Shown piece after piece: positions 1-33,207 of a DNA stretch of 33,207 bases. Position 1 is the stretch's first letter; each line of letters opens with the position of its first letter. The stretch is taken from NCBI GenBank assembly GCA_947053545.1, contig CAMRSY010000016.1, forward strand, positions 1 to 33,207, given 5' to 3'. This DNA comes from an uncultured Clostridia bacterium. GTDB lineage: Bacteria > Bacillota > Clostridia > Christensenellales > Borkfalkiaceae. The translations under genes were made by a program, and so were the position numbers. The notes below the pieces were generated by a model. It did no database searches. It saw only the letters and a program-made list of their open reading frames with translations, and had not been told where the DNA came from.

Positions 1-2
1 TA

Positions 3-38
3 GGCGCCGTTTTTAATAAGTTTTTTACACCCCGCGCC
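3..38 (-). pseudogene. Continuation of dprA after the in-frame TAG (runs off the left edge)
   Basis: Read in the same frame directly after the TAG at 39-41, these codons give GAGCKKLIKNGA. This matches the conserved end of the DprA Rossmann fold (consensus roughly G-C/T-N-x-L-I-x-x-G-A). The sequence therefore looks like dprA interrupted by one nonsense codon rather than a naturally shorter protein. Either the gene is a recent pseudogene, the base is a sequencing or assembly error, or TAG is sometimes read through. The remainder of the gene is outside the window. Confidence 0.8.
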
Positions 39-821
39 CTAAACCGAACCGATTCCGTATGGAAACGCAAAAACGTCTTTATTGTAATCCGCCGCATATG
101 CCGCGGTTGACAGCGCGCCGCTGTTTTCGCCCGCCGAAACAACCAGCACACCCTCGCACAAACCCGCTATAAGCCTGTTGCGTAAAGTAAACGTATGCCT
201 TTGGACGGGAACCGACGGAGCAAATTCGCTTACGGTAAGCCCGTTATTTTCAGCTTTTGCATTTAAAGTATTGTCCGAAAGTCCGCAGGCGCCGTGACCG
301 CCCGGCAAAACGCATATCACGTTACCCGCATCTATAGCGCCCGCCACGGCAGCGCTGTCACCGCCGTCCGCAATACCCGTAACCACCGTCACTTTTTCGG
401 AAAGTTCGGCGCTGAAACGCTTACATTTTTCCAATACTGCTGCGGGAGTACGCCTCGACCCTACGATGCCGAACATCCGCGAACGTAAAAGTTCCTTTCT
501 TCCGCGAACATACAAAACCAGCGGAGGCGCGGGAATGTGTTTTAACTGCTGCGGATAATCCGCGCTTTTATAAGTAACGCACTCAACGTTGCGCCTGTTC
601 AACTCATCCGATACTTTTTTACGGTATTTTCCGTCCCCGAAAAGCGCCTTTACTTTATTATATACTCCGTCGTCAAGCGTTTTAATCAACGCGTCGGCAT
701 ATTTCTGTCTGTCGGGGATATTTTCGTTTTCCGACGCAAGCAACAGCTTTTTCTGTTTATAATTCAAAATTTTTATGCTGTCGGCAATAATAAGATCTGT
801 TTCGTTGCCGTTGTAAATCAT
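39..821 (-). CDS. dprA: DprA/Smf DNA-processing protein, cut short by an in-frame TAG
   Basis: DprA binds incoming single-stranded DNA in the cytoplasm and loads RecA during natural transformation. The reading frame gives 260 residues with the Rossmann-like DprA fold: FGIVGSRRTP at about 117-126, VTGIADGGDSAAVAGAI at 147-163, and an FTLRNRLIAGL block at 211-221 matching the family RNR-I-AGL signature. It ends at FAFPYGIGSV followed by TAG, although the same frame continues to the window edge with the family's last Rossmann motif (see 3-38). Its ATG overlaps the comM stop (ATGA), so the two are translationally coupled. Family members usually go on to a C-terminal winged helix, which would lie left of this window. 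Identity is firm; functional integrity is in doubt. Confidence 0.9.
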   Translation of the reverse strand: MIYNGNETDLIIADSIKILNYKQKKLLLASENENIPDRQKYADALIKTLDDGVYNKVKALFGDGKYRKKVSDELNRRNVECVTYKSADYPQQLKHIPAPPLVLYVRGRKELLRSRMFGIVGSRRTPAAVLEKCKRFSAELSEKVTVVTGIADGGDSAAVAGAIDAGNVICVLPGGHGACGLSDNTLNAKAENNGLTVSEFAPSVPVQRHTFTLRNRLIAGLCEGVLVVSAGENSGALSTAAYAADYNKDVFAFPYGIGSV

Positions 822-2347
822 ATCTGCCCCGTACTGTCGAATTTTCGGTAGGATGTCGCTTCCAGTATGTGTTTGGGCTTAATTTGCGGCGAAGCGTCTA
901 AATCGGCGATTGTTCGGGACACCTTAATTATTCGCGAACGCGCCCTTGCCGAAAGGTTAAGCCTTTCGAATGCGGCGCGCAGTATAGCTTCGCAGTCCGC
1001 CGACAAACGGCAATACGTTTTTATTTGCATTTCTCCCATATCCGAGTTAACGTTTATGCCTTCCTCTTCAGTAAAACGCTCGCGCTGGATAGCCCGCGCG
1101 CGCTCTACCCGCAATTTAACCTCGCGGCTGCTTTCCCCTTCCGAATCGCCTGCAAGTTCGTCGTATTTAATACCGTCAACCTCTACCTGCAAATCTATTC
1201 TGTCCAACAGCGGACCCGAAATTTTACCGCGGTACTTTCTTATCTGCGCGGGCGTACAGGTACACTGCTTTTCTTTCGACCCGAAATTGCCGCAAGGACA
1301 TGGATTCATACTTGCGCACAAAATAAAATCGGCGGGAAAAGTTACTGCGCCGCCCGCGCGCGTTACGGTTATTTTGCCGTCTTCAAGCGGCTGGCGCAAC
1401 GATTCGAGAGCGCTTCTGGAATATTCGGGCAGTTCATCCAGAAAAAGCACGCCCCTGTGGGCTTTGGAAATTTCACCCGCGCGTATTTTCGAATTGCCCC
1501 CGCCGCACAGCGACACAGTGGTAGCCGTATGATGGGGCGTGCGGAAAGGGCGCAGCGAAACTATTCCGTCCTCCCCCAGCTCGCCCGAAACCGACAAAAT
1601 TTTAGTAACCTCAAGCGCCTCTTCAAACGTCATATCCGGCATAATCGTAGGTATGCACCGCGCAAGCATAGTTTTTCCCGTTCCGGGAGGCCCCGAAAGC
1701 AAAATGTTATGTCCGCCTGCAACGGCTATTTCCAACGCGCGCTTAGCAACCGCCTGTCCGCGTACAAAACTTAAATCGCACGAATACGACGCACGGCTTT
1801 TCGCCGCCTCGAAACTGCGCACCTCGACCGGCGCGAAAGGCATACCGGACAAAAACTCGAACGTTTCGCGCAAAGATTTCAGCGCGTAAACCTGTATGCC
1901 GGCTATGTAACTGGCTTCGCTTGCGTTGCCGGCGGGAACGATAAATTTTTTAAAACCTTTACCCTTTGCGGAAATAAGCACCGGCAAAATTCCGTTAACC
2001 GCGCGCAGATTTCCGTCAAGCGCCAGCTCGCCCAGCATTACAACGCCGTTTAAATCCGCGTTCAGCTGTCCGCTTGCGGCAAGCAACGAAACGGCAATGG
2101 GCAAATCGTATTGCGCGCCCTCTTTTTTTATATCGGCAGGGGCAAGGTTTACCGTAACTTTGTTAACGGGAAAGTGTAAAAGGCTGTTGCGTATCGCAGA
2201 ATAAACCCTTTCCTTGCTTTCCTTTACGGCCGTATCGGGCAAGCCGACCAGTTCGTACGAAACCATTCCTTTATTTATATCAGTTTCCACCTCTACGGGC
2301 ACGCCCTCTAAACCGATAAGGGCATAACTTGTAACTTTGGATAACAT
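818..2347 (-). CDS. comM: YifB/ComM-family Mg-chelatase-like AAA+ ATPase
   Basis: ComM-type proteins are hexameric AAA+ helicases that help branch migration when transformed DNA is integrated. The 509 residues show the N-terminal Lon-protease-like domain (about 1-170), Walker A GPPGTGKT at 219-226, Walker B LFLDE at 301-305, a cysteine cluster (C350, C352, C362, C364) and the SGPLLDRID sensor/arginine-finger region at 377-385. Length is normal for the family. The ATG has a GAGGT site seven bases upstream. It lies downstream of the rplS terminator and its stop overlaps the dprA start, so comM-dprA form a two-gene DNA-uptake/recombination unit. Confidence 0.95.
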   Translation of the reverse strand: MLSKVTSYALIGLEGVPVEVETDINKGMVSYELVGLPDTAVKESKERVYSAIRNSLLHFPVNKVTVNLAPADIKKEGAQYDLPIAVSLLAASGQLNADLNGVVMLGELALDGNLRAVNGILPVLISAKGKGFKKFIVPAGNASEASYIAGIQVYALKSLRETFEFLSGMPFAPVEVRSFEAAKSRASYSCDLSFVRGQAVAKRALEIAVAGGHNILLSGPPGTGKTMLARCIPTIMPDMTFEEALEVTKILSVSGELGEDGIVSLRPFRTPHHTATTVSLCGGGNSKIRAGEISKAHRGVLFLDELPEYSRSALESLRQPLEDGKITVTRAGGAVTFPADFILCASMNPCPCGNFGSKEKQCTCTPAQIRKYRGKISGPLLDRIDLQVEVDGIKYDELAGDSEGESSREVKLRVERARAIQRERFTEEEGINVNSDMGEMQIKTYCRLSADCEAILRAAFERLNLSARARSRIIKVSRTIADLDASPQIKPKHILEATSYRKFDSTGQI

Positions 2348-2419
2348 AAATCAACCTCTGTAAACCTTTAGGGCAAGGCACATAACATTCAATACGTCGA
2401 ATGCGTAAAAAAATTAAAA

Positions 2420-2440
2420 GCTCCCGCGCGTAGCGGGAGC
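2420..2440 (-). terminator. Intrinsic terminator after rplS
   Basis: On the minus strand GCTCCCGC pairs with GCGGGAGC around a 5-nt loop, followed by a T-rich run (CTTTTAATTTTTTT). It separates rplS from comM. Confidence 0.85.
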
Positions 2441-2448
2441 TTATTTAA

Positions 2449-2793
2449 TTATCTTATTTCCTGTATCTTGGCTGCCTTACCGGTAAGCCCTCTCAGATAA
2501 TAGAGCTTAGCCCTTCTTACCTTACCTCTCTTAACAACCGAAATCGAAGCGATTTTGGGTGAATGTACGGGGAATGTTCTTTCCACGCCTACGCCGAAAG
2601 ATAAACGGCGAACCGTGAAACTTTCCCTTATGCCGCCGTGCTTTTTGGCAATTACAACTCCCTCGAAATTCTGAATTCTTTCCTTCGTGCCTTCGATAAC
2701 CTTAAAGCCTACCCTTACGGTGTCGCCTACGTTAAACGCGGGAACGCTTTCCTTCATCCCCTCTTTCTCGATAGCTTCTATTAACTTACTCAT
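2449..2793 (-). CDS. rplS: 50S ribosomal protein L19
   Basis: L19 sits at the 30S/50S interface. The 114 residues carry the family features: [16 protein letters not shown] near 20-35, [38 protein letters not shown], and the C-terminal [24 protein letters not shown] site precedes the ATG. In Bacillus rplS directly follows trmD; here it lies after yraN, with its own promoter (2881-2909) and terminator, so it is uncoupled from the ffh-trmD operon. Confidence 0.98.
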
Positions 2794-2875
2794 TTGACTT
2801 ACCTCCGTTAAACCAAGTATTCTTGCGGAAAACTACCGTAGCGGAATACCCGAAAGTCATTATTTTTTAATTGCC
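2794..2875 (-). promoter_or_regulatory. rplS 5' leader with hairpin, possible L19 autoregulatory leader
   Basis: Between the predicted start of transcription (about 2874) and the rplS ATG lies an 80-nt leader. GAATAC at 2844-2849 pairs with GTATTC at 2817-2822 (plus-strand coordinates), enclosing a shorter CCG/CGG hairpin, just upstream of the GGAGG site. Ribosomal protein leaders that bind their own product occur in Firmicutes, including for L19. That this one works that way is inference from position only. Confidence 0.4.
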
Positions 2876-2880
2876 ATATT

Positions 2881-2909
2881 ATCTTAGCAAACCGAAATTA
2901 AAAACGCAA
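2881..2909 (-). promoter_or_regulatory. Promoter of rplS
   Basis: On the minus strand TTGCGT (2904-2909), a 17-bp spacer, then TAAGAT (2881-2886) with an upstream TGC that makes an extended -10. Confidence 0.6.
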
Positions 2910-3034
2910 CTCTTTTTAGGGGGTGTATCATAATTTTCACAATTCTTTTTCAAACCTGTTTCCACACGGCTATCCAGCGTACCGCATATGCCGATATTTA
3001 ACCGGCTATATATAATATGTATTATATAAGCTGC

Positions 3035-3385
3035 TCAGTAAAACGCATTTTCGATATGATTTACGCCCTTGCCCGTCACCTCTACAATGTCGAAGCGTAC
3101 GGTACAGTCAACAGTTTTATGCGCGAAAAAGAATCGGGCACTGTTTTTATATCTCGTCATACGCAGCCTGTTAACGGCTTGATTTGGTTCGCCGAAATAG
3201 TCGCCTGTACGCGTTTTTACCTCGATAAAAGCAACAACGCCGCCTTGTTCGGCAATTATATCTATTTCGCCGAAAGGGCACTTATAATTGCGTTTAATAA
3301 TTTTATAGCCTCTTTTTTTAAGGTATCGCGCCGCCTTACCTTCGCCCTTAAACCCCAGCTTTCTTTTTTCGCCTTTTATTGCCAC
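3035..3385 (-). CDS. yraN: UPF0102/YraN family nuclease-fold protein
   Basis: YraN-type proteins have a restriction-endonuclease-like fold; their role is not settled. The 116 residues show the family order: GFKGEGKAARYLKKRGYKI at 12-30, GEIDIIAE, VVAFIEVKTR, RLRMTRYKNSARFF, and RFDIVEVTG near the end. The acidic and lysine residues of the PD-(D/E)xK core (GEID, EVK) are present. The start codon is GTG with an AGGAG site upstream, lying inside the last bases of rnhB (10-base overlap), which implies translational coupling. It is the last gene of the ylxM-ffh-trmD-rnhB series. Confidence 0.9.
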   Translation of the reverse strand: MAIKGEKRKLGFKGEGKAARYLKKRGYKIIKRNYKCPFGEIDIIAEQGGVVAFIEVKTRTGDYFGEPNQAVNRLRMTRYKNSARFFFAHKTVDCTVRFDIVEVTGKGVNHIENAFY

Positions 3386-3972
3386 TTTTTAGTAAAACTC
3401 CTGCGGTGAATCGGCGTCAACCCGAAATCTTTAATAGCCTGAATATGTTTTTTCGAGCCGTACCCGACGTTGGTTTCGAAACCGTATTGAGGATACACCT
3501 TTGCATATTCCTTCATCAAATTATCCCTGTATACTTTTGCCACAATCGAAGCGGCGCCTATCGAATAACTAAGCGCGTCGCCTTTTACAACCGATTTTTG
3601 CGGAATTGAAATATCCAAAGTCATATTGCCGTCGGTCAACACGAAATCGGGTTTGATATTTAACCCTTCTACCGCATTTTTCATACACAGTCTGGTTGCC
3701 TGCAAAATGTTTATTTCATCTATAATCTGCGGTTCAACGGCACATATATGGAAGGCAATTGCCCGATTTAATATATTTTCGCTTAATATTTCCCGCTTTT
3801 TCGCGGCAAGTTTTTTGCTGTCGTCAACGCCTTCCAAAAGGTTGTCGAGCGGCATAATTACCGCCGCGCAAACAACAGGTCCCGCGAGCGGACCTCTACC
3901 CACCTCGTCAACTCCGCAAATATAGTTAAAGCCACTTTCAAGCAGTTGTCTTTCGTATTCCAGCTTATCCAT
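3376..3972 (-). CDS. rnhB: Ribonuclease HII
   Basis: RNase HII nicks DNA at misincorporated ribonucleotides and removes RNA primers. The 198 residues contain GVDEVGRGPLAGPVV at 20-34 with the metal-binding D22 and E23, DDSKKL at 50-55, the catalytic aspartate in LTDGN (D114) and a C-terminal HRRSFTKKW typical of the family. The start codon directly follows the rbgA stop (TAA-ATG). Neighbours match the Bacillus arrangement (rbgA-rnhB). Confidence 0.97.
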   Translation of the reverse strand: MDKLEYERQLLESGFNYICGVDEVGRGPLAGPVVCAAVIMPLDNLLEGVDDSKKLAAKKREILSENILNRAIAFHICAVEPQIIDEINILQATRLCMKNAVEGLNIKPDFVLTDGNMTLDISIPQKSVVKGDALSYSIGAASIVAKVYRDNLMKEYAKVYPQYGFETNVGYGSKKHIQAIKDFGLTPIHRRSFTKKWQ

Positions 3973-4830
3973 TTAAAATTTAAAACCTTCGCAGTCTGAA
4001 ATATTGTCTAACGTAATCTTTCCCAGCCGCCCTTTACGGAAATCGTCTATCACCGCTTTTTCGCCGCGCTCGTAATCGTAATCGTTACCGCGGAGAATAA
4101 ATCCGCGGCGGGCGCATACTTTATCCAGCATTTCCAAAGGACTTAATCCACCGTCTATACCGTACCGCTCTTTTAAAGCGGCAGGATATTTTTCACTTAA
4201 TTCTTCAAGCAGCGCAAGCGATATATCGTCCATGTCGAGAATATCATCGTTTAAACTGCCAACGTACGCAAGGCGCACCGCGAGCTTTTGGTTTACAAAC
4301 GAAGGGGGCGTAGTGCCGGGCGTATCCAAAAGTTCGTATCCTTCCAGCCGAATCCACTGTTTGCCGCGCGTAACGCCCGCCTTATTGCCCGTTTGAGCGC
4401 GCGCATTGCCCGCCAAAAGATTGATAACCGTGCTTTTGCCAGTATTAGGCACCCCGCAAACCATAAATCTGAAAGTCTGCGAGTATCCTTTTTGCGAATT
4501 TCTTTCACGTTTTGCTGCAACCAGCGCCGCAACCGACTCGCCCAACGCCCGACGCGAACGACTGTCAACGGCGTTTATGCGCACGCAGGACGAGCCGTTT
4601 TCACGGATAAGTTTAACAAATGCGTCCGCCCTCTGGTCTGCCAAATCGCCTTTATTTAAAACGTACAGTACGGGTTTTGCGCCGAACATTTTTTTCAGCG
4701 CGGGATTAAACGACGAGGCGGGACAGCGCGCGTCCAGCACGTAAATAATACCGTCGCATAGCGCCGCATTCTCCTCCATCATTCTCATCGCCTTAGTCAT
4801 ATGACCCGGAAACCACTGTAAATTACGCAT
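3973..4830 (-). CDS. rbgA: Ribosome biogenesis GTPase RbgA (YlqF)
   Basis: RbgA is a circularly permuted GTPase needed for late maturation of the 50S subunit. From this start the protein has 285 residues: the QWFPGHMTKAMR N-terminus, G4 motif NKGD at 59-62 ahead of G1 GVPNTGKST at 126-134 and G3 DTPG at 169-172, which is the permuted order, then the C-terminal helical domain. An earlier in-frame ATG at 4845 exists, but it has no ribosome site, whereas this ATG has AAGGGG five bases upstream and matches the family N-terminus. It lies between trmD and rnhB. Confidence 0.95.
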   Translation of the reverse strand: MRNLQWFPGHMTKAMRMMEENAALCDGIIYVLDARCPASSFNPALKKMFGAKPVLYVLNKGDLADQRADAFVKLIRENGSSCVRINAVDSRSRRALGESVAALVAAKRERNSQKGYSQTFRFMVCGVPNTGKSTVINLLAGNARAQTGNKAGVTRGKQWIRLEGYELLDTPGTTPPSFVNQKLAVRLAYVGSLNDDILDMDDISLALLEELSEKYPAALKERYGIDGGLSPLEMLDKVCARRGFILRGNDYDYERGEKAVIDDFRKGRLGKITLDNISDCEGFKF

Positions 4831-4880
4831 AAAGCCCCTTTTCATTTATCTATAAGTTTTCAACCGTGATTAATTACGCA

Positions 4881-5555
4881 TTACAAATCGTTTTTTAACA
4901 AGTCGGGTCGACGTTCGGCAGTTATTTTTTCACTCTGCTTTTTACGCCATCTGTCTATTTCGGCATGATTGCCCGACAAAAGCACCTCGGGCACGCCCAC
5001 CCCTCCGTACACGGCAGGGCGGGTATACTGCGGGTATTCCAACAATCCGTCCGAAAAGCTTTCGTCTACAAGCGAACCCGCCGCGATTACCCCGTCGACG
5101 TAGCGTGCCACGCAGTCGCAAATCACCATTGCGGGCAGTTCGCCGCCGGTTAAAACATAATCGCCTATAGATATTTCGCCGTCGAAAAACAGGTCTAAAA
5201 CGCGCTGGTCAACACCTTCGTAGTGCCCGCATAAAATTAATAAGCGCTCTCTTAAGGCAAGCTCGCACGCCTTTTGCTGGGTAAAAATTTCACCCTTGGG
5301 CGAGGTATACAGCCTTAAAGCCTTATGCTCGGGGTCAAGCGCCTGCACAGCGCTTCCGATAGGTTGCGGCATCATAACCATACCGGCGCCGCCGCCGAAA
5401 GGATAGTCGTCGCACTTTTTGTGCCTGTCCTCCGAATAGTCGCGGATATTAACTATTTCTATTTCTATTTTGCCGCTCTTTTCCGCGCGCCCTATTATGC
5501 TTTCTTTAAGGGGAGCGAACATCTCGGGAAAAAGCGTTAAAACGGTAATTTTCAT
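4881..5555 (-). CDS. trmD: tRNA (guanine-37-N1)-methyltransferase TrmD
   Basis: TrmD methylates G37 of tRNAs reading CNN codons and prevents +1 frameshifting. The 224 residues show the SPOUT trefoil-knot signatures: YPFGGGAGMVMMPQPI near 52-67, LCGHYEGVDQRV near 109-120 and SIGDYVLTGGELPAMV near 132-147. An AGAGGA site precedes the ATG, which is one base from the rimM stop. It is slightly short of the usual 240-250 residues but complete in both the knot and the start of the C-terminal domain. Confidence 0.97.
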   Translation of the reverse strand: MKITVLTLFPEMFAPLKESIIGRAEKSGKIEIEIVNIRDYSEDRHKKCDDYPFGGGAGMVMMPQPIGSAVQALDPEHKALRLYTSPKGEIFTQQKACELALRERLLILCGHYEGVDQRVLDLFFDGEISIGDYVLTGGELPAMVICDCVARYVDGVIAAGSLVDESFSDGLLEYPQYTRPAVYGGVGVPEVLLSGNHAEIDRWRKKQSEKITAERRPDLLKNDL

Positions 5556-5556
5556 T

Positions 5557-6063
5557 TCAATCCTCTAAAGCCACTTCTCCCAGACGCATTTCGTTAACCG
5601 TAACAGTGCGCGCAGTTAAATCGATATTTTCAATCAATCCGTCCACCGCTGGGAAAACAAGCTTTTTGCCGTCGGATTTTACTACCGTATAAACGTCGGT
5701 TCGCGCGGGCGTAATATCTTCCACTATCCCTATTTCGTCCGAGTCGTTTACAACCTTACACCCTATAATATCCTGGATATAATAGGTATTTTCGGGCAAA
5801 GCGGGGGCGTCTTCGCGCAAAGCCGTAATTTCCATACCGCGCAAAAGTTCGGCGGCGTTTCTGTCAGCTATACCGCTTAACGTAAGGTAAGCGCAGTTGC
5901 CTCCCTGAGGGCGCACTTTTAATAATTTACAGGCGTTACCCCCGACATATACGCGAGTGAAACCGTTTAAGTCGTCGGGAGAGTCCGTCATCGCTATAAC
6001 TTTCACCTCGCCGCGAATGCCCTGCGGTTTAACGATTTGCGCGATTGTAAGATAATTTTTCAT
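5557..6063 (-). CDS. rimM: 16S rRNA processing protein RimM
   Basis: RimM binds S19 and assists 30S head maturation. The 168 residues begin MKNYLTIAQIVKPQGIRGEVKV, the family N-terminus, followed by the beta-barrel domain and the PRC-like C-terminal domain (TYYIQDIIGCKVV, VYTVVKSDGKKLVFPAVDGLIENID). The frame is open 30 codons further upstream, but that extension runs through the khpA 3' end and has no RimM character, so this ATG is chosen. Only a weak GGAAA site precedes it, and a strong hairpin lies just upstream. Confidence 0.95.
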   Translation of the reverse strand: MKNYLTIAQIVKPQGIRGEVKVIAMTDSPDDLNGFTRVYVGGNACKLLKVRPQGGNCAYLTLSGIADRNAAELLRGMEITALREDAPALPENTYYIQDIIGCKVVNDSDEIGIVEDITPARTDVYTVVKSDGKKLVFPAVDGLIENIDLTARTVTVNEMRLGEVALED

Positions 6064-6080
6064 AAAAATTTTCCGTATAA

Positions 6081-6106
6081 GAAAAGGTGTGAAATCACAC
6101 CTTTTC
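6081..6106 (-). other. Hairpin at the khpA-rimM junction
   Basis: A perfect 11-bp inverted repeat (GAAAAGGTGTG / CACACCTTTTC, 4-nt loop) overlaps the khpA stop codon, 18 bases before the rimM ATG. The minus-strand sequence after the stem is only weakly T-rich, so it may be an attenuator, a processing site or an mRNA stabiliser rather than a full terminator. Confidence 0.6.
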
Positions 6107-6337
6107 CTTAATTTCGATAAAATATTTTTTACTCTCGCGCGGTGTGTAGGCATTTACCAGCGTACGCATAGCTTTAGCTATCTTACCCTGTTTGCCTATC
6201 ACCTTGCCCATATCCGAAGGGTCTAAAAGCACGGTAACCTCTACCGCGGTTTCTTTCTCTTCCACATTGTATTCTATTTCGTCAACCTTGTCGGCGAAAC
6301 GCTCTACGATATACTTTATTAACGTTAAGGTATCCAT
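6095..6337 (-). CDS. khpA: KH-domain RNA-binding protein KhpA (YlqC)
   Basis: KhpA is a small KH-domain protein that binds RNA with KhpB and influences cell division and elongation in several Firmicutes. The 80 residues hold one KH fold with the GxxG loop in GKVIGKQGKIAKAMRTL at about 44-60. Position between rpsP and rimM is the conserved one. The gene starts three bases after the rpsP stop, so co-translation is likely. Confidence 0.95.
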   Translation of the reverse strand: MDTLTLIKYIVERFADKVDEIEYNVEEKETAVEVTVLLDPSDMGKVIGKQGKIAKAMRTLVNAYTPRESKKYFIEIKEKV

Positions 6338-6340
6338 AAA

Positions 6341-6637
6341 TTATTTCTTCTTTTTCTTGTTGTTGGTCTTGGGAGCGGAAAGTTTGGACGACTGCTCGAT
6401 AACGCCCGCCTTTACAAGATAGCTTTTAACCGTTTCGGTAGGCTGAACGCCCTTTGCAAGCCAGTCTTTGGCTTTTTCCACGTCGATATTGATTTCCGCG
6501 GGGGTCTTAAGGGGGTCTACGTAACCGATTTTATCGATGTATTCGCCCGACTGCGCCTTTCTCGAATCGATAACGACTACTCTGTAAAAGGGAGATTTCT
6601 TGTCGCCCATTCTTGTAAGTCTCATCTTAACTGCCAT
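6341..6637 (-). CDS. rpsP: 30S ribosomal protein S16
   Basis: S16 is an early 30S assembly protein. The 98 residues include MAVKMRLTRMGDKKSPFYRVVV, ARKAQ-like SRKAQSGEYIDKIGYVDP and the AKDWLAKGVQPTETVKSYLVKAGVI block. The C-terminus is lysine-rich. It sits in the standard ffh-rpsP-khpA order. Confidence 0.98.
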   Translation of the reverse strand: MAVKMRLTRMGDKKSPFYRVVVIDSRKAQSGEYIDKIGYVDPLKTPAEINIDVEKAKDWLAKGVQPTETVKSYLVKAGVIEQSSKLSAPKTNNKKKKK

Positions 6638-6681
6638 TGTATATATTCTCCTAAAAAATTATTTTTTAATTCTCAATTTAT

Positions 6682-7992
6682 TTAAAACGGTAATCTTCTT
6701 TTACCGCTTCTAAGCTGCTTCATAAGCATTTTGGTCTGCTCGAACTGTTTTAACAGCTGGTTAATTTCCTGCACGCTTGTGCCGCTGCCCGCGGCAATGC
6801 GCTTTTTCCTGGACGAGTTTATTATTGAAGGTTCTACCCTCTCCTTCGGAGTCATAGACAAAATTATTGCCTTTGTGCGCTCTATTCTGTTTTCGTCGAT
6901 ATCCCCGTCCTTGACCTTGCCGCTTAGCCCCGGCATCATAGAAACCAAAGCCTGCGCGCCGCCCATCTTCTTCATACTTTCAAACTGAATAAGATAGTCT
7001 TCCAGCGTGAAGGAGTTTTCCATCATCTTCTTCTGCATCTTCTTGGCTTCTTCTGCGGACACCGCTTCCTGCGCCTTTTCAATAAGCGACAACACGTCGC
7101 CCATACCAAGAATACGGGAAGCCATTCTGTCGGGATAGAAATATTCCAAATCGGTGGATTTTTCGCCAACGCCTATAAATTTAATAGGCTTGCCCGTAAC
7201 CGCCTTAATTGAAAGGCATGCGCCGCCGCGGGTATCGCCGTCAAGTTTGGTTAAAACTATGCCCGTAACCTCCAGCCTTTCGTTAAAAGTTTTGGCTACG
7301 TTTACGGCAACCTGACCCATCATAGAGTCTACCGTAAGCAAAATTTCGTCCACGCGCACGGCTTTTTTGATATTTTCCAGTTCGCGCATAAGCGCTTCGT
7401 CAATTTCAAGACGCCCCGCGGTATCGATTATAACTGTGTCATAGCCCATCGATTTCGCGTAATCTATTGCCTGCGGAGCCGTTTTAACGGGATTTTGCGT
7501 GCCCTTTTCAAACACCTCTACCTGCACGTTTTTGCCAACCACTTTAAGCTGCTCTATAGCTGCGGGGCGGTAAACGTCGCACCCGACCAAAAGGGGCTTT
7601 TTGCCCCCCTTTTTAAGCAGAAGAGCAAGCTTGCCGCAAAGCGTGGTTTTACCAGCACCCTGCAAACCGCACATCATAATTACAGTAGGCGGATTGGAAG
7701 CTACGGCAAGTTTTGCGTTTTGCGAGCCCATAAGCGCTATAAGCTCTTCGTTAACTATTTTTATAACCTGCTGCGCGGGGTTCAAACTTTCCAAAATTTT
7801 CTGTCCCACAGCCTTTTCCGAAACGTCGGCGCAAAACTGTTTGGCAACCCTGACGTTTACGTCCGCTTCCAACAGAGCTACGCGCACTTCGCGCATTGCA
7901 GTTTTTATTTCCAGCTCGGTAAGGCGTCCGCGTTTCGTAAGCTTGGAAAATATGTGATTAAGTCTTTCGGATAACGATGAAAACAACGCCAT
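6682..7992 (-). CDS. ffh: Signal recognition particle protein Ffh
   Basis: Ffh is the SRP54 GTPase that carries nascent membrane and secreted proteins to FtsY at the membrane. The 436 residues contain the N helical bundle (about 1-85), G1 GLQGAGKTT at 109-117, G3 DTAGRLEID, G4 TKLDGDTRGGA, the GVGEKSTDLEYF closing motif, and a methionine-rich M domain from about 300 (MMENSFTLEDYLIQFESMKKMGGAQALVSMMPG is split here by function, with the SGTSVQEINQLLKQF RNA-binding helices after it). The M domain ends soon after its last helix (KRRLPF). It follows ylxM by eight bases. Confidence 0.98.
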   Translation of the reverse strand: MALFSSLSERLNHIFSKLTKRGRLTELEIKTAMREVRVALLEADVNVRVAKQFCADVSEKAVGQKILESLNPAQQVIKIVNEELIALMGSQNAKLAVASNPPTVIMMCGLQGAGKTTLCGKLALLLKKGGKKPLLVGCDVYRPAAIEQLKVVGKNVQVEVFEKGTQNPVKTAPQAIDYAKSMGYDTVIIDTAGRLEIDEALMRELENIKKAVRVDEILLTVDSMMGQVAVNVAKTFNERLEVTGIVLTKLDGDTRGGACLSIKAVTGKPIKFIGVGEKSTDLEYFYPDRMASRILGMGDVLSLIEKAQEAVSAEEAKKMQKKMMENSFTLEDYLIQFESMKKMGGAQALVSMMPGLSGKVKDGDIDENRIERTKAIILSMTPKERVEPSIINSSRKKRIAAGSGTSVQEINQLLKQFEQTKMLMKQLRSGKRRLPF

Positions 7993-8000
7993 ATTTTACC

Positions 8001-8393
8001 TTACTCCTTACCCATTTTCTTTAAACAGTCGGCAACCTCTTCCGAGTAGTCCCTATCTAAAATAGCCTGTAAATTTGCAATATCCGCGGCATATTCGGGG
8101 TGCAATTTCATAAAATCTTCCGACCAGCGCATAACGTCGGTCATTACGCACGACGTAAAAACGTCGCCCTCTGTTAAAAGCCTGTCGTGTTTTAACTTGT
8201 CGTCGTACTCTTTAAGCTGCTTTTTGCAGAGGTTTAAACACTCCGAAACGCCCTGCCTCGAAACGCCCTTCTGCTCGGCTATTTCCGAAACGGTTAAATC
8301 GAGTTCGAAAAACATTCTGCATATTTCGCGCTGGTTTTCCGTCAGCAAACCGCCGTACAAATCCCATAAACGCATAAATTTCAGCTTTTCCAT
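8001..8393 (-). CDS. ylxM: YlxM-family HTH protein, SRP-associated
   Basis: YlxM proteins are small helix-turn-helix proteins almost always encoded before ffh and thought to modulate SRP. The 130 residues show the family pattern: LYGGLLTENQREICRMFFE at about 13-31 then a sigma-region-4-like HTH, DLTVSEIAEQKGVSRQGVSE, with an acidic C-terminus. A consensus promoter lies so close (8403-8431) that transcription should begin within about three bases of this ATG, and no ribosome site is visible. A second in-frame ATG six codons later is possible. It heads the long minus-strand translation operon. Confidence 0.9.
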   Translation of the reverse strand: MEKLKFMRLWDLYGGLLTENQREICRMFFELDLTVSEIAEQKGVSRQGVSECLNLCKKQLKEYDDKLKHDRLLTEGDVFTSCVMTDVMRWSEDFMKLHPEYAADIANLQAILDRDYSEEVADCLKKMGKE

Positions 8394-8402
8394 TGCAATG
8401 GA

Positions 8403-8431
8403 ATTATAAACCGCTTCCGGCCGCCTGTCAA
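8403..8431 (-). promoter_or_regulatory. Consensus promoter of the ylxM-ffh operon
   Basis: On the minus strand a perfect TTGACA (8426-8431), 17 bp, and a perfect TATAAT (8403-8408). The expected start of transcription, about 8394-8397, is next to the ylxM ATG at 8393. Confidence 0.85.
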
Positions 8432-8536
8432 GCGTTTTTACTTGACAATACTTACAAAACTCAAAAGTAATAAAATTTCACAAAATGTTAAAGGATATAC
8501 ATTTTTACACCGATTGGCAATTAGGAAGCACGGATA

Positions 8537-8565
8537 TTGACTAACTTTGTAAAAAGTGATAAAAT
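8537..8565 (+). promoter_or_regulatory. Promoter of the 76-aa gene
   Basis: TTGACT (8537-8542), a 17-bp spacer, then TAAAAT (8560-8565) with an adjoining TGA that forms an extended -10. Confidence 0.8.
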
Positions 8566-8585
8566 GTTAAAAAGAGGGTTGACGG

Positions 8586-8816
8586 ATGAAAAAGACCATT
8601 GAAGGAGCCGTTTACGATACGCAAAGCTCCACGTTAGATAAAAAGTTTACTTACGGCGCTCCCGGCGACGAGACAGGTTACGAAGAAACGCTTTACATTA
8701 CTTTAGAAGGCAGATATTTTATTTACACCAACGGAGGAGCGCAATCGAAATACCCTTGCGAAAGTATTACGCCTATCGGTCGCGAACAGGTTAGAAACTG
8801 GATTATGTCGCACTGA
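8586..8816 (+). CDS. Small uncharacterised protein (76 aa)
   Basis: I do not recognise a named family. The protein is soluble, with no signal peptide or membrane segment. It has a basic start (MKKTIEGAVYDTQ), a run of aromatic-rich strands (ETLYITLEGRYFIYTNGG at 34-51) and a SKYPCESITPIGREQVRNWI tail, suggesting a small beta-sheet fold ending in a helix. A GAGGG site and a strong extended -10 promoter precede it and a terminator follows, so it is a single-gene unit. The layout resembles small proteins seen widely in Firmicutes; the function is unknown. Confidence 0.75.
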   Translation: MKKTIEGAVYDTQSSTLDKKFTYGAPGDETGYEETLYITLEGRYFIYTNGGAQSKYPCESITPIGREQVRNWIMSH

Positions 8817-8840
8817 AAATTTTCAACTAAATATTTTTTA

Positions 8841-8880
8841 CGCGGCGCGGATTTATTATCGGCGCCGCGGTTTATTTTAT
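8841..8880 (+). terminator. Terminator after the 76-aa gene
   Basis: CGCGGCGC (8841-8848) pairs with GCGCCGCG (8862-8869), followed by the T-rich tract gTTTATTTTAT. Confidence 0.8.
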
Positions 8881-8934
8881 CCTTGCCTTCCCCTTAAAAA
8901 AACAAATTTCACAAAATTATCACAAAACACGCTG

Positions 8935-8963
8935 TTGCATTTATTTTTAACAGTTGATATAAT
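8935..8963 (+). promoter_or_regulatory. Promoter of mscS
   Basis: TTGCAT (8935-8940), 17 bp, then TATAAT (8958-8963) preceded by TGA, a strong extended -10. Confidence 0.8.
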
Positions 8964-8994
8964 TACGTTTGTATAAAAAATAAGGAGAAATTAT

Positions 8995-9891
8995 ATGTTT
9001 TTCAACTTGCTTGTCAACGAGGGAGAAGCGGCCGACACGGCGGCAACGTCGGGCGGCGGCGTAACATGGTCGGACGTATGGAGTAAAATTGTAGACTGGC
9101 TGACAAATACGGGCGTAAAAATAGTCATTGCTTTGCTTTTGCTGATTATTTCGTTTGCCGTTATAAGCGGAATAACCAAAAAGATTTACAAGCGCTTACA
9201 CAAAAAGGGCGCCGACGAAACGCTTGCGCGCGTAGGCACCTCTTCCGCCAGAATTGTTTTAAAAGTTTTAGTACTTATATGTCTTATCGGATATTTAGGC
9301 ATAGAAACCGCCTCCATCTCCGCGGTTGTAGCGGCAATAGGCGTAGGTATTTCACTTGCCGTTCAGGGCACGCTTTCTAACTTTGCAGGCGGCGTTATAA
9401 TTATTGTTATGCGTCCCTTTAAAATAGGCGATTACATTACAAGTAACGGACAGGAAGGCACTGTTGAAGACATTAAACTTTTTTACACGCATATAGTAAC
9501 CAACGACAACAAGGCGGTTGTAATTCCCAACGGCGCGCTTGCAAACAACGTAATAGTAAACGCTTCCGCAAAGGACACGCGCCGCGTGGATTTGGTTATG
9601 CAGGTTGCATACGGTTCTGACGTTGCGCTTGTAAAAGAAATTATAAAAAAAGTGTGCGGCGAAAACGAACTTGTATTCAACGAGCCCGCCCCCTTTGTCG
9701 AACTTTCGAACATGAACGAAAGCTCGCTTGACTTTACGGTGCGCGTATGGTGCAACAGACCCGATTACTGGACGGTTAATTTTGCGCTTATAGACAATAT
9801 TAAAAAGGCATTTGACGAAAACGGCATTGAAATACCCTTTAAACAGCTTGACGTACACGTTAAAAACGAAATCTCCGCGGAGGTGAAATAA
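8995..9891 (+). CDS. mscS: Small-conductance mechanosensitive channel, MscS family
   Basis: MscS channels open under membrane tension and release solutes on hypo-osmotic shock. The 298 residues have TM segments at about 40-62 and 82-100, a Gly/Ala-rich pore helix (SAVVAAIGVGISLAVQGTLS, about 110-129), and the family hallmark GGVIIIVMRPFKIGDYI followed by the beta domain (GTVEDIKLFYT, VVIPNGALANNVIVN) and the alpha/beta cytoplasmic cage. The N-terminus carries a short acidic Gly-rich stretch before the first helix. An AAGGAG site precedes the ATG. It is co-transcribed with the following charged protein. Confidence 0.95.
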   Translation: MFFNLLVNEGEAADTAATSGGGVTWSDVWSKIVDWLTNTGVKIVIALLLLIISFAVISGITKKIYKRLHKKGADETLARVGTSSARIVLKVLVLICLIGYLGIETASISAVVAAIGVGISLAVQGTLSNFAGGVIIIVMRPFKIGDYITSNGQEGTVEDIKLFYTHIVTNDNKAVVIPNGALANNVIVNASAKDTRRVDLVMQVAYGSDVALVKEIIKKVCGENELVFNEPAPFVELSNMNESSLDFTVRVWCNRPDYWTVNFALIDNIKKAFDENGIEIPFKQLDVHVKNEISAEVK

Positions 9892-9892
9892 T

Positions 9893-10339
9893 ATGGCAGA
9901 CGAAGAAAAAACCAACGGCGAACAGTCCGAAGAAAAGAAAGAAGGCAAAGTTTCCGGATTTTTCAAGAAAATAGGCAAAAAATTCGACGACGCCACTTAC
10001 GATATTCGTTTGCAAAGCGATTTCGACAAAAAGCATAAGAAATACACCGTTTATGCGGGCACAAATATTTTATCGCCTTCGCCCGAAATATCGGTTGAAG
10101 AGCATCTTGACGAAAACTGTCTGATAACTTTAAACGACGACGAGCAGATTGCCGCGGGCAACCTTATAGAAGACGGCGACAGCGGCGACGTTATGCATAT
10201 AGCTTCGGTTGAAAAAACTACGCTTACCGTAGATTTTGAAGGCAAGAGCAACGAAAAACCCGCGCTTAAAATATTCTTAGGCGAAATGGCGCAGAAAGTC
10301 GACGTTATTAAAGTGGGCAACGATTTCTATTTAAAATAA
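9893..10339 (+). CDS. Charged uncharacterised protein co-transcribed with mscS (148 aa)
   Basis: No family is recognised. The first 25 residues are very acidic and lysine-rich, followed by GFFKKIGKKFDDATYDI, which could form an amphipathic helix, then a beta-rich globular part (YTVYAGTNILSPSPEISV, LTVDFEGKSNEKPALKIFLGE). There is no signal peptide or TM segment. It starts two bases after the mscS stop, with a strong GGAGGTGA site inside the mscS 3' end, so the two are tightly coupled. A role tied to the channel or to osmotic stress is inference from position. Confidence 0.75.
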   Translation: MADEEKTNGEQSEEKKEGKVSGFFKKIGKKFDDATYDIRLQSDFDKKHKKYTVYAGTNILSPSPEISVEEHLDENCLITLNDDEQIAAGNLIEDGDSGDVMHIASVEKTTLTVDFEGKSNEKPALKIFLGEMAQKVDVIKVGNDFYLK

Positions 10340-10403
10340 AAAATGTAACCTTACGTAAATTTAAACGTACCGCCTGTATGAAAACAATTTTTAAGGCATA
10401 AAT

Positions 10404-10441
10404 AAAAAGCCGCGTTCGCTATAAAGCGAGCGCGGCTTTTT
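10404..10441. terminator. Bidirectional terminator between the mscS unit and the antiporter
   Basis: AAAAAGCCGCG-TTCGCT pairs with AGCGAG-CGCGGCTTTTT around ATAA, with A and T tracts on both sides. It serves the convergent genes on each side. Confidence 0.9.
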
Positions 10442-10458
10442 ATTTAAAGTAATCTTTT

Positions 10459-11799
10459 TTAATCGTCAGGGTCTATTTCCGGCAATAGCTTAGGCTCTTC
10501 CTTAACGCCTTTATAAAACGCTTTAAGCAAAACGGGCGTTAAAACCGACGAAACCAAAATCAACAATACCGTCATCAACATAAATCCCTGCCCGAGAGCG
10601 TTGACGCCCAAAGCCGAATCGGTAACCTTCTGAGTGACTATAAGCGCAACCTCGCCCCTGGCCATCATACCCACGCCGCCTACCGCGCTTTCCCGCCAGC
10701 TGTATTTAAACGATTTGAAAACGGCGCCGCATCCGACAACTTTGCCTACAAGCCCCGCAATAACGGCAACAAGCGCAAATAGCAGTATCGACGGATTCAT
10801 ACCCGCAAAAGTAATATGACTTATACCAATGTTTGCAAAAAACACGGGGGCAAACAGCGTGTACGAATCCACCTCAACCTGCTGGTCGATATAAACGCTT
10901 GCGCGGTGGTCGGTAGAAAGCACTACGCCGGCAAGAAAGGCGCCCGTAATGTCCGCCACGCCGAAAATTTTTTCGGCAAGCCAGCTGTACCCGAACAGCA
11001 CTACCAGCGAATACACCGAAATGCGGTGCTTGCCGGGCCAACGTTTGTCAAGCCATTTAAAAACTTTTGATACTACCCAACCCAAACTTATGGCTACAGC
11101 GAAAAACGCAACAATCATAATTACCGTGCCGTACCAGGTTGCCTTAAACGCTTCGAAACCGTTTTCCGCAGTAGCGCCGCCCTTTGCAAAGCCCAGTACA
11201 ACGGATAAGAGTACGATACCTATAACGTCGTCTATAATTGCAGCCGAAACTATAGTAGTGCCGAGTTTGGTATTAACTTTCCCCAGCTCCTTTAAAACCG
11301 AAACGGTTATAGCCACCGACGTTGCCGTTAAAATGGTGCCTATAAATACACATTTGAAAAGATTGTTTACGCCAAGTCCGATGTTGGGAAACGCAAGCGA
11401 AACCGAAAAGCCCAGCAGCATAGGTACGGCTACGCCTGCGCACGCTATAAGAGCGCTTGCAAGTCCCGTATTTTTAAGGTCTTTTAAATTTGTTTCCAGT
11501 CCCGCGCCGAACATTAAAAGCAAAACGCCTATTTTCGAAAAAATTTCCAACCCGGAGTTCTGCCCTTTTTCGTTAACTGCCAAATTGAAAAGCGCGCGGT
11601 AGCCGTTACCCTCAAAACCTATCAGCGAAACGCCGCAAAAGTCGCCGAAAATGGCGGGGCCTATTAAAACGCCCGCAATTATAAAACCCAAAACCTGGGG
11701 CAACCCCAGCTTTCGGAAAATAAGCCCGAACGTTTTTGTAAAAAATATTATAATCGCCAGCACGGCGACAAAGCCCAAGCCGTCGTCAACGTAAAACAT
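10459..11799 (-). CDS. CPA2-family cation/proton antiporter (Kef/NapA-like)
   Basis: This is a membrane antiporter that exchanges H+ for Na+ or K+. The 446 residues contain about 12 hydrophobic segments; the family motifs FRKLGLPQVLGFIIAGVLIGP (about 28-48, read as two helices), MFGAGLETNL at 96-105, TATSVAITVSVL at 158-169 and the ion-binding aspartate pair in AIIDDVIGI (D190, D191) are visible. The C-terminus is a short acidic tail; no TrkA-N/RCK domain is fused. Which ion it carries cannot be decided. It is a single-gene unit with an extended -10 promoter upstream. Confidence 0.92.
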   Translation of the reverse strand: MFYVDDGLGFVAVLAIIIFFTKTFGLIFRKLGLPQVLGFIIAGVLIGPAIFGDFCGVSLIGFEGNGYRALFNLAVNEKGQNSGLEIFSKIGVLLLMFGAGLETNLKDLKNTGLASALIACAGVAVPMLLGFSVSLAFPNIGLGVNNLFKCVFIGTILTATSVAITVSVLKELGKVNTKLGTTIVSAAIIDDVIGIVLLSVVLGFAKGGATAENGFEAFKATWYGTVIMIVAFFAVAISLGWVVSKVFKWLDKRWPGKHRISVYSLVVLFGYSWLAEKIFGVADITGAFLAGVVLSTDHRASVYIDQQVEVDSYTLFAPVFFANIGISHITFAGMNPSILLFALVAVIAGLVGKVVGCGAVFKSFKYSWRESAVGGVGMMARGEVALIVTQKVTDSALGVNALGQGFMLMTVLLILVSSVLTPVLLKAFYKGVKEEPKLLPEIDPDD

Positions 11800-11840
11800 A
11801 TTTAACTCTCCGCAATAAAACGAATTTTGTAAACCGCTAT

Positions 11841-11849
11841 ATTATATCA
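11841..11849 (-). promoter_or_regulatory. Extended -10 of the antiporter gene
   Basis: On the minus strand TGATATAAT lies about 45 bases before the antiporter ATG. A good -35 is not visible, as expected for some extended -10 promoters. Confidence 0.55.
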
Positions 11850-11943
11850 AATAATTTTAAAAAAGGTTAGCGTTTCACTATTATATAATAAAATTTTTTT
11901 GCCTTAAAGGAAAAATTTTCACAAAAAATTTTTTAAAAACCTA

Positions 11944-11971
11944 TTGACAACCTGTTAGATTGTGATATACT
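11944..11971 (+). promoter_or_regulatory. Strong promoter of the unidentified RNA
   Basis: Perfect TTGACA (11944-11949), a 16-bp spacer, then TATACT (11966-11971) preceded by TGA, an extended -10. About 60 bp of A/T tracts upstream look like an UP element. Such a combination is typical of highly expressed stable RNAs. Confidence 0.85.
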
Positions 11972-12177
11972 TAAAGTACAAAAAGAAAATAACTTACAAA
12001 AAATGTTAGCTGGCAACATTAATCGGGAGTAAGCTATTATGACCTATAAGTAGCGGCGAAAGCCGGACAAGGAATTTTAAAATTTAATTTACAGTATCAA
12101 GTTAACCAAATTGAGCGGATAGCTTAAAGCAACCGCCCGGAATACCTGAATTACAGTATTGCAAAAGGAGTAGGTTT

Positions 12178-12222
12178 ATGAGAAAACTGTTTTGCAAAAC
12201 TAACGAAGATAAGGTAAGGTAA
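12178..12222 (+). CDS. Possible 14-codon ORF inside the structured RNA
   Basis: ATG to TAA encodes MRKLFCKTNEDKVR. An AGGAG ribosome site (12166-12170) stands seven bases before the ATG. The site and start codon lie in the loop of a potential 8-bp hairpin (TTGCAAAA 12159-12166 with TTTTGCAA 12190-12197), and GGAGT can alternatively pair with ACTCC at 12223-12227. It may be a real small peptide, a regulatory uORF-like element or chance. No similarity is recognised. Confidence 0.35.
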   Translation: MRKLFCKTNEDKVR

Positions 12223-12377
12223 ACTCCGATGTACAAATTTTCAGAAGGAATCTGAAATCCGAAACGGTTTATTTAGCAACGGCGGCGTGTACAGCCAAAG
12301 TTGCGCGGGTTCAACCCAAATGGCGTTATGCACCGTGGGATGTTGATTCCGAACCTAAAACTAAATAAAAATTTTCA

Positions 12378-12404
12378 CCCCGCGCGACGCATTGCGCGGG
12401 GTTT
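12378..12404 (+). terminator. Terminator of the structured RNA
   Basis: CCCCGCGC (12378-12385) pairs with GCGCGGGG (12394-12401), then TTT and an A/T-rich tail. A tract of A and T precedes the stem. Confidence 0.85.
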
Positions 12405-12559
12405 AATATTATTCAGCGCTTTAACTCTTCCGCCCGCCCACTCCCCTACCTCTATACCAATAAGAAGCCCTGTTTTAAACCCTTCGGAATAAAAAGCATT
12501 TTTGCAGTATATTCTCAACAATTATAGCCACAGCAACAATTATGTTTAGAATTATAACA
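12405..12559. other. Intergenic stretch without recognised features
   Basis: From the RNA terminator to the XRE promoter I see no hairpin, ribosome site or credible ORF on either strand; it is merely AT-rich toward its right end. Confidence 0.5.
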
Positions 12560-12588
12560 TTGTCAAGTATTTGGCTATACATTAAAAT
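12560..12588 (+). promoter_or_regulatory. Promoter of the small XRE regulator
   Basis: TTGTCA (12560-12565), 17 bp, then TAAAAT (12583-12588). Transcription is expected seven bases after the -10, at 12595, which is the A of an ATG. Confidence 0.75.
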
Positions 12589-12594
12589 ATGACT

Positions 12595-12795
12595 ATGATT
12601 AGTTTTACTCCGTTTTGGAAAACGCTGAAAGACAGCGGAAAAACAACCTACACTCTTATTAACAAATATGATATAAGCAGCGCTACTATTTCGCGTTTGC
12701 GAAATAATAAAGGGATTACTCCCGTAACCGTAAACGATTTGTGTAAAATACTTGAGTGTAGAGTGGAAGATATTTTAGAATTTTTAAAAGATTAG
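12595..12795 (+). CDS. Small XRE-family (Cro/C1-type) HTH regulator
   Basis: A compact DNA-binding regulator made almost entirely of one HTH_3 domain: FWKTLKDSGKTTYTLINKY, then SSATISRLRNNKGITPVT and VNDLCKILECRVEDILEFLKD. From this ATG the protein has 66 residues; an ATG two codons earlier (12589) is in frame. The promoter places the transcript start at 12595 and no ribosome site is visible, so this start is chosen as leaderless. The stop is TAG, at the base of a strong terminator. The target is unknown; the structured RNA just upstream is an obvious candidate neighbour but no link is shown. Confidence 0.9.
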   Translation: MISFTPFWKTLKDSGKTTYTLINKYDISSATISRLRNNKGITPVTVNDLCKILECRVEDILEFLKD

Positions 12796-12830
12796 CCCCC
12801 GGGTTTAAACGCAGGGGCTTTTTTATTTTT
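12794..12830 (+). terminator. Terminator after the XRE gene
   Basis: AGCCCC (12794-12799) pairs with GGGGCT (12814-12819), followed by TTTTTTATTTTT. The base of the stem overlaps the TAG stop codon. Confidence 0.9.
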
Positions 12831-12856
12831 AAATTAACAGATTTTAAATAACCGAC

Positions 12857-13450
12857 TTAATCGTTAATTCCTCCCTCCAGCTCGTCAAGCGTTAAATTAA
12901 ACGCGGAAATAAACGTTTTGAAAAAATATTCCACCTCGGGCATCCTGCGGGAGTGCAAATCGGCCTCTATACTCTTTTTTGCCTTTACAAACTCGGTATT
13001 TCCGCAACGGTGCTCTTCAAGACACTTTATGTACGCGGCAAGCCTGTCAGCCGCTTTTACCAGCTTATATTCTTCGCTGTTAACGTCGGGCCTGACGTAG
13101 AAGGCTATTTCGCTTTTCATTTCACTTGGAAGCATTTCCAACAGTTTATCGCAAGCCTTGTCCTCAAGGCTTTTATAGGCGCCGTGAATGGAATTGTTAA
13201 AATATTTTATGGGCGTAGGCAAATCGCCCGTCATAACTTCGCCGCATTCGTGGTAAACGGCGTACAACACGCACTTTTCGGCGTCCGCACTGCCGCCGTA
13301 CACCTTATTGTTTATAACCGCAAGCGCATGCGCCAGCATTGCAACCTGTTGCGAATGCTCCATTATATTTTCTTCGCGGACCGAGCGCATAAGCGACCAG
13401 CGTTTAATATATTTCATTCTGTCAAGAAAAGCGTAAAAATTAAAAGCCAT
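12857..13450 (-). CDS. yfbR: 5'-deoxynucleotidase YfbR (HD domain)
   Basis: YfbR removes phosphate from deoxyribonucleoside 5'-monophosphates in the cytoplasm. The 197 residues align well by eye with the E. coli enzyme: FLDRMKYIKRWSLMRSVREE, NIMEHSQQVAMLAHALA, TGDLPTPIKYFN and a C-terminal MPEVEYFFKTFI. Metal ligands are H32, H67 and D135. The residue after H67 is Glu (YHECGEV) where E. coli has Asp (HD). A GGTGA site precedes the ATG. It is transcribed divergently from thiT. Confidence 0.92.
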   Translation of the reverse strand: MAFNFYAFLDRMKYIKRWSLMRSVREENIMEHSQQVAMLAHALAVINNKVYGGSADAEKCVLYAVYHECGEVMTGDLPTPIKYFNNSIHGAYKSLEDKACDKLLEMLPSEMKSEIAFYVRPDVNSEEYKLVKAADRLAAYIKCLEEHRCGNTEFVKAKKSIEADLHSRRMPEVEYFFKTFISAFNLTLDELEGGIND

Positions 13451-13476
13451 TATTTCACCGTATATTATTTTTAATT

Positions 13477-13505
13477 ATTATATAACAAACGTTTTTAAAA
13501 TTCAA
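13477..13505 (-). promoter_or_regulatory. Promoter of yfbR
   Basis: On the minus strand TTGAAT (13500-13505), 17 bp, TATAAT (13477-13482). Its -35 directly abuts the -35 of the divergent thiT promoter. Confidence 0.8.
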
Positions 13506-13534
13506 TTGACTTTATCCGTTTTCGGGAATATAAT
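13506..13534 (+). promoter_or_regulatory. Promoter of the TPP riboswitch-thiT unit
   Basis: TTGACT (13506-13511), 17 bp, TATAAT (13529-13534). Confidence 0.85.
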
Positions 13535-13556
13535 TTAATTACAATTTAATAACCGT

Positions 13557-13637
13557 CGGGGGTGTTGCGGAAAATTTTAAACCGCGGCTGAGATTATACC
13601 CTTTGAATCGGCAACGTAATGGTTGAGCGATAGTACC
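13557..13637 (+). promoter_or_regulatory. TPP riboswitch (thi box)
   Basis: The aptamer shows the conserved thi-box elements: GGGGTG near its start, the helix GCGG/CCGC (13567-13570 with 13582-13585), the pyrimidine-binding CTGAGA at 13588-13593 and ACCCTTTGAA at 13598-13607, then GTAATGG and the closing arm. It precedes a thiamine transporter. GGGGTG (13559-13564) is complementary to CACCCC in the terminator stem, giving a simple antiterminator: without thiamine pyrophosphate the pairing would block termination, with it the terminator forms. Confidence 0.92.
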
Positions 13638-13654
13638 AAAGATGTGTTTTCTTT

Positions 13655-13690
13655 GCACCCCGGAATATTAATTTCGGGGTGCTTGTTTTT
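13655..13690 (+). terminator. Riboswitch-controlled terminator before thiT
   Basis: GCACCCCG (13655-13662) pairs with CGGGGTGC (13675-13682), followed by TTGTTTTT. It lies between the TPP aptamer and the thiT ribosome site (AGGAGG at 13705-13710). Confidence 0.9.
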
Positions 13691-13715
13691 ACACGGCGGT
13701 TAACAGGAGGTTTTT

Positions 13716-14513
13716 ATGTTTCAATTTTCACTGCTCTCCGCCGTATCCGAACGTACGACGGACATTGTAACATGGGTATCGATAGGCGTTATCGCCGCGT
13801 TGGCGATAGTGCTTACGCTTACATGTATTTTTGTAAAAAAGTACTCTACCCACGAAATAGCGTATGCCGGAGTTTGCCTTGCGCTGTCGTTCGCGCTGTC
13901 GTTTATTAAATTTACGCCCGTGCAATTCGGCGGCTCGATTACGCTTGCAAGCTTTGTGCCTTTGCTTGTATACGCCTATAAATACGGACCTGTAAAGGGT
14001 ACTTTGGCGGGCATAATGCTGGGGCTTTTCAATTTCATTTCAGGCCCCTATATTCTAACGCCGCTTACCTTTTTCCTCGACTACGTGCTTGCGTTCGCCA
14101 GCATAGGGCTTATGGGCTTTGCCTCGAAATTCGGAAAACTTTCTCTTGCGGCAAAAGTAACTATTGGCACCGTTCTCGTTTACGTTGCAAGATTTATCTT
14201 TCATCTGTTTTCGGGATTCGTATATTTTGCGGAAAACTCGATTTGGGTGGATTTGCCCGCTACGAATATGTTTGTTTATTCGTTTATATACCAAAGCGTT
14301 TACCTGCCAGCAGACTGCGCAATTGCGGTTGCCGTACTGTTTTCCACGGCAAAATGCAGGGCTCTTGACAGACTGCTTGCTATGATGGACCGCAAGAGAG
14401 ACGGCAAACAAGACAAATTAACCGACGAAACGGTTGCCGACGAACAACCTGTCGCGCATACAACCGCACGCAACGCCGAAAACAATAAATTAGACGGCTC
14501 TATCGACGAATAA
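13716..14513 (+). CDS. thiT: ECF transporter substrate-binding subunit for thiamine, ThiT
   Basis: ThiT is the membrane S component that captures thiamine and docks on a shared ECF energising module (encoded elsewhere). After a 40-residue extension with an extra predicted TM helix, the family core begins at about 45: IAYAGVCLALSFALSF, FGGSITLASFVPLLVYAYKYG, LAGIMLGLFNFISGPYI, LTPLTFFLDYVLAFASIG, and a C-terminal helix. A hydrophilic tail of about 35 residues (rich in D, E, N, T) follows the last helix. The TPP riboswitch upstream supports the assignment. Confidence 0.93.
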   Translation: MFQFSLLSAVSERTTDIVTWVSIGVIAALAIVLTLTCIFVKKYSTHEIAYAGVCLALSFALSFIKFTPVQFGGSITLASFVPLLVYAYKYGPVKGTLAGIMLGLFNFISGPYILTPLTFFLDYVLAFASIGLMGFASKFGKLSLAAKVTIGTVLVYVARFIFHLFSGFVYFAENSIWVDLPATNMFVYSFIYQSVYLPADCAIAVAVLFSTAKCRALDRLLAMMDRKRDGKQDKLTDETVADEQPVAHTTARNAENNKLDGSIDE

Positions 14514-14530
14514 CTTACAATAAAACTTTA

Positions 14531-14563
14531 CGCGCCGGCGCTTTTTAAAAAAGCGCCGGCGCG
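14531..14563. terminator. Bidirectional terminator between thiT and rseP
   Basis: A perfect stem, CGCGCCGGCGCTTTTT with AAAAAGCGCCGGCGCG, between convergent genes; the T and A tracts are part of the stem. Confidence 0.9.
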
Positions 14564-14579
14564 TTTAATTTAAAATATT

Positions 14580-15698
14580 TCAACATCTGGCAAACTGCAT
14601 TAAATCTACAAGCACGGCAAAACCGATAATAAGCACAAACCCCACCGCATGAATTATAGCCTCAACTTTGCGCGGCACGGGCTTTCTGAAAATCCATTCG
14701 ATTAAACAAAAAATTACCTTGCTCCCGTCCAGCGCAGGGATAGGCAAAAGATTGAAAACCGCCAGATTGACCCCTATATATGCCGCAACCTGCAAAAAAC
14801 TCTGTACGCCTTGCACCGCAATGGCGCCCGTCTGCCTTATGGTGGTAACGGGTCCTCCCATGGCGCTTAAACCCAAACTGCCGGTTAAGAGTTCGCCCAG
14901 CACCCTGAAAATAGTGCCCATTGTTTTAAAAGAGTATGCAAACGACCGCCCGATTGTGGAAAAGAAAGAAAAGCGGCAATTTTGCGCCGTTACGCACCAG
15001 TAAAGATTGCCGTCCTCCCCCTCGTAAGTATCCGAACCCAGCGCCCGCCAAAGTTTGCTTATATCCGACGAATTTTTAAAGTTGCAATCGGCGCGCAATA
15101 CCACTTCGGCGTTTTGCCGTACGCCGCCGCGCTCGACGTCGAATACTACTTTATCGCCCTCGCTCTTCCCTTTAAGCGCCGCAATTAAATCGGTTGCAAA
15201 ATAAACGTTTTTGCCCTGTACGCCCAAAATAACGTCGCCTTCGGCAAGCGAATATTCGGCGGTATACGTTTCGCTTTCTACTACGGCGCCCATTTTATAG
15301 CACGGCTGCCCGAACGAAAAAAATCCTACTATAATTAAAATCAGCGCCAGTAAGTAGTTCATAAGCGCGCCGCTTACAAGTACGATAATGCGCTGCCACG
15401 GCTTTTTGTTGTTGAAGGACGCAGGATCGTCCTGCTCGTCGTCTTCCCCCTGAAAAGCGCAAAATCCGCCCAGCGGAACCGCGCGCACGGAAAACAGAGT
15501 ACCGTGCTTTTTGCCCCTGCGCTTAAACAGTTTTGGTCCGAAGCCTACGGCAAATTCGTTTATTTTAAACCCCAGCGCCCTGCCCGCCAGAAAGTGCCCG
15601 AATTCGTGCACGCATATCATTGCAAGCAATATTAAAATTGCAAGAAACACCGACAGCACAGTGCCGCCCGCGCCCGAAATCAGCAAACTTTTCGTCAT
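14580..15698 (-). CDS. rseP: RIP metalloprotease RseP (site-2 protease family)
   Basis: RseP cleaves transmembrane segments of anti-sigma factors and leftover signal peptides. The 372 residues contain the zinc site HEFGH at 31-35 in the first TM region, a PDZ domain (about 140-230), and the third zinc ligand motif NLLPIPALDG at 316-325. A second TM near 105-125 and two C-terminal TM segments complete the fold. GAGGT lies just before the ATG. It is the last gene of the rpsB-to-rseP block, next to dxr as in many Firmicutes. Confidence 0.96.
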   Translation of the reverse strand: MTKSLLISGAGGTVLSVFLAILILLAMICVHEFGHFLAGRALGFKINEFAVGFGPKLFKRRGKKHGTLFSVRAVPLGGFCAFQGEDDEQDDPASFNNKKPWQRIIVLVSGALMNYLLALILIIVGFFSFGQPCYKMGAVVESETYTAEYSLAEGDVILGVQGKNVYFATDLIAALKGKSEGDKVVFDVERGGVRQNAEVVLRADCNFKNSSDISKLWRALGSDTYEGEDGNLYWCVTAQNCRFSFFSTIGRSFAYSFKTMGTIFRVLGELLTGSLGLSAMGGPVTTIRQTGAIAVQGVQSFLQVAAYIGVNLAVFNLLPIPALDGSKVIFCLIEWIFRKPVPRKVEAIIHAVGFVLIIGFAVLVDLMQFARC

Positions 15699-15715
15699 TT
15701 TACCTCGTCAATAAT

Positions 15716-16852
15716 TTAAATGCCGCCTAAAAACTTTTCTGCCGCGGCACGGGCTTTTATGTCTATCTCAACAAGCTGTTCATAGCTCTCCGCCCGTGAA
15801 TTTTCAGTTGCTAAAATCACTTTATCCGTAACGGTATAAATATCAGTGAACCGCAGCCCGCCCTTTAAAAAGGCGTTTACGGCAACCTCGCTTGCCGCGT
15901 TAAGCGCGGCGGGCAGCACTCCGCCCTCTTCCCCGCAGGTTAAAGCCAAATCGTAAAGCGGAAACTTTTTACGTTCGAGCGGCAGAAATTCCAAAGACAG
16001 AGCTTTGTCAAAATCGAGTTGCTTTAAATTACAGTCGCACCGTCGGGGAAACGAAAGCGCCAACTGTATAGGCACCTCCATAGTCGGATACGAAAGTTGG
16101 GCAAGCGTAGCTCCGTCGGCAAACCGCACCATAGAATGAACTATGCTTTGCGGATGTATTACCGCCGATATTTTGCCGTACTCAGCATTGTAAAGATGGT
16201 GCGCCTCGATTATCTCGTAGCCCTTGTTTAATAAAGTGGCGCAGTCGACGGTAATTTTTGCACCCATCTTCCACGTGGGGTGGCGAAGCGCCTCTTCGGG
16301 CGTCACGTCTGAAAGCGTATCCCAATTTCTGCCTAGAAAGGCGCCGCCGCTTGCGGTTATAACAAGGCTGTCAAACTGTGCGTTGCGATTAAACCCCAAA
16401 CATTGCCATATTGCGGAATGTTCGCTGTCAACCGGCATTATTTCGTTTATTTCAGGCATTAATATATCGCCGCCGCAAACTAAAGATTCTTTATTCGCAA
16501 GCGCCAAAGGTATATTAAGCTCCGCCGCCTTCAGGCTGTATTTAAGACCCGCAAAGCCGCCGCAAGCAACCACAACAACGTCCGCCCCGCACTCTTCAAG
16601 CGCCCGTAAAGCCTCATCTACGCCCGCCAGAAACGATATGCCCGCAGGAACGTCGTTAATGCGTTTTGCCGCTTCCGCGTTAGTAAGAGCTGCAAAACGC
16701 GGCTTAAATTCGCTAATCTGGCTTAAAAGCAAGTCCGCCGAACTGTCGGCAATCAAGGCAACCGCCGTAAATTCGCCGTAATGCCTTCTTATTACGTTTA
16801 GCACCTGCCTGCCTATCGAACCCGTGCTGCCGATAAGAGCAACTTTCTTCAT
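15716..16852 (-). CDS. dxr: 1-deoxy-D-xylulose-5-phosphate reductoisomerase
   Basis: Dxr makes methylerythritol phosphate, the second step of the non-mevalonate isoprenoid route, using NADPH. The 378 residues show IGSTGSIGRQVLNVI at 7-21, ALANKESLVCGG, the metal/substrate loop PVDSEHSAIWQCL, TASGGAFLGR, HPTWKMGAKITVDCATLLNK and VHPQSIVHSMV. The context supplies the pathway: isoprenoid made here feeds UppS in the same block. A TATAAT lies only five bases before the ATG, but an AAAGGG ribosome site is also present, so it may be read both from the operon and from its own start. Confidence 0.97.
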   Translation of the reverse strand: MKKVALIGSTGSIGRQVLNVIRRHYGEFTAVALIADSSADLLLSQISEFKPRFAALTNAEAAKRINDVPAGISFLAGVDEALRALEECGADVVVVACGGFAGLKYSLKAAELNIPLALANKESLVCGGDILMPEINEIMPVDSEHSAIWQCLGFNRNAQFDSLVITASGGAFLGRNWDTLSDVTPEEALRHPTWKMGAKITVDCATLLNKGYEIIEAHHLYNAEYGKISAVIHPQSIVHSMVRFADGATLAQLSYPTMEVPIQLALSFPRRCDCNLKQLDFDKALSLEFLPLERKKFPLYDLALTCGEEGGVLPAALNAASEVAVNAFLKGGLRFTDIYTVTDKVILATENSRAESYEQLVEIDIKARAAAEKFLGGI

Positions 16853-16902
16853 ATATATTATACCCTTTAAATTTTATTTAATGTCTGTTTATATAATAAA
16901 AG

Positions 16903-16922
16903 CGGCGGCGCATCCGCCGCCG
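16903..16922 (-). terminator. Hairpin between cdsA and dxr, probable partial terminator
   Basis: CGGCGGCG pairs with CGCCGCCG around CATC/GATG; on the minus strand it is followed by CTTTTATTATATA. It would separate dxr-rseP at least partly from the upstream genes. Confidence 0.65.
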
Positions 16923-16939
16923 AATATTTTACTTGAAAT

Positions 16940-17902
16940 TTACGAAACCCATATAACCATAAAGCAAACAACAATTGCCACGGTTGCAAACAGCATACTG
17001 TCAAACCTGTCCAGAATTCCGCCGTGTCCGGGTAAAATTTTTCCCATATCCTTTATGCCGCATCCGCGTTTAATAGCGCTTTCAAACAAATCGCCCAGCT
17101 GTGCCAATATTGCGGTAGGAACCGCAATAAGCATAAGCACGGCAACGTCGGGCATGTTCGAGAAATTGACAAAATTAACCGCCGTAGTATAGTTGCATAT
17201 AAGCCAGGTAACAACGCCGGCAAGAATTCCGCCCAGCACGCCGCCCACGGCGCCTACAACCGTTTTGTTGGGACTGGTATGCGGCGCAAGCTTTAAAGGC
17301 AGCACTTTTCCGAACAGCTTGCCCACAAAAAACGCGCCGGTATCCACCATAGGCACCAAAACGAACAGGAAAAGTATCGCCACGTCCGAATTATTCGTCA
17401 TATGGTTTATATTTGGGCCTACGCTTGCAAGAGCGCCGCAATATAAAAGACACAGTTCGGCATACGCCGTGCTCTTCAAGTCGCTTCTTTCGTGATCGAA
17501 AACGGTTAACGAAGCGGTAACCATAGCCCCGACGCTGCCCACGGCAAGCAATAAAACCAGGGCAAACCCGCCCAAACGCATATCACCGTAACTTACGGCC
17601 ACAAATTTGCCTATTACAAAAGCGGGAATCATAAGCGCGCAAGTGGCGATAACAGCCCACCGCTGCGCGTTTGAAATGCCGTCGGTTACGATAATGTTGC
17701 CTTCGGCGTCGGTTATCCGCTTTCTTTCGCCCAGCGCCCTTGTAAATTCAAACGCGCCTATAACCGATATCGCCCAAAACATTACGTCAACGCCAAGCGC
17801 CCCGTACTCTACCCCGTTTACTTCGGGAATAAGCAATTTCATAACCAGAATTCCCACCATAACGATTACGTAGAAAATTCCGGTTATAACCCTTTTTTTC
17901 AT
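16940..17902 (-). CDS. cdsA: Phosphatidate cytidylyltransferase
   Basis: CdsA makes CDP-diacylglycerol, the precursor of membrane phospholipids. The 320-residue protein has about eight TM helices, DTGAFFVGKLFGK near 201-213, SPNKTVVGAVGG, and the family signature GDLFESAIKRGCGIKDMG followed by PGHGGILDRFDS near the C-terminus. A charged insert near 55-78 between the first TM helices is longer than in many relatives. It follows uppS by 14 bases and works with the cardiolipin synthase encoded at 31.7 kb. Confidence 0.95.
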   Translation of the reverse strand: MKKRVITGIFYVIVMVGILVMKLLIPEVNGVEYGALGVDVMFWAISVIGAFEFTRALGERKRITDAEGNIIVTDGISNAQRWAVIATCALMIPAFVIGKFVAVSYGDMRLGGFALVLLLAVGSVGAMVTASLTVFDHERSDLKSTAYAELCLLYCGALASVGPNINHMTNNSDVAILFLFVLVPMVDTGAFFVGKLFGKVLPLKLAPHTSPNKTVVGAVGGVLGGILAGVVTWLICNYTTAVNFVNFSNMPDVAVLMLIAVPTAILAQLGDLFESAIKRGCGIKDMGKILPGHGGILDRFDSMLFATVAIVVCFMVIWVS

Positions 17903-17916
17903 TAATTTAAACTCCT

Positions 17917-18612
17917 TTAACCCTTGCCGAAACGCCTGTCCCTTTCCGAATAATCGGCCAACGCTTTTTCAAACTCGTCATCGGTAAAATCGGGAAAAAG
18001 CACCTTTGTGAAATACAGTTCGGCATAGGCCGCCTGCCACAGCAAAAAGTTGGAAAGTCTTAATTCGCCGCCCGTCCTTATAATAAAGTCCGGGTCGGGA
18101 ATACCGCAAGTATACAACCTGTCGGAAAACTCCCTTTCCGTTATCTGTTTTCCTTCTGAAACGGCACAATTTGCCGCGCGCACAATTTCGTTGCGTGCGC
18201 CGTAGCATAATGCCAAAACAAACGTGAAATCTGCACTTTCAGGCGATTTATTTACGCCGTTCAAAATCAGTTGCGCTATATCCTGCGGCAGAAAAGATAA
18301 ATCTCCTATAACTTTAACCGCAGCGCCGCAACTTAACAGCTTTTCTATACAGCCGTTAAACTGTTTACGTATAAGCTCGAACATTTTATCGAGCTCTTCT
18401 TGGGGGCGCAAAAGGTTTTCGGTTGAAAGCGCGAATACGGTTAGGTATTTAACGCCGGCAGCTTTTGCCTTTTCGGCAAGCGCCACCATACGTTTTAAGC
18501 CTGCTCCGTGACCGGAAGCCGACGGCATAAGCCGCTTTTTTGCCCAGCGGCGGTTACCGTCCATTATTATCCCGACGTGTTCGGGAATTTTCAAAATTTT
18601 ATTTTTTGCCAT
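17917..18612 (-). CDS. uppS: Isoprenyl transferase (undecaprenyl diphosphate synthase)
   Basis: UppS condenses isopentenyl diphosphate units into the C55 carrier used for cell-wall building. The 231 residues carry HVGIIMDGNRRWAKKR at 12-27 with the catalytic Asp, TVFALSTENLLRP near 58-70, and IIRTGGELRLSNFLLWQ near 178-194. Family members mostly have RTSGE and FSTENW; the TGG and NLL variants here are mild. The order frr-uppS-cdsA-dxr is the standard one. Confidence 0.96.
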   Translation of the reverse strand: MAKNKILKIPEHVGIIMDGNRRWAKKRLMPSASGHGAGLKRMVALAEKAKAAGVKYLTVFALSTENLLRPQEELDKMFELIRKQFNGCIEKLLSCGAAVKVIGDLSFLPQDIAQLILNGVNKSPESADFTFVLALCYGARNEIVRAANCAVSEGKQITEREFSDRLYTCGIPDPDFIIRTGGELRLSNFLLWQAAYAELYFTKVLFPDFTDDEFEKALADYSERDRRFGKG

Positions 18613-18695
18613 TTAAAATTTTCCGCATTAGCGTTTTACCGTTTTAAACAGGCAAACGCACAGACGTTTAAAAAATAGAAGAAGACTATAGCGGC

Positions 18696-19265
18696 TTAAA
18701 CCGTCATTATTTCTTTCTCTTTTGCGGCTACGGTTGCGTCAACTTTTGCAACCGCGTCGGATACTAATTTTTCCACTTCCTTTTCACCCGCGGAAAATTC
18801 GTCTTCGGAAACAACTTTATCGTTTTTAAGCTTTTTCAACCCGTCCATTGCGTCGCGACGAACATTACGCTGAGCAATTTTAGCTTCTTCACCCATCTTT
18901 TTAATCTGCTTTACAAGGTCGCGCCTGCGCTCCTCGGTAAGCTCGGGAAATACAAGCCTGATAACTTTGCCGTCGTTGGTGGGCGTTAATCCAATGTTGG
19001 AAATCTGAATAGCCTTTTCAATGCCCTTTAAAGCCGACATATCCCAAGGCGAAATTACAAGACATCTGCCTTCCTGCACCGAAACGTTAGCCATTTGCGT
19101 TACGGGAGTCATAGCGCCGTAATAGTCGACGGTAACTTTATCCAGTATATGCGGATTGGCGCGTCCCGCCCTTATAGCGGCAAAATCTTCCTTTAACACC
19201 GAAACCGCCTTTTCGAGTTTGTCGTCCAAAATAAGCAATATTTCTTCAATAAGCTCGTTTTCCAT
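18696..19265 (-). CDS. frr: Ribosome recycling factor
   Basis: RRF splits post-termination ribosomes with EF-G. The 189 residues match the family: FAAIRAGRANPHILDKVTVDYYG near 29-51 (the conserved RAGRA), VISPWDMSALKGIEKAI, NIGLTPTNDGKVIRL and a C-terminal coiled-coil arm (EERRRDLVKQIKKMGEEAKI). It follows pyrH closely, as in most Firmicutes. Confidence 0.97.
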   Translation of the reverse strand: MENELIEEILLILDDKLEKAVSVLKEDFAAIRAGRANPHILDKVTVDYYGAMTPVTQMANVSVQEGRCLVISPWDMSALKGIEKAIQISNIGLTPTNDGKVIRLVFPELTEERRRDLVKQIKKMGEEAKIAQRNVRRDAMDGLKKLKNDKVVSEDEFSAGEKEVEKLVSDAVAKVDATVAAKEKEIMTV

Positions 19266-19293
19266 AATGTTATCTCCCTGTTTTTAAAATAAT

Positions 19294-20004
19294 TTAATGA
19301 TTATCAATAACCGTACCCAGCTTTTCGCCGCAGACGACGCGAACAATCGAATTGGGTTCGTCAAGCCCGAAGGCTATTACCGGCACGTCGTTTTCCATAC
19401 ACATAGTCGCAGCCGTAGCGTCCATCGCCTTTATTCCGTTTTTAATTACGTCCATATAGTTTATATGGTCGTATTTTTTTGCATTCGGATTGATTTTCGG
19501 GTCGGAATCGTATATACCGTCTATATTTTTAGCCATCATCAGAAGGTCAGCCTGAATTTCGCAGGCGCGCTGGGCTGCCGCCGTATCCGTTGAACAATAG
19601 GGGTTGCCGGTGCCGCAGGCCATAATAACCACTCTTCCCTTTTCGAAATGGTTTAAAGCTTTGCGCAGAATATAAGGTTCGGCAAGCGACGTCATAATAA
19701 GCGCCGTCTGTACCCTTGTGGCTATACCGCGCTGTTCCAAAGCGTCCATCATGGCAAGCGAATTCATAACTGTGGCAAGCATTCCCATATGGTCGGCAGT
19801 GGTGCGGTCCATCTTCTTTCCCTGACGCCCCCGCCAGAAATTGCCGCCGCCTATAACAAGGGCAATTTCCACGCCCATTTTTTTTATGGCTTCAATCTGG
19901 TCGACAACGCCGGATATTACGTTTTCGTTTAAACCGTGCCCCTCTTTGCCCGCCAGAGCCTCGCCCGAAAGTTTTATCAGCACTCTTTTGTACTTAGGTT
20001 GCAT
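19294..20004 (-). CDS. pyrH: UMP kinase
   Basis: PyrH phosphorylates UMP to UDP; the bacterial enzyme belongs to the amino-acid-kinase fold. From this ATG the protein has 236 residues: YKRVLIKLSGEALAG, VIGGGNFWRGRQGKKMDR, ADHMGMLATVMNSLAM, MACGTGNPYCSTDTAAAQRA and KIDGIYDSDP-like MAKNIDGIYDSDPKINPNA. An upstream GTG (20014-20016) overlaps the AGGAG ribosome site, so the ATG four codons later is chosen. It has its own promoter after the tsf terminator. Confidence 0.96.
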   Translation of the reverse strand: MQPKYKRVLIKLSGEALAGKEGHGLNENVISGVVDQIEAIKKMGVEIALVIGGGNFWRGRQGKKMDRTTADHMGMLATVMNSLAMMDALEQRGIATRVQTALIMTSLAEPYILRKALNHFEKGRVVIMACGTGNPYCSTDTAAAQRACEIQADLLMMAKNIDGIYDSDPKINPNAKKYDHINYMDVIKNGIKAMDATAATMCMENDVPVIAFGLDEPNSIVRVVCGEKLGTVIDNH

Positions 20005-20040
20005 ACCGACTGTCACTCCTATTTATATTCCCACTACCAA

Positions 20041-20069
20041 ATTATAGCATACCCGCCAAAGTAAATCAA
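20041..20069 (-). promoter_or_regulatory. Promoter of pyrH
   Basis: On the minus strand TTGATT (20064-20069), 17 bp, TATAAT (20041-20046) with TGC before it. Confidence 0.8.
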
Positions 20070-20093
20070 CATTTACATAAAATAATTTAAAAC

Positions 20094-20130
20094 AAAAAAA
20101 TGTCCGCGCGACTACATCGCCGCGCGGAAC
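20094..20130 (-). terminator. Terminator after tsf
   Basis: On the minus strand TCCGCGCG pairs with CGCGCGGA, followed by a run of seven T. It ends the rpsB-tsf transcript. Confidence 0.85.
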
Positions 20131-20148
20131 ATAAACTTTTTTTGTAAC

Positions 20149-21054
20149 TTAGTTCTTCTTCATAGCTTCAACCTGCTTGGCAACCTCGTCCTGCAAGTTT
20201 TCCTGCTTCTTTTCGATACCCTCGCCCATTTCCCAACGCACAAAACGCGTTACCTTAAATTTTTTGCCGATAACCTGTTCCACCGTCTGCGAATCGTCCT
20301 TTACGAACGCCTGTTTTAACAGGCAGTTTTCCGAATAGAACTTGCCCATTTTACCCATAACGATTTTTTCCAGAATCTCCTTGGGCTTCTTAGCGTTCTT
20401 TTCGTCGTTCTGCATCTGAACGAGCATTATTTCCTTTTCCTTTTCGATAACCTCGGCAGGAACCTCTGCGTCGGTTACATAGGAAGGTCTGCTTGCGGCA
20501 ATCTGCAACGCGATATCGTGCAGAGTTTCTTCGCTGCCGGCGGTAAAATCTACCGCCTCGACCATAACGCCCACTTTGCCGCCCATATGAATATACGTTT
20601 CAACCTTGCCCGCGGTTTCGTAAACCTCGAATCTGCGGATTGCGATCTTTTCGCCGATAACGGCGGTTGCTGACGTTATATAATCCTTAACCGTAGCGCC
20701 GTCTAACGAACAAGCTAAAAGCGCGTCTACGTCGGCGGGCTTATTTTCGGCGATTACTTTTGCAACTGCGTCTAATATGCCGTGGAATTTATCGCCCTTG
20801 GAAACGAAATCGCTTTCGCAGTTGATTTCCAACAGCACGCCAACGCCGCACTTTTCGCATACATAAGCGCCAACCGCGCCTTCCGCCGCAATACGGCTTT
20901 CCTTCTTAACCGCCTTTGCTATGCCGCGCTCTCTCAAAAGCTCGGCAGCCTTCTCCATATCTCCGTCGGCGTCGGTTAAAGCCTTCTTGCAATCAAGCAT
21001 GCCAGCGCCGCTCTTATCTCTTAAAGTCATTACGTCTTTTGCCGTGAATGCCAT
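20149..21054 (-). CDS. tsf: Elongation factor Ts
   Basis: EF-Ts exchanges nucleotide on EF-Tu. The 301 residues start MAFTAKDVMTLRDKSGAGMLDCKKAL, the conserved N-terminal domain, followed by the core repeats (GVGVLLEINCESDFVSKGDKF, VGVMVEAVDFTAG, HDIALQIAASRPSYV) and a C-terminal FVRWEMGEGIEKKQENL tail. The length is typical. It follows rpsB with a structured spacer of 119 bases. Confidence 0.97.
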   Translation of the reverse strand: MAFTAKDVMTLRDKSGAGMLDCKKALTDADGDMEKAAELLRERGIAKAVKKESRIAAEGAVGAYVCEKCGVGVLLEINCESDFVSKGDKFHGILDAVAKVIAENKPADVDALLACSLDGATVKDYITSATAVIGEKIAIRRFEVYETAGKVETYIHMGGKVGVMVEAVDFTAGSEETLHDIALQIAASRPSYVTDAEVPAEVIEKEKEIMLVQMQNDEKNAKKPKEILEKIVMGKMGKFYSENCLLKQAFVKDDSQTVEQVIGKKFKVTRFVRWEMGEGIEKKQENLQDEVAKQVEAMKKN

Positions 21055-21098
21055 AATATTTACTCCCTTTTAATGGTAATTTCTTTTTTAAACATAGC

Positions 21099-21155
21099 GC
21101 AGAATCAAATAAACGCTAACGCCGCTGCGATATATTCGCCTTAAATTAATTCTGC
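21099..21155 (-). other. Structured spacer between rpsB and tsf
   Basis: GCAGAAT (21099-21105) pairs with ATTCTGC (21149-21155) and encloses a GCGA/TCGC hairpin (21127-21139). There is no T tract, so it is not a plain terminator; attenuation or mRNA processing would fit. Confidence 0.45.
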
Positions 21156-21173
21156 ATTGCAAATTTTACTTAC

Positions 21174-21959
21174 TTACTCAGCCTTTGTTTCTTCGGCTGC
21201 TTCCACAACCTCTTCGATAGACGCGGGTTCGGAAGGCGCAGCCGCCTCTTCTATTTCTTCTTCAACCGAATAAGCTTCGCCCTGATTTGCCTCGATAACC
21301 GCGTTTGCAATTACGCTTGCTATAAGTTTAACCGCACGGATAGCGTCGTCGTTGCCGGGGATAACGTGGTCGATTAAATCGGGGTCGCAGTTGGTGTCGG
21401 TTATAGCAACGATGGGAATGTTAAGTTTCCTTGCCTCGGCAACCGCGATATCTTCGTTATGGGGGTCAACCACAAACATAACGCCGGGCATTTTGCTCAT
21501 ATCCCTGATGCCGCCCAGATTGGTTTGCAGTTTTGTCATTTCCTCTTTGAGTTTTGCAACCTCTTTTTTGGGAAGAAGCTCGAATTCGCCGTTTTCTTCC
21601 ATCTTTTCAAGCTTAACCATTCTGTCGATGCGCGAACGGATTGTCTTGAAATTGGTGAGCGTACCGCCGAGCCAACGCGAATTGATGTAATACTGACCGC
21701 ATCTTTCAGCTTCTTCTTTAATGGCGTCCTGCGCCTGTTTCTTTGTGCCTACAAATAAAACCGACTTGCCCTCTTTAACGGTTTCGCAAACGAATTTGTA
21801 CGCCTCTTCCACCAAACCTACGGTAAGCTGCAAGTCGATAATGTGAATGTCGTTGCGCGCCGCATAGATGTACTTGCCCATCTTGGGGTTCCATTTTCTT
21901 GTCTGATGACCGAAATGTACGCCAGCCTCGAGGAGCTGTTTCATAGTGATAACTGCCAT
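21174..21959 (-). CDS. rpsB: 30S ribosomal protein S2
   Basis: S2 is a late-assembling 30S protein. The 261 residues include [68 protein letters not shown] and [25 protein letters not shown]. The last 40 residues are a Glu/Ala-rich tail common in Clostridia. It leads the rpsB-tsf unit, with a promoter about 115 bases upstream. Confidence 0.98.
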
Positions 21960-22072
21960 ATAAAACCTCCGTTAAACCTCCCCGTAAACGCATTATCAAA
22001 GAGCTGCTAACACGGAATTGAAAGATTTTTCCGCCACGGACAGCCCGCCTTACGGGTGTGAATTTTTATAGC
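21960..22072 (-). promoter_or_regulatory. rpsB 5' leader
   Basis: About 110 nt separate the predicted start of transcription from the rpsB ATG. The leader contains the hairpin CCCG-TAAGG-CGGG and a nearby CCG-TGG-CGG, then two GGAGG-like sites close to the ATG. An autoregulatory ribosomal-protein leader is possible but unproven. Confidence 0.35.
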
Positions 22073-22078
22073 TTTGAT

Positions 22079-22107
22079 ATTTTAGCAGAATTTTAAGCTT
22101 TTGTAAA
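22079..22107 (-). promoter_or_regulatory. Promoter of rpsB
   Basis: On the minus strand TTTACA (22102-22107), 17 bp, TAAAAT (22079-22084) with TGC forming an extended -10. Confidence 0.8.
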
Positions 22108-22109
22108 GC

Positions 22110-22148
22110 AGAAAACAAGCCGCGCGGCTAAAATTTTCGCCGCGCGGC
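22110..22148 (-). terminator. Terminator after the ruvX-DUF1292 unit
   Basis: Two copies of GCCGCGCGGC (22119-22128, 22139-22148) form a 10-bp stem, followed on the minus strand by TTGTTTTC. Each arm is itself a palindrome. Confidence 0.75.
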
Positions 22149-22227
22149 GCGCATTTGTCAAATTTATTTTTAATCTCATACCAAATTTTGAAATTTACTT
22201 ATTTGCGCAAACTATCCCATCGCAAAA

Positions 22228-22515
22228 TCAGCCTTCATCGTCCTCGTTCTGGTAAAATTCAAACACCTCTTCCAACAGCGCCTCGTCTTCGATAGGCTCT
22301 AAAATCTGCTCCTCTTCCTTATAGCGGAAAATAGCCACCTCGTCGTCGGCAACCGCGTCGTTAGGCTCGGCGGCAAGCAGCAAAGCGTATTTTTCACCCT
22401 TGTATTCGGTTACGTCCAAAAGCCTGAATTTAATTATGTTGTCATCATCGTCCACAAGTTCGATAATACCCTCTTCCTCTATCTCATCATCGGTAGCGTT
22501 TTTATTTTCTGCCAT
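22228..22515 (-). CDS. DUF1292 protein (YrzB family)
   Basis: A small acidic protein of unknown function, conserved next to ruvX in Firmicutes. The 95 residues match the family by eye: GIIELVDDDDNIIKFRLLDVTEYKGEKYALL, EVAIFRYKEE and LEPIEDEALLEEVFEFY. There are no cysteines or membrane segments. It begins three bases after ruvX, so the two are co-expressed. Confidence 0.9.
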   Translation of the reverse strand: MAENKNATDDEIEEEGIIELVDDDDNIIKFRLLDVTEYKGEKYALLLAAEPNDAVADDEVAIFRYKEEEQILEPIEDEALLEEVFEFYQNEDDEG

Positions 22516-22518
22516 GGT

Positions 22519-22944
22519 TTAAACTCCTTTTTTGTTAATTTTCTGCAAATATCCGTCCAAAATATTGGCGGCGGCAAGCGCGTCGACGTACGATTTGCGC
22601 TTTTCCCTGCGCATCCCTTCCGATATCAGAGTTTCGTGCGCCATTACGGTAGTAAACCGTTCGTCCTCGCAAACTACGGGCACGTTTATCTCCTCTTTAA
22701 GCGCGGCGATAAACCGTTCGGTCTTTTTCGTTTGCAACGCTTCGCTTCCGTCGAAATTTACGGGCAGTCCGCAGACAATAAGCGTTGCGCCCTTTTCTGC
22801 GGCGATTTCGGCTATTGCCTTAACGTCCTCTTTAAATGCTTTACGGTGGTACGTCAAAGAAGGAAGCGCATAGGTGTTAAACGGGTCGGAAACGGCAACG
22901 CCTATTCTTTTGTCGCCTATATCTAAAGCCACGTATCTTTCCAA
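22519..22944 (-). CDS. ruvX: RuvX/YqgF-family Holliday junction resolvase-like nuclease
   Basis: YqgF proteins have an RNase H-like fold and act in 16S rRNA 5'-end maturation and possibly recombination. The 141 residues carry ALDIGDKRIGVAVSDP at 6-21 (catalytic Asp), LIVCGLPVNFDGSE, VVCEDERFTT and DALAAANILDGYL with the last acidic ligand. The frame opens with a TTG codon; GTG four codons later is an alternative start. A strong promoter lies about 37 bases upstream. Confidence 0.93.
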   Translation of the reverse strand: MERYVALDIGDKRIGVAVSDPFNTYALPSLTYHRKAFKEDVKAIAEIAAEKGATLIVCGLPVNFDGSEALQTKKTERFIAALKEEINVPVVCEDERFTTVMAHETLISEGMRREKRKSYVDALAAANILDGYLQKINKKGV

Positions 22945-22980
22945 CGCCTTTGTACCTGCCGCTAAATTATTTACTTTTAG

Positions 22981-23009
22981 ATTATATCACAACGGTTTGC
23001 ATTTTACAA
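22981..23009 (-). promoter_or_regulatory. Promoter of ruvX-DUF1292
   Basis: On the minus strand TTGTAA (23004-23009), 17 bp, TATAAT (22981-22986) with TGA before it. Confidence 0.8.
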
Positions 23010-23059
23010 TAATTATTTAATATATATTTCTGCCTTTATTTTCTATGGCAAATTAATAC

Positions 23060-23099
23060 AAAATAAAGCCGCGGACGAAATAAATTCCGCCCGCGGCTT
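23060..23099 (-). terminator. Terminator after the small membrane-anchored protein gene
   Basis: On the minus strand AAGCCGCGG pairs with CCGCGGCTT (plus-strand arms 23066-23074 and 23091-23099), then TTATTTTG. Confidence 0.8.
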
Positions 23100-23125
23100 A
23101 TTTGGCTTTTACGCTATAAAGGGAT

Positions 23126-23317
23126 TTACTCCTCTTCGCCGCCCTGCTCGCCTGCGCTGCAACCGTATTCTTCTAATTTACGGTCGATATACTGCTCCGC
23201 TTTCTGCATAATATCTTCCTGATTTTTCTTAACCAGATTGCGGAGTTTGCAGTTGTTCGCCACAAGGAGCGCTCCGCCCGCCATACCTACGGCGAGCCCG
23301 AAAATAAATTTTTCCAT
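23126..23317 (-). CDS. Small membrane-anchored protein, YtxH-like
   Basis: From this ATG, which has AGGAG seven bases upstream, the product has 63 residues: MEKFIFGLAVGMAGGALLVA forms one N-terminal TM segment with small residues, followed by a charged amphipathic helix (LRNLVKKNQEDIMQKAEQYI) and an acidic Gly/Glu-rich end. The frame is open 17 codons earlier without a ribosome site. The architecture resembles YtxH-type envelope/stress proteins; the function is unknown. Confidence 0.75.
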   Translation of the reverse strand: MEKFIFGLAVGMAGGALLVANNCKLRNLVKKNQEDIMQKAEQYIDRKLEEYGCSAGEQGGEEE

Positions 23318-23371
23318 CTTTTCTCCTCTTTCGAGCGTTTTCCCGCTCAAAAAGAGTATGCGGCGCAATTA

Positions 23372-23408
23372 CGTAAAATATGACTGTAAATAATTTACTG
23401 TCATTTTA
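23372..23408. repeat. Imperfect inverted repeat after the SDR gene
   Basis: GTAAAATATGACTGTAAAT is followed by AATTTACTGTCATTTTAC, an AT-rich imperfect palindrome of about 37 bases. It could be a weak terminator of the transporter-SDR operon or an operator for the next gene. Confidence 0.45.
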
Positions 23409-23420
23409 CGCGCGGTTATT

Positions 23421-24068
23421 TTACCATACAAACGTAAAATTATTCGCTTCGCCGTTATCCACCAGAATATCCTGCGCCGTCATCGACCTGTTTACCGCCG
23501 TCATAAAATAGGCAAACTCCGCTATTTCTTCCTCCTCCGCCCATTTTTTTAGCGGCGTTACCTTCATAATTTTCGACCAGAGCGACGGCTCGTTTATCAC
23601 CCTGTCGTTAGAGGCGGTTAACACTCCCCCCGGAGACAGGCTGTTGCAGGTTGCGCCGAACTCCGCCGCGCGCATAGCAACGTTTTTCATATAAGCCACA
23701 ACCCCGCCCTTGCTTGCGGCATATTCAGGGAATTCCGAACCTGTACGCGCGCTTGCCGAAGCTATAAACAGTATGCTTTTTACGCCCGCGCGCAAGCCGT
23801 ATTTTTCGGTTACGCGTATTGCAGATTTCAAGTTTACGTCGATATCGGAACCCGTATTCTGCCCGCCGGCATTATTAATTAAAATTTCCGCGCCGTGTAT
23901 TTCCGGCAGTTCGCCCCCCAGCAAATCAAAGGTATGATGAATATAATTTTTATGCGTGATATCCGGCGGTAAAATATCTATTCCCTCCACGGTATGACCT
24001 GCGGAAAGGAATTTAACGGCTATTGCCTTTCCTATCCCCCGCGAAGTTCCGGTAATAAGTATTTTCAC
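23421..24068 (-). CDS. Short-chain dehydrogenase/reductase, coupled to the queuosine-precursor transporter
   Basis: A classical SDR of 215 residues that should reduce or oxidise a small molecule with NAD(P)H. Visible are TGTSRGIG at 6-13, NNAG at 65-68, N79, and the catalytic S104, Y116 and K120 (YAASKGG). The substrate is unknown. The GTG start overlaps the upstream transporter stop (GTGA), so it is translated together with a gene under a preQ1 riboswitch. That makes a role in queuosine precursor salvage or modification a reasonable guess, not a demonstrated one. It is shorter than the usual 240-260 residues because loops between strands are reduced. Confidence 0.9.
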   Translation of the reverse strand: MKILITGTSRGIGKAIAVKFLSAGHTVEGIDILPPDITHKNYIHHTFDLLGGELPEIHGAEILINNAGGQNTGSDIDVNLKSAIRVTEKYGLRAGVKSILFIASASARTGSEFPEYAASKGGVVAYMKNVAMRAAEFGATCNSLSPGGVLTASNDRVINEPSLWSKIMKVTPLKKWAEEEEIAEFAYFMTAVNRSMTAQDILVDNGEANNFTFVW

Positions 24069-24829
24069 AACGCCATCCCCTTTCTTTCGTTTACAAAAGC
24101 GAAATATTCTTTACCAACGCCGCGCTGCCGCCACTTTTTGCACACGAAATACCCCGCCTGAGCAAACACCGCCTCGCATAAAAGCTCTATAAGCATACCA
24201 GTTACCGCGCAGGTTACGCACTGCGTCCACGACCAGCCGAAAAAAATACGGCTTACAATAATTGCAAACACAAAGTTGTCGACAAACTGTCCCACCGCGG
24301 TGGAAACATAGACGCGGAGCACATAAGCCAACATTCCGTCGGGACGTTTTTTAAACGCTTTACCAATGCCGTAATTTAAAAAATTGTTTATTACAGCAGA
24401 AACGGCAAACGCGGCGGTACTGCCCAAAAGTACGTACCACGTGCCACCGAAAGTACCGTTTAAAGCGTCGTTTACCACATTGTTTTCATTGCCGTTTACA
24501 AAACTTTCGCCCCATACCCCCGGAATTTTACTTGCAACGAAAAATATAAGACAGCACATAAGATTTATTGCTATCGCAACCAGCGAAAGTTGAGTGGCGG
24601 CTTTCGGCCCGAAATGCTTTGTAAGCATATCCATAGACAAAAAAGCCACCCAGGAAACAATAATCCCGCAGTCAAGCGCTAAATACGTTGTGTGCGTGTC
24701 GATACTTTTGTTTGCAAGCAAATTCATAGCGACAACCGACAGCACAAACATTACCACGGTGAATGCGGGCACGGAAGACAGCAAAAGTTTAAATTCCTTT
24801 ACCTCTTCCTTAAAGTGAATTTTTTTCAT
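24065..24829 (-). CDS. yhhQ: Queuosine precursor transporter, VUT/YhhQ family
   Basis: VUT-1 family proteins import queuosine precursors (preQ0, preQ1 or queuine). From this ATG, with AAGGAG upstream, there are 254 residues and about six TM helices. Family features include the early helix AMNLLANKSI, MDMLTKHFGPKAATQLS, NNFLNYGIGKAFKKRPDG and VGQFVDNFVFAIIVSRIFFG. An ATG 19 codons earlier lies in the riboswitch and is rejected. The preQ1-I riboswitch that masks the ribosome site supports the substrate class. Confidence 0.92.
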   Translation of the reverse strand: MKKIHFKEEVKEFKLLLSSVPAFTVVMFVLSVVAMNLLANKSIDTHTTYLALDCGIIVSWVAFLSMDMLTKHFGPKAATQLSLVAIAINLMCCLIFFVASKIPGVWGESFVNGNENNVVNDALNGTFGGTWYVLLGSTAAFAVSAVINNFLNYGIGKAFKKRPDGMLAYVLRVYVSTAVGQFVDNFVFAIIVSRIFFGWSWTQCVTCAVTGMLIELLCEAVFAQAGYFVCKKWRQRGVGKEYFAFVNERKGMAL

Positions 24830-24837
24830 ATTAAGTT

Positions 24838-24878
24838 CTCCTTGTTTTTTTAAGAGATGGTTTTCAAGGTGACATCTC
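24838..24878 (-). promoter_or_regulatory. preQ1-I riboswitch controlling translation of the transporter
   Basis: On the minus strand P1 is GAGATG/CATCTC (plus arms 24873-24878 and 24854-24859), with a 13-nt loop ending in C just before the 3' arm. A tail TTAAAAAAACAAGGAG follows, typical of class-I preQ1 aptamers. Loop CCTTG (24865-24869) pairs with tail CAAGG (24840-24844), forming the H-type pseudoknot and masking the AAGGAG ribosome site. The gene behind it is a queuosine-precursor transporter, which fits a feedback switch acting on translation. Confidence 0.87.
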
Positions 24879-24885
24879 GTCGGCA

Positions 24886-24914
24886 ATTATACTACCCTCC
24901 GCGGTTGTTGTCAA
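24886..24914 (-). promoter_or_regulatory. Consensus promoter of the preQ1-controlled operon
   Basis: On the minus strand TTGACA (24909-24914), 17 bp, TATAAT (24886-24891), both perfect. Confidence 0.9.
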
Positions 24915-24923
24915 TAATTTTAT

Positions 24924-24955
24924 CGGCGGAACGCAGATTAACGCGCGTTCCGCCG
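24924..24955 (-). terminator. Hairpin terminator after the Myb-like repeat gene
   Basis: CGGCGGAACGC pairs with GCGTTCCGCCG around a 10-nt loop; the minus-strand tail ATAAAATTATT is only moderately T-rich. Confidence 0.7.
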
Positions 24956-24960
24956 AAATT

Positions 24961-25560
24961 TCAGTTTTGTAAATTTTTTACCTGCAGCTTTAAAAGAAAG
25001 TTTTCGTCGGTGAGTTTTTTTATAACCGAGGTAAGCCGCTTGTTCTCTTCCTTCAAACTGGCGTTAAGCTCGTCGTACAGATGATTTATCTTATCTTCTA
25101 TTGCCTTTCTGCCGTCGTCCGATACGTTATATCCCGCATCGCGCATCAGTTTTTCAAGCCTTTCGGGCTGTTTTGCCAGTACGTTGCGGTACTTGTTCTG
25201 ATAGCGCAGCATAAGTTTGTCGTCGCCGCCCGCAAGGTTTAAAACGGCGCGGCGCACGGATATGCCCCTGCTACGTTCCTGCAAAATAGCCTTTAAAATT
25301 TTATCGGTTTCCTCGTCGGTAAAGGGGCGGCTTTCTTCGGCTTTAAGCTGAGTGTCCTTTAAAATTTCGCGCACCTCCCGATTTTCCGTACTTTTTAAAA
25401 GCGCGTAATAATAATTGCGCACGCTGCCCTTTGCCCTGCCCGAATTTTTTGCATATTCTTCGAAAATGCGCGTAAGCGTTTTGCCCTGACCTTTCCCCTC
25501 GCAAACGTATTTTACAAGACTTTGCGCCTCTTCCTTCGTGTAGCCGTTAATTTTTTCCAT
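24961..25560 (-). CDS. Tandem Myb-like/RsfA-like repeat DNA-binding protein with C-terminal coiled coil
   Basis: The 199 residues contain two related segments of about 50 residues: GYTKEEAQSLVKYVCEG...SVRNYYYALLK (6-56) and PFTDEETDKILKAILQE...RYQNKYRNVLAK (79-130). Each has the T-x-E-E start, a hydrophobic helix and a final aromatic-basic helix, like the Myb/SANT-type repeats of RsfA-type regulators in sporulating Firmicutes. The last 35 residues (LYDELNASLKEENKRLTSV and beyond) form a heptad coiled coil, so dimerisation is likely. A strong AAGGAGG precedes the ATG. It is a single-gene unit divergent from the 309-aa gene. A link to sporulation is a guess. Confidence 0.65.
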   Translation of the reverse strand: MEKINGYTKEEAQSLVKYVCEGKGQGKTLTRIFEEYAKNSGRAKGSVRNYYYALLKSTENREVREILKDTQLKAEESRPFTDEETDKILKAILQERSRGISVRRAVLNLAGGDDKLMLRYQNKYRNVLAKQPERLEKLMRDAGYNVSDDGRKAIEDKINHLYDELNASLKEENKRLTSVIKKLTDENFLLKLQVKNLQN

Positions 25561-25594
25561 AACGCCTCCTTGAAATTTGTTTACGGAGATGTTA

Positions 25595-25622
25595 TTGACA
25601 TAAATAAATTTATTAATACATT
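25595..25622 (+). promoter_or_regulatory. Probable promoter of the 309-aa gene
   Basis: Perfect TTGACA (25595-25600), 16 bp, then TACATT (25617-25622). The start of transcription would lie about seven bases before the ATG, leaving no room for a ribosome site. Confidence 0.55.
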
Positions 25623-25635
25623 AAATAATTAGCGT

Positions 25636-26565
25636 ATGAGACTGTATTTTTTATCCGAACGCCCCGCCGCACTTAAATTGAACGGCGCGTATCTTGGAGT
25701 TATTGACGGCTTCGAACGGTTTATCGATTTCGACGGCAACGGAAAAATTTTTGCCGAAGCGATACCCGACGGCGACGCATTGCCCGTAAATTTTTTTATA
25801 GACGGCGCGCTTTTTACTCAACCTCCCGAATTTTTAGACGTATACCTTACCGACGGCGACGCTGTAATTTATATATCCCGTTACGAAAAACGCGTGCGCG
25901 AGCTTAAAGTTATCGCTCAAACTGTGTTTTGCGGCGGACAGTACACGCTGTTTACAACGGACGGCAGAATTTATTTAAACTGCGAAAATAAAACCTGCTC
26001 GCTTTACGAACTGCCGCAAACGTGCGCGAATGCAAAACTTATTGAAAGTTCGGTAGGCGGATTCCCCGTATTGCTTGCGGAAGGCGAAGGGTATCTTGTA
26101 ATTATTTCGGAAGAGGGCAAACGCGTATTTTACAACGCCGCCGAAAGCTGGCAGTGCGGCGAAAAACTTACGGTTACCGTAAACTTTAACACTTGCGCGG
26201 GCTGCCGCGCCGTATGCACGTTTGCTTACAACGGCTTACAAATGACCTTAGAAAAAAGCAAAACCGAAGAACGCATTGCGCCCGACGGCAAAATTTTACA
26301 TTTTGCTTTTTTTGAAAGCGTACTTACGCACGGTGATTATGCAAAATATCTGTGCGACGACCTGAAGAAAAGCGCCGCCGCATTGCCCGCATTTTTGGGC
26401 GAGTTTATAGACGTCAGCGTGCCTTACAAAAAATTTTACGAAAGCCGCGGCGAGATTAACGCCGCCGGACTTGTATACGCGGTAAAGAAAAACCTGTTTA
26501 CGGTTAAATACTTCGCCGTAGACGTCGCCGACGGAAAAATTACCAACATTTACGAAATTACTTAA
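25636..26565 (+). CDS. Uncharacterised 309-aa protein
   Basis: No known family is recognised. There is no signal peptide or TM helix. The sequence is beta-rich with frequent aromatic and Gly-Asp turns (VIDGFERFIDFDGNGKIF, VYLTDGDAVIYISRYEKRV, GGFPVLLAEGEGYLVIIS), suggesting repeated beta-sheet modules, followed by a more helical C-terminal third (YAKYLCDDLKKSAAALPAFL). Cysteines are fairly many (C119, C136, C141, C149, then a C..C..C cluster near 200-210), but no clear metal motif. The frame and base composition look genuinely coding, and it ends at a strong terminator. No ribosome site precedes the ATG. Confidence 0.75.
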   Translation: MRLYFLSERPAALKLNGAYLGVIDGFERFIDFDGNGKIFAEAIPDGDALPVNFFIDGALFTQPPEFLDVYLTDGDAVIYISRYEKRVRELKVIAQTVFCGGQYTLFTTDGRIYLNCENKTCSLYELPQTCANAKLIESSVGGFPVLLAEGEGYLVIISEEGKRVFYNAAESWQCGEKLTVTVNFNTCAGCRAVCTFAYNGLQMTLEKSKTEERIAPDGKILHFAFFESVLTHGDYAKYLCDDLKKSAAALPAFLGEFIDVSVPYKKFYESRGEINAAGLVYAVKKNLFTVKYFAVDVADGKITNIYEIT

Positions 26566-26663
26566 TCGATCGTTTATTAAATTTAATTAAATCAAAACGA
26601 AGTACGAAAAGCTTGCAGACTACCTTGCAGGCAAAGAAATTAAAAATTTTAATTATATAGCTT

Positions 26664-26693
26664 ACCGGCGGCGATTATTTAATCGCCGCCGGT
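26664..26693. terminator. Bidirectional hairpin between the 309-aa gene and the DtxR-type gene
   Basis: A perfect 13-bp stem, ACCGGCGGCGATT with AATCGCCGCCGGT, loop ATTT, between convergent genes. T tracts are weak. Confidence 0.75.
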
Positions 26694-26700
26694 ACATTGT

Positions 26701-27069
26701 TTATTGTTTATTTTTGTTAACAAAATTTTCCATAGCAGAAAACGTAGCAGCGGAAACTATATGCTCCATTTCGCACGCGTCGGCGTCGGCGTCCTCTTCG
26801 TTAACTCCGTGCAACGCCAAAAATCTGCGTATGGTGCAATGCCTGTGATAAATAGTTTCGGCATAACTTTTGCCCGATTCGGTTAAGTATATGTGCAAGC
26901 CGTCGGTTTGAATATACCCGTCCCCCTTTAACAGCTTAAGCGCTTTTAAAACGGCGGGCTGCGACACTCCAAGTTTGCGCGCCACCTCTATCTGATGCAC
27001 GTCTTCAAGCTGTTCGGACAGCAGTAAAACCGCCTCCAAATAATCTTCTTTCGACTGGTTTTTTTTCAT
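26701..27069 (-). CDS. DtxR/MntR-family metal-dependent repressor
   Basis: A metal-sensing regulator of 122 residues: winged HTH (HQIEVARKLGVSQPAVLKALKLL at 25-47, wing GYIQTDGLHIYLTESG) then the dimerisation/metal domain. Candidate ligands are D9, E12, H77, C99, E102 and H103. Positions match B. subtilis MntR except that C99 replaces Glu; the ACEMEH motif is instead like the cysteine-containing site of DtxR/IdeR. So Mn versus Fe specificity is open. There is no SH3-like domain. AAGGGGG precedes the ATG, 20 bases after prfA, so it is probably read with prfA. No metal transporter is nearby. Confidence 0.88.
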   Translation of the reverse strand: MKKNQSKEDYLEAVLLLSEQLEDVHQIEVARKLGVSQPAVLKALKLLKGDGYIQTDGLHIYLTESGKSYAETIYHRHCTIRRFLALHGVNEEDADADACEMEHIVSAATFSAMENFVNKNKQ

Positions 27070-27089
27070 ACGTTCCCCCTTGCAACAAC

Positions 27090-28163
27090 CTAATCTTCAC
27101 CGCCGGCAAGCAGCCTTTCGCGCTCGGCAACGGCAAGCGCTTCGGTCATTTCGTCTAAATCGCCCATCATAAAGCCGTCTATCGAATACAGCGAAAGCCC
27201 TATGCGGTGGTCGGTAACGCGCCCCTGCGGAAAATTATAAGTGCGGATACGCTCGGACCTGTCGCCACGTCCGACAAGCGATTTTCGCTGCGCATCCTGT
27301 TCGCCACGACTTAAATTATTGTAATAATCGTACAGACGCGACCGCAGAACCTTAAACGCCTTGTCCTTGTTTTTAAGCTGACTGCGCTCGTCCTGACAGG
27401 TCACCACTATTCCGGTGGGATAGTGGGTAAGCCGTATAGCCGTTTCGGTTTTATTAACCTTCTGTCCGCCCGCGCCCGACGAACGGTAAACGTCTATGCG
27501 CACGTCCTCGTCGCGGATTTCCACGTCCACGTCTTCAGCTTCGGGCAGCACGGCAACCGTCGCCGTAGACGTATGCACCCTGCCCTGACTTTCGGTTTCG
27601 GGCACGCGCTGAACGCGGTGCACCCCGCTTTCGAATTTTAACTGCTTGTACGCGTCCTTACCCGCTATATTCAACACTATTTCTTTTATGCCGCCCAACT
27701 CGGTAGAATTTTCGTCAACAACCTCAACTTTAAGGCGGTGTTTTTCGCAATAATACAGATACATACGGTATAACTGCGCGGCAAACAGAGCCGCCTCTTC
27801 GCCGCCGGCGCCGCCGCGAATCTCCATTATGCAGTTTCTGTCGTCGTTTTTGTCCCTGGGCAACAGCAATATTTTAAGTTCGCCCTCTATCTCTTCCATA
27901 CGTCGGCGGCAGGCGTAAATCTCCTCGTTGTAAAGGGCGCGCATTTCCGCGTCGTTTTCGTCCTTAACCGCCTCTTCCGCTAAATTCAGCTTTTTTTCTT
28001 CCGCCAAATATTCCGCATATTTTTCGGCAGGCTCGGATAATTCGGACTGTTCCTTTGCAATTTTTGTCCATTCCTCGCCGCCCGCAGTTACCGAACCGTC
28101 GGATAATTTTAAAGTTAATATATTATATTTTTCGTAAATTTCACGTATCTTCGAATTGTTCAT
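27090..28163 (-). CDS. prfA: Peptide chain release factor 1
   Basis: RF1 ends translation at UAA and UAG. The 357 residues include the recognition tripeptide PET in RVPETESQGR, the catalytic GGQ in SSGAGGQKVN, and the usual coiled N-terminal domain. The gene itself ends with TAG. The ATG is not preceded by a ribosome site, and it stands 15 bases after a 13-bp GC-rich hairpin. Position after the PrmC-domain gene, whose product methylates the GGQ glutamine, is the conserved arrangement. Confidence 0.97.
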   Translation of the reverse strand: MNNSKIREIYEKYNILTLKLSDGSVTAGGEEWTKIAKEQSELSEPAEKYAEYLAEEKKLNLAEEAVKDENDAEMRALYNEEIYACRRRMEEIEGELKILLLPRDKNDDRNCIMEIRGGAGGEEAALFAAQLYRMYLYYCEKHRLKVEVVDENSTELGGIKEIVLNIAGKDAYKQLKFESGVHRVQRVPETESQGRVHTSTATVAVLPEAEDVDVEIRDEDVRIDVYRSSGAGGQKVNKTETAIRLTHYPTGIVVTCQDERSQLKNKDKAFKVLRSRLYDYYNNLSRGEQDAQRKSLVGRGDRSERIRTYNFPQGRVTDHRIGLSLYSIDGFMMGDLDEMTEALAVAERERLLAGGED

Positions 28164-28178
28164 ATTTAAAAAATATCC

Positions 28179-28215
28179 GTGCGCCGCCGCAAAGCTTTAA
28201 CCTGCGGCGGCGCAC
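28179..28215 (-). terminator. Strong hairpin between the yqhQ-prmC gene and prfA
   Basis: GTGCGCCGCCGCA pairs perfectly with TGCGGCGGCGCAC around an 11-nt loop. On the minus strand GGATATTTTTTAAAT follows, so it can act as a terminator or attenuator directly before prfA. Confidence 0.7.
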
Positions 28216-28239
28216 TTTGTTCCGTCATTTTATATTCAA

Positions 28240-30069
28240 TTAAAACGCTATCTTCAAAAACCTGTCAACGCCCGCGAAATCTTTTACTACCATAGCGTAC
28301 TCGCGCTTGTCAAACAGCTTTAACACGTCTTCGGCCTGGCCTTCGCCTACCTCCAGCATAAGCAGCCCTCCGCGCGTTATGTACCGCGACACCTCTTTGG
28401 CAAGCCGCCTGTAAAACTCCAAACCGTCGTCACCGCCGTCAAGCGCTATGCGCGGTTCGTAATCGCGCACCTCGCTTTGCAACTGCGCAATTTCGCCGCT
28501 TTTTATATACGGCGGATTGCAGACAATTAAATTAAATCTGCCGTGCACGTGCGAAAACAAATCGCTTTGCACAAAGTTTATATCTACCGAATTGTAATTT
28601 GCGTTTTCGCGGGCAAGCATTATCGCCGCATCCGAAACGTCAGCAGCCGAAATTTGTACCTTTTTACCCTTTAAATGCTTTGCTACCGACACGGCTATAC
28701 ATCCGCTGCCCGTACACATATCAAGTATTTTATCGCCCTCTTCAACCGAATTTACAACCTGTTGCGCAAGAATTTCGGTTTCGGGTCTGGGAATTAGCGC
28801 CCTTTCGTCCACCTTAATGGTACAGTCGTAAAATTCCACGTCGCCTATAATGTACCAAAGGGGTCTGCCCGTCATGCGTTTGTCTACAAGCTCTATTATC
28901 TTGCGCGTTTCGCCCGGCTTTACCATACGCTGCTGGGTTAACTCGCTGCGGTTAATTCCTAAAATTATAGAATATATCCACTCCGCGTCGCTTTCGTCAA
29001 TATTGTTTTCCGCAAATTTTTTCTTTGTTTCTTCCAGCATTTTAGGAAGCAGTCCGCCCGTAATAAACAACTCTTCTTCCAGTTCGCCGTCCGCATCCAT
29101 TTCCATAGCCGATGTAAAAGCGGCTATAGCCACCTCCACCATCTGCTCGTCCGGCTCGCGCGTGGTAAATACTTTCTGCAAAAGCATACCGGGCGCTTTG
29201 AAAACTTTTGATACGGGGCCGTGAAAATGCGCCAGCAATTTTAATATTTCATACGATATGCCCGCAATAACCGGCAGAAGAACTATTTCCACGCCTATAT
29301 TCGCCAGCACCTGAAGCGCGTATATGCTTATCTGATTTACTTTCAGCGCCCAGCTTACAATTCCCAGCAAAACTATGTTTATTATTATTACGATAAACAA
29401 AAACGAAGTGCCGCACCTGTCGTGTATGCGCGAACAGTTCATAACGTTTTCAGGCGTAAGTTCAAGCCCCTTTTCGTAACAGTTAATCGTTTTGTGTTCG
29501 GCGCCGTGATAGCGGTATAGCCTGCGGATATCCTTTAAAACCATTATAAGACCCAGATATCCCAAAAATATTACCAGCTTAAACACGCCCAGCATTACAT
29601 ATTCCCACGGAGAACCGATCAGAGTTTTCCAAAGATATTTGTCCAGCGTGCTTACCAAAAACCGGGGCAGCCACATAAAAAATACAATTGCAAGAACAAG
29701 CCCCAAAATTACGCCGACAAACGAAACAACGCTCATTAAATCGGTTTTAAACTTTTCGGCAAACCACTTTTCCACGCGTCCGGGTTCGTCGTCGGAAGAA
29801 CCGTATACCTCTGACGAGCGCATAAGCGCTTTTGTACCGCGGACAAGCGAGCCGAACATATTGACAACTCCCCTTACGAATGGAATTTTAGATGCCGTTA
29901 CGCCCGCCTTAGTGCGCTTTATTCTCTTTTTTTCAACCTGAATGTTTCCGTCGGGGTCGCGTACGGCGGTACAATAGGCTGTTTTGCCCATCATCATAAC
30001 GCCTTCCATTACGGCCTGCCCGCCCACCGACGAACATATAGGTTTTGCTTTTTTCTCTTTTTTAGACAT
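28240..30069 (-). CDS. prmC: Fusion of DUF1385 (YqhQ) membrane protein and PrmC release-factor methyltransferase
   Basis: One open frame of 609 residues. Residues 1-330 are a YqhQ/DUF1385 protein: GGQAVMEGVMMMG near 16-28, FVRGVVNMFGSLVRGTKAL, several TM helices (about 110-300), and YHGAEHKTINCYE with RCGTSFLF. Residues about 340-609 are PrmC: an N-terminal helical domain (AEWIYSIILGINRSELTQQR), MTGRPLWYIIGDVEFYD, PRPETEILA, DMCTGSGCIAVSVA for SAM, and the NPPY motif at about 518-521. PrmC methylates the glutamine of the GGQ loop in RF1/RF2. The next gene is its substrate, prfA. The fusion would tether the methyltransferase to the membrane unless the protein is cleaved. Confidence 0.93.
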   Translation of the reverse strand: MSKKEKKAKPICSSVGGQAVMEGVMMMGKTAYCTAVRDPDGNIQVEKKRIKRTKAGVTASKIPFVRGVVNMFGSLVRGTKALMRSSEVYGSSDDEPGRVEKWFAEKFKTDLMSVVSFVGVILGLVLAIVFFMWLPRFLVSTLDKYLWKTLIGSPWEYVMLGVFKLVIFLGYLGLIMVLKDIRRLYRYHGAEHKTINCYEKGLELTPENVMNCSRIHDRCGTSFLFIVIIINIVLLGIVSWALKVNQISIYALQVLANIGVEIVLLPVIAGISYEILKLLAHFHGPVSKVFKAPGMLLQKVFTTREPDEQMVEVAIAAFTSAMEMDADGELEEELFITGGLLPKMLEETKKKFAENNIDESDAEWIYSIILGINRSELTQQRMVKPGETRKIIELVDKRMTGRPLWYIIGDVEFYDCTIKVDERALIPRPETEILAQQVVNSVEEGDKILDMCTGSGCIAVSVAKHLKGKKVQISAADVSDAAIMLARENANYNSVDINFVQSDLFSHVHGRFNLIVCNPPYIKSGEIAQLQSEVRDYEPRIALDGGDDGLEFYRRLAKEVSRYITRGGLLMLEVGEGQAEDVLKLFDKREYAMVVKDFAGVDRFLKIAF

Positions 30070-30162
30070 ATAGTTCCCGCAGATTGGTTATCGCGACAAT
30101 CAAAAATAATTTTACGTAAACGACTGCGCTTTTTTTACACGGTACAATATACGACCGCGTTT

Positions 30163-30196
30163 AAACAAAAAGGGCTTCAAAACCGTATTTGAAGCC
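30163..30196 (-). terminator. Terminator after rpmE
   Basis: On the minus strand GGCTTCAA pairs with TTGAAGCC, followed by CTTTTTGTTT. Confidence 0.85.
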
Positions 30197-30206
30197 GCAT
30201 TTTTTG

Positions 30207-30410
30207 TCAGATGTTGTATCTTTTTTTGAACTTATCAACACGGCCGCCCGTATCTACAAGCTTTTGCTTGCCTGTAAAGAAGGGATGACACTTGTTGCAA
30301 ATATCCACTTTTAACGTTTCCACCTTTTTGGTAGTACCCGTTTTAAAGGTAGCGCCGCATGCGCAAACGACCGTCACTTCGTGATAATCGGGATGTATTT
30401 CGGGCTTCAT
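30207..30410 (-). CDS. rpmE: 50S ribosomal protein L31, zinc-binding type
   Basis: L31 bridges the 50S subunit and the 30S head. The 67 residues begin [22 protein letters not shown] and keep the zinc ribbon cysteines C16, C18, C37 and C40 (CACG, CNKC), so this is the zinc-containing form. GAGGTG precedes the ATG. It is followed by a terminator and then the yqhQ-prmC gene. Confidence 0.97.
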
Positions 30411-30451
30411 ATTTTCACCTCGCTGTAATTTACTAACTTAAATGCTAAATC

Positions 30452-30480
30452 ATTATAATTAAAATATATGCATAAGTCAA
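30452..30480 (-). promoter_or_regulatory. Promoter of rpmE
   Basis: On the minus strand TTGACT (30475-30480), 17 bp, TATAAT (30452-30457). Confidence 0.85.
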
Positions 30481-30603
30481 TCGATTTTAAACCTTCTTGC
30501 AAAATTCTTTTATTGCACCGCCCTAATTATTTGCCTGCAAATGCATTTTTTGACCGCAAATTTGCTTATATTAACCAAAATTTACTATTATGCGTTTAAA
30601 AGG

Positions 30604-30632
30604 TTGATTTAAACCTGCCGTTGGCGTATAAT
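30604..30632 (+). promoter_or_regulatory. Promoter of the MDR gene
   Basis: TTGATT (30604-30609), 17 bp, TATAAT (30627-30632). Transcription is expected at about 30639, two bases before the ATG. Confidence 0.8.
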
Positions 30633-30640
30633 AAACGCGT

Positions 30641-31657
30641 ATGGATAATTGGGTTTTATTCGGAGCTAAAATTTTAAAAAAGCAGACGCAGAGCGAATCG
30701 CAGGTAAGCGCAACGCAGGTTAAAGTGAGGGTTACGCACGTGCTCCTCTCCGCTTACGACGCGCTTTCGTATACAGGCGCCGCCAAGGTTAAATACCCCA
30801 AAACCATAGGCAGAGTAGCAATAGGTGTGGTTACCGATACGGGTGAAAACTGCTACGGCGTTAACAAAGGCTCGCGCGTGTACCTAAATGCGGTGCGCCC
30901 TTGCGGCAAATGCTATGCCTGCAAAAGCGGCAACAAGGGCGAATGCACATCCCCTTTGGTAGCCGGCAGCGATTTCGACGGTTTTTTGCGCGATTTCGTC
31001 GTGTGCGATTATTCGGAAGTAACCGTTTTGCCCGACAGCGTAGACGATATGCTGGCTTTATGCATAGAAAACGTTGCTTTGGCGGAAAATATTTACGACA
31101 GGTTAAACCTTTCGACCGGAAGCAGAGTTGCCATAATAGGCGCGGGATTTTTAGGCTCGGTGCTGGCGCAGATTGCTTTGTACCATAAACTTGTGCCGAT
31201 AGTTATAGACAACTACACGCAAAATATTGAAAGATTGAGAAACAGCGGCATATTTTACACTTTTGCCGCCGACGACAATCTTAAAGCGAATATCGAGGAA
31301 GCGACAAGCGGCAGTATGTGCGACGCGGCAATTTACACGTCGAACTGCAAACTTCCACTTTCGGTGCCGGCAAGCGTGCTTGCCCGCAAAAAGGATATGG
31401 TTTTAGGCGGATTCTGCACGGTAAACTTTGCACTGGACACTTCGCCGCTGTTTGAAAAGAATTTAAGAATATATTCCGTTTCCGACGGATACGGCTATAC
31501 CGAAACGGCGGTTAATATGCTGGTTCACGGCGCAGTTGACGTAAGCCATTTCCAAAAGGAAATTTTAAAGGAATTTAACCCTGAAGCGCTGCTTTCGGAC
31601 CTTGCGGAAAAAGCCACCCAAGACAGCAAGATGACCGTTTTGAAACTCATTTTATAA
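30641..31657 (+). CDS. Zinc-type MDR dehydrogenase homologue lacking the catalytic zinc ligands
   Basis: The 338 residues have the medium-chain dehydrogenase layout: a GroES-like domain, the structural zinc lobe CGKCYACKSGNKGEC (C88, C91, C94, C102), and a Rossmann domain with GAGFLG at 167-172 and an acidic residue (D190) at the end of strand 2. The catalytic zinc ligands are missing: the usual Cys in CGSD is S37 (LLSAYD) and the usual GHE is G57-R58-V59. It may be a non-zinc reductase or a non-catalytic nucleotide-binding protein. There is no ribosome site, and the promoter implies a leaderless mRNA. The gene is followed 68 bases later by cls. Confidence 0.88.
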   Translation: MDNWVLFGAKILKKQTQSESQVSATQVKVRVTHVLLSAYDALSYTGAAKVKYPKTIGRVAIGVVTDTGENCYGVNKGSRVYLNAVRPCGKCYACKSGNKGECTSPLVAGSDFDGFLRDFVVCDYSEVTVLPDSVDDMLALCIENVALAENIYDRLNLSTGSRVAIIGAGFLGSVLAQIALYHKLVPIVIDNYTQNIERLRNSGIFYTFAADDNLKANIEEATSGSMCDAAIYTSNCKLPLSVPASVLARKKDMVLGGFCTVNFALDTSPLFEKNLRIYSVSDGYGYTETAVNMLVHGAVDVSHFQKEILKEFNPEALLSDLAEKATQDSKMTVLKLIL

Positions 31658-31725
31658 ACAGGTCGGCATTACTTTTTGTAAATTTATTGCTTCTTTAGGA
31701 CGGTTAGCGCTTTCGCGTATACATA

Positions 31726-33102
31726 ATGCGCCTTATAAGATTTGTATTTTCACGGTTTTTTATATGCCTTACAGTAATTGCGGCGTTACTCGCCGCAATT
31801 ATTTTTTTATGCGTTTATATCCATTCTCTTCTTCCCGCGGCGGCGGCGATTGCGCTTTCGTATCTTCTGTCGCTTATTTCCGCGTTAAATTTATTGTCCG
31901 CCGAAAGCCCCGCAGAATTTAAATGCGGCTGGCTTATACTTATAGTAGCGTTACCCGTATTGGGCGCGGTGCTTTACTTTTTATCATTTTTCGGACGCGC
32001 GCAAAAAGCGCCCCCATCAGAAGCGCTGCCGCCCTCCTCCTGCACCTCGTTCAGATATTTTACCGACGGCGCAACTTTTTTAGACAGCTTGATTTCGCGT
32101 ATTTCAACAGCCAAAAAATATGTTTATCTTGAATTTTATATCATTTCGAAAGGCCATATATGGGAGGCTTTTTACCGCGAACTTTTAAAAGCGCAAGACC
32201 GAGGAGTTGAAATAAAAATTATATACGACGGTCTGGGTAGCGCCTTGCGCGCGCCGAAAAAAGATTTTAAAGCGCTTGAAAAAAGCGGAGCCGAAATTAA
32301 AATTTTTAACCGAATAACTCCGCTGCCCGTGTCGCGGCTGAATTTCCGCGACCACCGTAAAATTGCCGTTATAGACGGCGACGCCGTATTTTTGGGTGGC
32401 GTGAATATTGCAGACGAATACGCAAATTTGTGCTCGCCGCACGGCTATTGGAAGGACGGTGGCGCGTTATTTTTCGGCGACGTCGCCTTTATATTTTCTC
32501 GTGTGTTTTTATCCCTTTTCAACGGCGAACGCGCCGATTGGAGCGGGGATATGCCACGGTTAACGGGAAAATACAAACTTTTCCCGGTAGCGGACGAACC
32601 CGAACGCGCAGGAAGCATGTGCGAAGATTTACTTGCCTCTGCCCTGTATTCGGCAAAGGAACGCGCATATATTTTTACCCCGTATCTTTGTATGGGCGAC
32701 AAGCTGCACGACGCGCTTATATTTGCCGCACGGCGGGGCGCGGACGTCAAATTGCTGATACCTGCGGTGCCCGATAAAAAAATAACATTCGCAATAACAC
32801 GTTCGTACTGCGAAAGGCTTGCTGAAAGCGGCGTAAATATATACTTTTACACTCCGGGCTTTATGCATTTTAAAGGCGCGGTTTGCGACAATAAAGCGCT
32901 TTTGGGAAGCTATAATCTCGATTTCCGTTCGATGCGCTTGAACTATGAATGCGGCGTTATGGGCGGCGGAGAGCTTGCGGACGAAATGGCAGGCGACTTT
33001 ACCGCATGCCTTGCGTTAAGCCAACGTCTGCAGCCCAAAAAGCGGGGCGCGGCAGGCAGATTTGCCCGCTCGTTATTGCGGCTGTTTGCCCCTTTGGTTT
33101 AG
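31726..33102 (+). CDS. cls: Cardiolipin synthase (phospholipase D family)
   Basis: The enzyme joins phosphatidylglycerol molecules to cardiolipin at the membrane. The 458 residues have two or three N-terminal TM helices (about 10-33, 36-58, 68-90) and two HKD motifs: H210-K212-D217 in RDHRKIAVID, with GGVN after it, and H381-K383-D388 in HFKGAVCDNK followed by GSYN. A basic tail (PKKRGAAGRFARSLLRLF) closes the protein. No ribosome site is clear near the ATG; TATACA lies just upstream. The stop is TAG. Confidence 0.93.
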   Translation: MRLIRFVFSRFFICLTVIAALLAAIIFLCVYIHSLLPAAAAIALSYLLSLISALNLLSAESPAEFKCGWLILIVALPVLGAVLYFLSFFGRAQKAPPSEALPPSSCTSFRYFTDGATFLDSLISRISTAKKYVYLEFYIISKGHIWEAFYRELLKAQDRGVEIKIIYDGLGSALRAPKKDFKALEKSGAEIKIFNRITPLPVSRLNFRDHRKIAVIDGDAVFLGGVNIADEYANLCSPHGYWKDGGALFFGDVAFIFSRVFLSLFNGERADWSGDMPRLTGKYKLFPVADEPERAGSMCEDLLASALYSAKERAYIFTPYLCMGDKLHDALIFAARRGADVKLLIPAVPDKKITFAITRSYCERLAESGVNIYFYTPGFMHFKGAVCDNKALLGSYNLDFRSMRLNYECGVMGGGELADEMAGDFTACLALSQRLQPKKRGAAGRFARSLLRLFAPLV

Positions 33103-33131
33103 TTGCGGCAATTTTTTAAATGTGCTATTAT
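33103..33131 (+). promoter_or_regulatory. Probable promoter of the HAD gene
   Basis: TTGCGG (33103-33108), 17 bp, TATTAT (33126-33131) preceded by TGC (extended -10). The start of transcription would be about 33138, one base before the ATG. Confidence 0.55.
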
Positions 33132-33138
33132 TTAATTA

Positions 33139-33207
33139 ATGATAAAACTGATAGCCAGCGATTTGGACGGAACTCTGTTGCCGCCAACCAAAATTATGCC
33201 GCCGGAA
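33139..33207 (+). CDS. HAD-superfamily phosphatase, Cof type (start only)
   Basis: The first 23 codons read MIKLIASDLDGTLLPPTKIM then continue off the right edge. DLDGTL is HAD motif I with the nucleophile Asp and the general acid Asp, and the spacing suits Cof-type sugar/flavin phosphatases. No ribosome site is present; the extended -10 just upstream suggests a leaderless start. Confidence 0.8.
   Translation, partial: MIKLIASDLDGTLLPPTKIMPPE

What the first reader, a model, noticed from the sequence alone, without database searches (positions are those of the whole stretch)
11880..12404. Unidentified large structured RNA with a very strong promoter
Seen: a perfect TTGACA, extended TGA-TATACT, A/T-rich upstream element, then about 430 nt with at least nine hairpins (including a GAAA tetraloop on a CGGC/GCCG stem), several possible pseudoknots, no normal gene, and an intrinsic terminator. 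The layout is that of an abundant stable RNA, not of a leader for a downstream gene. The invariant motifs of tmRNA, RNase P RNA and SRP RNA are absent. It could belong to a known class of orphan RNAs such as raiA, or be undescribed.
Basis: partly seen in the sequence, partly recalled or inferred. Interest (0 to 1): 0.8.

Follow-up and report, generated by a model that had tools for sequence, protein, structure and literature searches.

The report
Structured RNA carrying tiny tandem ORFs
An undescribed family of gut bacterial RNAs, driven by a very strong promoter, folds into a conserved shape, probably pairs up with copies of itself, and carries several miniature reading frames of a few codons each, which suggests an RNA whose fold is tied to ribosomes.

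Summary
Window 11944-12404 is a free-standing gene: extended -10 promoter, ~425-nt RNA, intrinsic terminator. No Rfam family matches; tmRNA and 6S RNA have their own genes. Homologues occur throughout the genus (probably Candidatus Coproplasma, Borkfalkiaceae) and, much diverged, in five further genera of its family; none in 362 genomes of other families. Covariation supports the fold (3' domain, 42 loci: 92% of cells paired, 18 of 23 pairs changed on both sides). Two features were missed. (1) It carries tandem mini-ORFs behind Shine-Dalgarno sites (window: MTYK*, MRKLFCKTNEDKVR*, MYKFSEGI*), 3-6 times more than shuffles in six genera (some loci chosen by layout) and duplicated as modules in some species; peptides are weakly conserved. 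(2) In the genus, the 5' hairpin has a 7-nt loop whose 6-nt core varies among nine hexamers yet stays self-complementary in 52 of 52 loci, the accepted signature of a symmetric kissing-loop homodimer. Codons near the end of ORF3 form one strand of the 3'-domain closing helix, so translation and that helix exclude each other. Best reading: a translation-coupled, self-dimerising structured RNA with unknown target. Replacement of hibernation factor HPF was tested and not supported.

The parts
11944..11971 (+). Promoter: TTGACA, 16-nt spacer, extended -10 TGA-TATACT
   Evidence: aligned in 28 loci of three genera, TG 28 of 28
11976..12001 (+). Conserved 5' leader (GTACAAAAAGAAAATAACTTACAAAA); inferred transcript start about 11978
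   Evidence: A4 alignment; model R2 hits; start site inferred from the -10
12002..12020 (+). 5' hairpin AATGTT-A-GCTGGC-AACATT; loop hexamer 12009-12014 self-complementary (with two G.U pairs in this species), proposed kissing-loop dimerisation site
12024..12029 (+). Shine-Dalgarno site of ORF1
12039..12053 (+). ORF1 MTYK, stop UAG
   Evidence: 35 of 46 distinct genus loci; dN/dS 0.26
12054..12065 (+). GNRA hairpin CGGC-GAAA-GCCG directly after the ORF1 stop
   Evidence: 100% paired in 33 rows, 2 of 4 pairs with changes on both sides
12165..12170 (+). Shine-Dalgarno site of ORF2, beside or in the loop of a possible hairpin TTGCAAAA (12159-12166)/TTTTGCAA (12190-12197)
   Evidence: hairpin read by eye and present in the fold
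12178..12222 (+). ORF2 MRKLFCKTNEDKVR, stop UAA
   Evidence: 46 of 46 loci have an ORF2
12229..12255 (+). ORF3 MYKFSEGI, stop UGA; its last codons GGA AUC are the 5' strand of helix P1
   Evidence: 46 of 46 loci have an ORF3; dN/dS 0.38 against 0.87 and 0.93 in the other frames
12218..12367 (+). 3' structured domain: P1 12247-12252/12345-12350, P2 12264-12268/12332-12336, P3 12276-12280/12300-12304, P4 12307-12309/12315-12317, P5 12323-12325/12329-12331
12284..12296 (+). Apical part of P3, GGC-G-TGTACA-GCC, second self-complementary loop (suggestive only)
12377..12404 (+). Intrinsic terminator

Best explanation
A free-standing, probably abundant regulatory RNA of the family Borkfalkiaceae whose fold is coupled to translation. 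A strong promoter makes a ~425-nt RNA; in this genus two copies join through the self-complementary loop of the 5' hairpin. Ribosomes start at two to four strong initiation sites and translate only a few codons each; the act of initiation and termination matters more than the peptide. ORF1 terminates against a GNRA hairpin. Codons near the end of ORF3 are the 5' strand of P1, so a terminating ribosome keeps the 3' domain open and the domain closes when translation falls. The RNA would thus switch state with translational activity and act in trans through the 3' domain. Shown: gene limits, conservation, covariation, conserved initiation sites, self-complementary loop, overlap of ORF3 and P1. 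Inferred: transcription, translation, dimerisation, the switch. Unknown: the target.
For: Covariation: (42 loci, 137 cells changed on both sides against 46 in shuffles, 0 of 500 shuffles; much lower when partners are slid). P1, whose 5' strand is ORF3 coding sequence, is 97% paired with 5 of 6 pairs changed on both sides. SD+ATG mini-ORFs per RNA against shuffles: 3.17/0.56, 2.80/0.54, 2.27/0.61, 2.00/0.35, 1.75/0.53, 2.75/0.92 in genera g1, g27, g28, g29, g128, g131 (see limits). Module duplication in L036, L064, L080, L200. Frame test: dN/dS lowest in the real frame for all three ORFs. Loop: 52 of 52 loci self-complementary, at least 14 changes between nine hexamers, no partner elsewhere in the first 430 nt in 45 of 46.
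Against: No expression or ribosome-profiling data. ORF2 shows little coding constraint (dN/dS 0.69 against 0.85 and 0.96). ORF1 is missing in 11 of 46 genus loci, and none of eight sister-genus g27 loci has the self-complementary loop. The 3'-domain model does not recognise other genera, so the ORF3-P1 overlap is shown in one genus only. The pseudoknot is weak. In genera g29, g128 and g131 some loci were picked because they showed mini-ORFs. No target was found.
Confidence: 0.45

Rival explanations
1. A polycistronic micropeptide mRNA: the small peptides are the product and the structure only controls expression and stability.
For: dN/dS below 1 for ORF1 (0.26) and ORF3 (0.38); ORF2-like cistrons are multiplied in seven loci (L007, L013, L046, L053, L058, L060, L064); a sister genus keeps the motif SDLRKL in four of five loci read.
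Against: Peptides are not conserved between genera while initiation sites are; some ORF1s encode only MH, MG or MDK; ORF2 constraint is weak; a helix strand runs through ORF3.
Confidence: 0.2
2. An untranslated ornate homo-oligomeric RNA of the OLE/ROOL/GOLLD kind; the SD and ATG motifs belong to the fold.
For: Self-complementary loop switching, as used for OLE and GOLLD in PMC12286853 (passages); covarying multi-helix fold.
Against: SD plus ATG is enriched in six genera with different bodies (partly chosen loci); frame-specific synonymous changes in ORF1 and ORF3.
Confidence: 0.15
3. A ribosome-tethering or hibernation RNA: a kissing dimer with several initiation sites holds idle ribosomes and replaces protein HPF.
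For: HPF (PF02482) is absent in 16 of 16 genus genomes and 19 of 19, present in 9 of 9 genomes of other families.
Against: All five g29 genomes in which I read the RNA also have HPF; HPF-less genera g126 and g130 show no R2 match better than E = 1.8e-4. Replacement of HPF is therefore not supported; ribosome tethering as such is untested.
Confidence: 0.08
4. A leader or attenuator of a downstream gene.
For: Tandem leader-peptide-like ORFs and a terminator.
Against: None of six window neighbours is constant downstream; the HD-domain gene, where adjacent, is convergent. A terminator follows the RNA in the genus loci read, except L025, L026, L028 and L029, where I did not see one.
Confidence: 0.05
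5. The SD sites act only as ribosome-bound stabilisers of a trans-acting RNA (STAB-SD-like, recalled).
For: Strong SD sites spread along the RNA.
Against: A start codon and a fixed 4-codon frame would not be needed.
Confidence: 0.07

Closest known systems
OLE, ROOL and GOLLD ornate homo-oligomeric RNAs (PMC12286853)
   Same: Large bacterial orphan RNAs with complex folds; symmetric kissing loops whose internal sequence switches between palindromes (passages read)
   Different: No sequence or structure match in Rfam; shorter; carries tandem mini-ORFs; the exact leader pattern was not found in IMG/VR, whereas ROOL is a phage/prophage RNA (passages)
Dual-function RNAs such as RNAIII and SgrS (recalled)
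   Same: Structured RNA with a small ORF
   Different: Several mini-ORFs of 2-20 codons in tandem, duplicated as modules, peptides hardly conserved
Leader-peptide attenuators and uORFs (recalled)
   Same: Translation of a tiny ORF excludes an RNA helix
   Different: Own terminator and no constant gene found downstream
Retroviral dimerisation initiation site (recalled)
   Same: Hairpin loop with a 6-nt palindrome near the 5' end; GCGCGC and GTGCAC occur in both
   Different: 7-nt loop; bacterial; no homology claimed
tmRNA
   Same: Structured RNA with a short reading frame
   Different: A separate tmRNA gene is present; canonical SD/ATG starts

Membership tests
raiA, OLE, ROOL, GOLLD and every other Rfam 15 family | Covariance-model score at or above the gathering threshold | tested here: not met
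   0 matches in the window; none of these among 11 chance matches at E<=10
tmRNA | tRNA-like domain and tag frame in this gene | tested here: not met
   ARAGORN finds none in the window; the genome has tmRNA at G000:C28:18694-19077
6S RNA | RF00013 match | tested here: not met
   No match here; 6S at G000:C38:3712-3917
RNase P RNA and SRP RNA | Rfam match in this gene | tested here: not met
   their own genes were not searched for
Ornate homo-oligomeric RNAs (as a kind) | Covariation of a symmetric loop between palindromes | tested here: met
   in this genus only
Ornate homo-oligomeric RNAs (as a kind) | Observed oligomer | not testable with these tools
   needs native gel, mass photometry or cryo-EM
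Dual-function or translated RNA | Conserved SD plus start codon, frame-specific substitution pattern | tested here: met
   weak for ORF2
Dual-function or translated RNA | Ribosome occupancy or detected peptide | not testable with these tools
   no Ribo-seq or proteomics
Cis-acting leader or attenuator | Conserved gene downstream on the same strand | tested here: not met
   six window neighbours only; another conserved downstream gene was not excluded in every locus

The most novel reading that the evidence does not exclude
A dimeric RNA machine built around miniature start-stop frames: each copy offers two to four strong initiation sites that ribosomes occupy for only a few codons, and the kissing dimer (perhaps rings through a second self-complementary loop in P3) brings these ribosomes together, so that the RNA senses or sequesters translational capacity. 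It would be an RNA whose working parts include initiating ribosomes.
Probability: 0.15. Interest if true: 0.92.

Novelty: new variant of a known kind. Interest (0 to 1): 0.75.

Why it matters
Structured orphan RNAs, self-assembling RNAs and tiny translated ORFs are each active open questions, and here they meet in one gene found in 19 of 19 genomes of the genus in a family-wide draw. The hexamers that switch while staying self-complementary make RNA homodimerisation directly testable by mutate-and-mix, and the overlap of ORF3 with helix P1 gives a concrete, falsifiable link between ribosomes and RNA fold.

Tried and rejected
Known RNA family: rejected. Genus-restricted gene: first suggested by the 3'-domain model (9 of 297 genomes, all in the genus) but wrong; the leader model and reading of loci show five further genera. 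HPF replacement: predicted from the dimer idea, HPF found absent in the genus, then rejected because genus g29 has both. Symmetric DNA operator instead of an RNA loop: disfavoured, because the extra nucleotide puts the arms out of register in all 52 loci and the stem re-registers in L014/L015. Second palindromic loop in P3: only suggestive (7 of 18 extended P3 hairpins, 0 of 24 short ones, against 64 of 540 shuffles); the L011/L061 copies have an intramolecular partner. Pseudoknot in the 3' domain: perfect by eye in L008, L010 and L016 but 63% of cells over the set. Phage origin: exact leader pattern not found in viral contigs, a narrow test. Broad scan of hairpins with palindromic loops: 84 of 389 against 19.8 of 271.4 in simulated sequences; by my count 43 of the 84 are the 5' loop itself and 11 come from the ORF3 start, and the rest was not used as evidence.

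Rows dropped: the first 3'-domain alignment used 17 of 46 loci, leaving out those with large inserts and two subclades; R1 found 42 of 46 sources, not L025, L026, L028, L029. In one search, 67 rows were printed: 52 of the genus, 7 false anchors (L076, L077, L079, L083, L100, L132, L135) and 8 of genus g27; 4 of these 15 gave no 7-nt hairpin. One search used 45 loci (L027 not parsed). In one search three loci (L102, L199, L208) were not parsed, and L206, L211, L213-L216, L222 and L223 were not given to it. Of 11 stretches of g29 fetched, five showed the mini-ORF layout.

Full report
What is there. The window lies in a 1.5-Mb draft genome (G000, 85.6% complete). Between a divergent antiporter gene (10459-11799, minus; CPA2 type by its look, not run against a family library) and a small HTH gene (12589-12795, plus; likewise) stands an independent transcription unit: TTGACA-16-TATACT with TG before the -10 (11944-11971) and an intrinsic terminator (12377-12404). 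A search of its own genome gives one match. Rfam 15 gives none.

Homologues. A nucleotide search finds it in 28 of 37 genomes of its genus and 0 of 24 genomes of other families. With up to three mismatches, the leader pattern is found in 19 of 19 genus members of a 151-genome family draw; 29 of 132 genomes of other genera also match, but the reversed-pattern control hits about 22 of those 132 by my count, so most are background. Named relatives are 31 contigs of Clostridia MAGs, one of them Candidatus Coproplasma excrementipullorum, a genus placed in Borkfalkiaceae, Christensenellales by PMC8035907 (passages seen); that the window's genus is Coproplasma is likely, not proven. Reading hits outside the genus showed the same layout (promoter, leader, mini-ORFs, in most an ACAACTGAATA-like 3' end and a terminator) in genus g27, and promoter, leader and mini-ORFs in g131. 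A sequence-only model of promoter plus leader, trained on 19 g1, 8 g27 and 1 g131 loci (R2), then gave E <= 5e-8 in g1 19 of 19, g27 17 of 18, g28 14 of 18, g131 3 of 3 and g128 4 of 5 genomes (for g128 only model positions 1-47 match). Genera g28 and g128 were not in the training set. Reading loci confirmed mini-ORFs in g28, g128 and, with weaker R2 matches, g29. In the order, at E <= 1e-6, 28 of 396 genomes match, all in this family; 0 of the 362 from other families. R2 includes the promoter, so partial matches were not counted as homologues unless mini-ORFs were seen.

Structure. The 3' domain (12218-12367) has a closing helix P1, a second helix P2 and three hairpins. On a MAFFT alignment of 17 chosen loci the structure including a trial pseudoknot forms 78% of cells; on a model-fitted alignment of 42 of 46 loci, without the pseudoknot, 91.8%, with 18 of 23 pairs changed on both sides and 137 such cells against 46 in shuffles; sliding the partners by one column drops pairing to 47%. 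The shuffles do not keep relatedness and that alignment leans towards the structure, but the P1 changes (GAAATC/GATTTC, GAGGTC/GACCTC, GGAATC/GATTCC, GGGATT/AATCCC) are visible in the raw sequences. P5 is the weakest helix (73%). The 5' part has the stem of the first hairpin and the GNRA hairpin after ORF1 (94% and 100% paired in 33 rows).

Self-complementary loop. In 52 of 52 distinct loci of the genus examined the 5' hairpin has a 7-nt loop holding a self-complementary hexamer: 44 Watson-Crick at loop positions 2-7, one with two G.U pairs (the window, GCUGGC), seven AGCGCT at positions 1-6. Eight Watson-Crick hexamers occur (GGTACC, GCGCGC, AGCGCT, GACGTC, GCTAGC, GTGCAC, GGCGCC, CGCGCG); a random hexamer is Watson-Crick self-complementary with probability 1/64. 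On a tree of the ORF2-3' region (45 tips) at least 14 changes between hexamers are needed (tree support not assessed). In 45 of 46 RNAs the complement does not occur elsewhere in the first 430 nt. Adjacent loop bases cannot pair within one chain, the argument used for OLE and GOLLD in PMC12286853 (passages read). So intermolecular pairing is the best explanation. None of the eight g27 loci has such a loop, so dimerisation by this element is, as far as seen, a trait of the genus.

Mini-ORFs. Of 46 distinct genus loci, 46 have ORF2 (10-20 codons) and ORF3 (8-11 codons); 35 have ORF1, four codons followed by the GNRA hairpin (the pattern asked for UAG, but, which did not, 34 of 34 four-codon ORFs at this place end in UAG). 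ORF2 SD cores are GGAGG in 38 of 46 with 7-9 nt to the ATG in 42; ORF3 spacing is 8 nt in 42 of 46. SD+ATG mini-ORFs exceed simulated shuffles in all six genera, one g28 locus having none by the strict rule. With each locus used in one pair only, dN/dS is 0.26, 0.69 and 0.38 for ORF1-3 (17, 18 and 21 pairs); in the shifted frames ORF1 has no synonymous change in one and 2.16 in the other, ORF2 0.85/0.96, ORF3 0.87/0.93. Counts are small, and the all-pairs estimate (0.25, 0.52, 0.62) is not independent. Modules are duplicated: ORF1 plus hairpin twice in L036 and three times in L080, ORF2 three times in L064 and twice in six further loci, three MxA-stop modules in L200. Peptides differ between genera while initiation sites persist, so initiation, not product, seems to be selected.

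Mechanism. Codons near the end of ORF3 (the last two in the window) are the 5' strand of P1 in the genus. A ribosome at the ORF3 stop must keep P1 open. Six bases separate the ORF2 stop from the ORF3 start, favouring re-initiation. Together with the 5' hairpin next to the ORF1 SD this suggests a translation-coupled switch acting in trans. This is inference; no expression, binding or target data exist.

A tested prediction that failed. If the dimer tethered idle ribosomes in place of HPF, HPF should be missing where the RNA is. HPF is missing in the genus (0 of 16, 0 of 19) and present in 9 of 9 genomes of other families. Within the family it occurs in 51 of 151 genomes, in eight of 18 genera. 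But g29 has HPF in 17 of 17 genomes, and the five g29 genomes whose RNA I read are among them. Replacement is not supported.

Literature. Searches for such an RNA listed no paper that describes it, judged from titles and starts of abstracts; passages were seen in PMC12286853, PMC8035907 and PMC6429828 (a pipeline for structured RNAs that also reports short ORFs). The library holds open-licence papers only.

Limits. Genomes are mostly draft MAGs; no R-scape; shuffles are first-order simulations. In one search the non-g1 loci were partly chosen by layout: g29 loci were kept because they showed mini-ORFs (5 of 11 stretches), the first g131 locus came from a scan for mini-ORFs, and where a stretch held several promoter-like sites the script kept the one with most SD+ATG sites; the g1, g27 and most g28 loci came from leader, pattern or model matches. 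Homology across genera rests on promoter, leader, layout and 3' end, since I did not align the bodies.

Noticed in passing
12229-12234 and ORF1/ORF3 starts in L190-L221: At initiation sites of the form CCR-ATG the second codon is NAC in 76 of 87 cases, and outside the genus in 34 of 37 (TAC 16, AAC 10, CAC 6, GAC 2): all four codons of the tRNAs that can carry queuosine (recalled). Unexplained; could also be an initiation context.
   Followed up: partly
whole genomes: The ribosome hibernation factor family PF02482 was not found in ten of 18 genera of this family, including the window's, although tmRNA and 6S RNA are kept in the window's genome.
   Followed up: partly
L200 (genus g131): Three tandem modules of SD-ATG-NNN-GCG-stop followed by a CCCTCC...GGAGG hairpin and TAAAATAAGTTC; genomes G337, G352, G365 and G418 have two or more R2 matches each at E<=1e-6, not all read.
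   Followed up: partly
L101, L105, L119, L120, L123, L157: In genus g27 the ORF2 SD lies in the loop of a possible hairpin whose stem contains the start codon (CATATCG-GGAGGTACGA-CGATATG).
   Followed up: no
12284-12296; L003, L051, L055, L018, L024, L009: Self-complementary hexamers (TGTACA, TGCGCA, CTGCAG, ACCGGT) near the tip of extended P3 hairpins, a possible second dimer contact.
   Followed up: partly
12539-12566, minus strand: Promoter-like TTGACA-16-CATAAT pointing towards the RNA from the 3' side; a terminator-like stem on the same strand lies at 12402-12377.
   Followed up: no
10459-11799: The antiporter gene is found beside the RNA in most genus loci by tblastn, not in L004, L007, L008, L013, L025, L026, L028, L029, L046, L050, L053, L058, L060 or L064, some of which are cut by contig ends.
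   Followed up: partly
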